The notes beneath the pieces are model-generated. The model searched no databases. It was not told the DNA's origin and saw only the letters and a program-made list of their open reading frames with translations. DNA of 64,000 bases, from assembly GCF_000299415.1 (NCBI RefSeq), contig NZ_AMPG01000001.1:558001-622000 (forward strand). Reading direction: 5' to 3'. The position numbers and the translations under genes were made by a program. The DNA is from Candidatus Microthrix parvicella Bio17-1 (GTDB lineage: Bacteria > Actinomycetota > Acidimicrobiia > Acidimicrobiales > Microtrichaceae). Positions 1-64,000 of this stretch are shown here, one piece after another. Numbering within the stretch: position 1 is the first letter of the stretch; every line of letters starts with the position of its first letter.

Positions 1-395
1 GCCTCGTCGGCGGCTTCCGTCAAGCCCAAAACCTCGAGTAGTCCCCTGGAGCGGGTCTCGGTTTCGATCCGCCCAAGGTTGCGCAGCAGGCCGATGTGAA
101 CGAGCTGTTCGATGCCGGTGAGACGCTCGAACAACAACAGTGGGTCGGGTACGACGCCGACGCGGCGGCGGGCCTCAACGGGGTCGGCCCACACGTCGAT
201 GCCATCGACGAGCACCCCACCGCGGTCCGGCCGGAGCAACCCGGCACACATCCGCATGGTGGTCGTCTTGCCGGAACCGTTGGGGCCGATCAACCCAAAG
301 CAACTTGCACGGGGCACCTCGAGGTTGAGCCCCGCCACCGCCACATTGCTCCCAAAGGCTTTAGCCAGGTCACGGGTGGACAGCGCTGACACCAT
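1..395 (-). CDS. ABC transporter ATP-binding protein (3' end outside window)
   Basis: This is the N-terminal 131 residues of an ABC-transporter ATPase; the rest lies beyond the left edge. The protein opens MVSALSTRDLAKAFG and has a clear Walker A motif, GPNGSGKTTT, at residues 37-46. The beta-strand and Q-loop region follow (RRVGVVPD, about 77-84), with an acidic residue where many importers have Gln, as is common in ABC-2 type exporter ATPases. Walker B and the signature motif are not in the window, so the substrate cannot be told. The ATG at 393-395 is preceded, six bases away, by a TACGCT hexamer, which fits a leaderless transcript. Confidence 0.85.
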   Translation of the reverse strand, partial: MVSALSTRDLAKAFGSNVAVAGLNLEVPRASCFGLIGPNGSGKTTTMRMCAGLLRPDRGGVLVDGIDVWADPVEARRRVGVVPDPLLLFERLTGIEQLVHIGLLRNLGRIETETRSRGLLEVLGLTEAADE

Positions 396-401
396 CGGGC
401 G

Positions 402-407
402 AGCGTA
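402..407 (-). promoter_or_regulatory. Probable -10 element of a leaderless promoter (ABC gene)
   Basis: TACGCT on the complementary strand matches TANNNT and ends 6 bases before the ATG of the ABC ATPase, so the transcript would begin at or next to the start codon. No convincing -35 is seen. The same spacing recurs before several other genes in the window. Confidence 0.45.
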
Positions 408-454
408 TCGACCGATGGGCCGTTGGCCCCGGCAGACCCCAAGGACGGTTCTGG

Positions 455-934
455 CTACTCCTCCACCGTGTTCTCGTGGATCGATTGATCGTTGTCGCCG
501 TCGTCCCGGGATACGTGACGAGCGATACTCATGCAGAAGCCACCCAGCGCCGCGCGCAGCGCCGTGGCGGCGCCCGCCGACTGCACGCCGTTGATCGGAA
601 CAAACGAGCCCGCCCAGGTCAGCAGGCTGCCCTCGGCCACCGGCTCGACGCTGACCGTGGCCTCGTAGTCCTGCAGCGGTAGGCCGGTGAGCAACTTGTA
701 GCTGAGCGACCGCGGTGGGTCGAAAGCAGTGATCTGCTCCCGACTTTCCACGGGGGGACGTCCAACCTTGCGAATGGCGCCCACGCCGTCCGGGTGGCCT
801 TCCCCCTCGGCCTCACGCTCGGATTCGATCCCGATCGCCCACCGGCCCCATGCCGAATTGTCGGCCACCAGGTCGAACACCTCCTCTGGAGATGCGGCGA
901 TGAAACGGCGGACGGTCACGGTGCGGCGTGTCAT
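455..934 (-). CDS. SRPBCC family (polyketide cyclase/START-like) protein
   Basis: A 159-residue protein starting MTRRTVTVRRFIAAS. The N-terminal beta strand, the helix beginning SPEEVFDLVADNSAWGRW, and a C-terminal alternating strand/helix pattern (SLLTWAGSFVP, then a helix ending CMSIARHV) are typical of the SRPBCC helix-grip fold, which binds hydrophobic ligands. An open frame continues upstream, but the ATG at 932-934 aligns best with family N termini. It is divergent from ung with 55 bases between them. The ligand cannot be inferred. C-terminal residues after HVSRDDGDN look like an unstructured tail. Confidence 0.75.
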   Translation of the reverse strand: MTRRTVTVRRFIAASPEEVFDLVADNSAWGRWAIGIESEREAEGEGHPDGVGAIRKVGRPPVESREQITAFDPPRSLSYKLLTGLPLQDYEATVSVEPVAEGSLLTWAGSFVPINGVQSAGAATALRAALGGFCMSIARHVSRDDGDNDQSIHENTVEE

Positions 935-989
935 GGCACCATCCTCGCGCCTCACGCAAGGGCCGCGCGCCACGAGGCAAACTGGAGCT

Positions 990-1652
990 GTGCCAACCAC
1001 CGATTGGAACCCGCTTCTTCGCGAACAGTTCGAGGCCCCCTATTGGCCCGCCCTGATGTCCTTCGTCGCCGCCGAGCGGGCGAACGGGCCGGTGTACCCG
1101 CCCCAGAACCAGGTGTTTGCGGCGCTCCATCTCACGTCCTATGCCAACCTTCGAGTGGTGATCCTGGGGCAGGACCCCTACCACGGCCCGGGACAGGCTC
1201 ACGGCCTGGCGTTCTCCGTGGCCGACGGGGTGGCGCATCCGCCTTCGCTGCGCAACATCTTCGTCGAACTGGCCGATGATCTGGGCTGCTCCACGCCCGC
1301 CAACGGCAACCTTTCGGCGTGGGCCACCCAGGGCGTGTTGTTGTTGAACACCACCCTGACGGTGCGAGCGGGAGCCGCCGCATCACATCAGGGCCATGGG
1401 TGGGAGACCTTTACCGACCGGGTGATCGCTGCCGCAACGGCTCAAACCAAACGCGTGGTGTTCATTCTGTGGGGTGCCTCGGCCCAGCGGAAACACTCGC
1501 TGATCGATGCCAAACGCCACACGGTCATCAAGGCGCCACACCCGTCACCGCTCTCGGCTCATCGTGGGTTCTTTGGCTCCAAACCGTTCAGCCGGGCCAA
1601 CGCCGCGCTGCTTGAGGCCGGTCGCACGCCCATCGATTGGTGTCTCGCCTGA
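990..1652 (+). CDS. ung: Uracil-DNA glycosylase, family 1
   Basis: A 220-residue enzyme that removes uracil from DNA as the first step of base-excision repair. The family 1 signature GQDPYHGPGQAHG is at residues 60-72, with Asp62 as the water-activating residue, and the C-terminal HPSPLSAHRGFFGSKPF motif supplies the catalytic His and the DNA-intercalating loop. The length is normal for Ung. The start is the GTG at 990-992 (MPTTDWNP), chosen because family proteins begin just before the WxxxL helix; the open frame further upstream runs into the opposite-strand SRPBCC gene. A CAAACT hexamer six bases before the GTG could be a weak leaderless -10. The MATE exporter gene follows in the same direction. 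Confidence 0.95.
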   Translation: MPTTDWNPLLREQFEAPYWPALMSFVAAERANGPVYPPQNQVFAALHLTSYANLRVVILGQDPYHGPGQAHGLAFSVADGVAHPPSLRNIFVELADDLGCSTPANGNLSAWATQGVLLLNTTLTVRAGAAASHQGHGWETFTDRVIAAATAQTKRVVFILWGASAQRKHSLIDAKRHTVIKAPHPSPLSAHRGFFGSKPFSRANAALLEAGRTPIDWCLA

Positions 1653-1722
1653 CGCCCCGCTTCCGCCTTCGACTGCTCGCCACCACATGGTTCGCCGGAA
1701 GGCCACTGGGCACACTGTGACG

Positions 1723-3042
1723 ATGCGCACCGACCGACGTTGGGATGGCGAGATCGTCGCGCTGGCCGTGCCCGCTGCGGCCACCCTGGCCGCCGAGCCC
1801 GCCTACCTGCTCACCGACACCGCTCTGGTGGGCACGCTGGGCACCGAGGCACTGGCAGGCCTGGCGGTGGCCAACACGATCATCCTGGCCGCCTACACGG
1901 TGTTCATCTTTTTGACCTTCGCCACCACTGCCGCCGTGGCACGACTCCTGGGCGCCGAGCGGCACCGGGATGCAGCAGAGGAGGGCGTCACCGCCACGTG
2001 GCTTGGCGCCATGCTCGGAGTCATGGTGGCGGCGGTGGTGTTGCCGCTGGCGCCCACCCTTGCCCGTCTTTTTGGGGCGGAGGCAGCAGTGGTCGCCGAC
2101 GCGGTCACGTACCTGCGCATCTCCACCGCAGGGTTCCCCGCGTTGTTGATCGTGATGGCCGGAGCGGGCTTTCGTCGCGGGCACCACGACACCCGGACGC
2201 CGTTGTACGTCGGCTTCGGCACGGCGCTGATCAACCTGGTGATCGAGGTGGTGCTCCTGATCGTGTTGGACTTCGGCATCGGCGCCTCGGCCCTCTCGAC
2301 GGTGATCGCCCAGTGGGTCGGCGCACTGGTGTACGTCGCGCTGGTGGCCGCCGAGGCACGTCGCCACCAGGTGGGCCTGGCGCCGCACCTGGGGCGAATC
2401 GGAACCCAGCTTCGCGTCGGCTCCGCCCTGATCGTGCGCACGGTGGCCCTGCGATCGATCTTTCTCATGGCGGTTTTCGTGGCCGGACAGATGGGCACGG
2501 TGGAACTCGCTGCGTACCAGATCGGCATCGGGGTATGGACGTTTCTCGCCTTCGCCTACGACGGCATCGAGACCGCCGGTCAGGCGCTGGTGGCTCGTGA
2601 GCTCGGCGGCCGTCGACACGCACTCGCTCAGTCAGCGGCAGCGCGTGTGCTGTCCTGGTCGATCGCGGTGTCGATTGCGCTGGGGCTGGCGACCCTGCTG
2701 GGGCACTCGGTGGTCGCAGGCCTGTTCAGCGGCGATCCTCTCGTGGTGACCGCTGCCGCCGGTGCGCTGGTGTGGGTGGGGATCGGCCAACCCGTCGCTG
2801 GGCCGGCGTTCGCCCTCGACGGCGTGCTGGTTGGTGCGGGCGACCTGCGGTTCCTCGCCAAGGCCATGCTGGGGGTCGCCGCCACCTTCGCCCTCGGCGC
2901 CGCGCTCACCCTCGCCACCGGCGCAGGCCTTTGGGCGTTGTGGGCCACCCTGACAGCGGCCATGACCGTCCGCACCGCCCTGATGAGCGGCAGATTCCGC
3001 TCGGGCAGATGGGTCAACCCAGATTTGATCACGACCAGCTGA
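1723..3042 (+). CDS. MATE family efflux transporter (DinF-like)
   Basis: A 439-residue integral membrane protein with about twelve hydrophobic segments in two pseudo-repeats. The first helix begins near VALAVPAAATLAAEPAYLLTD, where the LLTDTALVG motif (positions about 28-36) is characteristic of DinF-type MATE proteins. A second repeat begins around SALIVRTVALRSIFLMAVF. MATE proteins expel cationic drugs and metabolites in exchange for Na+ or H+; the substrate here is unknown. I chose the ATG at 1723 (MRTDRRWDGE); an ATG at 1687 would add 12 residues. The gene lies 70 bases after ung and could be co-transcribed. Confidence 0.88.
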   Translation: MRTDRRWDGEIVALAVPAAATLAAEPAYLLTDTALVGTLGTEALAGLAVANTIILAAYTVFIFLTFATTAAVARLLGAERHRDAAEEGVTATWLGAMLGVMVAAVVLPLAPTLARLFGAEAAVVADAVTYLRISTAGFPALLIVMAGAGFRRGHHDTRTPLYVGFGTALINLVIEVVLLIVLDFGIGASALSTVIAQWVGALVYVALVAAEARRHQVGLAPHLGRIGTQLRVGSALIVRTVALRSIFLMAVFVAGQMGTVELAAYQIGIGVWTFLAFAYDGIETAGQALVARELGGRRHALAQSAAARVLSWSIAVSIALGLATLLGHSVVAGLFSGDPLVVTAAAGALVWVGIGQPVAGPAFALDGVLVGAGDLRFLAKAMLGVAATFALGAALTLATGAGLWALWATLTAAMTVRTALMSGRFRSGRWVNPDLITTS

Positions 3043-3136
3043 CGGTGCCACTGCGTCGGTGACCCCCGGATTCTCACTCCGGATACTTCACTCCGGATTC
3101 CCAAGCCGGGTGCACGGTCCGGTTCGGCGGGGCATC

Positions 3137-3820
3137 ATGGAGTGTGTGACACAGCGCATGCGACATTCGGCCGCCGTTGTTCTCCTGATGTGTGGCGTTG
3201 GCCTGCTCGCCGGCTGCGGCAACGACGTGGGCAACGAGACATCCGCCTCGACCACCACCGCAGGCGCCCCGCCGACCACAGTGGTGGTGACGAGCATCGT
3301 CACCGTGCCGGTGACCACGGCGGCCCCAGCAACCAGGCCGCAGGCCTCGGTCGCGCCGGCCACGCCCACGGCTCCCCCGCCCACGGCCGCAACCACCTCG
3401 GGCACCCTCGATTGGGACGGTGTCCGATACGACTTCGGCCGCATCACCGGGCTCAGCAGCAACGAGAACCAGGACCTGATCACCTTCGATCGATACCAGC
3501 TTTACGGCGATGGGGGAGAGTTGCTGAGCGCCGCCAACTTCACCGAGGAGCCGATCGTGGTGGGGAACTCCGACGTCCCCTGGGTGAACGACAACCCCAA
3601 GGAACGCACCTACGTGCTCGACCCGGAGGCCGAAGTGTTGAGCCTTGCCAACCCGGGCAGGATTGCGTGCGGCGGAAACGACCAGACCGAAAGTCCTGAA
3701 TGGCAGTCGGGCACCGTCGAGGACCTGTTCCGCATCGGGACCCCCGACAGTGACCAGGTGTCGTTGATGTTCAGCAAAGAGGGCAAGGTGGTCCTGGTGC
3801 GGATCTCCCAAGGTTGCTGA
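3137..3820 (+). CDS. Secreted lipoprotein with Thr/Pro-rich linker, unknown function
   Basis: A protein of about 227 residues with a lipoprotein signal: a positively charged start (QRMRHS), a hydrophobic core and a lipobox LLAGC, so it should be lipid-anchored outside the membrane. A low-complexity Thr/Pro/Ala linker of about 65 residues follows, then a globular domain of about 135 residues beginning GTLDWDGVRYDFGR. I do not recognise this domain. It contains a late cysteine (RIACGG) and ends VRISQGC, which could form a disulfide. The start is uncertain between ATG 3137 (MECVTQRM) and GTG 3146; both keep the signal peptide. Confidence 0.6.
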   Translation: MECVTQRMRHSAAVVLLMCGVGLLAGCGNDVGNETSASTTTAGAPPTTVVVTSIVTVPVTTAAPATRPQASVAPATPTAPPPTAATTSGTLDWDGVRYDFGRITGLSSNENQDLITFDRYQLYGDGGELLSAANFTEEPIVVGNSDVPWVNDNPKERTYVLDPEAEVLSLANPGRIACGGNDQTESPEWQSGTVEDLFRIGTPDSDQVSLMFSKEGKVVLVRISQGC

Positions 3821-3852
3821 ATGCGCGGGCCCGATCGGGCCGAAGTACCTGG

Positions 3853-4305
3853 TCAGTTGGTGACGGTTTGGGTTGATCGAAGGTCGTCAGGCGATCGCCC
3901 GACGGAACGTTCGACCCACCATGCCCGGTGCTCTCGCCTCAGCTCAACAGGAAGTCGCTCCACCTGCCGATGGCTGAGCGAAGGCAACTCAGTGCCCACC
4001 TCCACCACCGACTCACTGATCCGCCGGGCCAGATCGAACGTCTCGAGTCGCTTCAGGCTGCGTCGCAGCGGTGACTGCCGCGCTGTGCCTGCGCCCAGGC
4101 CCAAGCGGAGCGCAAGGTCGTCCGACCCGATGTCGAACGCACCGCCGCGCTGTTGCAACTCGCGCTTGGCCCAGCGCAACAGCCAAAGCCCCGAAGGGCC
4201 GATCACCGGCAGCCAGAACCGCTCGGCGTAGTCGCCCTCCGCCGGATGCGAACCGGGTGCCGACCGGCGCCAGTAGCGAATCGTCAGTGTCCCTGAGAGG
4301 TACAT
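3853..4305 (-). CDS. Conserved hypothetical protein, winged-helix-like
   Basis: A 150-residue protein starting MYLSGTLTIRYWRRSAP. It contains a stretch suggestive of a small helical DNA- or protein-binding domain (WLPVIGPSGLWLLRWAKREL, then a helix pair ending in RRSLKRLETFDLARR). Similar unnamed actinobacterial proteins exist to my recollection, but no function is known to me. Composition and codon usage look genuine. An open frame extends far upstream under the divergent acetyltransferase gene; I cut it at the ATG at 4303-4305, the last start before the divergent promoter region. It is transcribed away from the acetyltransferase, with 72 bases between. Confidence 0.6.
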   Translation of the reverse strand: MYLSGTLTIRYWRRSAPGSHPAEGDYAERFWLPVIGPSGLWLLRWAKRELQQRGGAFDIGSDDLALRLGLGAGTARQSPLRRSLKRLETFDLARRISESVVEVGTELPSLSHRQVERLPVELRREHRAWWVERSVGRSPDDLRSTQTVTN

Positions 4306-4364
4306 GGGATCGACGGTACGGAACCTCGCCGAAGAGGTCGATGGGGAGCTCGACCCGCAGGCCG

Positions 4365-4370
4365 TACGGT
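4365..4370 (+). promoter_or_regulatory. Probable -10 element of a leaderless promoter (Eis-like gene)
   Basis: TACGGT ends 7 bases before the GTG start of the acetyltransferase. There is no purine-rich ribosome-binding site between them, so a leaderless transcript is likely. Confidence 0.45.
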
Positions 4371-4377
4371 AAGCCGG

Positions 4378-5649
4378 GTGAGCAACAACGACCGTCGACC
4401 GAGCGAGTGGCACCCCAGCACCATTCCGCCAGACGAGCAACGCCGCTGGGAGCGGGCGGCGGCGATCGGCTTTGGTTCCGTCGAGCCTGACGACCATTGG
4501 TCGGTCGACCAGATCGAGGACCTGGGGCGTCGGGCCTGGGCGGTTGAGGACGCCGGGGTCATCGTTGGCACGTCGGCCGACCTCGTGTGGCATCTCACGC
4601 TGCCCGGTGGCGCCACGATGCCGGTGGGGGCAATCCTGGCCGTGACCACCCGGGCCACACACCGCAGGCAGGGGGTACTTCGTTCCCTCATGAGCGCACA
4701 ACTGCGCGCCATGGCCACCGAAGGCCTGGCAGCAGCGGTACTCACCGCGTCTGAGGGCACCATCTACGGGCGGTTCGGCTTCGGTGTGGCCACGTCCCAA
4801 CACCGACTCGAAGCTCCGGTCCACGGTCACGGGCTCGACCACGTCAGGCCCGGGCGCATCGAATTGGACGATGCGTCGGTGTTCCGCGACGAGATCGTGA
4901 AGTTTCGCCGACGTTCGGCCAGACATCGTCCCGGCACGCTGGAGCGTCCCGAGGAGTGGTGGGACCAACTGGTGCTGGGGGACCAGGTCAGCTTCGAAGG
5001 TGGTGGCCCGCAGTTCGTCTCGCTGCACCGGGACGATCAGGGCGAGGTCGACGGCTATGCACTGTGGCGCACCGAAGGCCTCTGGGGCGAACGCACCATC
5101 GTCATCAGGGAACTGCACACGATCGACCCGGCGGTTGAGCTGGCGCTGTTTCGGCATTGTGCCGACATCGATCTGGCCACATCGGTGCGCTGGGACACCG
5201 CACCCGCCGATTCCCCCATCCCGGCGGCGACGACCGACCCTCGGAGGTGTCACGTCACCGGGGTGCGAGACCAACTGTGGCTGTGTCCCCTGGATGTGTC
5301 GGCACTGCTGGCGGCCAGAACCTACGGGGCACCGCTCGATCTGACGCTTCGGGTGGACGATCACGCCTCCGGTTGGTCTGCTCCCACCATCGCGCTGCGA
5401 CTCACCGCTCGGCCCGGCGAGCAGGCCGAGGTGGAGGTGCTCGATGAGACCCCACCGTCGAGGTCCCAGGATCCACAGCCCGACCTGGTCTGCGATCGGA
5501 CCACGCTGGGCATGGCGGTTTTGGGGACTACGCCCTGGAGCACCTTGGTCGCCGCCGGCAGGGCCAGTGTCTCCAACCCAGCCGTGGCCAGAGCCGCCGA
5601 CGCTGCGTTCGCTTCACATCCGCCGGCAAACAGCCAGGACTACTTTTAA
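4378..5649 (+). CDS. Eis-like GNAT N-acetyltransferase
   Basis: A 423-residue protein with the three-part architecture of the mycobacterial Eis family: two GNAT-like domains followed by an SCP2-like C-terminal domain. The acetyl-CoA binding loop RRQGVLRSLM is at residues 96-105, preceded by the beta strand VGAILAVTTRATH. The block SEGTIYGRFGFG (about 125-136) contains the Tyr that serves as general acid in Eis. The protein ends in Phe (QDYF); in Eis the terminal Phe carboxylate acts as the general base, so the exact C terminus appears conserved. Eis proteins acetylate amines, including aminoglycosides, at several positions; the substrate here is unknown. The start is the GTG at 4378. Confidence 0.82.
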   Translation: MSNNDRRPSEWHPSTIPPDEQRRWERAAAIGFGSVEPDDHWSVDQIEDLGRRAWAVEDAGVIVGTSADLVWHLTLPGGATMPVGAILAVTTRATHRRQGVLRSLMSAQLRAMATEGLAAAVLTASEGTIYGRFGFGVATSQHRLEAPVHGHGLDHVRPGRIELDDASVFRDEIVKFRRRSARHRPGTLERPEEWWDQLVLGDQVSFEGGGPQFVSLHRDDQGEVDGYALWRTEGLWGERTIVIRELHTIDPAVELALFRHCADIDLATSVRWDTAPADSPIPAATTDPRRCHVTGVRDQLWLCPLDVSALLAARTYGAPLDLTLRVDDHASGWSAPTIALRLTARPGEQAEVEVLDETPPSRSQDPQPDLVCDRTTLGMAVLGTTPWSTLVAAGRASVSNPAVARAADAAFASHPPANSQDYF

Positions 5650-5691
5650 CGCCCGGACCCGCGGCCCGATGGCCGGCTCAGAGCGCCGCGG

Positions 5692-7167
5692 CTACCCGGC
5701 TGCCGGAACCGAGAAGCGCTCCACCAGCCGAAGCAACGTGCGCACTCCAAACCCCGTGCCGCCCTTGCCGGCCTCGGCGGTGTCGCTGTCGGACCACGCG
5801 GTCCCGGCGATATCGAGGTGTGCCCATGGCATGCCCTCGGGCACGAACTCCGACAGGAACAAGCCGGCGGTCAGCGCTCCGCCGTAGCGGTCACCCCCGA
5901 TGTTCTTCAGGTCGGCCACCGGGCTGTCCAGAGCCGAGCGGTACTCCTCGGGCAGCGGTAGCTCCCACACCGATTCTCCCGCCCATTTGGCGGCGTCGGA
6001 GATCTGGCCGGAGAAGTCGGTGTTGTTGCCCATCAGGCCGGCGATGCGCTGACCCAGGGCAACCATCACGGCGCCGGTCAACGTGGCCAGGTCGATGATG
6101 GCGTCCGGCTCGGCGTCTGCAGCCACCGACAGGGCGTCCGCCAGCACCAGTCGGCCCTCCGCGTCGGTGTTGAGGACCTCCACCGTCTTGCCGTTGTGGG
6201 CGGTGAAGACGTCGCCAGGTCGCTGAGCATCGGGACCGGGCATGTTGTCGGTCAGCGGCACGTAGGCCGACACCCGCTGGCGAACCTTCAAGGCCGGGAG
6301 GGCGCACATGGCAGCCAGCACCGCGGCGCCGCCCCCCTTGTCCATCTTCATCGTCATCATGCCATCACCGGACTTCAGCGAGAGGCCGCCCGAGTCGAAG
6401 GTGATGCCCTTGCCCACCAGCGCCAAGTGGGCGCCCGACCCGTCGGAGTTCTTCGACCCGCCGCTGGGTTGGTAGGTCAGTTGAATAAACCTGGGGGGCT
6501 GCGTTGAGCCCTTGTTGACGGCGATCAGGCCACCCATGCCCGCCTTGGCGATGGCCTTCTCGTCCATCAACTTCACGCCGAGCCCAGCGGCCATGGCCCG
6601 CTCGGCCACCGTCTTGGCGAGCGCGGCCGGAGTGGCCGATCCACCCGGCTCGTTCACCAGATCCCGGGCGAACGCGACCGCCTCCCCCACCACTCGGCCC
6701 CGCTGCACGCCTGAGGACAGCTCACGTCCCAGCTTTGACACCACCACGATGTCGCGCAGTTTGACCTCGGATGACTTGTAGCGGTCGTAGCTGTATGCAC
6801 CGGATGCCAGGCCCTCGGCCAACGCCTGACCCATGGCCCGGGGGTCGAGAAGTTCCGACGACGCATCCGGGAAGTCCACGTTGATACGACCGAATTTGGC
6901 CCCGGCCTTGGCCGCCACCGCCCCGGCGCGACGGAAGGTGTCCGGGGTGACCTCTGCCCGGTCGCCAAGCCCCACCAGGATGCGCACCAAATTGCCGTCA
7001 CCCGGGACCATCACGTGCGTTCCAGGCTTGGCCTCGAACCCAATCCGATCGAGGTAACCCCAGTCGACCCCGTCGGTGTCAACCCGATCGGTGTCGAGCA
7101 ACATCACAAGCGCATCGGTGCGGATGGGTGGCTTGGCACTGACCTTGATCTTGGGAACGTCAGCCAT
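5692..7167 (-). CDS. pepA: Leucyl aminopeptidase (M17 family)
   Basis: A 491-residue cytosolic exopeptidase that removes N-terminal residues from peptides using two metal ions. The M17 signature NTDAEGRL lies at about residues 333-340. It is preceded by the metal- and bicarbonate-site region (GKGITFDSGGLSLK, then MKMDKGG) and followed by DLATLTGA. The last part, GGALTAGLFLSEFV and HLDIAGTAW, is also typical. The start at ATG 7165-7167 (MADVPKIKV) is preferred over upstream in-frame starts because these would read the repeat-containing tail of the adenosyltransferase gene. It overlaps that gene's stop by 8 bases, so translation is probably coupled. Confidence 0.93.
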   Translation of the reverse strand: MADVPKIKVSAKPPIRTDALVMLLDTDRVDTDGVDWGYLDRIGFEAKPGTHVMVPGDGNLVRILVGLGDRAEVTPDTFRRAGAVAAKAGAKFGRINVDFPDASSELLDPRAMGQALAEGLASGAYSYDRYKSSEVKLRDIVVVSKLGRELSSGVQRGRVVGEAVAFARDLVNEPGGSATPAALAKTVAERAMAAGLGVKLMDEKAIAKAGMGGLIAVNKGSTQPPRFIQLTYQPSGGSKNSDGSGAHLALVGKGITFDSGGLSLKSGDGMMTMKMDKGGGAAVLAAMCALPALKVRQRVSAYVPLTDNMPGPDAQRPGDVFTAHNGKTVEVLNTDAEGRLVLADALSVAADAEPDAIIDLATLTGAVMVALGQRIAGLMGNNTDFSGQISDAAKWAGESVWELPLPEEYRSALDSPVADLKNIGGDRYGGALTAGLFLSEFVPEGMPWAHLDIAGTAWSDSDTAEAGKGGTGFGVRTLLRLVERFSVPAAG

Positions 7168-7816
7168 CGGTTGGAACCCCCGACTCACCTTCGGATGCAG
7201 GTTCATTGGGGGCAGGTTCGTTGGCGGCAGGGTCCTCGGTGAATGCGGCGTCACCCTCGGGAACCGACCGGGCGGTCAGCGATTCGCCCTCCACCCAGCG
7301 TGCCAGGGTCCACAACAGATCAGACAAGCGGTTGAGATAGGCCAGCACCTGAGTACCAACGCCTTCAACCCCCAGCGAGTCGCGTTCGGCCCGACGGGTC
7401 GCCGTGCGGGCGACATCGAGTTGCGCAGCCACCACGGACTCGCCGGGCACCACAAACTCGGTGGGGAGGTCGAACAGCGCCGACGTGTGGTCGATCAGGC
7501 CTTCCAGGCGCTCGACCATCGGCGCCGTGACCCTGGTGCTCCCGTCGCTCAGCTTGGCGTGGTTCTCCGGGGCGGTGGCCAACTCGGCCATCAGCACCCA
7601 GAGGTCTCGGCCCAACGAAACCAGAATCTCGTCCAGGACGCCGTGCCCACCCGGTACCTGCTCGGCTTCGGCCGCCAGCGCTCGCGCAAGGCCGATGTGG
7701 GCCTGCGCTTCGTCCACACCGCCGTAGGCGGTCGGCGCCGGCGAATCCTTACGAACGCGACCCCCGTAGAACAGCCCGGTGGTGCCGTCATCACCCTTAC
7801 GTGTGTACACCTTCAT
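7160..7816 (-). CDS. Cob(I)alamin adenosyltransferase, PduO type
   Basis: A 218-residue enzyme that transfers adenosyl from ATP to cob(I)alamin to make coenzyme B12. The N terminus MKVYTRKGDDGTTGLFYGGR is the ATP-binding signature of the PduO family. Later motifs fit as well: AYGGVDEAQAHIG, then RTATRRAERDS with the conserved Arg cluster, and YLNRLSDLLWTLAR near the end of the core. Residues after about 185 form a low-complexity tail (EDPAANEPAPNEPASEG) encoded by a 15-base repeat also seen in the lipB-lipA gene. B12 supply fits with the B12-dependent metH at 11.8 kb. The ATG is preceded by TAGTCT with 7 bases between, consistent with leaderless transcription. Confidence 0.9.
   Translation of the reverse strand: MKVYTRKGDDGTTGLFYGGRVRKDSPAPTAYGGVDEAQAHIGLARALAAEAEQVPGGHGVLDEILVSLGRDLWVLMAELATAPENHAKLSDGSTRVTAPMVERLEGLIDHTSALFDLPTEFVVPGESVVAAQLDVARTATRRAERDSLGVEGVGTQVLAYLNRLSDLLWTLARWVEGESLTARSVPEGDAAFTEDPAANEPAPNEPASEGESGVPTDG
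7199..7236 (-). repeat. 15-bp minisatellite-like repeat in the adenosyltransferase tail
   Basis: About two and a half copies of a unit close to CCTGCCCCCAACGAA (complementary strand) encode the acidic Pro/Asn tail. The same unit occurs at 30528-30572 in lipB-lipA, but read in a different frame. Confidence 0.55.
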
Positions 7817-7823
7817 GGCGCCG

Positions 7824-7829
7824 AGACTA
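7824..7829 (-). promoter_or_regulatory. Probable -10 element (adenosyltransferase/pepA)
   Basis: TAGTCT on the complementary strand ends 7 bases before the ATG of the cobalamin adenosyltransferase. The identical hexamer precedes lpd and aceE in this window, though further from their starts. Confidence 0.45.
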
Positions 7830-7853
7830 CCGACGACGCGACCCCTGCCGACC

Positions 7854-10800
7854 TCAGTTGGCGTAGCGGTCGAGGAACACCGCCATTTGCCATCGATTCA
7901 ACTTGAGGTTCGGGCCGAACATCCCCGGGGCGACGCCGGAGGTGATCTGCGCCTCGGTCAGCCACGACACCGCTTGGCTGTAGTAGGCGCTTGGCGACAC
8001 GTCCCCAAATGAGTTGGTTTGCGAGGGCGGGGGGCTTCCGGCGAGTTTCCAGAGGAACGTGGCCATCTGCCCGCGTGTCACCGGCTGAGCAGGCGAGTAG
8101 GTCTCCGGGCCGGTTCCGCCCGTGACCCCCGCTCCCACCAGCCACGACACGGCCTGGTCGTAATAGGCGTTGGTCGACACATCGCCAAAGGTGTGGCGCT
8201 GTGCGGGTGTTGGCGAGCACACGACCTTCCACAGGAAGGCCGCCATCTGCGCGCGAGTGACCTGCTGCGACGGCCCGAACATGCCGGGGCCCACGCCGGA
8301 GGTGATACCCGACGACACCAGCCAAGCCACCGAATCCGAGTAGTAGGCACCGGCCGCAACGTCACCAAACCCGTGCGGCGGCCCAGGGGGATTGGTCAGG
8401 CACGGATAGGCCGGGGTCGGCGGGGACATGGTTCGCCAGTCCGGGTCCATATCGCCCGCGGTGTTGCTGGTGAGTGCACCGGCACCCAGACCATCGGCAC
8501 CGATCCGCCAGATCTCGGCGTCACCTCCAACGAACGACACAAAGACCAGCCGCAGGTCATCGGGTGAAAATGAGGCGTGGAGGTCATTGACTCCGGCTCC
8601 TCCTGCCGAAGTTGCGGTGAGGTTGTGACGATCAGTGCCGTCGAGACGACTGGTGAACACGTCGTACGGTGTGGCGCCGGTATTGGAACGGCTGAAGGCC
8701 ATGCGCTTGCCGCCGTTGCCCAGGTCCGGGACCTCGTCCACAGTGGTGCCCGTCAGCACCGGCGTCCTGCCGGTACCGCTCAGGTTCACCCGATACAGGT
8801 CACCGGCATGCGAGTAGAACACCACGTCCGAGGCGTTCACCGTCGGGTCATATGAGTTCGCTCCTGCAGCGGCGAACGTGACCACCGCAGCGATACCGCC
8901 GCCGTCGGCGTTCATGCGCCAAATCTCGTCGTGCCCGCCAGTGCGGCGGACGAACACCAACTGCGAGCCGTCCTTGCTCCAAGCGGGTTTGGAGAGCGTG
9001 TCCGCAATACCTTCCGAGAGGTTCACCGGGCTGGTGCCATCGGCGGCCATTACCCACAGGTCGCTACCTCTCGTCCAGGCGATGCGCTGCCCGTCAGGGC
9101 TCCATGCGGGGAACCGATCGGCGGCCGGATCGTCGGTGAGCCGGGTCTGGACCCCGCCATCATCCTCCATCGTGTACAGCTCAAGGTTGCCGTCCCGATC
9201 GGAGGAGAACGCGACGTCGGCGGTCGTCTCAGCACCCAGCTCGGATCGGGCCAGGGCCAGCAGCGAGTCGCGGGCCGACAGCAACGATGCCGACCCGGTG
9301 CCGTCCTTGACCGACGTCGCCGAGTAGGCGGTGGGGAACGCGGTGTCCACCACGGCGTCGACATCGGCCCCTCGACCATGGCCGTCAAGCCACTTCATCA
9401 ACTCGTAGTCCTCACGACCGTCGCGTATGCGCTTGAGTCGAACCGTCTCCAGCGGGATGGCGTTGGTACCACCGATGTTGGCCACGGTGCCCGGCGCAAA
9501 GAGGGTGCCGTCGCCGTTGGCCCCGCTCTCAAACAACCCACCCGAGGAGAAGGCCGAGTCGAGGCGCGCATTGACCGACCAGTACAGCTCACCGGTTGCG
9601 TCATAACGCCAGGCCATCCAACTCATGGCCCGTGACTGCACGGCCGGCGCATCCACGGCGTAACCGGGCCAACCATCCCAATAGCTGATCGGGCTGCCAA
9701 AGGTGTCGCCGCCGCACCCATGAGACAAGCACGAGGCATAGAGCCAGAGCTCCCGGCCGGGAGTACCCAGAAAGGCGTTGTAGGTCGGCCTCTGGTCGCC
9801 TGCCAGCAGCTGGCCCGGCTTATCGTGAATTCGGTTGAGCGGCGGCACCAGGATGCCCGTGTCCGGCATGCCCGCCGGGCCCGCCCTGGCGTTGAGTTGG
9901 CCGATCGTGGCGGTCACCATCGAGGGGCGATTCCAAGCGGTCTTGGCCTCGTTCGCAAACGGAGCGCACGTGGCCCACTCCGTGGCCGAGTCGTTCGGCT
10001 CATCGCATCCGTACCAAACAAACTTGTTCGAGAAGTCCTGTCCGGCCTCGGTGGCCTCTGCCTCCCAGGCGTTGGCGCACGCGGTGCGACAGTGCCAATC
10101 CCGGTAGGCGTATTGCGACACCGTGGTGGCCTGGGCATTCCCCAACCGCCACTTGGCACCGGCCGGCACGGCCCCCGTTCCACGGATGGTGGGGCCCTCG
10201 ATGAGGTTCTCCCACTCTGCTGTGAGGTAGTTCGCCGGGTTCTGATCGGCCCGCAACCCCGAACCGTTGGCCAGCGTCGTCCGGTTGTCCAGCGCCAGAC
10301 GGGAGTACATCGAGTACAGCGTCCGGCGCAGTGTGGCATCGCCGCCACAGTTGTTTGTACCCGTGTGGGCGCGGCAGATCGAATCGTCGCTGCCGCTCTG
10401 ATAGTTCAGGTAAAACGCACTGCGCAGGCTGGAGGTGGCCGGAATCGTGAGGTTGAGCACCTCCAGCGTCACTGCCACCTGGGTCGAGGTGCCGTTGGCG
10501 GACAGTGTCAGCGAGTCGGCAAACACTCCCGAACCCACGGTGGTCGGCACGAACACGTCAACCCAGATCACCCGGTTTTCCCCGGACGGCACGTCGAAAG
10601 GGAAGGCGTTGCGGTTCTGCGAATACAGCTGGTCGACCTCGGGAATCAGCGCATCACCCCAGCGGCCGACAGCCCCTTCGCCGTCCGATGGCTCGACGAC
10701 GTCGTTATAGGCCATGCGATATCGCCCCGTGGTACCCCAGCCAAATAGGTCGCCCGACAACGAAACATTGGTTGCGGGGCCCTGAACGACTATCTGAAAT

Positions 10801-11024
10801 GACTCGACCTCGTTGCGGGCAGATGTGAGCGAAACCGACCCCGGTGTAGGCGACAGGGTCTGAGTGGGTCGCACCTGCTGCATGGACGACACAACCGAGA
10901 TCGTCGGCACTGCTGCACCGGCAGGCCTCGTCTGGGCGACCACCGAGCCTGCGATGACCAGTGCGGCGATGCACGCCCCAACGATGTTGCGATGCCGTCT
11001 GCGGTTGGCGCATCTCCCTGCCAT
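7854..11024 (-). CDS. Secreted DUF4091 / TolB-type propeller / triple SLH-domain protein
   Basis: A 1056-residue exported protein. A signal peptide occupies the first 40 or so residues (Arg-rich start, then a hydrophobic core, APA-like site near RPAGAAV). Residues about 45-590 resemble DUF4091 (glycoside-hydrolase-like) proteins, including the EYELMKWL-type block seen here as RDGREDYELMKWLDG. Residues about 595-860 are TolB-like beta-propeller repeats (FSSDRDGNLELYTM, AWSPDGQRIAWTR). Three SLH modules of about 60 residues finish the protein, each with FGDV..AYY..AVSWL and ending in a VTRxQMAxFLWK block. SLH modules normally tether proteins to cell-wall polymers. The start at 11024 is one base after the stop of the upstream lipoprotein gene, so the two form an operon. 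Confidence 0.78.
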   Translation of the reverse strand: MAGRCANRRRHRNIVGACIAALVIAGSVVAQTRPAGAAVPTISVVSSMQQVRPTQTLSPTPGSVSLTSARNEVESFQIVVQGPATNVSLSGDLFGWGTTGRYRMAYNDVVEPSDGEGAVGRWGDALIPEVDQLYSQNRNAFPFDVPSGENRVIWVDVFVPTTVGSGVFADSLTLSANGTSTQVAVTLEVLNLTIPATSSLRSAFYLNYQSGSDDSICRAHTGTNNCGGDATLRRTLYSMYSRLALDNRTTLANGSGLRADQNPANYLTAEWENLIEGPTIRGTGAVPAGAKWRLGNAQATTVSQYAYRDWHCRTACANAWEAEATEAGQDFSNKFVWYGCDEPNDSATEWATCAPFANEAKTAWNRPSMVTATIGQLNARAGPAGMPDTGILVPPLNRIHDKPGQLLAGDQRPTYNAFLGTPGRELWLYASCLSHGCGGDTFGSPISYWDGWPGYAVDAPAVQSRAMSWMAWRYDATGELYWSVNARLDSAFSSGGLFESGANGDGTLFAPGTVANIGGTNAIPLETVRLKRIRDGREDYELMKWLDGHGRGADVDAVVDTAFPTAYSATSVKDGTGSASLLSARDSLLALARSELGAETTADVAFSSDRDGNLELYTMEDDGGVQTRLTDDPAADRFPAWSPDGQRIAWTRGSDLWVMAADGTSPVNLSEGIADTLSKPAWSKDGSQLVFVRRTGGHDEIWRMNADGGGIAAVVTFAAAGANSYDPTVNASDVVFYSHAGDLYRVNLSGTGRTPVLTGTTVDEVPDLGNGGKRMAFSRSNTGATPYDVFTSRLDGTDRHNLTATSAGGAGVNDLHASFSPDDLRLVFVSFVGGDAEIWRIGADGLGAGALTSNTAGDMDPDWRTMSPPTPAYPCLTNPPGPPHGFGDVAAGAYYSDSVAWLVSSGITSGVGPGMFGPSQQVTRAQMAAFLWKVVCSPTPAQRHTFGDVSTNAYYDQAVSWLVGAGVTGGTGPETYSPAQPVTRGQMATFLWKLAGSPPPSQTNSFGDVSPSAYYSQAVSWLTEAQITSGVAPGMFGPNLKLNRWQMAVFLDRYAN

Positions 11025-11025
11025 G

Positions 11026-11520
11026 TCAGCTTCCTCCGTCGTAGATGATGTCCACCGGAACCGTGCCGTAGTCGTAGCGGCCACCCGCCCTCACGTACTT
11101 CCACTCGGAGGAGCCGACCCAGTACGAATTGGATTGGTGGCTGTACACCCGAAACCGCCAGGAGTAGCCGGCGATCAGCGCCATGTTGACGCAGCCCCTG
11201 CTATTGGTCTCCACGGTGGTCACCTGTGACGACTGTCCCTTGATCCATGCATCGACGTTGACAGGACCGGTGTAGCTGCCCCAGAAGGCTCCGTACCCGA
11301 TGTTGTTCCAGGCGCCGAAACACACCTGAGCCGAGCCCGACGCCGGTGGCTTGGGTTTCGGCGGAGGCGGCACGGCAGCACACCCACATGATCCAAGCAG
11401 CAGCGCGAACGCAGCGCCCACGACCGCCAAGCGAACCGATCGGGACCTCAACACTGTGCGATGCAATCCGGAGTTCTTGGCGGAACCCGCCGTCCCCGGC
11501 CGCTTCTCATTGAGCTCCAT
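11026..11520 (-). CDS. Small lipoprotein or secreted protein, unknown function
   Basis: A 164-residue protein starting MELNEKRPGTAG. A strong ribosome-binding site (GAGGAGAGAAC) precedes the ATG. A hydrophobic segment ends in LLLGSCGCA, which can serve as a lipobox, followed by a Pro/Lys spacer and a domain of about 115 residues rich in Tyr, Trp and Ser (FGAWNNIGYGAFWGSY; YSWRFRVYSHQSN). Two or three Cys are present in the mature domain. I do not recognise the fold. It lies immediately upstream of the SLH protein on the same strand, so it may be an anchored partner at the cell surface. An 18-bp direct repeat lies upstream. Confidence 0.6.
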   Translation of the reverse strand: MELNEKRPGTAGSAKNSGLHRTVLRSRSVRLAVVGAAFALLLGSCGCAAVPPPPKPKPPASGSAQVCFGAWNNIGYGAFWGSYTGPVNVDAWIKGQSSQVTTVETNSRGCVNMALIAGYSWRFRVYSHQSNSYWVGSSEWKYVRAGGRYDYGTVPVDIIYDGGS

Positions 11521-11544
11521 GTTCTCTCCTCGGGTGTTCGACGC

Positions 11545-11605
11545 ACCGTCGCTGGGCCAGCCCTCGCTGAAAATCGTCGCTGTGACAACCGTCGCTGGGC
11601 CAGCC
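11545..11605. repeat. Pair of exact 18-bp direct repeats upstream of the lipoprotein gene
   Basis: ACCGTCGCTGGGCCAGCC occurs at 11545-11562 and again at 11588-11605, 43 bases start to start. Both lie upstream of the leftward lipoprotein gene and could be regulator sites or a slippage remnant. Confidence 0.6.
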
Positions 11606-11776
11606 ACCTCACGAGAGATTCTACGAAACCCTTCGTTCGTGTACACCCCGAAAGTGTGCCAACTTCACCTTCTGCCTCAAGGCCGCCGAGCATTCGCCCG
11701 TCGGCAGAGGCCGTCGTGGCGGCTCCAAGGGTCGTTTGGGTCCGACCGCGCAATTCGGATTTCCGCCCTTGGACGG

Positions 11777-11782
11777 TAACCT
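11777..11782 (+). promoter_or_regulatory. Candidate -10 element of metH
   Basis: TAACCT fits TANNNT and ends 9 bases before the metH ATG. The rest of 11606-11791 holds no gene that I can support. I saw no cobalamin-riboswitch B12 box. Confidence 0.3.
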
Positions 11783-11791
11783 TGACGCCCT

Positions 11792-14700
11792 ATGACCCAG
11801 TCTTCTTACCTGTCGGCAGTTCGCGAGCGCGTGGTGATCTTCGATGGCGCGTCGGGAACTTGGTTACAGGCTCATGAGCTGGGGCCGGACGACTTCGGCG
11901 GCGAGGCGCTGGAGGGCTGCAACGAAATCCTCTGCGATACCCGTCCAGAGTTGATCTCCCAGATGCACCGCGAGTATTTGGAGGCGGGTGCCGACGTTAT
12001 CGAGACCAACAGTTTCGGCGCCTTCGGTGTGCCGCTGGCCGAGTACGACATGCCCGAGCGGGCCCACGAGCTGTCGCTGAAGTCGGCGCAGCTGGCCCGC
12101 GCCGCCGCCGACGAATTCTCCACACCCAAGAAGCCCCGATGGGTCGGTGGGTCGATGGGGCCCGGCACCAAATTCGCCACCTTGGGCAACATCAGCTACG
12201 AGGATCTGCGGGCCAGCTACTACCCATCTGCTTTGGGCTTGTTGGAGGGTGGGGTCGACCTGTTCGTCATCGAGACCCAATTCGACCTCCTGGGCGCCAA
12301 GGCCGCCATGGCCGCCTGCCGCGATGCCATGGCCGAGGTGGGCCGTGAGGTGCCCATCCAGGTGCAGGTCACCATCGAGCTCACCGGCCGCATGCTGCCG
12401 GGCACCGAGATCTCGGCGGCGCTCGTGGCACTCGATGCGATGGGTCCCGACGTCATCGGCATCAACTGCGCCACCGGTCCGGTGGAGATGGCCGAGCACG
12501 TCCGTCACCTGTCCCAAAACAGTCGTGTGCCCATCGTGGTCATGCCCAATGCCGGGTTGCCCTCGGTGGTCGACGGCAAGATGCACTACGACCTGACCGC
12601 CGAGCAGTTCGTCGAGCACCAGACCCGTTTCGTCGAGGAGCTGGGCGTCACGATCGTCGGCGGCTGCTGCGGCACCACCCCGGACTACATCCGTCAGCTG
12701 GCCGAGGCGGTCGGCGGGCGGCCCGCCACCTGGAAGCCCGGCGAGTTCGAGCCCGGCGCCACGTCGATCTACAGCCTGGTGCCCTTCGAGCAGGACGCCA
12801 GCTTCCTGATCATCGGCGAGCGCACCAACGCCAACGGCTCCAAGCGGTTCCGCGAGGCCCTGCTTGAAGGCGACTGGGACACCTGCGTGAAGATGGCCAA
12901 GGACCAGGTGAAGGAGGGCGCCCACGTCCTGGACGTGTGCGTCGACTACGTCGGCCGCGACGGGGTCGCCGACATGGAGGAGATCGCCAGCCGCTTCGCC
13001 ACACAGTCGACCGCGCCCCTGGTGCTCGACTCCACCGAGCCCGAGGTGATGGAGGCCGGGCTGCGATGGATGGGCGGCCGGGCCATCCTCAACTCGGCCA
13101 ACCTGGAGGACGGCGAGGCCGAGGGCTCACGCCTCGACCGGGTGATGAAGCTGGCCGGTCAGTACGGCGCCGCAGTGATCTGCCTGCTGATCGACGAGAA
13201 GGGCCAGGCCCGCGATGTCGACTGGAAGGTGGCGATCGCCCACCGCATCCACGACCTGGCGATCAACCGCTACGGGCTGGAGTCCTCCGACCTGATCTTC
13301 GATGCGCTCACCTTCCCGCTGTCCACCGGCGACGACGACCTGCGCGAGGACGCCATGGCCACGATCAACGCGATTCGCCGCATCAAGGAGGAGCTGCCCG
13401 GCGTGCACACGGCGCTTGGCGTGTCCAACGTCAGCTTCGGCCTCAACCCCGCCGCCCGGCACGTCCTCAACTCGGTGTTCCTCAACGAGTGCGTCAAGGC
13501 CGGGTTGGACTCGGCCATCGTGCACGCCGCCCGCATCATGCCGTTGGCGAAGATCCCCGAGGAGCAGAAGGAGGTGGCGCTCGACCTCATCTACAACCGT
13601 CGGGGCACCGAGGGCACGCTGTCCGAGGGCGACAAGGACTACGACCCGCTGGTGAAACTGCTCGAGGTGTTCAGCGATGTCAACGCAGCCGAGGCGGTCG
13701 TCGAAGACCGGACCGACTGGACGCTGGAGGACATCCTCAGCCACCGCATCATCGACGGCGACAAGGAGGGCCTCACCGACGACCTCGACAAAGCAATGGC
13801 TCAGGGCATCGCCCCCCTGTCGATCATCAACGACATCCTGCTGGCCGGCATGAAGATCGTCGGCGAACGCTTCGGTGCCGGTGAGATGCAGCTGCCGTTC
13901 GTGTTGCAGTCAGCCGAGACGATGAAGGCGTCGGTGGCGCACCTCGAGCCGCACATGGAGACCGCCGAGGACGACACCGGCAAGGGCTCGATCGTGTTGG
14001 GCACCGTCAAGGGCGACGTGCACGACATCGGCAAGAACCTGGTGGACATCATCCTCACCAACAACGGCTACACGGTGCACAACATGGGCATCAAGGTGCC
14101 GATCACCGAGATGATCGACAAAGCGTTGGAGACCAAGGCCGATGCCATCGGCATGTCGGGCCTGCTGGTGAAGTCCACGCTGGTCATGCGCGACAACCTG
14201 CTCGAGCTGACCTCCCGCGACCTCGAACACATTCCGGTGATGCTCGGCGGTGCGGCCCTCACCCGGGCCTACGTCGAGCGGGATCTTCGCGAGAACCATC
14301 CCGGCCGCTTGTTCTACGGCAAGGACGCCTTCGAAGGCCTGCACACGATGGACCGGCTGATGAAGATCAAGGCCGAGGGCGAGCAGGAGGACGACAAGAC
14401 GTGGGGCATCGAGCCCGGCGGTCGTGAGATTCCCGGCCTGTCCGAGCGCATGGCCGCTCGGGCAGGCGAGACCACCGTCCAGGCGCCCGCGGACCTCCCG
14501 GCCCGCTCTCCCGACGTTGCCACCGACAACCACGTGTTCATGCCCCCGTTCCTCGGCACCCGGGTGATCAAAGGGATCCCGATCGACGAGATCGCCACCT
14601 GGATCAACGAGACCACCCTGTATCGCAATCAGTGGCAGTTCCGTCCCGAGACGGGCGAGGACGACGTGGCGTTTAAGGACAGGCTGCGTTCGAGGTTCCG

Positions 14701-15355
14701 TGAGGAACTCGCCAAGGCCCGTGAGGACGACCTGCTGGTGCCCACAGTGGCCTATGGGTACTTCCCCGTCAACGGTGACGGGAACGACGTGGTGGTCTGG
14801 ACCGACGAGAATCGCAATACCGAGCGGGCGCGCTTCAAGCTGCCCCGTCAGCACAAGGAGCCCTACCTGTGCATCGCCGACTTCTTCCGGTCGGTCGACT
14901 CAGGTGAACCCGATTACCTGGCCGCTCAAATCGTCACGATGGGTTCCAAGGTGTCCGAGCGCACTGCCGAGCTGTTCGCCGCCAACAACTACACCGAATA
15001 CCTGTACCTGCATGGGCTGGGCGTCGAAATGGCAGAGGCGCTGGCCGAGCGCTGGCACCGTCGCATCCGCGAGGAGTGGGGCTTCGCCGACGAGGACCCC
15101 GCGTGGGACGGGTCCTCACCAGACCGCACGGCACTCACCGGTCTGTTCCGCCAGAAGTACCGCAGCGGCCGCTACAGCTTCGGCTACCCCGCGTGCCCCG
15201 ACCTGGAGGACAACGCCATCCTGGCCGAGCTTCTCGACGCCGAGTCGATCGGTATCGAGTGCAACGAGGACACCGGCTGGCAATACCACCCCGAGCAGAC
15301 CACGTCGGCCATCATCTGTCACCACCCCCGGGCCAAGTACTTCGTCGCCCGGTGA
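11792..15355 (+). CDS. metH: Cobalamin-dependent methionine synthase
   Basis: A full-length 1187-residue MetH that methylates homocysteine with methyltetrahydrofolate through B12. Domains in order: the homocysteine domain (about 1-310) with zinc ligands Cys226 (NCATGP) and Cys292-Cys293 (GGCCGTT); the pterin-binding domain (about 330-600, starting FLIIGERTNANGS); the B12 cap (about 640-730); the B12-binding domain with DVHDIGKN at 742-749, His744 being the lower cobalt ligand; and the AdoMet-binding reactivation domain (about 910-1187). The start is the ATG at 11792, whose product begins directly before the (beta/alpha)8 barrel (VVIFDGASGTWL). A large lineage-typical spacer separates the B12 and activation domains. 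The cobalamin adenosyltransferase at 7.2-7.8 kb is nearby. Confidence 0.97.
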   Translation: MTQSSYLSAVRERVVIFDGASGTWLQAHELGPDDFGGEALEGCNEILCDTRPELISQMHREYLEAGADVIETNSFGAFGVPLAEYDMPERAHELSLKSAQLARAAADEFSTPKKPRWVGGSMGPGTKFATLGNISYEDLRASYYPSALGLLEGGVDLFVIETQFDLLGAKAAMAACRDAMAEVGREVPIQVQVTIELTGRMLPGTEISAALVALDAMGPDVIGINCATGPVEMAEHVRHLSQNSRVPIVVMPNAGLPSVVDGKMHYDLTAEQFVEHQTRFVEELGVTIVGGCCGTTPDYIRQLAEAVGGRPATWKPGEFEPGATSIYSLVPFEQDASFLIIGERTNANGSKRFREALLEGDWDTCVKMAKDQVKEGAHVLDVCVDYVGRDGVADMEEIASRFATQSTAPLVLDSTEPEVMEAGLRWMGGRAILNSANLEDGEAEGSRLDRVMKLAGQYGAAVICLLIDEKGQARDVDWKVAIAHRIHDLAINRYGLESSDLIFDALTFPLSTGDDDLREDAMATINAIRRIKEELPGVHTALGVSNVSFGLNPAARHVLNSVFLNECVKAGLDSAIVHAARIMPLAKIPEEQKEVALDLIYNRRGTEGTLSEGDKDYDPLVKLLEVFSDVNAAEAVVEDRTDWTLEDILSHRIIDGDKEGLTDDLDKAMAQGIAPLSIINDILLAGMKIVGERFGAGEMQLPFVLQSAETMKASVAHLEPHMETAEDDTGKGSIVLGTVKGDVHDIGKNLVDIILTNNGYTVHNMGIKVPITEMIDKALETKADAIGMSGLLVKSTLVMRDNLLELTSRDLEHIPVMLGGAALTRAYVERDLRENHPGRLFYGKDAFEGLHTMDRLMKIKAEGEQEDDKTWGIEPGGREIPGLSERMAARAGETTVQAPADLPARSPDVATDNHVFMPPFLGTRVIKGIPIDEIATWINETTLYRNQWQFRPETGEDDVAFKDRLRSRFREELAKAREDDLLVPTVAYGYFPVNGDGNDVVVWTDENRNTERARFKLPRQHKEPYLCIADFFRSVDSGEPDYLAAQIVTMGSKVSERTAELFAANNYTEYLYLHGLGVEMAEALAERWHRRIREEWGFADEDPAWDGSSPDRTALTGLFRQKYRSGRYSFGYPACPDLEDNAILAELLDAESIGIECNEDTGWQYHPEQTTSAIICHHPRAKYFVAR

Positions 15356-15560
15356 CAAGCCTTCTCTCCCGCACACCCACCCCAGCCACTACCCCCCGAA
15401 TCACACCGAAATCACCTCAGGCAGAGGTCCGTGACGGATCGCGATTAGCTCGCTCCAATCCTGGCCTACGCAATCCTGCCCGGCCGCGATGCGCTACGGC
15501 GACGAGCTGACGGCGAAGGTATGGCCCGACGAGCCACTCCTTGAGGTCTGAGGCCTCGTC

Positions 15561-15905
15561 CTAGGCCTGGTCACGGAGGATCGACCGAAGGCAACCGAGC
15601 AAATCATCGAGTCTGGTCTCGACAACTTCCCAAACGATCTCGCTGTCGATCTTGGCGTACCCGTGGATGAGGACGTTTCTAAACGCGACGATCCGGCGGA
15701 GGTCGGGGATCTCACTCGCCATCTCTGGGTCCGCCTTGAAAATTTGGTTCAACGCCTCTCCGATGATCTCGAATTGCCGCTCAACTGCTGATCGGGTCTT
15801 TGCGTCGTTGAGGTAGTCATCGAGCGACGACTCGCCAACGAACTACACGATCAGTTCGCCAGCCCGGATGGCGTCCCAAAGGAGCGCTCGCGAGTCAGGC
15901 TGCAT
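15561..15905 (-). pseudogene. hepT: HepT-like toxin (DUF86) with in-frame TAG at codon 21
   Basis: Read from the ATG at 15903-15905, the frame gives MQPDSRALLWDAIRAGELIV, a stop, then an uninterrupted rest of about 93 residues to 15561. The whole would be 114 residues, the usual HepT length. The catalytic RX4HXY motif of HepT RNases is intact downstream (FRNVLIHGY), as is the neighbouring EIIGEALNQI helix. The TAG at 15843-15845 sits where family members have a polar residue, so a single C-to-T or G-to-T change would explain it. The start overlaps the end of the nucleotidyltransferase gene by 11 bases, the normal order of MNT-HepT pairs. A shorter product from an internal TTG or GTG is possible. 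I infer loss of function or a sequencing error. Confidence 0.75.
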
Positions 15906-16200
15906 ACATGACTCGGGAGTTCTCAGCCACGGAGTCGGCGAAGTAGGGATTCTCCATGGCACGAGCCATGACGAGGTCGACGGGAGACCCAAGAAGCTGC
16001 TCGAGTCCGTCCTTCAAATTGAAGTAGGCGTCGAAGAGCGAAGGGGTCGATGGATGGAACTCGACCAAGAAGTCCAGGTCGCTGGTCGCAGGGTCCCAGT
16101 CGCCTCTCACGGCTGAACCAAAGATCACCAATCGACTCACGCCGTGGGCTCGACACAGCTTGGCGATCGCTTGGCTCTCCAAAGTCGGGACCGCGGACAC
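15895..16200 (-). CDS. mntA: MNT-type nucleotidyltransferase antitoxin of a MNT-HepT module
   Basis: A 101-residue minimal nucleotidyltransferase. The polymerase-beta-like motif GSAVRGDWDPATSDLDF spans residues 28-44, with Gly28-Ser29 and the metal-binding Asp41 and Asp43. In characterised MNT-HepT (type VII) pairs, the MNT protein adds AMP to the HepT toxin and so neutralises it. The partner hepT reading frame overlaps its 3' end but carries a stop codon. With no active toxin, this antitoxin would be an orphan. The start at 16200 (MSAVPTLESQ) gives a normal length; a GTG-rich region upstream joins the tail of the decayed paralog. Confidence 0.85.
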   Translation of the reverse strand: MSAVPTLESQAIAKLCRAHGVSRLVIFGSAVRGDWDPATSDLDFLVEFHPSTPSLFDAYFNLKDGLEQLLGSPVDLVMARAMENPYFADSVAENSRVMYAA

Positions 16201-16248
16201 GGAGCCTCCTCGTCGTCATTCTGCCACGTCGTGATGCCGACTCGACCG

Positions 16249-17410
16249 CTACTTTGCCGAGCGGAGCTTGAAGAGGGCCTTGCGCGCGGCCTTGGCCACC
16301 GACTTGTCGGGGTGACTCGATGCGATAGCGCCGAGGACCGTCTCGGTGTCATCGCCCGGGACTCGCCAGGCCCGCATCGATCATGGCGTCGGCCAGCCGT
16401 CCGACGGCCGACTCGCCACCGGCGTAGAGCCAGTGATCGATCTCCGCCCTCTCCTCCGCATCCGGCAGATCGGCGCCGGCCCCCGGCAGATCGGCGGCGT
16501 CCGAGTCGCGGAGCCCGCCGATGACCGGTGCCTCGGCCACCTCGGCGGCCCACCGGTGCACGAGCCACCAACCGAGCACGTCCATCTCCACCCAGCCACC
16601 GGAAACCTCCTGTCCGCCGGAGGAGACCTCGGACACCTCGTCGTTCTGCTCGCCGCAGAGGTAGAGCAGCATGTCGGGCAGTTGCTCATCGAGACTCTCG
16701 GCGAACCAGCCGAAGCCATAGGGATCGATGCGGTTGAGGTCTCGGGGCGGGCACACGTCGAAGATCAGCGACCGGAATGCCGCATCGGCCAACTTGAGGG
16801 TGGGTTGCCTGGCCAGATGCGCCTTGGGCCCCGGCACCACCTTGTTGCCCGTGCGAGGGCGTTTCAGCAACTTGGCGTCGATGGCCACCTGGAAGACGAG
16901 GTCGAGGCCGCCCAGGTCGGCGCTGCTGCGGGTCTTGAACTGCCTGTCGCCGATCCACTCGTCGACCCGGTCGCCCGTGCGCAACACCTCGACCAGTTCC
17001 ATGCCGTCGGCCAACTTGAGGTTGCCCGTCTGGGTCAGGGCCTTACCCTTGCCGATGTAGTCGACCAATCCGATCAGCTGGTAGAGGAACGGCGCCCTGG
17101 TGAGCGCCTGCTCGAGTTCGTCGTCGGTGGGGAGGGTCACCGGGAGGAACGGCGGACGCTTTCCCATCGCCTCCGGCGGGTAGGCGGTGGGGCCCAGCAC
17201 CTAGTCACGTTCAGCGCGGGGCCGTTGGTTGAACTCCCCCTTCCAGGCATCCATCGACGCCTGATCGCCTAGAACCACCCCTTCCGCCTTGCCGTGGTCC
17301 ACATGCGCTTCCCGAAACCCCAGTTGCTTTCGTCGGACATCGCCGAGACGAACTGCGTCTTGGCCCCGGGTAGACGGACAACAACACCTCGGTGACGTGC
17401 GCCGGAGGTC
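16249..17410 (-). pseudogene. Decayed first copy of the tandem paralog family (copy A)
   Basis: This is a wreck of the same family as the two intact genes upstream. The longest open stretch (16349-17200, about 283 codons) carries the family block LTQTGNLKLADGMELVEVL and PYGFGWFAESLDEQL. Lesions seen directly are: a TAG at 17201-17203 inside RPRAERD-stop-VLG (copy B reads RPRAERDRVLG); frame breaks and missing sequence further upstream (traces TQFVSAMSDE and HVTEVLLSVYP align with DQFVSEMADE and DVAEVLLDLHP of copy B); and a deletion of about 95 codons near 16365 that shifts the frame. The conserved C terminus (RAWRVPGDDTE, then SSHPDKSVAKAARKALF) survives out of frame to the stop at 16249-16251. 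A truncated 283-residue product could still be made. Confidence 0.75.
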
Positions 17411-17427
17411 ACCGGTCGGGGCTGGCG

Positions 17428-19338
17428 CTACCCGGCCGAGCGGAGCTTGAAGAGGGCCTTGCGGGCCGCCTTGGCGACCTTCTTATCGGGATGGCTCGAC
17501 CCGATGGCCTCGATCGCCGGCTCGGTGTCGTCACCGCCAACCCTCCATGCCCGGTCCAGCATGTCGGAGAGGCCAGCCGGGGCGGCGGCCTGTTCCGCCC
17601 ACCCAGTGGCAGCCACCTCGGGTCCCCAGAGGCCCGCTACCGTCGCCAGCAGTTCGACCCAAGACTCGGGGTCATTCCCCATCTCGAAAATACTGGGGTC
17701 GAACCGTCCGGTATCTACGCCGTAGACCAGCGCCATGAAGTCGAGCCCAACCGCTTCAAACTGCTGACACGTTGGAGCGTCGTTCGGGCCGAGACGAAGC
17801 AACGCGTGGTAGGCGCCATGACGTTGGGGCGGGGACACCTCTGCCATCGCCGCGATCATTCGCTCCACGGCGGTCTCATCACCGACGGCGAGCCAATTGT
17901 CGAGTTCGGCAACAGCGGCGTCGTTGGGGAGCTTGGCCACGGCAGTGAGTAGCTCGACTGGGCTGAGATGTTCGAGGGAGCCGGGCAACGGAATCCCTGC
18001 CATCTCGGCCACCAGGCGGTGGACCAAGACCTTCCCCAACACGTCGAGTTCGACTCGGCCTCCGGATGTGGTGTCTGCGCCGGTCGTCGCGCTGGCATCA
18101 ACGAGTCGCACCACCCCCAGCTCAGCGAAACGGCCCAGCGCGTAGCGGGTGTCCTCGACAACCAGTTGGCTGTAGAAGTCCAGGTTGTCCGGGTCGAAGC
18201 GCTCAGATTCGGAGAAGCTCTCCCAGTCGTAGGACTCCTCGATCTGGTCCCAGGTGTGGCGACCGAACTCGTCGACGTCGACCGGGGTCTCGGTCTCGTA
18301 CAGGTCGAGCAGCAGGCCCAACATCCGTTCGTCGACCTCGTCGACGAACCACGAGAACCCGTAACGGCTGTGGCGTTCGCCCGACCCAGCCGAGCCCGCC
18401 TCGAAGAGCATGGCAGTGAACACCGCGTCGGCCAGCTCGATCGTCGCTTCGGTCGCCAGACTCGCCCGAGCGCCCGGAACCAGCGTCACCCCCAGGTCCG
18501 TCAGCGTCAACAGGTCGGCATGCAGCGCCACCTGGTAGATCAGATCGAGGCCTGCCAGCTGGTCGCTGGCTGGCGCGTCGTCGTCCGAGGGGTCGCCGGA
18601 ATGATCCTGCAGATCGCCGGTGTTGAGCAGCTGGACCAGCTCGAAGGTGTCCTCCGAGCTGAACTCGCCCATCTCCCCCACCCCCCTTGATTCGCCGACG
18701 TAGCGCACCAGCGCCACGAGCTGGCGGAGCATGACCGCATCGTCGAGCGCCTGGGTGAGCTCGTCACCCCCCGGAATCGCATCGGTGGGGGCCATTCGGG
18801 GGGCCATCAACCCAGACATCGGTATGCCCCGCGTGCCGAGTACCCGGTCGCGCTCAGCCCGAGGGCGCTGGCTGAACTCTTCCAACCACTCGTCCATGGC
18901 GAACTGGTCGTCCAGGTCGACCCCCTCGGCCTGAGCGCGGGACCACAGACGTTTTTCAGCAGCCCAGAGGCGTTCGTCGGCCATCTCCGAGACGAACTGA
19001 TCGGCCATCTGCTCTGCGCCCTCGGCGGCAGTCTCGAACATCTCGGCCCTGCTGGGGTGTCGCTCGGCCAGAAACCTCATGAGAGCGGCGGCCGCTGGCA
19101 CGACCTGAGGGAACTCGTCGGGTTCAAGGATCACGTTGACCGGGTGAAGATCGAGCAGCACCTCGGCGACATCGCGGAGGTCCCAATCGTCGGGGGCGCC
19201 GCCCAAAAAGTCACATTTCACCTCGAGCAGCCGCTCGACAGCATCGCTGAGCCGATCGCCTTCCTGCTTGGTGAACTCGCGCACCAGCCGATCGATCACC
19301 CGCTGCTGTCGATTGTCGATCCCATTGCCTTGAGCCAT
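17428..19338 (-). CDS. Tandem paralog B, unnamed actinobacterial family
   Basis: A 636-residue protein of a family I know only as unnamed actinobacterial hypotheticals. It has an N-terminal helical domain (about 1-150; WDLRDVAEVLLDLHPVNVI), a middle domain (about 180-480; LRQLVALVRYVG, SRYGFSWFVDEVDER, LDVLGKVLVHRLVAEMAG), and a C-terminal helical region with HEAT-like character. It ends GSSHPDKKVAKAARKALFKL, which is shared with copies A and C. It is acidic overall with no signal peptide or membrane segment, so probably cytosolic. The start is the ATG at 19338 (MAQGNGIDN); a TTG at 19392 is possible. It begins about 57 bases after copy C's stop. No catalytic motif is visible. Confidence 0.75.
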   Translation of the reverse strand: MAQGNGIDNRQQRVIDRLVREFTKQEGDRLSDAVERLLEVKCDFLGGAPDDWDLRDVAEVLLDLHPVNVILEPDEFPQVVPAAAALMRFLAERHPSRAEMFETAAEGAEQMADQFVSEMADERLWAAEKRLWSRAQAEGVDLDDQFAMDEWLEEFSQRPRAERDRVLGTRGIPMSGLMAPRMAPTDAIPGGDELTQALDDAVMLRQLVALVRYVGESRGVGEMGEFSSEDTFELVQLLNTGDLQDHSGDPSDDDAPASDQLAGLDLIYQVALHADLLTLTDLGVTLVPGARASLATEATIELADAVFTAMLFEAGSAGSGERHSRYGFSWFVDEVDERMLGLLLDLYETETPVDVDEFGRHTWDQIEESYDWESFSESERFDPDNLDFYSQLVVEDTRYALGRFAELGVVRLVDASATTGADTTSGGRVELDVLGKVLVHRLVAEMAGIPLPGSLEHLSPVELLTAVAKLPNDAAVAELDNWLAVGDETAVERMIAAMAEVSPPQRHGAYHALLRLGPNDAPTCQQFEAVGLDFMALVYGVDTGRFDPSIFEMGNDPESWVELLATVAGLWGPEVAATGWAEQAAAPAGLSDMLDRAWRVGGDDTEPAIEAIGSSHPDKKVAKAARKALFKLRSAG

Positions 19339-19395
19339 CCGCGCACGGTAGTGGCCCTCCGCCGACCCGGCTTTGGGTGAGTGCTCATCCAAGGG

Positions 19396-20910
19396 CTAGT
19401 CCGCCGAGCGGAGCTTGAAGAGCGCCTTGCGGGCGGCCTTTGCGGTCTTCTTATCGGGGTGGCTCGACCCGATGGTGTCCAGCACGTAGGGGGTATCGGT
19501 GCCACCCACCCGCCAGGCTCGCTCCAACATGACGATGATGCCTAGGGATCCGGAGCTCGCTCCGGCCCATTCCATCGCGGCAGCCGATCCCAACAGCTCG
19601 ATGACCGTCGCCACCAGCGCCACCCAGCCCGCAGGGTCACCTGCGCGATCGACTTCCCGCAGCGGCGCCTGGCCCGAGTCAACCCCGTAGACGAAGGCCA
19701 GCTCGGCCTGACCCAGTTCTTCCATCCGGCTCGGGCTTGGCGCTCGGTCGGACCCAAGGCGCAACAGGGTGTGATAGGCCAAGCGTCGCTCAACGGACGA
19801 CACGACAGACCAAGCCTCGACCAGGGCCTCCGCAGCGCCCTCGCCGGTGGCATCAAGCCACCCATCGATGCGGGCCTCAACCTGGGCGCCAGGCAGGTCG
19901 GCTGCCGCCCGCAACATGTCGGCGGCGCCAAGGTTGACGAAGTCCTCCGCCGTTCCCCGTGTGCCCAAGACCTCTGCCGCGAGTCGGAGGAGCAGCCAGC
20001 GACCCAAAGGCTCGAGCCCAACCCGACCGCCCTCGACGCCCGTCCGACCCTCGCCGTCCCCGACCTCGTACTCGTCGATGATGAACACGACACCCAGCTC
20101 GGCGTAGCGGCGCAGCAGGTGGCTGACGTCGTTGACGACCAGGCGCCGGAGGTCGTCCAAGGCATATCCGGAGATCGCATCGAGGTTGAGTTCGCGTTGG
20201 AGGAGCTGCCAGACGCGTGTGGCGAGATCGTCCACGGCGAAGAGTCGGCCGTCGTCCTGGTCGAGCCAGAAGAGGAGCTTGACCGCCATCGCGTCGATTT
20301 CCTCGGCAAGCGACGCAAAGCCGTAGCGGGGGTCGAAGTCGTCGCTGACCGTCGTCGGTCCCGCATCTTCCAACATGGCCTGGAAGGCCACCTCGGCCAG
20401 CTGCAAGGACACCCCCTCGGCAAGGTGCGCCTGCGGTCCCGGCACGATGTCGGCGTCGTCTATCGCCGCGTCGAACGGGTCCTCCAAGTCGAGGTCCAGG
20501 TCCCGCTCGTCGTCGAGGTCGCCTATGTCGACCGCCGCGGTGATCCTCAGTAATCCTGCCACCAGCGCCACCTGGATCACGTAGTTGAGGCTGGGAAGGA
20601 GCCCGCTGGTGGGCAGATGCCCCAGTTGCTCAGCCAGGCCCTCCACCGGGTCGTCAATGTCAAGCAATCGACGCAGCTGATCGGTGTCATACGGCGTGAG
20701 GTCGCCCATCTCGTCCACGGGGCGGCCATCCCCGATGTAGCCCACCAGGGTCACCAGGCGCCGGAGCATGACCGCGTCATCGAGAACCTCGACGAGTTCT
20801 ATCTGGTCGGGCCTGGCGAATGGCCGCTCGGGTCGTTGGGGAGTCTCCTGGCCGATCAGCGACGGTTCGTCCAGGCCCCGCTGCTGCTCGTCGCCCTCGC
20901 CATCAATCAC
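19396..20910 (-). CDS. Tandem paralog C, unnamed actinobacterial family, lacks N-terminal domain
   Basis: A protein of about 504 residues, homologous to copy B from its middle domain onward. Shared blocks include LDDAVMLRRLVTLVGYIGDG, PRYGFASLAEEIDAM, LEPLGRWLLLRLAAEVLG and the closing SSHPDKKTAKAARKALFKL. It lacks about 150 N-terminal residues present in B, and carries an acidic insertion of its own (DIGDLDDERDLDLDLED). The start is uncertain: GTG 20910 (MIDGEGDEQQ) or GTG 20931. It is the first gene of the leftward trio C-B-A. The function is unknown; duplication and divergence suggest a non-essential or specialised role. Confidence 0.72.
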   Translation of the reverse strand: MIDGEGDEQQRGLDEPSLIGQETPQRPERPFARPDQIELVEVLDDAVMLRRLVTLVGYIGDGRPVDEMGDLTPYDTDQLRRLLDIDDPVEGLAEQLGHLPTSGLLPSLNYVIQVALVAGLLRITAAVDIGDLDDERDLDLDLEDPFDAAIDDADIVPGPQAHLAEGVSLQLAEVAFQAMLEDAGPTTVSDDFDPRYGFASLAEEIDAMAVKLLFWLDQDDGRLFAVDDLATRVWQLLQRELNLDAISGYALDDLRRLVVNDVSHLLRRYAELGVVFIIDEYEVGDGEGRTGVEGGRVGLEPLGRWLLLRLAAEVLGTRGTAEDFVNLGAADMLRAAADLPGAQVEARIDGWLDATGEGAAEALVEAWSVVSSVERRLAYHTLLRLGSDRAPSPSRMEELGQAELAFVYGVDSGQAPLREVDRAGDPAGWVALVATVIELLGSAAAMEWAGASSGSLGIIVMLERAWRVGGTDTPYVLDTIGSSHPDKKTAKAARKALFKLRSAD

Positions 20911-20983
20911 GCACTCACGGTACCTGCACACGACCGTCCAAAAGTAGCGAGGCCACGTGCGTCAGCATTGCTCCATTAGCTTC

Positions 20984-21237
20984 ATGGCACGGGTCGCGTC
21001 AGGAGAACTTCGCAGTCACACGCGGCACTTCTCAACCGCGTTGACGCAGGTGAGGAGATCACGGTCCCGGTCTACAGGCGTGAAGTCGCATATCTGGTGC
21101 CGGTCGATCGGCGGTCGAAGTACTTCGCTCGGGAGGAGCTCATTCGAGAGGTGCTTCCCCACCCGGCCGACCCCGCGCTCAGGGACGAGCTGACAGATCT
21201 GCTCGGTACCGAGACCACCGACGACCTTGAGTTCTGA
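20984..21237 (+). pseudogene. Decayed VapB-like antitoxin with one-base deletion
   Basis: The first 14 codons (MARVASGELRSHTR) match the intact antitoxin at 21406 (MARVASRELRNQTR). One base is then missing and the homology continues in another frame: LLNRVDAGEEITVPV, ending LLGTETTDDLEF against MMGAETTDDLRW. The 254-base length, one short of the intact gene's 255, fits a single deletion around 21027. A VapC remnant follows. Confidence 0.8.
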
Positions 21238-21342
21238 TCAGCCAACCAGGGCGTTGTCGACACGTCGGTTTTGATTGCCCTCGGATCCGATGGGCCGTTG
21301 GACCATGCTTTGCCTCCCGACCTGGAGGGCGTCCGGATTCCG
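21238..21342 (+). pseudogene. N-terminal remnant of a VapC (PIN-domain) toxin
   Basis: About 30 codons reading VVDTSVLIALGSDG carry the first PIN-domain Asp motif, but no start codon is in frame and homology stops before the second acidic motif. It follows the decayed antitoxin directly, as vapC normally follows vapB. Confidence 0.6.
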
Positions 21343-21393
21343 CTGTGGAGTCGGGGGGGTAGCGCTTGGCCAAGCTGGACGTCGCATTGTTGC

Positions 21394-21399
21394 TACACT
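21394..21399 (+). promoter_or_regulatory. -10 element of a leaderless promoter (vapBC)
   Basis: TACACT preceded by TGC (extended -10 style) ends 6 bases before the vapB ATG. The identical TACACT with the same 6-base gap precedes guaB. Confidence 0.5.
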
Positions 21400-21405
21400 T
21401 GTCGC

Positions 21406-21660
21406 ATGGCGCGGGTTGCATCACGTGAGCTTCGAAACCAAACCAGGGCGCTCCTCGAACGCGTCGAGGCTGGGGAGGAGATCACGATCACCGTGAACGG
21501 ACGCGACGTGGCACGGTTGGCCCCCGTGGGAAGTCGCCCCCGATCGATTGACTCCAACGTGTTCCTCGACATGATCGAGGCGACTCAGGCCGACCCCAAG
21601 CTGACCATCGAACTCGATGAGATGATGGGCGCCGAGACCACCGACGACCTGCGGTGGTGA
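21406..21660 (+). CDS. vapB: VapB-type (Phd/YefM-like) antitoxin
   Basis: An 84-residue antitoxin. The N-terminal block RVASRELRNQTRALLERVEAG with ITVNGRDVARLAPV is the Phd/YefM DNA-binding fold. The C-terminal acidic tail (IELDEMMGAETTDDLRW) is what would wrap the toxin. These proteins repress their own promoter together with the toxin. The ATG at 21406 is chosen; the open frame upstream belongs to the toxin remnant. Its stop overlaps the start of vapC by 4 bases (GTGA), so the pair is translationally coupled. A frameshifted older copy sits just upstream. Confidence 0.88.
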   Translation: MARVASRELRNQTRALLERVEAGEEITITVNGRDVARLAPVGSRPRSIDSNVFLDMIEATQADPKLTIELDEMMGAETTDDLRW

Positions 21661-22076
21661 CGAGCGAAGGCTCGGCCAGTGACGACGCCGCAGCCGCCGG
21701 GCTGTTCGACACCTCGATCTTTATTGCCGAGGAGACCGGTCGCCACATCGACCGGACCCGCATTCCCCCTTCGAGTCTCGTTTCGATCATCACGATCGGC
21801 GAGCTGCGATCGGGTGTACTGAGCGCTTCTGACATATCCACCCGCGCCATCCGCTTGGAAACGTTGACCACGGCGCTCACCCTGGACCCGTTGCCGATTG
21901 ACCAAGCGGTTGCCGCGAAATGGGCTCGGCTTCGGAGCATCCTGACTCATGAGGGACTTCGCATGGGCATCAATGACTCATGGATCGCCGCAACAGCCAT
22001 GGCACACGACATGCCGGTGGTCACCCAGAACACGGGCTTCCCCGACCTCGAGGAACTGGCCGTCATCCAGGTATAG
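21657..22076 (+). CDS. vapC: VapC-type PIN-domain ribonuclease toxin
   Basis: A 139-residue PIN-domain protein. The acidic residues expected for metal-dependent RNA cleavage are present: Asp in GLFDTSIFIAEE (about residue 18), Glu in TIGELRSG, and Asp in INDSWIAATA, with a further late acidic residue in TGFPDLEEL. VapC toxins cut specific tRNAs or rRNA when not bound by VapB. The start is the GTG at 21657, overlapping the antitoxin stop; a GTG at 21654 is also in frame. It is intact, unlike the neighbouring remnant. Confidence 0.88.
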   Translation: MTSEGSASDDAAAAGLFDTSIFIAEETGRHIDRTRIPPSSLVSIITIGELRSGVLSASDISTRAIRLETLTTALTLDPLPIDQAVAAKWARLRSILTHEGLRMGINDSWIAATAMAHDMPVVTQNTGFPDLEELAVIQV

Positions 22077-22085
22077 GACTGCCAC

Positions 22086-23480
22086 TCACGGCGCCACGTA
22101 GCGTGCCCCACGACGTTCGCCCACCATGTCCAACAGACCCTCGTCGCGCATATCCCGCAAAACTTGTCCAGCCAAGACGGGCTCGATCTCGCAGAGTTCC
22201 GCAGCTTGGCTGCGGCTGATTGAGCCGTCTTTCTGCACGAACTGACGGATCTGCTTTTCCATCCTCTCCCGGCTGGGCCGACCGTTGGACGATCCCGGGC
22301 CCAGTACGCCCTCGTCGATGCCGCCAGCAAACCGAACGGCCGAGCGATCAGGAGTCATCTGGACAAAGCGCTGATAAATCAATCGAGCAAGCACCCGCCT
22401 TGCGGCGGTTTCCTCGACGCCGAGGAGATCGACGGTTCTGCTGACTGAGACGCTTCCGTTCCGCTCGATCTCGTAGAGCACGCGCAAGTCATCAAGCGAG
22501 AGGGTGCCATCCCACACTCGCGCCAGCGATGTCGCAGCTGCGAACGTGGACGCATCGTCGCCAGGCGCGAGCCGAACCACCACGGACTCCCCTGTGGAAT
22601 CGGAGTAGTCGGGTGGCGGCCGTCCGTTTCGCAGTTGGCGTTCGAAGACTCGGTTGACCCGGCGGCTGGTGCGGTCCACCAGGCCCGCCCGCTTGAAGAC
22701 ATCAGCCAAGGTGTGATTGCGGGGCGTGGGCGGCGTCGACAGCAGGTTGGCGACGGTCACGCCCTGGGGGAACCCACCCGGATTCGAGACGGTCAACACG
22801 TGATCGGAGATCTGTACCAGCACCGAGCCGAGCCGGGCGTAGTCGCGATGTACCAACGCGTTGGCGATCAGCTCCCTGATGGCAACGGGATCGAACAGCG
22901 GCCGCCCAATTCGCTGGGTGCCGAGGTTGACCTCCGCCTCCTGATCCCTCACCGCGACTCGTTGGACCAGCTCGTCCATAGCTCTGAGCAACGGCACCCG
23001 ACCGCTCCATTGAGACCTGATCTCCAACCCGACCAGTTCCTGAAACGCCACCTCATGGGCCGGGAGGAAGTGCCCGATGGAGTCCTCGCTCCCGAAAGGC
23101 AGCAAGGCGCCAACGGTGAGTTCGCCCGCCCTGGTGACCAGATTCAACGCCTTGAGAATCTCCTCGTCTGCCAGCGTCGCGAGCACCTCATCCCCGCCCG
23201 CCATGGCCAACCGGCGCATGCGGTCGAACTCCTCGGACTCCAGGTCGTCAATGGTCGCCGACGCCATTGCCGCATGGGAGAAGTCCTGCTCGCCGATGCT
23301 GCCAGCTCGGGAGATCACCTCCTGGGGAGCCTGGGGGATGCACTCGGGTTCACCTTTCACACCCATCGCCCGCCGCAGGTATTTGCCGCCGTTGGTGGCC
23401 GTGACCATCTGAGCGGCCGGCACCTCGACGCTGACAACCTCCACGCCCTCGATCGAGGTGAGGTCGACGTGGACCCGCAT
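22086..23480 (-). CDS. AlbA-like/GHKL ATP-binding transcriptional regulator, N-terminally short
   Basis: A 464-residue protein of the group often annotated 'ATP-binding protein, RecG-like'. Only the second half of the AlbA_2 (divergent AAA_4) domain is present at the N terminus (VEVPAAQMVTATNGGKYLRRA). It is followed by a HATPase_c_4 domain with the N-box RELIANALVHRDYARLG (about 205-220) and ISDHVLTVSNPGGFP. Winged-helix segments follow (RRVLARLIYQRF; QKDGSISRSQAAELCEIEPVLAGQVLRDMRDEGLL). Such proteins are thought to be regulators. Full-length relatives have about 70 more residues at the front, but the LigD gene leaves no room here. Two palindromes lie just upstream and could be its own operators. 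Confidence 0.75.
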   Translation of the reverse strand: MRVHVDLTSIEGVEVVSVEVPAAQMVTATNGGKYLRRAMGVKGEPECIPQAPQEVISRAGSIGEQDFSHAAMASATIDDLESEEFDRMRRLAMAGGDEVLATLADEEILKALNLVTRAGELTVGALLPFGSEDSIGHFLPAHEVAFQELVGLEIRSQWSGRVPLLRAMDELVQRVAVRDQEAEVNLGTQRIGRPLFDPVAIRELIANALVHRDYARLGSVLVQISDHVLTVSNPGGFPQGVTVANLLSTPPTPRNHTLADVFKRAGLVDRTSRRVNRVFERQLRNGRPPPDYSDSTGESVVVRLAPGDDASTFAAATSLARVWDGTLSLDDLRVLYEIERNGSVSVSRTVDLLGVEETAARRVLARLIYQRFVQMTPDRSAVRFAGGIDEGVLGPGSSNGRPSRERMEKQIRQFVQKDGSISRSQAAELCEIEPVLAGQVLRDMRDEGLLDMVGERRGARYVAP

Positions 23481-23499
23481 CGGAGGCGAGGTTCTGCAT

Positions 23500-23541
23500 A
23501 GTTGTATAACTTCGTCAACGGCCCGCCGGAGTTATATAACT
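23500..23541. promoter_or_regulatory. Twin palindromic operators upstream of the AlbA/GHKL regulator
   Basis: AGTTGTATAACT at 23500-23511 (one mismatch from symmetry) and the perfect palindrome AGTTATATAACT at 23530-23541 are 30 bases apart start to start, about three helical turns. They are AT-rich in a GC-rich setting. They lie 20-61 bases upstream of the regulator's ATG, where its promoter should be, so autoregulation is likely. Confidence 0.6.
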
Positions 23542-23556
23542 ATGGATCGGGGCGGG

Positions 23557-24477
23557 TCAGCCTCGTTGGGGCAGGTGCTGCTTGAGGGTGAGGGTGTCGG
23601 CGAAGAGGTCACCGAACTCTTCGACGCGGTCGGGCACGTCATGAATGTCGAAGCTGAGCGGCTCGCCCTCGGCGCCGGCGGACACCTCGTCCCAGCTGAT
23701 GGGGGTGGACACGGTGGGCCGATCCCGGGCCCTCGTGGAGTACGGCGTGATGGTGGTCTTGTGGCGGGTGTTTTGCGACCAGTCGATGAACACCTTGCCG
23801 TTGCGCTTGGCCTTGGTCATCTCGGTGAGCACCCGCTTGGGCTCCCGCTTGGCCAGCAGCTGACCCATGGCGAGGGCAAAGCTGGAGGTGTGGTCGTAGT
23901 CGTGCGGCGTGTTGAGCGGCACGTACAGCTGCATGCCCTTGGATCCGGACGTCTTGGCGAACCCCATCAGATCGACCGAGTCGAGGACCTCCCGCAACCA
24001 CAGCGCCACCTCGCAGCAGCCGGACAGGTCCACGTCCGGCCCGGGGTCAAGGTCGAGGACCAACATCGTGGGGGTGTCGAGGTCGTCGCCGAGCGCCATG
24101 TGGGTGTGCAGTTCGAGGGCGGCCAGGTTGGCGGTCCACACCAAGGCCGCGGGTTCGTCGAGCGCACAGGCGGCGATGGCACCTCGCTTGTCGCCGGGGT
24201 CGTCGACGGTGTCCAGCCAGTCGGGCCGATGCGACGGGCAACGCTTTTCGAAGAAACCCGGCTCCCCCACCCCGTTGGGATGGCGCACCAGCGTGACCCC
24301 CCGTCCGGCCAGATGCGGCAACATCGTCGGCGCAATGGCGACGTAGTAGCCGATCAGGTCGGCCTTGGTGGTGCCGGTGAGTGGATAGAGCACCTTGTCC
24401 AGATTGGACACCTTCAGGTGGCGCCCGTCGACATCGACCGTCTGCGACGACGGGGCCGCCGTGCCCGAGTCCCCCAC
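23557..24477 (-). CDS. ligD: LigD-type polymerase/primase domain protein (NHEJ)
   Basis: A 306-residue stand-alone polymerase domain of the archaeo-eukaryotic primase superfamily, as in mycobacterial LigD PolDom. It fills gaps and adds nucleotides at double-strand breaks during non-homologous end joining. Visible motifs are the metal-binding DLDPGPD (about 145-151), SGSKGMQLYVPL (about 180-191) with the nucleotide-binding SKG, and IDWSQN with the third acidic residue. The ligase and phosphoesterase domains of multidomain LigD are absent, so they must be encoded elsewhere. It follows ku by 9 bases on the same strand, forming an operon. Confidence 0.92.
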   Translation of the reverse strand: MGDSGTAAPSSQTVDVDGRHLKVSNLDKVLYPLTGTTKADLIGYYVAIAPTMLPHLAGRGVTLVRHPNGVGEPGFFEKRCPSHRPDWLDTVDDPGDKRGAIAACALDEPAALVWTANLAALELHTHMALGDDLDTPTMLVLDLDPGPDVDLSGCCEVALWLREVLDSVDLMGFAKTSGSKGMQLYVPLNTPHDYDHTSSFALAMGQLLAKREPKRVLTEMTKAKRNGKVFIDWSQNTRHKTTITPYSTRARDRPTVSTPISWDEVSAGAEGEPLSFDIHDVPDRVEEFGDLFADTLTLKQHLPQRG

Positions 24478-24486
24478 GGAGAACGC

Positions 24487-25323
24487 CTACGCCGACTCGG
24501 CGGCGGGCTGGTCCTCCGCCTCGACGTCTTTCGGCCTGCGCGATTTCTTGGCCGCCGCAACGCTGGCCTCCAACGCCGCCATCAGGTCGACCACCGTGTC
24601 GTCGCGATCATCGGCCGGTGCCGGCACCGGCGCCTCCTCACCATCGGCCTTGCGGTCGATCAACTCGAGCACCGCCTGGCGATAGGTGTCGTGGTACTTC
24701 TCGGGCTCGAAGGTCTCGGTCAACGACTCGATGAGCGACGTGGCCATCGCCAACTCCTTGTCGTTGAGCTCCACGTCGGCGGCCTTGTCCATGCCGGGAA
24801 TGGCCTCGGGCGGGTTCACCTCGTCGGCCCACACCATCAGCGACAACATGAGGCACCCCTCCACCGACCGCACGACGGCCAGGTGCTGGTTGGAACGCAG
24901 AACGAAGCGGCCGAGGCCGACCTTGTTCGACTGGTGCAACGCCGTGGCCAGCAGCGCATACGGCTTGGCGGCATCAGCGGGGCCCAGCCAGTAGCTGCCT
25001 GAGTAGTAGACGGGGTCGATCTCGTCGAGATCGACGAACTCCTCCAGCTCGATCAGCCGGTTCTGTTCGGGCATCAACTGCGCCAGATCGTCGTCGGTGA
25101 TCGTGATCCAGCGGCCGGAACCCAACTCGTAGCCCTTGACGATTTCGGAGTGCGGCACCTCCTCGCCGGTGGCCTCGTTGACCCGCCGCTGGCGCACCCG
25201 GGCATTGTTGCGACCATCGAGTTGGTTGAACCGCACCGACTGCTCCGACACCGCCGAGAACAGCTTCACGGGGATCGAGACGAGCCCAAAACTGATTGAT
25301 CCGCTCCAAATTGCGCGTGGCAT
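24487..25323 (-). CDS. ku: Ku protein, DNA double-strand-break end-binding
   Basis: A 278-residue bacterial Ku homodimer subunit that encircles DNA ends and recruits LigD. It begins MPRAIWSGSISFGLVSIPVK, the standard Ku N terminus. It contains the bridge-region pattern (YYSGSYWLGP; LLATALHQSNKVGLGRFVLRSN) and ends with a Lys-rich tail (AAKKSRRPKDVEAE) like those that modulate DNA binding. The start is the ATG at 25321-25323; a longer in-frame start adds six residues. A GGGAG ribosome-binding site precedes it. It is divergent from the rpf gene and leads the ku-ligD operon. Confidence 0.95.
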   Translation of the reverse strand: MPRAIWSGSISFGLVSIPVKLFSAVSEQSVRFNQLDGRNNARVRQRRVNEATGEEVPHSEIVKGYELGSGRWITITDDDLAQLMPEQNRLIELEEFVDLDEIDPVYYSGSYWLGPADAAKPYALLATALHQSNKVGLGRFVLRSNQHLAVVRSVEGCLMLSLMVWADEVNPPEAIPGMDKAADVELNDKELAMATSLIESLTETFEPEKYHDTYRQAVLELIDRKADGEEAPVPAPADDRDDTVVDLMAALEASVAAAKKSRRPKDVEAEDQPAAESA

Positions 25324-25353
25324 GGCACTCCCAGCTCGCACCCGAGACCGGTC

Positions 25354-25359
25354 AGGTTA
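25354..25359 (-). promoter_or_regulatory. Candidate -10 element of ku
   Basis: TAACCT on the complementary strand lies 30 bases upstream of the ku ATG, which has its own ribosome-binding site. The rest of the interval to rpf (25360-25615) holds no gene or recognised riboswitch that I can see. Confidence 0.3.
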
Positions 25360-25615
25360 CCGCGACCTGGCGACGGTCAGGCGCATGCTTTGCCCAGGCG
25401 ACGCGATGGCACGTGACGACCGTCATATTGCGAAATGGTTACGGATGCGCAACTATCTGTGTTCCTCCACCACCCGGACGGCCTCCCCTGGTGCAATGGC
25501 GCACGAGCCGCTTGAGACCTTCCGCCCCCCTCCCCCCAGACCACGGAGTCGTCCCTTGGACCCCATCCGAAGCCGCCCATCACGAAACCGCGGCGCCTCG
25601 CATGGCACCGAGACT

Positions 25616-26467
25616 GTGATACGAACCCGCCTGGTGGCCGGCGTGGCCGCCTTGTGCCTCGGGCTCGTCGGCATGGCGGTGGTCACCGATCTGACCGCCA
25701 CCGACGCCGGAAGCGCCGAGGCGCAACCCACGGCCGAGGTTCACAAGAACGCCGGCCGAGTGGCGGACGCCCAACAGGCCAAGGCGAGTGCCGAGCGAAC
25801 CGAGCGGGCCGACGCCCTGTTCGAGCGGGCCGTCAAGAGCACCGAGGTGGCATCAGACCTTCGTGTTGCAGCCGCAGAACTGGAGAGTCGCCGGCGTGCC
25901 GCCGATGCCGAGGCCGCCAAGCAGGCCGCCGAACAGAAGGCAGCCGAGGTGAAGGCCACGTCGGCCGACCGCATCGCCAAGGCCAAGGCAGCGGCCAAAG
26001 CCGAGAAGGCGGCCGAACTGGCCGCGGATCGGGAGGAAGTTGCCACGCCGACCACCACCCGTGCGAGCGAACCGGCCGCTCCAGCGCCATCCACCGGCCC
26101 ATCCGAGGCGGAACTGGCCGCCACAGCCCAACAGGCCGCCGACGCCAAGCAGGCGGCCGATACGAAGACATGGATGGACGCCGCCAAGGCCAAAAACGAT
26201 GCGGCAGCCGCCTCGGCCTCCGCTCCCGTCGGCGAGCCCTGGGTGTCACTGGCCCAATGCGAGTCCAGCGGCGACTGGGCCATCAACAGCGGCAACGGCT
26301 ACTACGGCGGTCTGCAGTTCAACCTGGGGACCTGGCGCTCCTACGGCGGCCAAGGGTTGCCAAACGACAACAGCCCCGCTCAGCAGATCGAGATCGCCAA
26401 GCGGGTGCAGGCCAAGCAGGGCTGGGGCGCCTGGCCAGCATGCTCCCGCAAGATCGGTCTCCGCTAA
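25616..26467 (+). CDS. Resuscitation-promoting-factor-like secreted muralytic protein
   Basis: A 283-residue secreted protein. An N-terminal signal peptide (MIRTRLVAGVAALCLGLVG) precedes a long Ala/Lys/Glu-rich region (about 40-190) expected to form coiled coil. The C-terminal 78 residues (206-283) are the Rpf transglycosylase-like domain: WVSLAQCESSGDW with catalytic Glu216, then NGYYGGLQFNLGTW and GWGAWPAC. Cys215 and Cys276 probably form the conserved disulfide. Rpf enzymes cut peptidoglycan and promote regrowth of dormant actinobacteria. I chose GTG 25616 because it starts the signal peptide; longer in-frame starts exist. It is divergent from ku and converges on the FAH-family gene. Confidence 0.9.
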   Translation: MIRTRLVAGVAALCLGLVGMAVVTDLTATDAGSAEAQPTAEVHKNAGRVADAQQAKASAERTERADALFERAVKSTEVASDLRVAAAELESRRRAADAEAAKQAAEQKAAEVKATSADRIAKAKAAAKAEKAAELAADREEVATPTTTRASEPAAPAPSTGPSEAELAATAQQAADAKQAADTKTWMDAAKAKNDAAAASASAPVGEPWVSLAQCESSGDWAINSGNGYYGGLQFNLGTWRSYGGQGLPNDNSPAQQIEIAKRVQAKQGWGAWPACSRKIGLR

Positions 26468-26540
26468 CCAATCTGGGTTGCGCGCACAAGCACTGCGGCG
26501 AGGCTGACCAATCTGGGCCCAAACCTCGGGCGCCTCCGGC

Positions 26541-27359
26541 TCACCTACCAGGTTCTGAGACCACGCGGTTCTCGATCGCACCAACCCCGTCGATCTCCAC
26601 CCTGACGACGTCGCCCGGCACCAGCCACCGGGGCGGGTCGAACCCCGCGCCGACACCGGCAGGGGTGCCGGTGGTGATCACGTCGCCCACCTCGAGCGTG
26701 GTCGACTGTGACAGGTACGCGATCTGCTCGGCGATGGGCACCACCATCTCGCTCGTCGAGCCGTCCTGGCGCAACTCTCCGTTGACCCAGGTGCGCAGGC
26801 GCAGATCCTGCGGGGCGGGCACCTCGTCCCGCGTGAGCACCCACGGGCCAATGGGGCCGTGGGTATCGAAGCTTTTACCCAGGGTGAAGGTGGGACTTCG
26901 GCGTTGCCACTCCCGAACCGACACGTCGTTGACAACCAGGTACCCGGCGACCGCTTCCATCGACTCGTCAGCCCCCACACGTCGCACGCGACGGCCGATC
27001 ACCACGCCAAGTTCCCCCTCGTAGTCCAACGAGGGGGCATCCTGGGGCGCCCAGATGTCGTCCGTGGGGCCGATCACGCAGGTGCTCTGCTTGTTGAAAA
27101 ACAGCGGCGCATCGGGGGCGGGCATGCCCATCTCAGCGGTGTGTGCAACGTAGTTCTTGCCAATGGCCAAAAACTTGGGTGGCCGGGCGATCGGCGCCAA
27201 CAGGCACACCTGCGACCGGTCCAGCAACCGGTCTGTTGCCTGAACGCGTTCACCCAGTGGCACACGGTCGGTGGCGTGCACCACCTCGACGACGTCCTCG
27301 CCGTCCAGCATGCCGACACCGAGGCGACCCTCCGCCGTCGCAAACCGCACCAACCGCAC
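26541..27359 (-). CDS. Fumarylacetoacetate hydrolase (FAH) family protein
   Basis: A 272-residue protein of the FAH superfamily, which hydrolyses or decarboxylates 2,4-dioxo acids with a bound Mg2+. The conserved core starts at PPKFLAIGKNYVAHTAEMG. The metal-binding acidic residues are in LDYEGELGVVIGR (the ExE motif), and VNDVSVREWQRR with KSFDTHGPIGPW follows, ending with ITTGTPAGVGAGF. These match the acylpyruvase and ureidoglycolate-lyase-like branch; the exact substrate is not clear. It starts with GTG at 27359. The downstream end converges on rpf. Confidence 0.88.
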   Translation of the reverse strand: MRLVRFATAEGRLGVGMLDGEDVVEVVHATDRVPLGERVQATDRLLDRSQVCLLAPIARPPKFLAIGKNYVAHTAEMGMPAPDAPLFFNKQSTCVIGPTDDIWAPQDAPSLDYEGELGVVIGRRVRRVGADESMEAVAGYLVVNDVSVREWQRRSPTFTLGKSFDTHGPIGPWVLTRDEVPAPQDLRLRTWVNGELRQDGSTSEMVVPIAEQIAYLSQSTTLEVGDVITTGTPAGVGAGFDPPRWLVPGDVVRVEIDGVGAIENRVVSEPGR

Positions 27360-27377
27360 AAGTACCCCTGCTCTGCC

Positions 27378-28238
27378 TCAGTTGCCTGACAGGAGGGCCC
27401 GGGCCACCAGGTCAGTGCCGAATGCGGTCAGGATTGCCAGGTACAGCAGGCCGGTGGCCGCCATGACCGCCGCGTACTGACGCTCTCTGAGTGCTGCACG
27501 GGTGACGATGACCAGGCCGATGGTGGTGATGGCGCTGGCGGCCCAAAACCACCCCAACATGCCGCCGTAGCCATCGTCGATCGCTCCTGAAAACACCGAG
27601 AACATGCCAGTGGGCACCAGGAACAGCGCCACCTCGACCGGCCACGTGTAACCCACCCAGCGCACCAACTCCAGCAGCGGAGCGCGAGGCAGGCCCGGCT
27701 GCACCAGGTACCAGTGGCCCAGCAGCATTCCATCGGACACGGCACCCAGAAACGCAGCGCCGGCCAGCCAGCGGGCGACCGAGAGCACCTGGGCGTCACC
27801 GCCGGTGGCGATTCCCCCGACGATCAGCGCCACCACGCCAAAGACAACGGGAATCAGGTCAAGCTCGGGCGGAAACTCGGGGATCGAATCGTCGAAGGTT
27901 TGCTCCTCCTTGTCGATGCCGGTCATCTGGGTCACCCGTGCGGACCGCGCCTGGCTTCGTTCGCGTTGCAGCTGTACCCCGGCGCCGCGGCGCCGCCAGG
28001 ACACGATGGTGACCCCCAAGGTGGCGACGAGCGCCCCTGCTGCGGCCAGGTCACGCCCCACCACCGGGTGATAGCGCAGCCCCACCAGCACAGCACCCGC
28101 CAACAGGGCAATGTTGGTGCCCCTGACGGTCCAGCCGTAGCCGATGCCCACCTCACGCCTGCGACCAGTGAGCCAGAGGAATCCCGCCATGCCGGTGGCC
28201 CACGCCACCAGGAACGTTGCTGCGTCCAACTCGATCAC
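27378..28238 (-). CDS. Polytopic membrane protein, unknown
   Basis: A 286-residue protein with about eight hydrophobic segments and a charged cytoplasmic loop (RSQARSARVTQMTGIDKEEQTFDD) in the middle. The second half has a recognisable pattern (SDGMLLGHWYLVQPGLPRAPLLELVRWVG) with His/Trp/Tyr residues in membrane segments, which can suggest haem, quinone or metal binding, but I cannot assign a family. The start is GTG 28238 (MIELDAATFL); upstream in-frame sequence overlaps the acyl-CoA dehydrogenase. It follows that gene by 31 bases and precedes the FAH gene by 18, so all may be one transcript. Confidence 0.7.
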   Translation of the reverse strand: MIELDAATFLVAWATGMAGFLWLTGRRREVGIGYGWTVRGTNIALLAGAVLVGLRYHPVVGRDLAAAGALVATLGVTIVSWRRRGAGVQLQRERSQARSARVTQMTGIDKEEQTFDDSIPEFPPELDLIPVVFGVVALIVGGIATGGDAQVLSVARWLAGAAFLGAVSDGMLLGHWYLVQPGLPRAPLLELVRWVGYTWPVEVALFLVPTGMFSVFSGAIDDGYGGMLGWFWAASAITTIGLVIVTRAALRERQYAAVMAATGLLYLAILTAFGTDLVARALLSGN

Positions 28239-28269
28239 GGTGCGATCACCCCGCTCGTCACCCGGGGGT

Positions 28270-29523
28270 TCACACGTCCGCCAGCAGGCTGCGCGCGATT
28301 TGTGAGATCTGGATCTCGTCAGTACCGGCATAAATTTGCAGCACCTTGGCATCACGTGCCAGCTGCTCCACCGGGTACTCCGACATGTAGCCATTGCCGC
28401 CAAAAAGCTGGACGGCCTCCATCGCCACCTCGGTGGCCGCCTGCGCCGCATACAGCTTGGCTGCGGACGCCTCGGCAAACCCCACCTGCTCGCCCGCCGC
28501 ACCCATCTCAATGAAGCGGAACACCAGGTTCTCGATATTCAGTCGGGCCACCTCCATGCGGGCCAGCTTCAGCTGGATCAGCTGGAACTCGCCAATCGGG
28601 CGACCAAACTGAACCCGGTCTTTGGCATAGGCCACCGACAACTCGAGGCAGCGCTCAACGATGCCCAGCGCCATGGCCGCCACCCCGGCACGCTCGATCG
28701 AAAAGGTCGCCTTGGATGCCGACCGACCACCGGCGCCGCGAAACGCCTCCTCGGACTCGCCCAGAAGCCGATCGGGACCCACCCGAACCTCGTCGAGGAA
28801 CAGTTCGCCGGTTGGGCTGGAATGGATGCCCATCTTTCGCAGGGGCTTGGACTGGGTGAGGCCCTCCATGCCCGTATCCAACACGAACTGCAGGATGGCC
28901 CGCTCCTCGGGCGGATTGCCCTCATCCAGCTTGCAGATGAACACGATCGTGTCGGCATAGGGACCGTTGGTGATGAACGTCTTGGAACCCGACAGCAGGT
29001 AGCCGTCTCCGTCTCGCTTCGCCGACGCCTTCATCGAGCCGAATGCGTCGGATCCCGAGCCCGGCTCGGTGATGGCCCATGCCCCGATCTTGTCGAAGCT
29101 CAGCAGGTCACGAGCCCATCGCACCTTCTGGTCGATTGTGCCCTTCGACATGATTGCCGATGCGGTCAACCCCATCGACACGCCCATCGCCGTGACCATG
29201 CCCGGGCACACCCGACACAACTCGATGATGGGGATCAACGTCATCGACGGGTCGCGCGCTGCACCCTCGGCCGGCACCGCCGGCTTTGCGGACTCGCCGT
29301 TCGGGTCTTCGCCAACCTGCGCAGCCCGCTCGCGCTCGATCGCCCGATCGAATCCGTCCCGAGCCATCTGATCCATGCCGAAGGTGGCGAACAGCCCCCG
29401 CAGCAGGTCATAGGGCGGGAGGTCGCCAAACTCCAACTCGTCCCGGCGAGGCTCGATCTCGGCTTCGACGTACTGACGCACCGCGGCCCTGATCATCTGG
29501 TGCTCGTCATTCCACTGATACAT
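28270..29523 (-). CDS. Acyl-CoA dehydrogenase
   Basis: A 417-residue FAD-dependent acyl-CoA dehydrogenase that introduces the alpha-beta double bond in fatty or branched acyl-CoAs. Signatures are GAWAITEPGSGSD (about 145-157, flavin contact), KTFITNGPYAD, and the C-terminal RDAKVLQIYAGTDEIQ. The DRVQFGRPIGEFQLIQ block is also typical. An Ala/Glu-rich insertion of about 25 residues (ERAAQVGEDPNGESAKPAV) sits before the first helical-domain core motif and is unusual. A good ribosome-binding site (GAGGAGCGAACGAG) precedes the ATG at 29523. It is 31 bases after the lipB-lipA stop, on the same strand. Confidence 0.92.
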   Translation of the reverse strand: MYQWNDEHQMIRAAVRQYVEAEIEPRRDELEFGDLPPYDLLRGLFATFGMDQMARDGFDRAIERERAAQVGEDPNGESAKPAVPAEGAARDPSMTLIPIIELCRVCPGMVTAMGVSMGLTASAIMSKGTIDQKVRWARDLLSFDKIGAWAITEPGSGSDAFGSMKASAKRDGDGYLLSGSKTFITNGPYADTIVFICKLDEGNPPEERAILQFVLDTGMEGLTQSKPLRKMGIHSSPTGELFLDEVRVGPDRLLGESEEAFRGAGGRSASKATFSIERAGVAAMALGIVERCLELSVAYAKDRVQFGRPIGEFQLIQLKLARMEVARLNIENLVFRFIEMGAAGEQVGFAEASAAKLYAAQAATEVAMEAVQLFGGNGYMSEYPVEQLARDAKVLQIYAGTDEIQISQIARSLLADV

Positions 29524-29554
29524 CTCGTTCGCTCCTCGGGGGGTCCGACCCTGG

Positions 29555-31330
29555 CTACGGGGTAACGCTGACGGCTTTGACCTGGCGACCCGCGACGGAA
29601 GCGGCGTCCGCAGCCTGCGCGGCATGGTGGGAGCTCCGGGTGAAGGGCGACGACTCGGCGTGAGCGATGCCCGCCTGCGTCGCCATGAGTGCGAATCGGT
29701 CGAAGTCGCTCGGAGCCCACCAGTGAGCCACCGGAAGGTGAGCCGCCGTGGGCCGCAGGTACTGACCCATGGTGACGATACTGACACCCACCCCCGCCAG
29801 GTCGGTCAGCGTCGAGCCGATCTCAGCCTCGGTCTCGCCAAGGCCAAGCACCATGCCCGACTTCGTCACCAGACCCGCATCGGCGGCACGAGCGAGCACT
29901 GCGAGGCTGCGGGTGTAGTCGGCGGAGGGCCGTGCCGCCCGCTGAAGACGGGCCACCGTCTCAATATTGTGGTTCAGCACATCGGGCCGTGCCTCGAAGA
30001 TGCGGTCGAGCGCGTCGGCGTCGCCCTTACAGTCCGGGATCAGCACCTCGACCCGACAGTGCGGCCTCGCCGCCCGAATCGCCTCGATGGTGGCCGCGAA
30101 CGCTGCTGCGCCGCCGTCGTCGAGATCGTCTCGCGCCACGGCGGTCACGACTGCGAAGTCGAGCCCCATCGACACGACCGCCTGGGCCACCCGACTTGGT
30201 TCGTCGGCATCGAGTGGGGCGGGTCGTCGTGTGTCCACCAGGCAGAACCCGCAGGCCCTGGTGCACCGCTCACCGTTGATCATGAACGTGGCCGTCCCGT
30301 CGGCCCAACACTCAGACAGGTTGGGGCAGCCCGCCTCCTCGCACACCGTCACCAGGTCGAGCGACCCGATCTGACGTTTGAGCGCCGTGACCTCCGCGCC
30401 GTGTTCGACCCGCGCCCGCATCCATTCAGGCTTGCGTTGCCGATACGGCACCGCTTCGGAAACGCCGGCATCGGCCAGGCGCTTGGACCGCCGGGGTGAG
30501 AGGGTCACCGGCGACGGGATCACAGGAGGCAGGGTCGTTGGGGGCAGGGTCGTTGGGGGCAGGGTCGTTGAGGGTGGATCGATGGGCGACGGATCGGCCG
30601 TACCTCCATCCGGAGCCGGGCGGCTGAACGGGGCCAGGTCGGTGACGTGGTGACGCCACACCACGTCGGATCGGTCGATCGGCCCGCCACCCCAACGCTG
30701 GGCGGCCCGTGCGATGAACGCGTCGGTGGCCTCTTCCAATCCAACGTCGATGCCCTCTGCCGCCAGCGAGGTCACGCCATACTCGGTGATGCCACAGGGC
30801 ACGATGTGTTCGAAGAACCCAAGGTCGGGGCACACGTTGAGGGCCACGCCGTGCAGCGTGCGGTTGTGCGCCATGCGCACCCCGATGGCGGCGATCTTGC
30901 GAGGCCGTTGCCCCGGCCGGGCGATCCAGACACCCGGATAGTCATCCAATCGGGTGGCGCCGGGCAGCCCGAGGTCAGAGAGTGTGTCGATGACCACCTG
31001 CTCGACGGTCCGCACGTAGGCCGGCGTGTCCGGCTTGTCACCGGCGCCCCTCCCGGGCAGGGTGAGTACCGGATAGGCCGTGAGCTGACCCGGACCGTGG
31101 AACGTGACGTCCCCGCCCCGGTCGGCACGCACCAGTTCGGCGCCGACCGTCGCCGGGTCCACAAGCACGTTGGCAGGGTCGGTGCGAACACCCATGGTGT
31201 AGGTCGGCTCGTGCTCCTGACACAGCAGCCAATCGTCGGTGCCACGCAGAGCGAGCGCGTGTTGCAGCGCGTAGGCGTCGCGGTACTTGGTGCGACCCAA
31301 CCAGCGGACGTGTAACGGGCGGGAACTCAT
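29555..31330 (-). CDS. lipB-lipA: Fused octanoyltransferase - lipoyl synthase (LipB-LipA)
   Basis: One 591-residue frame carries both steps of lipoate assembly. Residues about 1-235 are LipB, with RGGDVTFHGPGQLTAYP at 71-87, catalytic Lys145 (KIAAIGVR) and Cys179 (VPCGI); it moves octanoyl from acyl carrier protein to an E2 lysine. A Pro/Thr linker (about 240-280, LPPTT repeats) joins it to LipA (about 285-591). LipA has auxiliary-cluster Cys330, Cys335 and Cys341, the radical-SAM triad Cys356-x3-Cys360-x2-Cys363, and the C-terminal RSSHHA Ser ligand; it inserts the two sulfurs. No stop or frame break separates them. The E2 and Lpd genes lie directly upstream, so the enzyme and its target are co-expressed. 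The start is ATG 31330. Confidence 0.93.
   Translation of the reverse strand: MSSRPLHVRWLGRTKYRDAYALQHALALRGTDDWLLCQEHEPTYTMGVRTDPANVLVDPATVGAELVRADRGGDVTFHGPGQLTAYPVLTLPGRGAGDKPDTPAYVRTVEQVVIDTLSDLGLPGATRLDDYPGVWIARPGQRPRKIAAIGVRMAHNRTLHGVALNVCPDLGFFEHIVPCGITEYGVTSLAAEGIDVGLEEATDAFIARAAQRWGGGPIDRSDVVWRHHVTDLAPFSRPAPDGGTADPSPIDPPSTTLPPTTLPPTTLPPVIPSPVTLSPRRSKRLADAGVSEAVPYRQRKPEWMRARVEHGAEVTALKRQIGSLDLVTVCEEAGCPNLSECWADGTATFMINGERCTRACGFCLVDTRRPAPLDADEPSRVAQAVVSMGLDFAVVTAVARDDLDDGGAAAFAATIEAIRAARPHCRVEVLIPDCKGDADALDRIFEARPDVLNHNIETVARLQRAARPSADYTRSLAVLARAADAGLVTKSGMVLGLGETEAEIGSTLTDLAGVGVSIVTMGQYLRPTAAHLPVAHWWAPSDFDRFALMATQAGIAHAESSPFTRSSHHAAQAADAASVAGRQVKAVSVTP
30528..30572 (-). repeat. Three tandem 15-bp repeats in the LipB-LipA linker
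   Basis: Units at 30528-30542, 30543-30557 and 30558-30572 are GGCAGGGTCGTTGGG or one to two bases different. On the coding strand they give the TTLPP repeats. A near-identical unit lies in the adenosyltransferase gene at 7199-7236. Confidence 0.75.
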
Positions 31331-31355
31331 CGCCCGCAACGGCCCGGGAGCGAAC

Positions 31356-32861
31356 TCACAGCTCGGCGGTCCAATCACGTGTCTGGAGGATCTCCTTCAT
31401 CCGGGCCAGGAACGCTGCCGCATAGGCGCCGTCAAAGGCCCGGTGATCCCATGACATGGTGAGGTTGCCCACCGAATGGATGGCGATGGACTCGTGACCG
31501 CGCTGGTCGGTGACCGCCACCGGACGTCGGGTGATGCCGTCGGTCGACAAGATGGCCACCTGGGGCTGATTGATGATCGGCGCCACAAACAGCGATCCAA
31601 AGCTGCCGGAGTTGGACAGCGTGAACGTGCCACCAACCAGGTCGTCGGGGCTCAACTGCTTGCTACGCGCCCGGTTGGCCAGGTCGGCGATATCGCGGGC
31701 GATCGCACGCAGCCGCTTGTCGGAGGCCTGTCGCACCACCGGGGCCAGCAGGCCCTCGAAGTTGAGATCGACCGCCACCGACAGGTTGACATCACGGTGA
31801 ACCATCAGGCCGTCGTCGTCGACCGAGGCGTTCATGAACGGGAACTCCTCGATGGCGTCCACAGCGGCCCGGGCGACGAAGGGCAGGTAGGTCAGTGTGA
31901 CGCCCTCCGACGCCTTGAAGTCGGCACCAAACATGGCCCGGGCGGTTTCGACGCCCTCGTAATCAACCTCGACCGCCGAGATGACGTGTGGCGATGTGTG
32001 CTTGGAGCCCACCATGTGTTCGCCGGTGCGGCGACGGATGTTGGAGAAGGGCACCTTGGTGTCCCCCTCGGCCGGCGACATCGGCTGAGGCGTCGGCACC
32101 GACGACTGCGGAGTGCTTTGCGGCGCCGGACTTGGGGCTGCGGGCGCCACCGACGGTTGAACGACCGGAGCGGCCTGCGGAGCGGGAGCGGCCTGAGGAG
32201 CGGGAGCGGCCTGCGGGGCGCCTTGTCCCCCACGAGCCTCAACGTGGTTCACGGCATCCTCGCGGGTGATTCGTCCGCCCGGGCCGGTGCCCTTCACGTC
32301 GGCCGCATCGACGTCGGCATCGCTGAGCAGGCGCCGCACCAGCGGCGACAACAGCGCGCCGCCGGCCGACGCAGCACCGGGGTCGTCACTCTGGCGGTCA
32401 GTCTCCTCGCCGGACGCCGGCCGAGGTTGGGTGTCCGTCTGCCGCTCTGGCGGTGCCTGAGCTTCGGGTGCCGAAGACGGTTGTTCTGCAGCGGTCTCCG
32501 CAGGGGCCTGCGCTTCCTCCGCTTCGGCAGGCTGCGGCGGGATCGCCTCGTCTGCAACATCGGCGGTCTCCGACGCTTCCCCGTCATCAGCCTGGTCGGT
32601 TTCGGCACTGTCGCCTTCCGGTACGGCGCCCTCCCCGACGACGGCGATCACCGTGCCCACATCCACGGTGTCGCCCTCTTCGGCGCGCAGTTCCTGGAGG
32701 GTGCCGGCTACTGGGGATGGCACTTCGGTATCGACCTTGTCGGTGGACACCTCAAGCAGAATCTCGTCCTCCGCCACCTCGTCGCCCGGCTGCTTGAACC
32801 AGCGGGTGATGGTTCCCTCGGTGACGGACTCGCCCAGTTGGGGCATGGTGACGTCGGACAT
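31356..32861 (-). CDS. sucB: Dihydrolipoamide acyltransferase, E2 of a 2-oxoacid dehydrogenase
   Basis: A 501-residue E2 core enzyme. One N-terminal lipoyl domain carries Lys42 in STDKVDTE as the lipoylation site. A long acidic Ala/Pro/Glu linker (about 80-165) leads to the peripheral-subunit-binding domain (LLSPLVRRLLSDADVDAADVKG), then a second Ala/Pro/Gln linker and the catalytic acyltransferase domain ending with SWDHRAFDG (catalytic His and Asp). Many actinobacterial E2s have two or three lipoyl domains; here there is one. It sits between lpd and lipB-lipA on the same strand, and probably serves pyruvate and/or 2-oxoglutarate dehydrogenase with AceE encoded 14 kb away. The acyl specificity is inferred. 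Confidence 0.93.
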   Translation of the reverse strand: MSDVTMPQLGESVTEGTITRWFKQPGDEVAEDEILLEVSTDKVDTEVPSPVAGTLQELRAEEGDTVDVGTVIAVVGEGAVPEGDSAETDQADDGEASETADVADEAIPPQPAEAEEAQAPAETAAEQPSSAPEAQAPPERQTDTQPRPASGEETDRQSDDPGAASAGGALLSPLVRRLLSDADVDAADVKGTGPGGRITREDAVNHVEARGGQGAPQAAPAPQAAPAPQAAPVVQPSVAPAAPSPAPQSTPQSSVPTPQPMSPAEGDTKVPFSNIRRRTGEHMVGSKHTSPHVISAVEVDYEGVETARAMFGADFKASEGVTLTYLPFVARAAVDAIEEFPFMNASVDDDGLMVHRDVNLSVAVDLNFEGLLAPVVRQASDKRLRAIARDIADLANRARSKQLSPDDLVGGTFTLSNSGSFGSLFVAPIINQPQVAILSTDGITRRPVAVTDQRGHESIAIHSVGNLTMSWDHRAFDGAYAAAFLARMKEILQTRDWTAEL

Positions 32862-32917
32862 GTTGAGTGCTCCTGTGATGTGCGATTTGTTGTGTGAATT
32901 GAGGGCGCGGGTCGAAA

Positions 32918-34345
32918 CTATCCGTGGAGGCTTCTGCCGGTGAGGGCCAACACCGATTCGCCAAAGAGTTCGGACAGGCTGGGGTGCGGCTGGATGAAGT
33001 GAGCGATCTCATCCACCGTGGCCTCCCAATTGACGGCCAGGTAGCCCTGACCGAGTTGCTCGGTGACCCAGGGACCCACCATGTGCACGCCCAGCACCCT
33101 GCCACCGGTGCCATCGCCCTGATTCTCGGCGATGATCTTCACCAACCCGTCGGTCGCCCCGATGATTTGGGCACGACTGTTGCCCATGTAGCGATGCGTG
33201 GACACCACCACATCAAAACCGGCCTCCTTGGCCGCTGCCTCGGAGTATCCGGCGAAGGCCACTTCCGGTTGGCAGTAGATGGCCCAGGGCACGTTGTGGT
33301 AGTCGACCGGCACGGGGTGCTCACCCAAAATGTCACCGATCACGCAGATACCTTCGGCGAAGCCCACATGAGCCAGCTGTGGGGTGGCGATGCAGTCACC
33401 GACGGCCCACACGCCGTCCACGGTCGTTCGACAGGTGTCGTTCACCGTGACGAACCCCCGATCGTCGAGTTCGACGCCGGTGCCCTCGGCCAGCAACGTA
33501 TCGGTGTAGGGCCGCCGACCCACCGAGACGACCACCATGTCGCACTCGATGCTCTCGCCATCGCCGAAGTTGACCGTGGTACCGCCCGACCCGTCGGGGC
33601 TGTGCCCGCTGACCTTCACCCCTGCCCGAACAGTGATCTTCTTCTTCTTGAACGACCGCAGAACCTGCTTGGCAACATCCTCGTCCAGGCCGGGAAGGAT
33701 CTTGGGCATCGCCTCGAGGATGGTGACCTCGGCACCCATGTCGGCCATCGTGGACGCAAACTCGCAGCCGATGGCGCCGCCGCCAATCACAACCGCACGG
33801 CGTGGCAGATCGGCAAGCTCGAGAAATTCGTCTGAGGTGCACACCACCGTCCCGTCCGGCTCGAACCCCGGAATGGTTCGCGGCACCGAGCCGGTGGCCA
33901 GGATGACCGTGTCGCCTCGCAATGTGCGAGTGCCTCCGTCGGCCAACTTCACGCTGACGCTGCGGTCGGCCTCAAGGCGGCCCGTACCGGACACGGTCTC
34001 GATCTTGCGCTTCTTGATCAGGCCGGACAGACCCTTGTGCAACTGGTCGATGACGGTCTGCTTGCGCGTCTGGGTCACCGACCAGTCCACTGTGGCCTCA
34101 CCGGTGGTGATGCCGAAACGATCGGCACCAAGCACCGTTTGACGCACGTGCGCGGTCTCGAGCAGTTCCTTGGCCGGGATACACCCCCGATGCAGACAGG
34201 TGCCGCCCACCTTGTCCTTCTCCACCATGACGATCCGTAGGCCCGCGCTTGCTCCGTACAAAGCGGCGCCATATCCGCCAGGCCCACCCCCGATGATCAC
34301 CACATCGAAGTTGTCACTGGATTCCTGCTGCGACGCGTCGCTCAC
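32918..34345 (-). CDS. lpdA: Dihydrolipoyl dehydrogenase (E3)
   Basis: A 475-residue FAD enzyme that reoxidises dihydrolipoamide with NAD+. It has the FAD-binding GGGPGGYGAAL motif (19-29) and the redox disulfide GGTCLHRGCIP with Cys50 and Cys55. The usual second residue after Cys50 is Asn-Val; here it is His-Arg, a variant also seen in some actinobacteria. The NAD-binding GGGAIGCEFAS, the AVGDC FAD contact and the C-terminal HPSLSE active-site His-Glu follow. A GTG start at 34345 has a GAGGAG ribosome-binding site. It heads the lpd-E2-lipBA cluster, and a TAGTCT -10 lies about 45 bases upstream. Confidence 0.95.
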   Translation of the reverse strand: MSDASQQESSDNFDVVIIGGGPGGYGAALYGASAGLRIVMVEKDKVGGTCLHRGCIPAKELLETAHVRQTVLGADRFGITTGEATVDWSVTQTRKQTVIDQLHKGLSGLIKKRKIETVSGTGRLEADRSVSVKLADGGTRTLRGDTVILATGSVPRTIPGFEPDGTVVCTSDEFLELADLPRRAVVIGGGAIGCEFASTMADMGAEVTILEAMPKILPGLDEDVAKQVLRSFKKKKITVRAGVKVSGHSPDGSGGTTVNFGDGESIECDMVVVSVGRRPYTDTLLAEGTGVELDDRGFVTVNDTCRTTVDGVWAVGDCIATPQLAHVGFAEGICVIGDILGEHPVPVDYHNVPWAIYCQPEVAFAGYSEAAAKEAGFDVVVSTHRYMGNSRAQIIGATDGLVKIIAENQGDGTGGRVLGVHMVGPWVTEQLGQGYLAVNWEATVDEIAHFIQPHPSLSELFGESVLALTGRSLHG

Positions 34346-34389
34346 GCACCCATCTCCTCGTCACGGGCCGTTTGGCCGACCCAAGGTCG

Positions 34390-34395
34390 AGACTA
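34390..34395 (-). promoter_or_regulatory. Candidate -10 element of the lpd-E2-lipBA cluster
   Basis: TAGTCT on the complementary strand lies about 45 bases upstream of the lpd start, leaving a short leader that contains a strong ribosome-binding site. The same hexamer precedes aceE. Confidence 0.4.
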
Positions 34396-34450
34396 CCCCG
34401 ATGGCGTCCGCCAACCGGCCGGCCCTACGTGGTCTGCGGTGCCTGACCGT

Positions 34451-34549
34451 TCAGCCCTGACCGGCGACCATGACCACCTGGGTGACGAAGGCCGCCACGA
34501 TCAACACACCACAGAGGACGGCTGCGATGATGAGGCGCTTGGTACTCAC
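34451..34549 (-). CDS. Possible 32-residue single-pass membrane protein
   Basis: Between lpd and the acyltransferase gene, the complementary strand has a GTG-initiated frame MSTKRLIIAAVLCGVLIVAA that continues FVTQVVMVAGQG and stops at 34451. A charged start followed by about 20 hydrophobic residues is the pattern of a small membrane protein. There is no strong ribosome-binding site, so it may be chance. It is too short for routine gene callers. Confidence 0.4.
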   Translation of the reverse strand: MSTKRLIIAAVLCGVLIVAAFVTQVVMVAGQG

Positions 34550-34591
34550 AGGTTGAACGCTAGCGCCGCTGCCCGGATCCCTCCAGGCTGG

Positions 34592-34597
34592 TAGAGT
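34592..34597 (+). promoter_or_regulatory. Probable -10 element of a leaderless promoter (acyltransferase)
   Basis: TAGAGT ends 6 bases before the GTG start at 34604 of the membrane acyltransferase. Confidence 0.4.
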
Positions 34598-34603
34598 CTG
34601 GGA

Positions 34604-36523
34604 GTGGTTCAAGTAGCTCGGTGGGGCACCCGGTCGGACCCCGAGCCGGTGGGCCGCTCTGCAGAATCAGCCGCTCGCCGGCTGACCTACATGTCATCAC
34701 TCGATGGTCTGAGGGCGTTGGCGGTGATCGGCGTGATCATCTATCACGCCGAACCCAGCCTCCTGCCCGGCGGGTTCCTGGGCGTCGACGTGTTCTTTGT
34801 CATCAGCGGTTACCTGATCACCGCCCTGCTCCTACGTGAACATGCTTCGACGCACCACATCGACATGCGGAGGTTCTGGCGGCGACGAGCCCGCCGACTT
34901 GGGCCCGCGCTGCTGGTGATGTTGTCGGTGGTTGTGGTCGTGGGCCGTCTGTGGTTGCCCAGCAGCCAGTGGGGCTCGTTGCGCGGCGACGAGTTGGCCT
35001 CGCTGGGCTACGTCATGAACTGGCGTTTGATTCTCACCGGCGACAGCTACTTCAGCACGTTCGCCGTATCCCCATTGCGTCACGTGTGGTCCCTGTCGGT
35101 GGAGGAACAGTTCTACCTGGTGTGGCCGATCGTTGCGGCGATTGCCATGGCCAGATCGCGTCGCGCACTCGCCTTGGTCGCCTCCGCGGCTTTTGTAGCC
35201 TCCGTCGCCGCCATGACGCTGGTGGGCGGCGGCCTCTCGCGCGTCTACTACGGCACCGACACCCGCCTGCACGTGATCATGGCGGGCTGCCTCCTGGCGA
35301 TCCTCGAATCCAAGCGGCCCGATCTGGTGCGGCGTCTTGGGGCGTCCACCCTGGTCACCCTGATCGGCGTTGCCGCTCTCGGAGGCGCCATGGTGTTCAT
35401 CGCCGAAGACAACACCGGGTTCTTTCCCGCCGGACTGGTGATTTTTGCTGCCGTGACGATGCTGGTCGTCGCCGGCTGTTCCACTCAAGTCACTCTGCCG
35501 CTGTTGAGCAACCGGGCATTGGTGGAGATCGGCCGTCGTTCCTATGGCCTCTACCTGTGGCACTGGCCGGTCATGGTGTTCCTCACCGATGATCGACTGG
35601 GCATCGGGCACGTGCCCGCGACGGCGATCCGCGTGGCCGTGTTCTCCACGCTCACGTGGGCGTCGTATCGGTTTCTTGAACGACCCGTTCTTGCCCGCCG
35701 AGCGCCGCTCCCCCGATGGTGGCCCCTTGCGCCGATCGGGGTGATCGTTCTGGTGCTGGCCTCCACGGCTGGTGCAACGGCCAACCGTTATCAGCAGCAG
35801 GCGGGAGGTGCCACGGGCACGGTGCAGGCCAACCAAGGCATCACCGCACCGACGGGTGCCGTTGGCACGCCCATCGACTCCCTACTGCTCATTGGTGACA
35901 GCGTCGCTGCGTCGATTCAAGAGGAACTCGCCCGCGAGTTGGCCGGTGACGGCGTCAGTACCGCATCGGCTGTTCGCTACGGCTGCGGCATCGTCGAGGG
36001 AATGGAGCTCACTGCAAACGGCGATCTGACCCCGATGGCCCCCGGGTGCCCCAAGCATCAGGCCCTGCAGGATCAACTGGTCGCCCAACAGGCCCCAGAC
36101 GTGATCCTGGTGATCGCGCAGGTCGATTCGTACCGTCGAAAGCTTCCCGATGGCACCGTGATCGACTTCGAGGAGTCTCCGGATGAGTACCTCGCTCTCC
36201 TGAACAAGGCGGTCGACCGCCTCACCGTGGGAGGAGCCACCATGGTGATTGCACTTCCGGCCAACGTGGCCTACTTCAATGCCGATGCAGCCAACGTTCG
36301 CTACGAGGCCTGGCGTGGCCTGTTGCGCACCTTGGATGAGGAGCGCAGCGAGGTGGTGCTGCTCGACCTGCAGTCGCTGATTTGCCCGGAGTCGCAATGT
36401 ATCCGCGAGATCGATGGAACCGAACTTCGTCCGGATGGCATGCACTACAGCGACGACAGCGCCACCTTGATCGTGCCTCGGATCGTGAAGGCCCTTTTCG
36501 CAGCCTTGGGCGTCGACACCTGA
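34604..36523 (+). CDS. Membrane acyltransferase (OafA/YrhL type) with C-terminal SGNH domain
   Basis: A 639-residue acyltransferase-3 family protein. The N-terminal membrane domain (about 25-375, ten or eleven helices) begins SSLDGLRALAVIGVIIYHA with the catalytic-type His, then GGFLGVDVFFVISGYLIT and the RFWRRRARRL motif. After a periplasmic-side linker, the extracytoplasmic SGNH hydrolase-like domain (about 410-639) has LLLIGDSVAAS (GDS block) and DGMHYSDDS (the Asp-x-x-His block). Such proteins O-acetylate cell-wall or exopolysaccharide sugars, with the acyl group passed across the membrane. The start is GTG 34604. The downstream epimerase gene follows after 45 bases. Confidence 0.92.
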   Translation: MVQVARWGTRSDPEPVGRSAESAARRLTYMSSLDGLRALAVIGVIIYHAEPSLLPGGFLGVDVFFVISGYLITALLLREHASTHHIDMRRFWRRRARRLGPALLVMLSVVVVVGRLWLPSSQWGSLRGDELASLGYVMNWRLILTGDSYFSTFAVSPLRHVWSLSVEEQFYLVWPIVAAIAMARSRRALALVASAAFVASVAAMTLVGGGLSRVYYGTDTRLHVIMAGCLLAILESKRPDLVRRLGASTLVTLIGVAALGGAMVFIAEDNTGFFPAGLVIFAAVTMLVVAGCSTQVTLPLLSNRALVEIGRRSYGLYLWHWPVMVFLTDDRLGIGHVPATAIRVAVFSTLTWASYRFLERPVLARRAPLPRWWPLAPIGVIVLVLASTAGATANRYQQQAGGATGTVQANQGITAPTGAVGTPIDSLLLIGDSVAASIQEELARELAGDGVSTASAVRYGCGIVEGMELTANGDLTPMAPGCPKHQALQDQLVAQQAPDVILVIAQVDSYRRKLPDGTVIDFEESPDEYLALLNKAVDRLTVGGATMVIALPANVAYFNADAANVRYEAWRGLLRTLDEERSEVVLLDLQSLICPESQCIREIDGTELRPDGMHYSDDSATLIVPRIVKALFAALGVDT

Positions 36524-36568
36524 CGACTGGTTAAGCACCGGTGGTGGCGGTGCGGTTGACTGCATCGC

Positions 36569-37480
36569 ATGGACATTGCAATGACCGGCTCAGGCGGACT
36601 TATCGGCAAGGCGCTGGTAAGTGCGCTCCAAGCACGAGGCGATCGGATCTTGTCGCTGACCCGATCGGCCGATCGGGCCCGCACCGACAACGATGCGGTC
36701 TTCTGGTCGCCCCACGACGGCGAAATCGATACTGCCGGGCTGGACGGCATCGACGCGGTGATCCATCTTGCTGGTGAGCCGATCGCCGAGAAACGGTGGA
36801 CCGATGCCCAGAAGCGCGAGCTCCTCAGCAGCCGGACAGACGGCACCACCCTGATCTCCAAAACGTTGGCTGGGCTCGCCAGACCACCGCAAACGCTGCT
36901 GTCCGCCTCGGCCATCGGGTACTACGGCGATACCGGCCAGAACCTGGTGGACGAGTCCTCGCCCCCCGGCACAGATTTTCTCGCCGATATCTGCGTGGCA
37001 TGGGAGGCCGCAACCGGCGCCGCCGAAGACGCAGGAATCCGCACCGCGCATCTGCGCACCGGCATCGTGCAGTCGACACGCGGTGGGGCGCTGGCCAAAC
37101 AGCTCCTGCCGTTCAAGCTGGGTCTTGGCGGCAAGGTTCTGCCCGGAACCCAGTGGATCAGTTGGATCACGATCGACGACGAAGTCGGTGCCATCCTGCA
37201 CGCCCTTGACACACCCGAGGTGTCGGGCCCGGTCAACCTGGTGGCCCCCAACCCGGTCACCAATGCCGACTATGCGTCCACCCTGGGCAAGGTCCTGCAT
37301 CGCCCAACGTTCATCATCCCCCTGTTTGGACCAAAGTTGCTCTTCGGCTCCGAGCTGGCCGAGTCGCTCCTGAAGACCAGTCAGCGGGTGAGCGACGGCG
37401 TACTGAGCGCAACGGGCTACAAGTTCACTCATACGAACCTGGTCGACGCCCTCCGCAGCATCATCGACGCCGGCGGCTAG
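36569..37480 (+). CDS. NAD(P)-dependent epimerase-like protein, TIGR01777 (YfcH/SulA) family
   Basis: A 303-residue Rossmann-fold protein of the SDR superfamily. The nucleotide-binding motif is TGSGGLIGKAL (6-16). The family hallmark AVIHLAGEPIAEKRWTDAQK is at about 60-80, followed by SASAIGYYGDTG with the active-site-like Tyr and IRTAHLRTGIVQS. The C-terminal DUF1731 part ends with the usual KF..LVDALRSI block. The family's biochemical role is poorly known; suggested links are to cell division and lipid or sugar modification. It probably shares a transcript with the acyltransferase upstream. Confidence 0.88.
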   Translation: MDIAMTGSGGLIGKALVSALQARGDRILSLTRSADRARTDNDAVFWSPHDGEIDTAGLDGIDAVIHLAGEPIAEKRWTDAQKRELLSSRTDGTTLISKTLAGLARPPQTLLSASAIGYYGDTGQNLVDESSPPGTDFLADICVAWEAATGAAEDAGIRTAHLRTGIVQSTRGGALAKQLLPFKLGLGGKVLPGTQWISWITIDDEVGAILHALDTPEVSGPVNLVAPNPVTNADYASTLGKVLHRPTFIIPLFGPKLLFGSELAESLLKTSQRVSDGVLSATGYKFTHTNLVDALRSIIDAGG

Positions 37481-37573
37481 AACCGGTCGCCGGGTTTCAG
37501 CCAGACTGGCCGCCATCAGCCGTCAACGTCGCACCCACCCTTCCGGAATACTCAAAACAAAGGCAGATCAAAC

Positions 37574-38008
37574 ATGAACGACGAGCAGGTCTCGGTGTCC
37601 CGAACGATCAAGGCATCACCGGAGGACATCTTCGACGTGTTGGCCCACCCGGCCCGGCATTCGGAGATCGACGGTTCGGGCACGGTGAAAGCCAGCCGCG
37701 GCGGAGCCGACGAACGGCTGAGCCAGGGCGCCAAGTTCGGCATGGACATGCGGATCGGCCTGCCGTACATCATCAAAAACACGGTGGTGGAGTTCGAAGA
37801 GGGCCGGCGGATCGCCTGGCGGCACTTCGGTCGCCACATCTGGCGCTACGAACTGCAGCCAACCGAAGACGGCACGCTGGTGACCGAGACCTTCGACTGG
37901 TCCAAGGCTCCGATCAAGGCGTACATCACCATGATGAAGTGGCCCGAGAAGCACACCAAGAACATGACCGCCACACTTGAGCGGTTGGCTGAGGTGACCG
38001 AGCACTAG
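37574..38008 (+). CDS. SRPBCC family (polyketide cyclase/dehydrase-like) protein
   Basis: A 144-residue helix-grip protein. VSVSRTIKASPEDIFDVLAHPARHSEIDGSG is the standard START/polyketide-cyclase opening, and the later strands (VVEFEEGRRIAWRH; LQPTEDGTLVTETFDW) and C-terminal helix (EKHTKNMTATLERLAEV) complete the fold. It probably binds a hydrophobic ligand; nothing identifies it. An AAAGGCAG ribosome-binding site precedes the ATG. Its stop shares one base with the start of the HAD gene, so the two are co-translated. Confidence 0.85.
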   Translation: MNDEQVSVSRTIKASPEDIFDVLAHPARHSEIDGSGTVKASRGGADERLSQGAKFGMDMRIGLPYIIKNTVVEFEEGRRIAWRHFGRHIWRYELQPTEDGTLVTETFDWSKAPIKAYITMMKWPEKHTKNMTATLERLAEVTEH

Positions 38009-38652
38009 TGCCGGTGGAGAATGACCGGCCCACGGCCAGGCCCGGCCTGGCGGCATTCGACTTTGACGGCACACTGACCGGACGCGACAGCCTGATGCCG
38101 TTTCTTGTCCGTGTGGCAGGACGGCGAGCGATGTCCTCGGTCGTCGCCGGCGTTGGCGCAGAACTGCTGCGACGCGGCGACCGAAGCCGAGACACGGCCA
38201 AAGCACTGATGCTCCGACGGGTGATGACGGGCCGCCTGGCAACAGATGTGGGTGAAGCCGGCCGCCACTACGCCGCGTTCCTCCAACCCCGGCTCCGGCT
38301 TGACGGGTTGAAGCAGGTGGCGTGGCATCAGGAACGACACCACCGTGTGGTGCTCGTGTCGGCGTCCCTGGGGGTGTATCTCAGGCCCTTGGCAGAGGCT
38401 CTGAAACTGGACGGCGTCGAGGCCGTCGAGCTGATCGTCGATGGAGACGGCAGGCTCTCCGGCGAGATGACAGGCCCCAACTGTCGAGGCCCCGAGAAGG
38501 TGGTACGCCTGGACCGGTGGCTGGCAACAGAGGGCATCGACCGCTCCGGGATCGAGCTGTGGGCCTACGGGGACTCCTCCGGTGACGACGAACTGCTGGC
38601 TGTAGCCGACCATCGCCACCGCTGCAGCCGCCCGCGCTCTCGAACGGGCTGA
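38008..38652 (+). CDS. HAD-IB family phosphatase (SerB-like)
   Basis: A 214-residue haloacid-dehalogenase-fold hydrolase. Motif I is AFDFDGTLTGRDS (about 16-28; the first Asp is the nucleophile), motif II is LVSASLG, motif III Lys is in GPEKVVRL, and motif IV is YGDSSGDDELL. This arrangement fits the HAD-IB branch that includes phosphoserine phosphatase-like and lyso-lipid phosphatases; the substrate is not known. It starts with GTG at the last base of the preceding stop. The C terminus (HRHRCSRPRSRTG) abuts a decayed DUF3048 copy on the other strand, so the end may be recently altered. Confidence 0.85.
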   Translation: MPVENDRPTARPGLAAFDFDGTLTGRDSLMPFLVRVAGRRAMSSVVAGVGAELLRRGDRSRDTAKALMLRRVMTGRLATDVGEAGRHYAAFLQPRLRLDGLKQVAWHQERHHRVVLVSASLGVYLRPLAEALKLDGVEAVELIVDGDGRLSGEMTGPNCRGPEKVVRLDRWLATEGIDRSGIELWAYGDSSGDDELLAVADHRHRCSRPRSRTG

Positions 38653-38653
38653 G

Positions 38654-39110
38654 TCCGGCCCCATGGATGTAATCACGGCCGGTCATCACCCAGGCGTCAC
38701 CCACACCGGTGGACACCGCCTCGGGTGACCGCTTGTCTGCGGCAGATGGCGGGGGTCGGTAGTGCTGAAAGCGACGCCACATCTGCGAGGACTCGTCCCA
38801 CTGCCACCAAGAATGGGACTGTCCGATGTGGACCGACACCGAAGAAGCCGCCGACCGCCCTGCTGTTGGTTATACGAACGAGCGTGCCGGCGGCCTCTCG
38901 TGCCTCCATCATCGCCATGACGTAATCGCTGCCGCCTGAAACGGCCGGCTTGGGCCGACCCAGACTCTTGACGACGAGCGGGTCCGGCTCAGGTGCGTTG
39001 GACACCTTGACCGCCACCGCAGGGCCGGCCTCGCCCTCAGGAGCATCGAAACCCAGATTGGTCAGAGGAGCACAACATCCCTGCGGCCATGCCTCGGAGG
39101 GGCAGCACCG
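38654..39110 (-). pseudogene. Decayed DUF3048 (YerB-like) lipoprotein gene copy
   Basis: This 600-base gap between the HAD gene and the intact DUF3048 gene holds fragments of a second copy. In one frame, 38964-39110 reads PSEAWPQGCCAPLTNLGF and AVAVKVSNAPEPDPL, matching PPEPWPDNCRCAPLTGMGI and AVAIKVSNAPRADPQ in the intact gene. In another frame, 38747-38830 reads HSWWQWDESSQMWRRFQ against HSGFLWDAKSKMWLRFQ. A piece near 38690-38720 (VGDAWVMTG) matches RGQAFVLTG. Much of the domain between is missing. 39111-39252 shows nothing I can assign. Confidence 0.7.
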
Positions 39111-39252
39111 GAAGCAGTCGTGGGCCGGTCTTGCCACCGGATTCCTCGGAGACCGGCACCCGCACGGGCGGCTCGACTTGGGCCACAGCGGTCGTTCTGC
39201 GCCGTCTGCAGGACCTGAGCAGCCCGCCCGCCCACCTTGAACGCTCCCGCGG

Positions 39253-40722
39253 TCAGGAAACGGTGGGAAGGCTGCTGACCAGACCGACGTACACCGGGCC
39301 CCGCTGCAGACTGATCGCTCGGCCCTGCAGGTCACGCAGATCGAACAGGTCGCCATCCGCGCTGCGACTCCACGTCCCCTGGGTCACCGTCGGGCCGGTG
39401 AGCACAAAGGCCTGGCCCCTCGCCGGTTCTCCCGGCATCGGAAACGTGACCGCCTCCATACTGTTCATGTCGGCGTACGAGCCCTGGTACCTCGTGGTCA
39501 ACACGATCACCGAGCTTCGGCCGATCTGCGCACCATTCGTCTTGTTCACGTGAGGTTTGCCTGCCTGGAAGCGCAGCCACATCTTGGACTTGGCGTCCCA
39601 GAGGAACCCCGAGTGATTGCCGGCCACGAGCAGATCAACCCGCTTGGCCGGTTGTGCACTGGCGTTCTGATTGCCCGCATCCATAAAGGAGAACTGTGGA
39701 TTGGGTGGGGCGGTGGCCCCACCGTACTTATTCTGGAGGTTGTTGCGGCTGACAAACAAACCATGTTCAGACTGGTCTGTCCTGGAGTACACCGAGGTGC
39801 CGTCCTGGCGTTCGCTGGCATGGACGAACCAGCCATCTCGTTCGCGCTCCGAGACCGCCCATTCCGTTCGATCGTTCGATCCCGCATAAGCGAAGATCGG
39901 GCGTCCCAGGGGCAGCAACAACTGCATGTCGGAGGTGCGGGCCGATCGGACTGCACCAATGGTGTCAATCTCCCGAGAATGGAACACCGCCAGGAAACGG
40001 CTGGCGTCCATGATGCCGTGCGCAGGCTCCTCATAGATCAAGTCGGCACGGTTCAGGCCGGTCTGTGGGTCGGCCCGAGGTGCGTTGGACACCTTGATCG
40101 CAACCGCCGAGCCTTTGGCACCAAATGGGGAATCGATGCCCATGCCAGTCAGCGGAGCGCAACGACAGTTATCGGGCCAGGGTTCGGGCGGTGCCCCAAT
40201 GAGATTGAGCGAGGGATCCGGTGGGGTGCCCTGCACCAGCGGCGGCAGTTCGGGGTTGGGGGCGGCTGTGCTGGGTGTGGCAGGCGTCGTGCTCGGTGTC
40301 CCGCCGGCCGCCGGCGTGGCGCCAGGCTGCTTGCCCCCTGGCTGCTTGCCCCCTGGCTGCTTGCCCCCTGGCTGGGTACCGCCAGGCTGGTTGCCACCCA
40401 ACGCGGACTGGCCTCCGGGCGTGGTGGACGCTTTGGTCTTCCCATCGGCCTTGGCCTTGCTGGTGGCCTTCGCCTTGGCGTCGACCTTGGCCTTGCCATC
40501 CGCGACGTCGGTCACACCCTCCGACGTTGAAACCCAACGACGAGCCATTGGTGCAGCGTCTTCGCGAGTGGCCACTTTGGCAGGATCACTCCGGGTGGAC
40601 AGCACCGAGATGCCCACCACGAGTGACACCGCAACCACGGGCGCTGCAGCGATGGCGCGCCGAGACGTGAGCCCCGCTGCGGCGGCTTGCAGGATTTTGG
40701 TGATGGAAGCAGCAATTGCCAC
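39253..40722 (-). CDS. DUF3048 domain (YerB-like) secreted/anchored protein
   Basis: A 489-residue protein with one N-terminal membrane segment (AAPVVAVSLVVGISVL, about 25-40), a Lys/Ala-rich stretch (AKVDAKAKATSKAKADGK), then a Pro/Gly/Thr linker that includes GGKQP repeats. The DUF3048 domains (about 200-489) follow: CRCAPLTGMG, AVAIKVSNAPRADPQTGLNRAD, GAVRSARTSD, DLLVAGNHSGFLWD. YerB-type proteins are membrane-anchored, of unknown function, in Gram-positive bacteria. I chose GTG 40722 because a GGGAGG ribosome-binding site lies seven bases upstream; an upstream GTG at 40773 is less likely. A TAGCAT -10-like hexamer lies near 40749. Confidence 0.82.
   Translation of the reverse strand: MAIAASITKILQAAAAGLTSRRAIAAAPVVAVSLVVGISVLSTRSDPAKVATREDAAPMARRWVSTSEGVTDVADGKAKVDAKAKATSKAKADGKTKASTTPGGQSALGGNQPGGTQPGGKQPGGKQPGGKQPGATPAAGGTPSTTPATPSTAAPNPELPPLVQGTPPDPSLNLIGAPPEPWPDNCRCAPLTGMGIDSPFGAKGSAVAIKVSNAPRADPQTGLNRADLIYEEPAHGIMDASRFLAVFHSREIDTIGAVRSARTSDMQLLLPLGRPIFAYAGSNDRTEWAVSERERDGWFVHASERQDGTSVYSRTDQSEHGLFVSRNNLQNKYGGATAPPNPQFSFMDAGNQNASAQPAKRVDLLVAGNHSGFLWDAKSKMWLRFQAGKPHVNKTNGAQIGRSSVIVLTTRYQGSYADMNSMEAVTFPMPGEPARGQAFVLTGPTVTQGTWSRSADGDLFDLRDLQGRAISLQRGPVYVGLVSSLPTVS
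40327..40371 (-). repeat. 15-bp tandem repeats encoding GGKQP units
   Basis: Three exact copies of GCTGCTTGCCCCCTG plus partial flanking copies encode a Gly-Gly-Lys-Gln-Pro repeat in the linker of the DUF3048 protein. Copy number is likely to vary between strains. Confidence 0.8.
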
Positions 40723-40797
40723 CGGCGTACCTCCCGGTCCAACTGACGATGCTAGCTCAGGGCGGACCACCACGGGATCGCGGGGCCGCGTCCCTCG

Positions 40798-41583
40798 CTA
40801 CTTGGGCTGCATCCGCGTGCCCGCGTCGAGGCGAACCGTTTCAGCGTTGAAGTAGGAGTTGGTGATCATCTCGACGGCAAGCGAGGCGAACTCGGAGGAG
40901 AACCCGAGGCGCTTCGGAAACAGCAGGTTGGCCGCCAGCTTCTCCTTGAACTGCTCGGAGGCCTCGCCAGTGCCATAAATGGGGGTGTCAAACAGGCCGG
41001 GAGCAATGGTGTTCACGCGGATGCCCGAGGCGGACAGGTCACGGGCCACCGGCAGGGTCATGCCGACAACTCCGCCCTTGGACGCCGAGTAGCTGGCCTG
41101 ACCAATCTGGCCGTCAAAGGCCGCAACCGAGGCGGTGTTCACGATGGCGCCGCGCTCCCCCGACTCGTTGGGCTCGTTCTGGCTCATGGCCGTTGCCGCC
41201 AAGCGGATGGCGTCGAAGCTGCCGATCAGGTTGATCTCGATGACCTTGCGAAAGATCTCCAGGTCGTGTGCCGAGCTGTATTCGCCATCACGACCGATGG
41301 TGCGCGTGGCCCAACCAATACCGGCGCAGTTGACCAGGGCCTTCACCGGACCCAACTCCTTGCCGGCCTCGATGGCGGCAATGATCTGGTCGGTGTCGGT
41401 CACGTCGGTGGGGGCGAACACACCACCGATCTCCTTTGCCAAGGCCTCGCCGGCCTCGGCCTGGCGATCCAAGTCGCAGATGACGACCTTGGCACCCTTC
41501 TCTGCCAACGCCTTGGCGGTGGCCTCCCCGAGGCCAGAGGCCCCTCCGGTGACGAGTGCAGAAGCTCCGTTGATGTCAAGCAT
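40798..41583 (-). CDS. SDR-family 3-hydroxyacyl-CoA dehydrogenase-like
   Basis: A 261-residue short-chain dehydrogenase. TGGASGLGEATA (12-23) binds NAD(H), ICDLDRQAEAG favours NAD over NADP, NCAGIGWA (about 85-92) and the catalytic YSASKGG (Tyr and Lys) are all intact, and IRVNTIAPGLFDTP follows. The overall pattern, including LGFSSEFASLAVEMI near the end, resembles the type II 3-hydroxyacyl-CoA dehydrogenase (HSD10) group of fatty-acid or isoleucine degradation. With two acyl-CoA dehydrogenases in the window, a beta-oxidation role is plausible but inferred. A TACGAT hexamer six bases before the ATG suggests a leaderless start. Confidence 0.88.
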   Translation of the reverse strand: MLDINGASALVTGGASGLGEATAKALAEKGAKVVICDLDRQAEAGEALAKEIGGVFAPTDVTDTDQIIAAIEAGKELGPVKALVNCAGIGWATRTIGRDGEYSSAHDLEIFRKVIEINLIGSFDAIRLAATAMSQNEPNESGERGAIVNTASVAAFDGQIGQASYSASKGGVVGMTLPVARDLSASGIRVNTIAPGLFDTPIYGTGEASEQFKEKLAANLLFPKRLGFSSEFASLAVEMITNSYFNAETVRLDAGTRMQPK

Positions 41584-41589
41584 GACAAC

Positions 41590-41595
41590 ATCGTA
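41590..41595 (-). promoter_or_regulatory. Probable -10 element of a leaderless promoter (SDR gene)
   Basis: TACGAT on the complementary strand ends six bases before the ATG at 41583. Confidence 0.4.
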
Positions 41596-41671
41596 GGGAG
41601 CGACCCGCGTTCAATGCAGATTCTGCCGCTACCGCCCGCTTTTCGATCGCTCAACCGGGGAGGATCGGGCC

Positions 41672-44600
41672 TCAGCTTGAGGTCGGGCCCCAGGCCGCAC
41701 CACCGGGAGTAAGCATGCGCAAAACGTCGCCCGCCTGAAGCGCGATGGTGCACTTGTCGGGCAGGCGCTCGGCACGTGAGGTGTCACCTCCAGGCAGCAG
41801 CCAGTTTTCACCCACGGCGCCGTCACCCCCACCCGCACGACCTCGGGGCGCCACCACGCGTCGGTCGCAGATCAACGACACGGTGACCGGCTCGAGCACT
41901 TCGAGTTCGCGCTCGATGCCCTCCCCACCCGGCGACCTGCCCGCACCGCCGCTGCCCCGACGCAGGGTGTAGCGCCGCACCCGCACCGGTAACACCCGCT
42001 CGGCGGCCTCGATCGGCGTGTTGAGGGTATTGGTCATCGCCGTGTGCACTCCCGACATGCCCGGCAAGGGCTCATCAGCAACCCCGACCGGCCGACCTCC
42101 CTGGCCACCACCCACCGTCTCGTAGCTGACCCAGCCGTCCCCACCCAGAAGAATGCTGTTCATAGTGCCCTGCGAATCGGCCGGCACCCGCCCGGGGAAC
42201 GGCCCCGCCAACGCGCCCAGCGCCACATCGGCCACCCGCTGGCTCACTTCGACGTTGCCGGCACCAACCGCGCTGGGCGCCACGGCATGGGTCACCGTGC
42301 CGGGACGGGTGACAACCTCCAGTCGGCGGAAGGTGCCCGCATTGGCCGGAAGCGACGGATCCAGCACGGAACGTAGCGCCCAGAAGGTCGCCGAGATGGT
42401 GACGGCCGGTGGCGCCCACACGTTGCCCGGCGCCGAGGCACCGCTGGCCGAGTAGTCGAACACGGCCCGGTGGCCGTCCAAGGTGAGCCGCACCCGAACG
42501 GGCACCGGCTCGCGCTGGTTCGGCGCGGGCCCGGACGAGTCCATCACGTCCGCAGCGTCCCACTGACCCACCGGGGCCCGAGCCAACGCCGCCGCCACGG
42601 CTCGTTCGCCATGATCGAGCACCTCGGCAAATGCGACGGCGGCGGCCTCGGGTCCGCCCAACTCCTCCACGATGGTCGCCAGCCGCTCGACCCCCACCCG
42701 GTTGGCACCCGCCTGGGCATCAAGGTCACCTCGCCGTTCGTCCGGGGTTCGGCTGTTGGCAACCACCAGCGCCGCCACCTCGGGGGTGAAGCGCATCGGC
42801 GGAAGCCGCAAACCCTCCTGGGCAATATGGGTGGCGTCGGCGGGAAGCGACCCGGGGGCCGAGCCGCCGACGTCGGCGTGATGCGCCCGAGTGGCAAGCC
42901 ACCCCACCAGGGTGGCGTCGCAGTGTACGGGCGCCACCAGGGTGAGATCATTCAGGTGGGTGCCGCCCGCGAAGGGATCGTTGACCACGGCCTGCTCGCC
43001 GGCGGGCAAGTCGCCCAGTCGTTCGACGACTGCCGCCACCGCCGCCGGCATCGACCCGAGGTGCACGGGGATGTGTTCGGCTTGAACCAGTAATCGCCCT
43101 TGTGCGTCGAACAGCGCAACCGAGCAGTCGGCCCGTTCCTTGATGTTGGCGCTGAACGCGGCGCGTCGCAATACGGCTCCCGCCTCATCGGCCACCCCGG
43201 TCAGTCGGGACAGGAGCACCGCCAACCCTGCGCCGCCACCCCCCACCTTGACGTCACCCTCGCCTGAGCCCGCGGTCGGGTTTGGATCGGTGGTGTGCAC
43301 CGCGTCGGCGACGGCATCGGCGGTGATCACCAGCGATCCCAGCGGCCCAGGTCTGCCCGTCCAGCCCCTGGGGATCCAGACCGTATGGTCTGCCGCCGGC
43401 AGGGAGATGGGGCCTCGCACCTCGGTGGTCGTCACCGGATCCGCCCCGGTCAGCAACTCCACAACACCCAGCAGTGAGTGACGCTCACCGGTGGCACGCA
43501 ATGACACGACCTCGATGACAGCATCGGGCAGCGAGTACCCGTTGCGCCGTTGATGGATCGCCCCAAAATCGTCCACGTCCTCGACCTCGATCTCATGAGA
43601 CTGCCCGACATAGCGACAGGACAGCCACGAGGACACCGTCACCTCGCCGTCCGCCCGTGCGACAGCACTCGTCCGAGAATCTCCGTGGTCACCAACGCCG
43701 AGCAACGCCTCCACCCGTGACTCAAGGGTTTGCCTGGCCTCGTTCAGTCCGTTCCTGCGCCGTGGGGTGGGCCATGTTTGAGTGAGGTCGTGACGTTCCG
43801 GTGCGCCCAGAATGCCGACCGCAGACAGCACCCCTGCGAGCGGCGGGACGATGACCGCCGCCATGCCCAACGACGCGGCCAACTCGCACGCGTGAAGCGG
43901 TCCTGCGCCGCCGAACGCCACCAGTGCCAACCCTGCCGGATCGATGCCACGTGACACGCTGACGCTGCGAAGCGCGCGCTCCATGTTCGCCGTCACCACA
44001 TCGAGCAGTCCTTGAGCGCTCAACCCTGCTTCGCTCAACGCTGCGGCGGCACCGGCGACGTCGAGGTCGCCGAGGGCCCCACTCCCCTCGGTCGGAATTC
44101 GACCCAGCGCCACATTGGCATCGGTAACCGTAGGTTCGGTGCCGCCCCGCCCGTAGGCCACCGGGCCGGGCACGGCGCCCGCCGAGCGTGGCCCCACGGC
44201 GACCGCTCCGCCCGAGTCGATCGAGCCGATGGAGCCGCCCCCGGCGCCGATTGTGACGACGTCCAGTGACGGCAACCGAACCGGATGGCCCACCAGGTCA
44301 CGTTCGGCCGCCGGCGCCGGTTCGCCGCCGGTGATGAGGCACACGTCGGTCGACGTCCCACCCATGTCGAGCGAGATCGCGCCGGGAAAGCCGCATGCCG
44401 CCGCCACCACCGCCGCCGCCCGCACCCCGCCGGCCGGTCCGGACAGGGCCAACCCAACGGGGGCCTCAAGCGCCTTGGCAAGCGGCCACATTCCACCCGC
44501 CGACGTCATGATCCACAGTTGCTCGGCCAAGCCGGACAGCCCCTCGAGGTAGCGGCGAACACGCGGACGCAGCGCCGCGTTCATCACCGTCGTTGAAGCC

Positions 44601-45211
44601 CGTTCGAACTCTCTGAACAGCGGCGAGAGCTCGTGGCTTGCCGTCACGTCCCAACCGCGTGCTCGATACGCCTCGGCCACCATTGACTCCCCCTCGGCGT
44701 TGAGATCGGCATGAAGGAAGCACACCGCAATCGCTTCGACACCCTCCGGGATCTCTGGAAGCAGGTCGAGGCTGGGAGCGGTCTCCACCACCCCATCCGG
44801 GAAGGTCCGCTCGCGCACCTCCAAGCGATCGACGCGGTTGACCAACGGACGAGGCCGATCAACGAAATGGTCCGCAAGCGAGGGCCGATGCTGACGACCG
44901 ATCTCGATCAGATCCCCAAACCCCTCCGTCACCAACAGGGCCACGCGAGCCAGCGTCCCTTCCAACACCGCGTTGGTGGCCACGGTGGTGCCGTGAGCGA
45001 GATAGGCCACCTGGCCCGTCCCCAGGCGAGCGAGGCCCTGCCGGATGGCGTCACCCGGGTTTTCCGGTGTCGACGGCACCTTCATCACCGTGCCGTCCAT
45101 CGTCACCACATCGGTGAACGTGCCGCCGGTGTCCACACCGATTTTGATCGACCGAAAGGCCGGTGGCCGGGCGCCAGGCGGTCGGTGCGGTTGTGACCGT
45201 TCAGCCGGCAC
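41672..45211 (-). CDS. Fused hydantoinase/oxoprolinase (HyuA-HyuB)
   Basis: A 1179-residue protein joining the two subunits of ATP-dependent hydantoinase/5-oxoprolinase enzymes, which open cyclic amides such as 5-oxoproline. The HyuA half (about 1-640) begins KIGVDTGGTFTDVV, with the ATP-binding-type GGTSTDVCLI, LSGPAGGVRAAA and FGGAGPLHACELA. The HyuB half (about 670-1179) has FSANIKERADCSVALFD, VNDPFAGGTHLNDLTLV and the late GGGQGGRPVG. The order and fusion are as in eukaryotic 5-oxoprolinase. The start is the GTG at 45211, ten bases after the RNase H gene's stop. A short Pro/Arg leader (RSQPHRPPGARPP) precedes the domain. Confidence 0.9.
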   Translation of the reverse strand: MPAERSQPHRPPGARPPAFRSIKIGVDTGGTFTDVVTMDGTVMKVPSTPENPGDAIRQGLARLGTGQVAYLAHGTTVATNAVLEGTLARVALLVTEGFGDLIEIGRQHRPSLADHFVDRPRPLVNRVDRLEVRERTFPDGVVETAPSLDLLPEIPEGVEAIAVCFLHADLNAEGESMVAEAYRARGWDVTASHELSPLFREFERASTTVMNAALRPRVRRYLEGLSGLAEQLWIMTSAGGMWPLAKALEAPVGLALSGPAGGVRAAAVVAAACGFPGAISLDMGGTSTDVCLITGGEPAPAAERDLVGHPVRLPSLDVVTIGAGGGSIGSIDSGGAVAVGPRSAGAVPGPVAYGRGGTEPTVTDANVALGRIPTEGSGALGDLDVAGAAAALSEAGLSAQGLLDVVTANMERALRSVSVSRGIDPAGLALVAFGGAGPLHACELAASLGMAAVIVPPLAGVLSAVGILGAPERHDLTQTWPTPRRRNGLNEARQTLESRVEALLGVGDHGDSRTSAVARADGEVTVSSWLSCRYVGQSHEIEVEDVDDFGAIHQRRNGYSLPDAVIEVVSLRATGERHSLLGVVELLTGADPVTTTEVRGPISLPAADHTVWIPRGWTGRPGPLGSLVITADAVADAVHTTDPNPTAGSGEGDVKVGGGGAGLAVLLSRLTGVADEAGAVLRRAAFSANIKERADCSVALFDAQGRLLVQAEHIPVHLGSMPAAVAAVVERLGDLPAGEQAVVNDPFAGGTHLNDLTLVAPVHCDATLVGWLATRAHHADVGGSAPGSLPADATHIAQEGLRLPPMRFTPEVAALVVANSRTPDERRGDLDAQAGANRVGVERLATIVEELGGPEAAAVAFAEVLDHGERAVAAALARAPVGQWDAADVMDSSGPAPNQREPVPVRVRLTLDGHRAVFDYSASGASAPGNVWAPPAVTISATFWALRSVLDPSLPANAGTFRRLEVVTRPGTVTHAVAPSAVGAGNVEVSQRVADVALGALAGPFPGRVPADSQGTMNSILLGGDGWVSYETVGGGQGGRPVGVADEPLPGMSGVHTAMTNTLNTPIEAAERVLPVRVRRYTLRRGSGGAGRSPGGEGIERELEVLEPVTVSLICDRRVVAPRGRAGGGDGAVGENWLLPGGDTSRAERLPDKCTIALQAGDVLRMLTPGGAAWGPTSS

Positions 45212-45221
45212 GGGGTCGAAC

Positions 45222-46238
45222 CTACTGTTCGGCTGCGAGGTCCAGGTCCCAGACCTCTGCGCCAAGGCCGGCGAACCGTCGTAGCAGCGCTCGGCTCTCG
45301 GAGGAGTCGCCCTGTCGAACCAACAGTGCCCCATCGGCAACACCCGCCAACCAGGAGTCTCGGCGCGCCAGCGCCTGAGCGCGTCCATCAGCGTCGGTCG
45401 GTTGGGACCGCTCCAACACGATGGTTTCGTCCACCCGGGCCAGCAAGCGACCAAAGGCCTCCCGGTCTGCTGAGCGCAGCGTTGTCTGCGGGTCGGGCCA
45501 CGGCAGCACGGCAACCACGGTCAGGCCGGCCTCAAGGGCCACCTCAGCGGCCATGGCCTCAGGCCCCGGGCGCAGGCCCAGCAACACCACAAGGTCTGGA
45601 TGAAACTCCTGTTGCGCCGGCAGGATTTTGGCCAGCTGAGCCCGAGCGGCACCAAGCGCTCGGGCATCGAGGCGGCGGGTGCCGGTCACGGCGTAGCGGA
45701 AACCCGCCGGTGCCCGAGGGTCATCACGACGTGCCGGTGTTGACGCAGCAGTTGCCGGAGCAGTTGCCGCAGCAGTTGACGCGTTGGCCCCGACGGTGGC
45801 CGCCGCCTCGGTCGCCAGCCGGTCGGCCTCCTCGTTCATCGGGTCGCCGGCGTGGCCCTTCACCCAAGCGAACCGCACAGCGCCGTGCTCCGCCACCTCC
45901 TCGACGAAGGGCTGCCACAAATCCTTGTTGGCCACCGGCTCCTTCTTGGAATTCTTCCAGCCCCGCCTCAGCCAGCCCTCGATCCAGCCTTCGTTGAACG
46001 CAGAAACGACGTACTTGGAGTCGGACACCACCTCGACCGGACCTGGGTGCGTCGCCACCGCTTCACGCGCGGCCGTCAACTCCATGCGCTGGTTGGTGGT
46101 GTGGGCTTCGGCCCCGGAATCGGAGGATCCTCCATCGTCCACCCATCCCCAGCCGCCGGGGCCGGGATTGCCACGGCATGAACCATCGGTCCAGACCCGA
46201 GCGGGCCGATCGGCCGGCCCCGTTGACCTGGAGTCCAC
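45222..46238 (-). CDS. rnhA: Ribonuclease HI fused to a SLOG/YpsA-like domain
   Basis: A 338-residue protein. Residues 13-145 are RNase HI, which cuts RNA in RNA:DNA hybrids, with catalytic Asp18 (DGSCRGNPGPGGW), Glu53 (RMELTAAREA), Asp73 (SDSKYV) and Asp139 (NEEADRLA). After an Ala/Thr linker (about 145-178), residues 180-335 form a second Rossmann-type domain: YAVTGTRRLD, LVVLLGLRPGPEAMAAEVALEAG, VVAVLPWPD and a closing strand EVWDLDLA. This pattern looks like the SLOG/YpsA (DUF1273) nucleotide-sensing superfamily; I infer that from layout, not a search. It starts at GTG 46238, one base after the aceE stop, and hyuAB follows closely. Confidence 0.85.
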   Translation of the reverse strand: MDSRSTGPADRPARVWTDGSCRGNPGPGGWGWVDDGGSSDSGAEAHTTNQRMELTAAREAVATHPGPVEVVSDSKYVVSAFNEGWIEGWLRRGWKNSKKEPVANKDLWQPFVEEVAEHGAVRFAWVKGHAGDPMNEEADRLATEAAATVGANASTAAATAPATAASTPARRDDPRAPAGFRYAVTGTRRLDARALGAARAQLAKILPAQQEFHPDLVVLLGLRPGPEAMAAEVALEAGLTVVAVLPWPDPQTTLRSADREAFGRLLARVDETIVLERSQPTDADGRAQALARRDSWLAGVADGALLVRQGDSSESRALLRRFAGLGAEVWDLDLAAEQ

Positions 46239-46239
46239 T

Positions 46240-48984
46240 TCAGCGGGTCCAGGGTGGGTCGATGTCAGGGTCGATGCCGAAGCGGTCGATGGCCCCCGTG
46301 GCAACCGACGGGTCAAGCTCCCCGCTGCGGACCAGCGCCGACAGCACCGCCACCACCACGTGTGCTGCGTCGGTCTCGAAGAAGCGCCGAAGATGGGCCC
46401 GATCGTCGGACCGACCATAGCCGTCGGTGCCCAACACGCTGAACGGGCGCGGCACCCAGCGCACCACCTGGTCGGCCCAGGCGGAGAGGAAGTCCGAGAC
46501 CGCCACCACCGGCCCCGTGCCCGCTGACAGCAGACGGGTGATCAGCGGCAGCGCCTCGGGCGCGTCCGGGTGCAGCCGGTTCCAACGCTCGACCGCCAGG
46601 GCCTCTCGCCGGAGCTCGTTGTAGGAGGTTGCCGACCACAGGTCGACCCCCACGTCATAGTCCTCGTGCAGCAATCGCTGGGCCTCCTTGGCCGCAGTCC
46701 AGCCCGAGCCCGAGTACAGCACCGAGGCCTGATGAGCGGCCTGCGGCGCGCCGTGACTGTGGTACAACCCGCGGGTGACCCACCCGGTCAGCTCGTCGAT
46801 TCCCCCGTCTGTCTCTGGCATCGGGGGCATCTCGTAGTTCTCGTTGTAGAGGGTAAGGTAATAAAACACGTCCTCGCCACCCACCTTCTCGCCCGCTGCG
46901 GACGGCGGGTACATGCGAGCAAGGCCGTCACGAATGATCAGCGCCATCTCCCAAGCAAAAGCCGGGTCATAGGCACGGCACGCCGGCACCGTCGAAGCCA
47001 GCAGTTGGCTGTGACCATCCGTGTGTTGCAACCCCTCACCCTGCAGGGTGGTCCGACCGGCGGTCGCCCCCAGGAGGAAGCCGCGGGCCCGAGCGTCGCC
47101 GGCGGCCCAGATCAGGTCGCCCACCCGCTGGAATCCGAACATGGAATAGAACGTGAAGAACGGCAGCATCGGCACGCCGGTGGTGGCATAGGCCGTTGCA
47201 GCGGCGGTCCATGACGCCATCGATCCGGCCTCGGTGATGCCCTCCTCCAGGATCTGCCCATCGGACTTCTCGACGTAGGACAACAACAGGTGATGGTCCA
47301 CCGGCTCGTAGCGCTGTCCCTTGGCGGCGTAGATCCCCAGCTCGCGAAACAGCGCATCCATGCCAAAAGTGCGTGCCTCATCGGGGATGATCGGCACCAC
47401 CCGATCGCCGACCACGGGGTCGCGGGCAAGGCTGCGAAGCAGCCGGGTGAACGCCATCGTGGTCGACACCTCCTGCCCGTGGGAGCCCGCCAAAAGCTCG
47501 TTCCAGGTGCCCTCCTCGACCGAACCGAGACCCCGGCGAACCGGCAGGGTGCGAGCAGGCAGCGGGCCGTCCAAACCCCTCCGCCGCTCCATGAGATACC
47601 GATGCTCGGGCGAGTCATCGGCAAACCGCAGGTAGGGCGGATCACCGCCTGCCAGGTCGGCCTCGGACACGTCGTCCTCCAGGTGCAGGCGCTCTCGAAG
47701 CTCCAGCAACTGCTCGGTGTCCATCTTCTTGATCTGGTGGGTGGAGTTGCGCCCTTCCACCTTTGAACCCAGCGCCCAGCCCTTCACGGTCTGAGCCAGG
47801 ATGGCGGTCGGAGCGCCGGTCATCTCGGTGGCGGCCCGATAGGCGGCATACACCTTGGCGTAGTCGTGACCACCCCGTGGCAGGCTCTGCAACTGCTCAT
47901 CGGAAAGGTGTTCGACCAGCTTCCGCAGGCGCGGGTCGGGCCCAAAGAAATGCTCGCGGATGTAGGCGCCCGACTCGACGGCGTACCTCTGAAACTCACC
48001 ATCGACGGTGGTGTTCATCTTGTTGAGCAGCACGCCATCGACATCCTGTGCCAACAACTCGTCCCAAGCGGCGCCCCAGACCACCTTGATGACGTTCCAG
48101 CCATTGCCGCGGAAGATGCCCTCGAGCTCCTGGATGATCTTGCCGTTGCCCCGCACCGGCCCGTCCAGGCGCTGCAGGTTGCAGTTGACCACCCACGTGA
48201 GATTGTCCAGCCCCTCCCGCGCCGCCAGGTCGATCGAACCCAGTGTCTCGGGTTCATCGGTTTCTCCATCTCCGACAAAGGCCCACACCCGAGAGCGGGA
48301 GGTGTCATCGATGTGGCGGTTGTTCAGGTACCGGTCGAAACGTGCCTGGTAGATCGAGTTGATCGGTCCCAGACCCATCGACACGGTGGGAAACTGCCAA
48401 AAGTCACCCATGAGATGCGGATGGGGGTAACTGCTGAGGCCCCGGCCGGCCCGGGCGGGGGTATCGATGTCGAGACGAAAACGGTCGAGGTCGACCTCAT
48501 CGAAGCGGCCCTCCAGGTACGCCCGGGCGTAGATGCCAGGTGAAGCGTGACCCTGGATGTAGACGTGGTCGCCCGGGGTACCGTCGGCCTGGCCACGGAA
48601 GAAGTGGTTGAACCCCACCTCGTACAGCGCCGCCGAGGACGCGTAGGTGGACAGGTGCCCGCCGATGCCCGGCGCCGCCTTGTTGGCACGAACCACCATG
48701 GCCACCGCGTTCCAGCGAATGAACGCCCTGATGCGGCGCTCCATTTCGAAGTCACCGGGAAACCACGGCTGCCCATCGGTTGGAATCGTGTTCACATACG
48801 GGGTCCACACCGACGCCGCAACACCAAGTTGCCGATCGTGGGCGGCCTCGCCCAGCCGGGCCAACAGGTACCGCGCTCGGGCCTTACCCCGGTGCTCCAC
48901 GACGGCATCCAGCGAGTCGAGCCACTCCTGGGTCTCGCCCGGGTCGACATCGGGCAACTGGTGCGAGAACGCATCGTTGAGCAT
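46240..48984 (-). CDS. aceE: Pyruvate dehydrogenase E1, homodimeric type
   Basis: A 914-residue thiamine-diphosphate enzyme that decarboxylates pyruvate and acetylates the lipoyl group of E2. The ThDP-binding motif GDGETDEPETLGS...NCNLQRLDG is at about 230-265. Other AceE hallmarks are GHLSTYASSAALYEVGFNHFF, NKMNTTVDGEFQ, and TGVPMLPFFTFYSMFGFQR, and the length is that of the single-chain AceE family rather than the alpha2beta2 type. A GAGGGAG ribosome-binding site precedes the ATG, and a TAGTCT -10 lies about 36 bases upstream. E2 and E3 partners are encoded at 31.4-34.3 kb. The RNase H-SLOG gene follows immediately. Confidence 0.96.
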   Translation of the reverse strand: MLNDAFSHQLPDVDPGETQEWLDSLDAVVEHRGKARARYLLARLGEAAHDRQLGVAASVWTPYVNTIPTDGQPWFPGDFEMERRIRAFIRWNAVAMVVRANKAAPGIGGHLSTYASSAALYEVGFNHFFRGQADGTPGDHVYIQGHASPGIYARAYLEGRFDEVDLDRFRLDIDTPARAGRGLSSYPHPHLMGDFWQFPTVSMGLGPINSIYQARFDRYLNNRHIDDTSRSRVWAFVGDGETDEPETLGSIDLAAREGLDNLTWVVNCNLQRLDGPVRGNGKIIQELEGIFRGNGWNVIKVVWGAAWDELLAQDVDGVLLNKMNTTVDGEFQRYAVESGAYIREHFFGPDPRLRKLVEHLSDEQLQSLPRGGHDYAKVYAAYRAATEMTGAPTAILAQTVKGWALGSKVEGRNSTHQIKKMDTEQLLELRERLHLEDDVSEADLAGGDPPYLRFADDSPEHRYLMERRRGLDGPLPARTLPVRRGLGSVEEGTWNELLAGSHGQEVSTTMAFTRLLRSLARDPVVGDRVVPIIPDEARTFGMDALFRELGIYAAKGQRYEPVDHHLLLSYVEKSDGQILEEGITEAGSMASWTAAATAYATTGVPMLPFFTFYSMFGFQRVGDLIWAAGDARARGFLLGATAGRTTLQGEGLQHTDGHSQLLASTVPACRAYDPAFAWEMALIIRDGLARMYPPSAAGEKVGGEDVFYYLTLYNENYEMPPMPETDGGIDELTGWVTRGLYHSHGAPQAAHQASVLYSGSGWTAAKEAQRLLHEDYDVGVDLWSATSYNELRREALAVERWNRLHPDAPEALPLITRLLSAGTGPVVAVSDFLSAWADQVVRWVPRPFSVLGTDGYGRSDDRAHLRRFFETDAAHVVVAVLSALVRSGELDPSVATGAIDRFGIDPDIDPPWTR

Positions 48985-49019
48985 CGGAACTCCCTCGTCT
49001 GGTCGAGCTCTTCATCGCC

Positions 49020-49025
49020 AGACTA
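49020..49025 (-). promoter_or_regulatory. Candidate -10 element of aceE
   Basis: TAGTCT on the complementary strand, preceded by CA, lies about 36 bases upstream of the aceE ATG. The short leader holds a GAGGGAG ribosome-binding site. It is identical to the hexamer before lpd. Confidence 0.4.
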
Positions 49026-49073
49026 TGGCCATGCCCGGCCGCTCCGGGTACCGGCCGGATTACAGACGCCGCG

Positions 49074-49874
49074 CTACTCGACCAGCCGAGAGGTGCGTGA
49101 AAGCCACCCCGTCAACATGGCCACGGCGCGTGGGTCGTGACGCAGCTCGTGGCCGGCGCCGTCGATCATGCGAAACTCCGCAGAGCCGTGAGCATCGGCC
49201 AGCGCCAGAGGATCCACCGTGGGTACGATCTCGTCTGCCGAGCCATGAAGCAGCAGCAGCGGCCGGGGTGCCAATTCCGCCACCCGGTCGACGGGGCGGG
49301 TGGCGGCCAGCCCACGTGCCCATTCGCCAACGTCTGCCGGAAAGCCGGCGTCCCGGATCACCCCGACCTCGCGGGCATGGTCCAACAACGCCCGTGGGTG
49401 ACGGGCCCAATCGTCGAAGTCACCGGGCGATGCGGCAGCCGAAACGCCGACCACCGCCGGGTTGGACGCACCCTCACAGATACACAATGAACCACCGGTG
49501 CCGAAACCCACCAGCCACACGGCGGTGACACCCAGGGAGGTCAACTCGGCGACCGCTGCGGCCACGTCACGCTGCCATCCGTCGAGTTCAAAGTTGCCCT
49601 CCGAGGTGGCGCAGCCCCGGAAGTTGATCGTGAGCACCGGCCAGGACAACGAGGCGGACAGCCGGTCGGCCAACTCGGGAAACGACTTGCCCGAGTTTTC
49701 GGCACCGCGACCCTTGTTGGGGAACCCATGGCACAGCACCACCCCATGGCCCGAGGCCCGTGCCCCGGAGGGCTGGGCCAGGTAACCGGCCAGCGAGAGC
49801 CCGTCCGATGAGAACCGAAGGTTGCCGCCCACCGGCGACAAACCTTCACCAACTCCGGACTCGTTGGCGCCCAC
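49074..49874 (-). CDS. Alpha/beta-hydrolase-fold protein lacking the nucleophile Ser
   Basis: A 266-residue alpha/beta-hydrolase-like protein: VVLCHGFPNKGRG (oxyanion-loop HG), TINFRGCATSEG, then the nucleophile elbow VWLVGFGTGGSLCI, then LLLHGSADEIVP (acid Asp) and GAGHELRHD (catalytic-type His). The elbow reads GFGTGG where active enzymes have GxSxG, so the catalytic Ser is replaced by Gly. A neighbouring Thr or Ser might serve, but a non-hydrolytic role is possible. To my recollection the GFGTGG form recurs in actinobacterial relatives. It starts at ATG 49874; the small gene at 49884 precedes it by ten bases and is on the same strand. Confidence 0.8.
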   Translation of the reverse strand: MGANESGVGEGLSPVGGNLRFSSDGLSLAGYLAQPSGARASGHGVVLCHGFPNKGRGAENSGKSFPELADRLSASLSWPVLTINFRGCATSEGNFELDGWQRDVAAAVAELTSLGVTAVWLVGFGTGGSLCICEGASNPAVVGVSAAASPGDFDDWARHPRALLDHAREVGVIRDAGFPADVGEWARGLAATRPVDRVAELAPRPLLLLHGSADEIVPTVDPLALADAHGSAEFRMIDGAGHELRHDPRAVAMLTGWLSRTSRLVE

Positions 49875-49883
49875 CGGCGGGCG

Positions 49884-50102
49884 TTAGGCGGTTGCCGCTG
49901 CGCGGGAACCGGCGTGGGGGCGATAGCCCCGATTGCGCGCCTCGGCCAGCGTGTCGGGACCGAAGCAAATGAACGTTTCTGCGGCGAGGAGCTCGGTGAG
50001 CAACGCCTCGTCGGCGCCGGTCAGGGCGTCGACGTCGTAGACCACCTGCGAGCACTTATCGCCCACATACTGATTCTCCGCGAACTGCTTGGGGCGGTCC
50101 AT
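49884..50102 (-). CDS. Small conserved actinobacterial protein, unknown function
   Basis: A 72-residue soluble protein starting MDRPKQFAENQYVGDK, with an AGAGGAG ribosome-binding site ten bases upstream. The sequence CSQVVYDVDALTGADEALLTELLAAETFICFG, with GPDTLAEARNRGYRP after it, looks compact and conserved, but I do not know a function. It lies between the hypothetical membrane protein and the alpha/beta-hydrolase gene, all on the same strand. Confidence 0.65.
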   Translation of the reverse strand: MDRPKQFAENQYVGDKCSQVVYDVDALTGADEALLTELLAAETFICFGPDTLAEARNRGYRPHAGSRAAATA

Positions 50103-50148
50103 CGTATCAATCTCCTCTGCGATGAAAGCCAGACCCTACTTCGAGCAG

Positions 50149-50601
50149 TCAGGAGGCTTCATCTTGAGTTGCATCGCCATCTGCCAATGGCGGTCCGACG
50201 GCGCCGATGCTGCGCTGATAGCCGGCCTCCGCGCGGAGGATCACGACCACCTGGTCGTCGGTCAGCTCACGATCCTCAAGTTCGCCCAACACCCATGCCA
50301 GGGGCTCGTCCTCGTCCACCACCACCAGATCGTCGGCAACCGTGTCGAAGGTGCGCCCCGACGCCAGGCCCCGCCTGCCGAGATAACCGATTTGGGCGTC
50401 GACGACGGCCCGCACATCGTCGTAGCTCACCTGGGCGGACACGTCGTCGGGCAGATGATCGGCGACATAGGTCACCGCGTCCTCCACCACGTAAACGGCC
50501 CGCAGCGGTCGCTGGGCCTGGACGCCGGTGACCGACCCAACCGCCAGCGCGGCGATGACGAAGGACACCAACGCGCAGAGCACCCAAAACAGCGCGATCA
50601 C
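50149..50601 (-). CDS. Hypothetical protein with one N-terminal membrane helix
   Basis: A 150-residue protein. Residues 1-27 (IALFWVLCALVSFVIAALAVG) form a membrane anchor, and the remainder is an acidic soluble domain (VEDAVTYVADHLPDDVSAQVSYDDVRAVVDAQIGYLGRRG is its recognisable core, given here in part by YVADHLPDDV and DAQIGYLGRRG). I recall similar actinobacterial hypotheticals but no function. It starts with GTG 50601 and is probably transcribed with the small gene that follows it. Confidence 0.65.
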   Translation of the reverse strand: MIALFWVLCALVSFVIAALAVGSVTGVQAQRPLRAVYVVEDAVTYVADHLPDDVSAQVSYDDVRAVVDAQIGYLGRRGLASGRTFDTVADDLVVVDEDEPLAWVLGELEDRELTDDQVVVILRAEAGYQRSIGAVGPPLADGDATQDEAS

Positions 50602-50657
50602 GAGGGTGAGCCTGTCACAGTCCCACCACGAGCCAACGAACGGCCGAGCCGATCAAC

Positions 50658-51773
50658 TCAGATGCCGATGGCCTGGGCCAACAGCTCCCGGTGGTAGGTC
50701 GGATCGCCGAACAACAACTCGGAGCTCTTGGCCCGCTTGAAGTACAGGTGCGCAGGATGTTCCCAGGTGAAGCCGATACCGCCGTGGATCTGGATGTTCT
50801 CGGCGGTCGTGTGGAAGTAGGCCTCCGAGCAGTACGACTTGGCCAGGGACGACACCGAGGTCAGCTCGTCGTTCATCTCGGCTGCGCACCAGGAGGAGTA
50901 GTAGGCGGCGGACTTGCCCGACTCAACCTCCAACAACATATCGGCCAGCTTGTGCTTGATCGCCTGGAATGAGCCGATGGGACGTCCGAACTGCACCCGG
51001 TCCTTGGCGTACTGAACCGCCGAGTCGAGGCACTCCTGGGCGCCACCCATCTGCTCGGAAGCCAGCGCCACGACGGCCAGCTGCAACATGGTGCGCAGCG
51101 TGTCCCACCCCGACCCCGCGGCCCCGATGAGTGTGGCGGGCGTGTTGTCGAAATCGAGCTTCGCCTGCTTTCGGGTCTGGTCCATGGTGGACAGCGGAGT
51201 ACGGCCCAGCCCGGAGGCGTCGCCGTCGACAGCGAACAGGCTCACGCCCTCGGGCGTGCGCGCCGCGACGAGGATCAAGGATGCGATGTGGCCATCGATG
51301 ACATAGCTCTTGGTGCCGGTCAGCGTGTGGCCCTCGTCGGAGGCTGCGGCCTCCATCTCGATGCCCGACTCGTCCCACCGACCGTTCTCCTCGGTGAAGG
51401 CGACCGTCGCGATCGTCTCGCCTGAGGCGATGCCCGGCAGATACCTGGCCTTGGCGTCGTCGTCACCCGAGTGCAACAGGGCGTTGGCCGCCAGCGCCAC
51501 CGTGGAGAAGAACGGTGCACACAGCAGGCGACGGCCCATCTCCTCGAAGATCACGCAGAGCTCGACGTAGCTGTAGCCGGAGCCGCCGTACTCCTCGGGA
51601 ATCGCCAGGCCCTGCAGCCCCAGTTGCTCGGCCATCTGGCTCCACACGGCGGGGTCGTAGCCCTCGTCGGTCTCCATGAGGGCTCGCACGTCGGCCTCGG
51701 CGCTCTTGTTCGTCAGGAAGTCGGCGGCGACCTTGCGCAGCTCGACCTGTTCTTCGGAGAATGCGAAGTTCAT
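50658..51773 (-). CDS. Acyl-CoA dehydrogenase, short FadE-like type
   Basis: A 371-residue flavoprotein starting MNFAFSEEQVELRKVAADFL. It has the acyl-CoA dehydrogenase layout: GLAIPEEYGGSGYSYVEL, TVAFTEENGRW, LTGTKSYVIDGHIAS, then DRVQFGRPIGSFQAIKHKLADM and the last-helix IHGGIGFTWEHPAHLYFKRA. The FTWEHP form is typical of the smaller FadE proteins that work as alpha2beta2 heteromers in actinobacterial sterol and acyl-CoA catabolism. No partner is adjacent, so it could also act alone. It sits between the hypothetical gene at 50149 and the divergent vapBC pair. Confidence 0.9.
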   Translation of the reverse strand: MNFAFSEEQVELRKVAADFLTNKSAEADVRALMETDEGYDPAVWSQMAEQLGLQGLAIPEEYGGSGYSYVELCVIFEEMGRRLLCAPFFSTVALAANALLHSGDDDAKARYLPGIASGETIATVAFTEENGRWDESGIEMEAAASDEGHTLTGTKSYVIDGHIASLILVAARTPEGVSLFAVDGDASGLGRTPLSTMDQTRKQAKLDFDNTPATLIGAAGSGWDTLRTMLQLAVVALASEQMGGAQECLDSAVQYAKDRVQFGRPIGSFQAIKHKLADMLLEVESGKSAAYYSSWCAAEMNDELTSVSSLAKSYCSEAYFHTTAENIQIHGGIGFTWEHPAHLYFKRAKSSELLFGDPTYHRELLAQAIGI

Positions 51774-51889
51774 GGGTGTCCCCTGGATGAGTGGTTCGAG
51801 CCCGCTCCACAGCGGTGCGCTGCGGTGGCCTCGAGCGGTGTTGTACGCGTTCCAGTCTGCCCTGCGGGTCGATCGATGTCAGGTCAACT

Positions 51890-51899
51890 TGTGTACACA
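51890..51899. promoter_or_regulatory. Palindrome upstream of the second vapBC pair
   Basis: TGTGTACACA is a perfect 10-base palindrome centred about 45 bases before the antitoxin ATG. It is a candidate operator for VapBC autorepression or for the divergent acyl-CoA dehydrogenase gene. Confidence 0.4.
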
Positions 51900-51925
51900 T
51901 GGGTACTCACTGGGTCGTGCGTCGG

Positions 51926-51931
51926 TAGGGT
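51926..51931 (+). promoter_or_regulatory. Probable -10 element of a leaderless promoter (vapBC2)
   Basis: TAGGGT ends 7 bases before the ATG at 51939. Confidence 0.4.
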
Positions 51932-51938
51932 GACCGTC

Positions 51939-52235
51939 ATGGACCTCACCGGAGGAACCTTGCAACTGGGCGTTCGGCAACTTCGGGCCGAGCTTGCGTC
52001 GTTGGTTCGGCGGGCCGGATCCGGCGAACGAGTGGTGATCACCGTGGCGGGGCGTCCGGTGGCCCAGTTGGGCCCGGTGGAGCCAACGGTGGGACCGCTG
52101 ACCCTGGCCGACCTCGTTGCCCGAGGCGAGGTTGAGGCACCGCGGCGGGCGGACCGCCCCGAACCGTCCTTGACCGTGCCAACCTGGGCCGGGGTGCGCC
52201 TCGACACGCTCATTCGAGAGGTCCGGGGCCGATGA
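51939..52235 (+). CDS. vapB: VapB-type antitoxin (Phd/YefM-like)
   Basis: A 98-residue antitoxin. The N-terminal QLGVRQLRAELASLVRRAGSGERVVITVAGRPVAQLGPV is the Phd/YefM DNA-binding fold in layout (LGVRQLRAEL helix and VITVAGRPVAQL hairpin). The C-terminal tail is variable and charged, for toxin binding. It starts at ATG 51939 and overlaps the toxin start by four bases (ATGA), so the two are coupled. It differs clearly from the VapB at 21406, so this is an independent system. Confidence 0.85.
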   Translation: MDLTGGTLQLGVRQLRAELASLVRRAGSGERVVITVAGRPVAQLGPVEPTVGPLTLADLVARGEVEAPRRADRPEPSLTVPTWAGVRLDTLIREVRGR

Positions 52236-52651
52236 CGCTGGCCCTTGACACCACCGGGCTGCTGGCCCGCTACCTGGAGGGCCCAACCCACGCCGTTGCG
52301 GTGCAGGCCATGAACTCCGACCCCGACTGGTGTGCGTCCGCACTGGTGCTGAGCGAGGCGATGATGTTGATGGACCGGCTGGGGCTGGACGCCGATCGGG
52401 CGGACCGGCTTCGCCAGGCGCTTCGCGACGACTGGGAACGGTGCGCCGTGGTGCCCCTCGACCGCAAGTGTCTCGATCGGGCAGCCGAATTGGGACGGAC
52501 CCAACCGTTGCGCACGGTGGATGCGCTCCACCTGGCGGCCGCCGACCGCCTGCCTCGCCCGGTGACCTACCTCACGTTCGACCCGGCTCAGATCCCCGTC
52601 GCCCTGTCGCTCGGGTTCTCACTACCGGAAGATGACCTGACCCGGCCCTGA
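52232..52651 (+). CDS. vapC: VapC-type PIN-domain ribonuclease toxin
   Basis: A 139-residue PIN-domain protein with the expected acidic set: Asp in LALDTTGLLARY (residue 6), Glu in LVLSEAMMLMDR, Asp in RTVDALHLAAAD, and Asp in LTFDPAQIPVA. These coordinate metal for RNA cleavage. It begins at the ATG overlapping the antitoxin stop. It converges on the thiol peroxidase gene, 54 bases away. Confidence 0.88.
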   Translation: MTLALDTTGLLARYLEGPTHAVAVQAMNSDPDWCASALVLSEAMMLMDRLGLDADRADRLRQALRDDWERCAVVPLDRKCLDRAAELGRTQPLRTVDALHLAAADRLPRPVTYLTFDPAQIPVALSLGFSLPEDDLTRP

Positions 52652-52705
52652 AACCCAGCGCATCTGTTGATTATGCAGACGTGGGCCACCACCCCGACGT
52701 CGGGG

Positions 52706-53203
52706 CTACAGCGCAGCCAACGCCTCGTCGTAGTCGGGCTCGTCGGCCAGTTCGGGCACCAACTGGCTGTGCACCACCTGGCCGTCACCGTCGACCACCA
52801 GGACGGCTCGGGCCAACAGGCCGGCCATGGGGCCATCGCCCATGGTCAGGCCGTAGTCCTTGCCGAACGCAGCCGTGCGGAAGGTGGAGCCCATCAGCAC
52901 GCCGTCGATCCCCTCGGCGCCACAGAAGCGCTGCTGGGCAAACGGTAGGTCCGCCGAGACGCACAACACCGTGGTGTTGTCGAGAGCCGCCGCCCGCTCG
53001 TTGAACGCCCGCACCGAAGCGGCACACGTGGGGGTGTCGATCGACGGGAAGATGTTGAGCACGACGTTCTGACCGGAGAGCCCGCCCAAGGAGATCTCGC
53101 CCAGGTCGACGCCGGTCAGGTCGAAGCTCGGCGCATGGGCGCCCTCGGCGGGCGGCGTACCGACGGTGTGGACCTCGTTGCCACCGATGGTGATGCTGGC
53201 CAT
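52706..53203 (-). CDS. tpx: Thiol peroxidase, atypical 2-Cys
   Basis: A 165-residue peroxiredoxin that reduces peroxides using thioredoxin. The peroxidatic Cys60 is in PSIDTPTCAASVRAFN and the resolving Cys94 is in LPFAQQRFCG, matching the usual Tpx positions. MASITIGGNEVHTVG at the start is also typical, so ATG 53203 was chosen over longer in-frame starts. The ribosome-binding site GGAG precedes it, and a TAGATT hexamer at 53268-53273 (complementary strand) may be its -10. It is a stand-alone gene. Confidence 0.94.
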   Translation of the reverse strand: MASITIGGNEVHTVGTPPAEGAHAPSFDLTGVDLGEISLGGLSGQNVVLNIFPSIDTPTCAASVRAFNERAAALDNTTVLCVSADLPFAQQRFCGAEGIDGVLMGSTFRTAAFGKDYGLTMGDGPMAGLLARAVLVVDGDGQVVHSQLVPELADEPDYDEALAAL

Positions 53204-53320
53204 GTTGGTCTCCAATTGGTTGGGGGTCGCCGGCGGACGTGAGGCCGGGAGGAAGGGCAGGCCGGCAAATCTAGCGTCGTCCGACCCACCGAGGTTTTTC
53301 ATCCTGCGGGCTCATGGAGT

Positions 53321-54871
53321 TCAGCCGGCGGAGCGCCGCCACGTCGCCCCGTCGGCCGTGTCGGTCACGATGACGTTCTCAGCGACCAGCTCGTCGCGGA
53401 TTTCGTCCGCCCGAACAAAATTGCGTTCGGCGCGAGCCACCTGCCGCTCGGCCAGCAACGCATCGATGCGCTCGTCGGTGCCGGTGGCCTCGGCCACCGC
53501 ATCGGGGTCAGCGGCGGCGGCGAGGCCCAGCCCCAGCGCCCGGTCGACGTCGGCCAGCAACGCCCAGCGCTCCGCAGGACCAAGATCGTCATCCCGGAGC
53601 GCATCCCAAAGCGCCGCCACCGCCCTGGGAGAAGCCAGGTCGTCGGCGAGCGCCTCCCAGAACGCGGCGACGTGCGCGATCACGGGCTCCGACCCCACCA
53701 GCCGCTGAACGATGTCGTCGTTGCGGGTCGGGCTGTCGTCGGGCGCAACGATGTCGGCGGGGAGCCCACCTGCTGCGATGGCCTCGGTACGGGCCGTGGC
53801 GGCCGCCTTGCGAAGCCGCCTGAACGCCACCGCCGCCTGATCCATGGCCGCCCAGGTGAAGTCCTGCTGCTGGCGGTAGTGAGCGGTGAGGAAGAGGTAC
53901 CGAAACGCCAGCGGTTCGTAGCCGCGATCGACCAGCGTTTCCACCGTGAGTGCGTGTCCTGCCGATTTCGACAGCTTGGCGCCCGACAGGTTGAGAAACT
54001 CGTTGTGCACCCAGTGACCGACCCAGGGGTGCACGCCGAGCGCCGCCTCGCTCTGGGCGACCTCGTTGGTGTGATGCACGCCGATGTGGTCGATGCCGCC
54101 GGTGTGGATGTCGAAGGAATCGCCCAGGTACCGGCGGGACATCGCCGAGCACTCGATGTGCCAGCCGGGAAACCCGCGGCCCCACGGAGAATCCCACTCC
54201 TGTTGCCGTCTCACGCCCTCGGGGGTGAACTTCCACAACGCGAAATCGGGCGGATTTCGCTTGGCTCCGGTGTTGTCAACCCGACCGCTCGTCGTCTGGG
54301 CGGCCACGTTCAAGCCAGCGAAGTCGGCGTAGGCCGGGAAGGTGGAGATGTCGAAGTAGACCCCATCGTCGATGACGTAGGTGTGCCCGCCCCGCTCCAG
54401 GATTCCGATCAGCTCGATCTGCTCGGCCACGTGTGCGGCGGCCCGTGGCAACTCATCGGGTTCGAGGCAGCCCAGGGCGCGGCGATCGTCGGCCCACTGG
54501 GAGGTGTAGTGGGCCGCAATGTCCTCGGCGGTTCTCCCCGTGCGTGCGGCGGCGGCCTCCATTTTGTCATCGCCCTGGTCGGCGTCGTCGGTGAGGTGGC
54601 CCACGTCGGTGATGTTGGTGACGTAGGTGACGTCGTACCCCCCAACCAGAAGAACGCGTCGCAACAGGTCCGGGGTGAGCTGGCTTCGCATGTTGCCCAG
54701 GTGTTGTGGCGCATACACCGTGGGCCCACAGGTGTAGATGCCAACGTGGGGCGGGTTCAGCGGAAGAAACGGCTCGACGCTTCGACGACGGGTGTCGAAC
54801 AGTCGCAGATTGACCAAGGGAGCGGGACGTGCAGCGCCGTCGAAAGGAACATCGCTGTCGGAAGCTGACAT
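53321..54871 (-). CDS. cysS: Cysteinyl-tRNA synthetase
   Basis: A 516-residue class I synthetase that charges tRNA-Cys. It has the zinc-binding Cys48 (YTCGPTVY), the HIGH-equivalent HLGN at 57-60, WHIECSAM with another zinc Cys, GGIDHIGVHHTNE with His/Glu ligands, and the KMSKS-equivalent KLSKS (GAKLSKSAGH). The C-terminal anticodon-binding part (RQVARAERNFVRADEIRDEL) is present. The mycothiol ligase MshC is a close relative, but motif form and length favour CysS. The start is ATG 54871 (MSASDSDVPF); upstream in-frame Met residues are less likely. Confidence 0.95.
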   Translation of the reverse strand: MSASDSDVPFDGAARPAPLVNLRLFDTRRRSVEPFLPLNPPHVGIYTCGPTVYAPQHLGNMRSQLTPDLLRRVLLVGGYDVTYVTNITDVGHLTDDADQGDDKMEAAAARTGRTAEDIAAHYTSQWADDRRALGCLEPDELPRAAAHVAEQIELIGILERGGHTYVIDDGVYFDISTFPAYADFAGLNVAAQTTSGRVDNTGAKRNPPDFALWKFTPEGVRRQQEWDSPWGRGFPGWHIECSAMSRRYLGDSFDIHTGGIDHIGVHHTNEVAQSEAALGVHPWVGHWVHNEFLNLSGAKLSKSAGHALTVETLVDRGYEPLAFRYLFLTAHYRQQQDFTWAAMDQAAVAFRRLRKAAATARTEAIAAGGLPADIVAPDDSPTRNDDIVQRLVGSEPVIAHVAAFWEALADDLASPRAVAALWDALRDDDLGPAERWALLADVDRALGLGLAAAADPDAVAEATGTDERIDALLAERQVARAERNFVRADEIRDELVAENVIVTDTADGATWRRSAG

Positions 54872-54966
54872 GACACCATCATGGCGCCTCGACCTCGCCG
54901 GCCGCATCAAGCGTCGGCCGTCGTGGCCACCCCCTCCTCCTGCCGTCGGGCGGTCCCGGCCGGCGG

Positions 54967-54972
54967 TACCCT
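54967..54972 (+). promoter_or_regulatory. Probable -10 element of a leaderless promoter (MBL gene)
   Basis: TACCCT ends six bases before the ATG at 54979. Confidence 0.45.
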
Positions 54973-54978
54973 GCCCGG

Positions 54979-55605
54979 ATGACCACCGACGCCGTCAACA
55001 CCCGTATCTGGTCCGACGCCCGAGCCGAGATCCATCAGGTCGTGGTGGGCCCGATGGACAACAACGTCTACGTGTTGCGCTGCCGACGGTCGGGCGACGC
55101 CGTGCTGATCGATGCAGCCAACGAACACGACGTGCTCCTCGAGTTGGCCAAGAATCTGGGCGTTCGCCAGGTTCTGGAGACCCACGGCCACTGGGACCAC
55201 ATCCAGGCGGTGACACAGATGCGCGACGCGGGCTACTCGGTGGGCATCACCTCCGAGGATGCCTCGATGCTGCCCTCCTACGACGAGATTCTCGGTGACG
55301 AGGAGGTGATTCAGGTGGGCGATCTCCGGCTGCACACCATCCACACCCCGGGCCACACACCAGGATCGATGTGTTTTTCCATCGAGGGGGCACCCGTGTT
55401 GTTCTCGGGCGACACGCTCTTTCCTGGCGGCCCGGGCAACACCACCTTCGAGGGTGGCGACTTCAACACGATCATCGAGTCGCTGGAACAGCGGCTCTTC
55501 CGCCCCCTCGCCGCCGACACGCTGGTGCTGCCCGGGCACGGCGATCACACCACGATCGGCACGGAGGCACCGCACCTCGACGAGTGGGTGGATCGCGGGT
55601 GGTAG
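54979..55605 (+). CDS. Metallo-beta-lactamase-fold hydrolase (glyoxalase II-like)
   Basis: A 208-residue metallohydrolase. The zinc motif THGHWDH is at 68-74 (His69, His71, Asp73, His74), followed by TPGHTPGSMCF with the next His, FSGDTLFPGGPGNT with Asp, and the last metal His in LPGHGDHTTIG. Small proteins of this shape include thiolesterases and glyoxalase II-like enzymes acting on mycothiol or bacillithiol conjugates; the substrate is unknown. It is divergent from cysS and upstream of the sufS-sufU pair, with a regulatory-looking inverted repeat between. Confidence 0.88.
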   Translation: MTTDAVNTRIWSDARAEIHQVVVGPMDNNVYVLRCRRSGDAVLIDAANEHDVLLELAKNLGVRQVLETHGHWDHIQAVTQMRDAGYSVGITSEDASMLPSYDEILGDEEVIQVGDLRLHTIHTPGHTPGSMCFSIEGAPVLFSGDTLFPGGPGNTTFEGGDFNTIIESLEQRLFRPLAADTLVLPGHGDHTTIGTEAPHLDEWVDRGW

Positions 55606-55665
55606 TTGGACGCCAGGAACACCGGGTTCGCTGCAACCGGCCGACGTGCGGTCGGTGACGCCTGC

Positions 55666-55695
55666 CTATTTCCCCGCTCCCGGCCGGAGAAATAG
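55666..55695. promoter_or_regulatory. Inverted repeat at the sufS promoter
   Basis: CTATTTCCCC (55666-55675) and GGAGAAATAG (55686-55695) form a near-perfect inverted repeat with 9 of 10 positions paired and a 10-base spacer. The right arm overlaps the TAGACT -10 (55693-55698) of the suf transcript. This is a good candidate operator for an Fe-S-sensing repressor (SufR or Rrf2 type), though no regulator gene is in the window. Confidence 0.55.
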
Positions 55696-55705
55696 ACTGC
55701 GCCTC

Positions 55706-55741
55706 ATGACACCAGAGGCGACGCAGGTTGTGAGCGTATGA
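55706..55741 (+). CDS. Possible leaderless upstream ORF of 11 codons before sufS
   Basis: ATG ACA CCA GAG GCG ... encodes MTPEATQVVSV and stops at 55739-55741, overlapping the sufS ATG by four bases (ATGA). Its ATG lies 7 bases after TAGACT, so it would be the first codon of a leaderless transcript, and sufS would be reached by re-initiation. Confidence 0.35.
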   Translation: MTPEATQVVSV

Positions 55742-56994
55742 GCGAACTGCGAAACCTGCCGGGCGACCCTCTGGACGCCGTTGCGCTGCAGCGGCAGTTT
55801 CCGGTCCTTCAGCGCTCCATCAAAGGCCATCGCATGGCCTTTCTCGACAGCGCCGCGTCGTCGCAGAAGCCTCAACGTGTCATCGATGCGATGTCCGGCT
55901 TTTACGAGACGATCAACGCCAATGTTCACCGGGGCGTCTATGAGATCTCCGAGCAGGCCACCAATGCGTTGGAGGGGGTCCGCTCCGATGTCGCCCGATT
56001 CATCGGAGCGTCCGACGTCGACGAGGTGGTGTTCACAAAGAACGCCACCGAGTCACTCAACCTGGTTGCAGGGTCGTGGGGCAGGGCCAACCTGGGTCCC
56101 GGCGACGCCATCGTGCTCACCATGTTGGAACACCACGCCAACATCGTCCCCTGGCAGATGCTGGCGTCCGAGCGCGGGTTCGACATCCGATGGATCCCGC
56201 TGACCGAGGACGCCCAACTGGACCTTGGCAACCTCGACACGCTGTTGGATGGCGCAAAGCTGGTGGGCCTCACCGCCGCATCCAACGTCACCGGCACCCT
56301 CACCCCCGTTCGACGCATCGCTGACGCCGCTCACGACGCCGGTGCGCTCGTGTGCGTCGACGCCTGCCAGTACGTGCCACACGCCGCCTGCGACGTCAAC
56401 GCGCTCGGCGCCGATTTTTTGGCGTTCTCCGGCCACAAGATGTGCGGGCCGACCGGCATCGGTGTGCTGTGGGCCCGACGCAGCATCCTTGAGGACATGC
56501 CCCCGTTTCTCGGTGGCGGTTCGATGATTCAGGACGTTCGCCTCGACGGGTTCGTCCCCACCGGCATACCTCATCGATTTGAGGCAGGTACCCCGCCCAT
56601 CGCCGAGATCATCGGGCTGGGAGAGGCAATCGCCTTCCTCAACGAGGTGGGGATGGAAGCCGTTCAGGCCCATGAGCAGGCCATGTCCGCTTACGCCTTT
56701 CGCACGCTGACCGAACGCTTTGGCGAACGCATGGTGATCCACGGCCCCGCCGAGCCGGATCAACGAGCCGGGGTGATGAGCTTTGCATTGGGCGACGTTC
56801 ACCCCCACGACGTGTCCCAGATCCTCGACGAACACGGTGTTGCGGTGCGGGCCGGACACCATTGCGCCAAACCGCTGATGAAGGCGCTGGGCGTTGGCGC
56901 CACGGCCCGGGCATCGTGGTACCTCTACAACACCCCCGACGACATCGACGCCCTCGCCGACGGCCTGGAAGCCACGGCCCGGTTCTTTCTGTAG
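55738..56994 (+). CDS. sufS: Cysteine desulfurase, SufS type
   Basis: A 418-residue PLP enzyme that takes sulfur from cysteine for Fe-S cluster assembly. The PLP Lys234 is in FSGHKMCGP and the sulfur-carrying Cys376 is in RAGHHCAKPLM. NANVHRGVYEISEQAT and VVFTKNATESLNLVA are typical of group II (SufS) desulfurases. The ATG at 55738 is used. The downstream partner sufU follows after 65 bases on the same strand. The other suf genes (sufBCD) are not here. Confidence 0.95.
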   Translation: MSELRNLPGDPLDAVALQRQFPVLQRSIKGHRMAFLDSAASSQKPQRVIDAMSGFYETINANVHRGVYEISEQATNALEGVRSDVARFIGASDVDEVVFTKNATESLNLVAGSWGRANLGPGDAIVLTMLEHHANIVPWQMLASERGFDIRWIPLTEDAQLDLGNLDTLLDGAKLVGLTAASNVTGTLTPVRRIADAAHDAGALVCVDACQYVPHAACDVNALGADFLAFSGHKMCGPTGIGVLWARRSILEDMPPFLGGGSMIQDVRLDGFVPTGIPHRFEAGTPPIAEIIGLGEAIAFLNEVGMEAVQAHEQAMSAYAFRTLTERFGERMVIHGPAEPDQRAGVMSFALGDVHPHDVSQILDEHGVAVRAGHHCAKPLMKALGVGATARASWYLYNTPDDIDALADGLEATARFFL

Positions 56995-57059
56995 GCGTCC
57001 CCGCCCCACCCTCCCCACTCCACCCTCCCCACTTGCCACCCAAAACCATCGGAGTACCC

Positions 57060-57545
57060 ATGGCCGGTCTCGAAGACCTGTACCGCGAGATCATCCTCGA
57101 TCACTACCGAAGCCCGCGCCACCGCGGCCAACTGGAAACACCGCCCGCCGTGCGGGCAGAGGGCTACAACCCGCTGTGCGGCGACGAAGTGGTGGTCTAC
57201 CTGGACGTCAACGATGCGGGCGTGGTGGCCGACGTGGCCATCGACGGCCAGGGTTGTTCGATCAGCCAGTCATCCGCATCGATGATGAGTGCGGCCATTC
57301 AGGGCCGCACCGTCGACGAGGTGCGGGCGTTGGTGCGCTCGTTCAAGCAGATGATGTCAATCCACGAAAACGAACTCAGTGGGGAAGACGACGACGGCGA
57401 TGAAGAACCGGCCGGCGAGCCGGAAGCCCCAGACCTGGGCGACCTGGCGGCCCTGCAGGGAGTAGTGAAGTTTCCGGTGCGAATCAAGTGCGCCACCCTC
57501 TCGTGGAACACCCTGGTGCAGGCCCTCGACGACGCCGGCGTCTAA
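57060..57545 (+). CDS. sufU: SufU-type sulfur acceptor / zinc-dependent sulfurtransferase
   Basis: A 161-residue protein that accepts sulfur from SufS. The zinc/sulfur ligands are Cys40 and Asp42 (NPLCGDEV), Cys66 (GQGCSISQSSASMM) and Cys144 (RIKCATLSW). Between the second and third Cys there is an acidic insert (about 107-128, SGEDDDGDEEPAGEPEAP) larger than I would expect, matching SufU rather than IscU in general position. It starts MAGLEDLYREIILDHYRSP at ATG 57060 and lies behind sufS. It converges on the M23 peptidase gene. Confidence 0.93.
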   Translation: MAGLEDLYREIILDHYRSPRHRGQLETPPAVRAEGYNPLCGDEVVVYLDVNDAGVVADVAIDGQGCSISQSSASMMSAAIQGRTVDEVRALVRSFKQMMSIHENELSGEDDDGDEEPAGEPEAPDLGDLAALQGVVKFPVRIKCATLSWNTLVQALDDAGV

Positions 57546-57570
57546 CCAAGGGCCGCAAGCCGGGGGCCCG

Positions 57571-61210
<3,640 letters not shown>

Positions 61211-61288
61211 GAGAGGCGAACGCGTCTTGGTTTCGAGCCGGCGGCTCCACCGCCGGCGTTGAGCAGCCGGCAATGGCACGATGGGTCG

Positions 61289-62332
61289 ATGCCCACACCA
61301 TTTCGTTTCGCCATCCAGTTGTCGCATCCGCTGCCCGGAACCACCTGGGCCGAGACCGCGCGCCGCGTGGAACAGGTCGGCTTCTCGGCACTCCACATGC
61401 CCGATCACTTTGGCGATCAGCTGGCACCGGTGACCGCCATGGCCTGGGCCGCTGCGGCCACCGAGGAGCTGAAGGTGGGGGCGCTGGTGTTCGACAACGA
61501 CTACCGCCACCCGGTGGTGTTACACAAGGAACTGGCCACGCTGGACGCGTTGACGGGCGGCCGCGTAGAGCTGGGCCTGGGCGCCGGCTGGATGCGGTGG
61601 GACTACGAGCGATCCGGGATGGACTACGACGAGCCCAAGATCCGCGTCGACCGCTTTGAGGAGGCCCTTCTGGTGCTCAAGGGGCTGTTTGCCTCCGGCG
61701 AGTTCAGCCACCATGGCACGCACTACACGATCGATGCGCTTGAAGGGCTGCCGCGCCCCACCGTGGAGGGCGGACCGCCGATCATGATCGGAGCCGGTGG
61801 CCCCCGCATGCTGGGCATCGCCGGAGCCCACGCCGACATCATCGGGGTCAATGCCCGCATCCCTTCCGGCGCCGTCGACGCCGAGGCGGCCAAAGACTTC
61901 GCCCCGGAACGCATCGACCAGAAGCTGGAATGGATCCGTGCCGCTGCCGGGAACCGCTTTGATGACATCGAGTTGAACGTACTGGTGTTCTTGGCCACGA
62001 TCACCGATGACGCACGGGGCATGGCCCAGGGCATCGCTGCGATGTTCGGAGGCGAGCCCAGCATCGAGCGTGGGGTGGGCGCGGCCGTCAATGCTGCTGC
62101 AAACGGGGCTCACGACGACAAGGCCCCAACAAGCGATGCAGCGTCCAACTCGTCGGGCGGATTCACGACCGACACCGTGTTGGGTGCGCCGGCCATCCTC
62201 TTGGGGACGCTGGACGAGATGGCCGACACCCTGCGCGAGCGGCGCGAGCGCTGGGGCATCAGCTACATCACGCTGCAAGGGCCCGAGGCGCTCAACCTGG
62301 CGCCGCTGATCGCCACATTGACCGGCACCTGA
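61289..62332 (+). CDS. F420-type LLM-class oxidoreductase
   Basis: A 347-residue luciferase-like monooxygenase-family (TIM-barrel) protein. The start MPTPFRFAIQLSHPLPGTTW, SALHMPDHFGDQLAPVTAMAWAA, DNDYRHPVVLHKELATLDALTGGRVELGLGAGW and PIMIGAGGPRMLGIAG fit the TIGR03621 subfamily of probable F420-dependent oxidoreductases. A low-complexity insertion of about 30 residues (AAANGAHDDKAPTSDAASNS) sits near residue 270 and is unusual. The ATG at 61289 is used. The substrate is unknown. It follows guaB by 78 bases. Confidence 0.88.
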   Translation: MPTPFRFAIQLSHPLPGTTWAETARRVEQVGFSALHMPDHFGDQLAPVTAMAWAAAATEELKVGALVFDNDYRHPVVLHKELATLDALTGGRVELGLGAGWMRWDYERSGMDYDEPKIRVDRFEEALLVLKGLFASGEFSHHGTHYTIDALEGLPRPTVEGGPPIMIGAGGPRMLGIAGAHADIIGVNARIPSGAVDAEAAKDFAPERIDQKLEWIRAAAGNRFDDIELNVLVFLATITDDARGMAQGIAAMFGGEPSIERGVGAAVNAAANGAHDDKAPTSDAASNSSGGFTTDTVLGAPAILLGTLDEMADTLRERRERWGISYITLQGPEALNLAPLIATLTGT

Positions 62333-62372
62333 GGCCCCCGAAACACGGCGGGCCCCCCTTCCGGTCCCCGTA

Positions 62373-62693
62373 TCAGGCGACGCGTTGGATCGCTGCGGCC
62401 AGGTCGGTGTCTCGCATGGTCAGCGTGCCGGCGTCATGGCTGATGAGGTCGACGGTCACGACGTTGTAGCTGTTTGACCAGTCCGGGTGATGATTGGCCG
62501 CTTCGGCCAATGGCGCCACCCGGCTCATGAACGCGAAGGCCTCAGCAAAGTCGGCGAACTCGAAGCGGCGGCGCAGCGCACCGTCGTGCAATTGCCATCC
62601 GGGCAGGCGCCGCAGGGCGGCCCGCACCTCGTCGTCGGTGAGGCCCTCGTTCTGGGGCTGGTCATCGCTCTCGGCATTTGATGGTTCGGTCAT
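62373..62693 (-). CDS. phhB: Pterin-4a-carbinolamine dehydratase (PCD/DCoH)
   Basis: A 106-residue enzyme that recycles tetrahydrobiopterin-type cofactors. The active-site region EAANHHPDWSNSYNVVTVDLISHDAG (shortened here to ANHHPDW, with His68 and His69, and LISHDAG with His86) is complete, as is the closing TMRDTDLAAAI. The N-terminal 18 residues are acidic and low-complexity. The start was set at ATG 62693, with a GGAAGAGG ribosome-binding site; ATG 62720 is a possible alternative. No pterin-dependent hydroxylase is in the window. Confidence 0.9.
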   Translation of the reverse strand: MTEPSNAESDDQPQNEGLTDDEVRAALRRLPGWQLHDGALRRRFEFADFAEAFAFMSRVAPLAEAANHHPDWSNSYNVVTVDLISHDAGTLTMRDTDLAAAIQRVA

Positions 62694-62830
62694 CGTCGTG
62701 GCCTCTTCCTCTGTGATCATCATGGTTTGCACGGCCGCTGCAGTGGGCGTTCCGAAAGCGCAACGCCCCCAGAGCAATGTAGGGGTAATCCCCGGTTTTG
62801 TTGGCGTTCAAACTCGGTCAGCATGGGCAA

Positions 62831-64000
62831 ATGAGCGCGACCGACCATGTCATGGACAGGCCGACAACGACACCGACGGGTGCACCGTCTTCTCCGGGCG
62901 GCGGCTTCGCGGGGGTCTGTCCCCGATGTGGCGCGCCACTCACGGGCCGGAGCGCAACCTGTGGCCGCTGTGGTCTCAACCTGGCTCTGCCGCTGGTGGC
63001 GGAGCTTTCCGACCTGAACCTTCGCCACGAGGTGGCACGGCATCGCCGGATTGAGGTCATCGCGTCGTTGGACGGCGAGTTCGCCGCCATCGACGCCCGG
63101 CGTGCCGAAGTGCTGCGGGAACTCGGCCAGCCCACTCCTGCTGCTCCGGTGGCGGCACCGCAGCGTGCCGGCGGCCACGGCGCCGGCACGCAGACGCTGT
63201 TGTTGGCACTCGGGGTGCTGTGTCTGGCAATCGCAGCGGCCGTCTTCGCCGCCGTCGGCTGGGACCGTCTCAACCCTTGGGGCCAGGCCGCCGTACTGCT
63301 GGGGGCCACCCTTGCCGCCGGCCTCGGCGGCGTGGCGCTGTTTCGCCGCGGACTCCGGGCCACCGGCGAGGCCGTACTGGGACTGAGCGGGTTGATGGTG
63401 ATGGTGAACATCGCCACCTTCGGGTCAGCGCTGGGTGCGGGTACAACCGACCTGCGATTCTGGAGCGTCGGAATGGCCATCCTGGCCGCGCTGGGGGCGG
63501 CCACCCGCCGCTGGGGCGGTCGAGCGGGAGGTCCTCGCCCTCTCGCCGGGGGCATCATCGCTGCGGTCGCGGCCCAGTTGGCCGCTCCGATCGGCGCCGC
63601 CGCTGTGCTGGGGCCCTCGGCGTCGACCGGATTCGACCTGACCTTGTGGGACCCAGGGTTGACCCAAGCCGGGCTTGCAGGCGTTGCGGTGGTGTTGATC
63701 GTGCAGGCACTGGTAGTCGCTCTCGTCGCATGGGTGCGCGGTTGGAAGCCCACCTCCCCGATGGTCGCTGCGACCCTGGTCACCGCCACGTCACTCTGGC
63801 TGGTGGCCATAGGCATGACCGTGGCGCTGTCTCAATCAACCGCCATGACGGCTATTCTGGCCGGAGCCGCACTCGCCGCAGCAGTGGCCGCTGCGCTCCC
63901 GCAGCTCAAGACACCGGGCGCCTCGCTGGCCGCCGGCGCGTCCGCAGCCGCCGCGCTGGGCGCATGGATGGCGCCGGCGCCGCCCGAGGTGTCGTTCACG
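62831..64000 (+). CDS. Zinc-ribbon multi-pass membrane protein (SCO7613-like), 3' end outside window
   Basis: An open frame runs from ATG 62831 to the right edge, 390 codons with no stop. An N-terminal zinc ribbon (CPRCGAPL at about 32-39, then CGRCGLN) is followed by a helical stretch (LRHEVARHRRIEVIASL) and then at least eight hydrophobic segments (for example LLLALGVLCLAIAAAVFAAVG and VLGLSGLMVMVNIATFG). This is the layout of actinobacterial 'SCO7613 C-terminal domain' or DUF2157-like proteins; their function is unknown. The C-terminal part is missing. Confidence 0.8.
   Translation, partial: MSATDHVMDRPTTTPTGAPSSPGGGFAGVCPRCGAPLTGRSATCGRCGLNLALPLVAELSDLNLRHEVARHRRIEVIASLDGEFAAIDARRAEVLRELGQPTPAAPVAAPQRAGGHGAGTQTLLLALGVLCLAIAAAVFAAVGWDRLNPWGQAAVLLGATLAAGLGGVALFRRGLRATGEAVLGLSGLMVMVNIATFGSALGAGTTDLRFWSVGMAILAALGAATRRWGGRAGGPRPLAGGIIAAVAAQLAAPIGAAAVLGPSASTGFDLTLWDPGLTQAGLAGVAVVLIVQALVVALVAWVRGWKPTSPMVAATLVTATSLWLVAIGMTVALSQSTAMTAILAGAALAAAVAAALPQLKTPGASLAAGASAAAALGAWMAPAPPEVSFT

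Follow-up and report, generated by a model that had tools for sequence, protein, structure and literature searches.

We found, in a window of 64,000 nucleotides from Candidatus Microthrix parvicella Bio17-1 (the whole stretch of DNA that was analysed), a gene that joins a ribonuclease HI to a C-terminal domain predicted to be a SLOG domain of the YpsA type. Judged from the genomes compared, this fusion is a conserved architecture that recurs across many genera. Both halves belong to known families, and what appears to be new is the use of a YpsA-type SLOG as a partner for RNase HI. We found no description of an RNase HI-SLOG fusion in the open-access literature, which was searched by titles and the starts of abstracts, so that an earlier mention is possible.

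The fusion gene and its two domains

The features of the locus are collected in Table 1. The earlier note gave the interval correctly and named no strand; the gene lies on the minus strand, and the plus strand over 45222-46238 is interrupted by stops and holds no open frame. Both motifs that it had picked out, VTGTRRLD and LGLRPGPEAMAAEVALEAG, are found in the translation. The C-terminal domain of the window protein starts at about residue 167-177 and extends to the protein end. Across 51 fused proteins the linker measures 29-82 aa, with boundaries set by script.

Table 1. Position of the fusion gene, its parts and the adjoining aceE gene in the window
Feature	Position	Strand	Details
rnhA-SLOG fusion gene	45222..46238	minus	338 aa; GTG start at 46238, stop at 45224..45222
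RNase HI domain	45801..46199, residues 14-146	minus	PF00075 2.5e-37; conserved catalytic-type positions intact
Ala/Pro/Thr-rich linker	45741..45800	minus	about 20-32 aa, depending on boundary choice
Predicted YpsA-type SLOG domain	45237..45740	minus	profile A1 match G000:C1:603237-603740; YpsA identity via relatives
aceE, pyruvate dehydrogenase E1	46240..48984	minus	914 aa; TIGR00759 1277.8 bits; neighbour gene

The N-terminal half fits its earlier description as an intact RNase HI. In addition to the Pfam match, PDB RNases H align to residues 10-148 with E-values down to 1.4e-35, and in this alignment the conserved Asp, Glu, Asp, His and Asp positions (in TDGS, RMEL, SDS, KGH and EADRLA), which we take to be the catalytic residues, are all retained. 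The NCBIfam model for ribonuclease HI matches at 7.9e-44 with 148.9 bits, 11 bits under its cut-off of 160 bits. The window RNase HI is predicted to cleave the RNA of RNA:DNA hybrids. As the sole PF00075 gene detected in the genome (assembly 95% complete), which also encodes one RNase HII, the fusion gene probably supplies the cell with its housekeeping RNase HI.

The C-terminal domain is predicted to be a YpsA-type SLOG domain because of the profile scores of its relatives, not those of the window domain alone, and the fold evidence is no more than suggestive. Searched as a 190-aa piece, the window domain gave weak SLOG matches (DprA, 0.0036; YAcAr, 0.052) that stay below every SLOG cut-off, with 17.5 vs 29.6 bits for DprA (PF02481) and 14.3 vs 28.2 bits for YAcAr, and the Pfam profile search listed no YpsA (PF06908) match for it. 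Aligned relatives with the same fusion are 37-45% identical to the window domain; at E<=0.1, YAcAr is matched by 22 of these 23 domains and YpsA by 8 of the 23. We also scored nine hand-picked relatives, three of which (L027, L031, L032) are among the 23 aligned, against PF06908. Six exceed its cut-off of 27.7 bits (L042 34.6, L045 33.6, L063 33.4, L031 32.1, L032 29.8, L110 29.5), one equals it (L053 27.7) and two lie below (L027 22.8, L109 18.9). When a profile of 27 domains was compared with the PDB, B. subtilis YpsA (2NX2) was the best match at 3.4e-5, followed by FtsZ at 0.087, with DprA at 0.25; the narrower 23-domain profile A1 again placed 2NX2 on top, with an E-value of only 0.013. 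The resemblance to SLOG/YpsA that the earlier note had noticed is borne out by the relatives above the cut-off and by this PDB match, both of which point to the YpsA branch.

Structure prediction from the single sequence gave a weak model of the window domain (pLDDT 58, pTM 0.54) in which helices and strands alternate. Foldseek with this pLDDT-58 model ranked ShosA first (0.011) and 2NX2 third (0.026), with folate reductases between and below them. VIA-align 2 on the same weak model gave a best Z of 5.6 to an unrelated fold, and the lack of YpsA among the 50 matches listed is uninformative either way. The model of the full-length protein is poor (pLDDT 40.7). PHROGs and PADLOC returned weak matches, with ShosA found in 7 of 23 members at best 2.2e-5.

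Several other identities were considered for this domain and rejected. The genome has a separate DprA (190.4 bits) and the profile prefers YpsA to DprA; an hhalign comparison of profile A2 with the genome's own DprA, a target consisting of a single sequence, gave a probability of 2%. GGxGT is the LOG-type motif, and it occurs in 0 of 54 domains, which speaks against a LOG phosphoribohydrolase. A CobC or acid phosphatase partner, the case named beforehand as one that would overturn the SLOG assignment, found no match: PRK07238 reaches 14.5 vs 326 bits and covers residues 15-170 only, leaving its C-terminal phosphatase domain uncovered.

Spread, conservation and loss of the fusion

We surveyed genomes for the fusion, as had been suggested, and it proved conserved. 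The domain was found in 40 of the 61 genomes searched as relatives (counting the window's own) and in 27 of the 33 from its own family. In the class sample it is present in 39 of 296 genomes, and RNase HI lies in the same reading frame in 39/39, 30 of these loci having been seen directly; for the other nine, the RNase HI match lies next to the domain on the same contig and has an equal frame length. Outside the class, the fusion also occurs in two genomes of the phylum (L109, L110). Among 54 distinct domains, 51 have an in-frame RNase HI and the remaining three (L005, L007, L016) have a contig end at their start. The 51 include L024, whose RNase HI is split over two frames but still partly in frame with the domain. 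No free-standing domain without RNase HI was seen among at most the best 11 candidates scored per genome in the class or the best 8 in the phylum search. Of 246 phylum genomes, PF06908 picks out a single one, which has the domain in a fusion; this model is insensitive here, as it missed the window's own domain.

Five weak matches in the phylum were rejected as fusions, since L112, L113, L114 and L116 have no RNase HI match and L115 has no match at all; two of these fragments are DprA and three match no Pfam family. Mobile or viral spread was likewise rejected: tblastn gave no match in plasmids or phages, and 0 of 14 pattern stretches in viral contigs were confirmed. A scan of genome contigs with the full protein confirmed one relative among 115 pattern stretches, through the RNase H part only. 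Locus L081 (G049), and likewise G307 and G315 (family f18), have a shorter and more divergent SLOG part (E 2.8e-15 to 1.7e-21, frames of 293-357 aa), which is possibly a reduced or decaying version of the domain.

Closely related pairs show purifying selection on both domains. For the SLOG domain, all 11 of the pairs compared have a dN/dS of 0.047-0.244, and for the RNase HI part the ten pairs that allowed a calculation have 0.017-0.132; the pairs share members, and the window gene belongs to none.

At the level of the class the SLOG domain is dispensable: 226 of the 265 genomes with an RNase HI (265/296) show no match to it and 39 are fused, with at most the best 11 candidates per genome scored. 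In a poorly resolved tree built from 50 fused and 24 unfused RNase HI domains (74 in all), the fused label changes 6 times, against a mean of 20.4 when labels are shuffled. The labels cluster, a pattern compatible with both a single and a repeated origin. The window RNase HI has the longest branch among the fused ones (0.8). One genome, G338 (L089), has an RNase HI that ends in a short linker-like tail without SLOG; it has probably lost the whole domain, as two other genomes of its genus g56 (G133, G292) are fused.

The gene sits, as the earlier note had said, directly behind a gene that TIGR00759 identifies as aceE, with the fusion GTG start one base past the aceE stop codon. This adjacency holds, but the same-strand layout differs from that of the relatives compared: all 15 neighbourhoods fetched from them have aceE adjoining rnhA on the opposite strand. 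An apparent in-place inversion of aceE in the window, or an assembly error, would account for it. Seven short imperfect inverted repeats (14-22 bases) lie around aceE, none of which could be placed as clear inversion ends. The neighbour is also weakened as a functional clue, since aceE flanks 11 of 24 unfused rnhA loci (11 of 20 in the same order), on the opposite strand in 11/11, the 24 being drawn from best-scoring RNase HI loci only. Because unfused rnhA genes share it, the aceE neighbourhood does not depend on the SLOG fusion and says nothing about a ligand. No defence or stress genes were noticed on incidental inspection of the neighbourhoods compared. The next frame in the window (41672-45514, minus strand) codes for a single chain with hydantoinase/oxoprolinase A and B domains (PF05378, PF01968, PF02538); a gene of this type also follows the fusion gene in many relatives, where it is often matched as two pieces.

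A candidate nucleotide pocket and the possible role of the fusion

The GxE motif (G225/E227; residues 225-227 in the window) is kept in 54 of 54 domains and aligns with G53/E55 of YpsA (profile vs 2NX2; the printed chain numbers are one higher, and the GxExW spacing fixes the mapping). A [RK]R[DN] motif follows 60-64 residues after GxE, again in 54/54, as RRD at 292-294 in the window. In B. subtilis YpsA, the substitutions G53A and E55Q, described as disrupting the predicted nucleotide site, are reported to abolish the filamentation effect and to impair foci, and W87A likewise inactivates the protein (PMC6459960). The Trp equivalent to W87 is kept in 49 domains and missing in 5, the window among them. 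Of the 54 domains, 25 have the first-loop PPxLGGY region and 29, again including the window, lack it; it is missing in 23 of the 24 distinct domains of family f1, the window's family, the window included. We take the Tyr/Phe of this loop to be the conserved pocket aromatic meant in PMC6459960. The evidence for a pocket, and with it for the nucleotide-gated nuclease suggested in the earlier note, is mixed: part of a predicted SLOG nucleotide pocket is recognizable, as GxE is kept throughout, but the first loop and the W87 equivalent are absent from the window protein. For this reason nucleotide sensing is not to be assumed for the window protein, and it seems plausible for the fusion family.

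Our preferred reading, which we hold tentatively and rate as somewhat short of probable, is that the YpsA-family SLOG on its linker serves a housekeeping RNase HI as an accessory regulatory module. RNase HI would remove RNA from RNA:DNA hybrids as a housekeeping enzyme; the SLOG domain, on its variable linker, would bind a ligand of the adenine-nucleotide type, with NAD+ or ADP-ribose derivatives as first candidates; and binding would alter the activity, oligomeric state or placement of RNase HI. In the window lineage the ligand may differ or sensitivity may be reduced, because the first loop and one Trp are missing. The more specific proposal, that a nucleotide such as ADP-ribose or an NAD+ derivative bound to the fused YpsA-type SLOG sets hybrid-removal activity, is possible and on the unlikely side. 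Related arrangements have been described elsewhere: the SIR2-SLOG effector ThsA is reported to be activated by 3'cADPR in its SLOG domain (PMC11204291), and regulation has been proposed for phage SLOG domains fused to HNH, exonuclease and helicase domains (PMC9503650). If true, the more specific proposal would tie R-loop removal directly to nucleotide or redox state and give a YpsA-family domain a defined molecular target. Were the gating real, a small molecule would control RNA:DNA hybrid removal in many related bacteria. For YpsA-type SLOG domains, whose molecular role is not settled, fusion to an easily assayed enzyme offers a direct readout of both binding and function.

The main rival, which we regard as rather unlikely, is a passive bifunctional fusion in which one polypeptide carries RNase HI and a YpsA-like domain that work independently of each other. 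The mycobacterial RNase HI-CobC protein (MSMEG_4305/Rv2228c) offers a precedent: the study of this protein reports that removal of the CobC domain in vivo hardly affected growth rate and did not raise the hybrid level, and it proposes fixation by drift (PMC7466739). A variable linker and domains evolving at different rates, described for RNase HI-CobC and seen here, fit a passive fusion as well. The same study reports an in vitro influence of the CobC domain of the homolog Rv2228c on RNase activity (PMC7466739). Independent function needs no fusion, however, and the SLOG domain is never found apart from RNase HI in the class sample (39/39). A decidedly unlikely reading, which overlaps with both the regulatory and the passive ones, takes the SLOG of the window lineage for a decaying remnant of a sensor that still works elsewhere. 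The gaps in the pocket (first loop missing in 23 of 24 family f1 domains, W87 equivalent absent in the window), the longest fused RNase HI branch (0.8) and the likely disappearance of the whole domain from G338 are what decay would leave, but the open frame, GxE and RRD have all been kept, and dN/dS is well under 1 in family f1 pairs, the window gene being in no pair.

Eukaryotic RNase H1 has a hybrid-binding domain, and on this model the SLOG could be a docking or oligomerisation module that binds nucleic acid or a partner and thereby raises affinity for the hybrid. We consider this unlikely. DprA, a SLOG member, is reported to bind single-stranded DNA (PMC7272460), YpsA to form foci (PMC6459960), and a variable linker would suit a tether. 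Yet the net charge of the domain has a median of -4 (range -11 to +2, n=51) and is -1 in the window, which makes docking to nucleic acid less likely; the profile is closer to YpsA than to DprA, and ThsA is described as showing no DNA binding in a shift assay (PMC7272460). A catalytic role, as a LOG-like phosphoribohydrolase or ADP-ribose N-glycosidase processing the nucleotides freed by RNase HI, is very improbable: SLOG enzymes of the LOG clade are reported to cut base-ribose bonds (PMC9503650) and every one of the 54 domains keeps the Glu of GxE and RR[D/N], but none of them has GGxGT and 29 lack the first-loop region.

Comparison with known systems

By profile, B. subtilis YpsA (PF06908, 2NX2) belongs to the same domain family as the fused domain and has GxE in common with it. 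YpsA 2NX2 is a single-domain chain of 181 residues, whereas the domain described here follows RNase HI in a fusion and carries the conserved RR[D/N]; the window protein also differs from YpsA in lacking the first-loop region and the W87 equivalent. In its layout the fusion is close to RNase HI-CobC of mycobacteria and actinomycetes (MSMEG_4305, Rv2228c), which is likewise described as an N-terminal RNase HI, a variable linker and a C-terminal second domain (PMC7466739). The partner differs: it is CobC in that protein and a predicted SLOG in the window, where PRK07238 scores only 14.5 bits.

ThsA of the Thoeris defence system likewise combines an enzyme with a C-terminal SLOG, which is reported to bind a cADPR isomer and thus provides a working model for gating. 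Its enzyme (SIR2) and its SLOG clade (STALD) are different, and ThsA is encoded with the TIR-domain protein ThsB, whereas the window gene stands beside aceE and a hydantoinase-type gene. The phage fusions of SLOG to HNH, 3'-5' exonuclease and helicase domains also join a SLOG to a nucleic-acid enzyme, and regulation through NAD+/ADPR sensing has been proposed for them (PMC9503650). Those fusions are described as sporadic and viral (PMC9503650), whereas the RNase HI fusion is cellular and present in many families.
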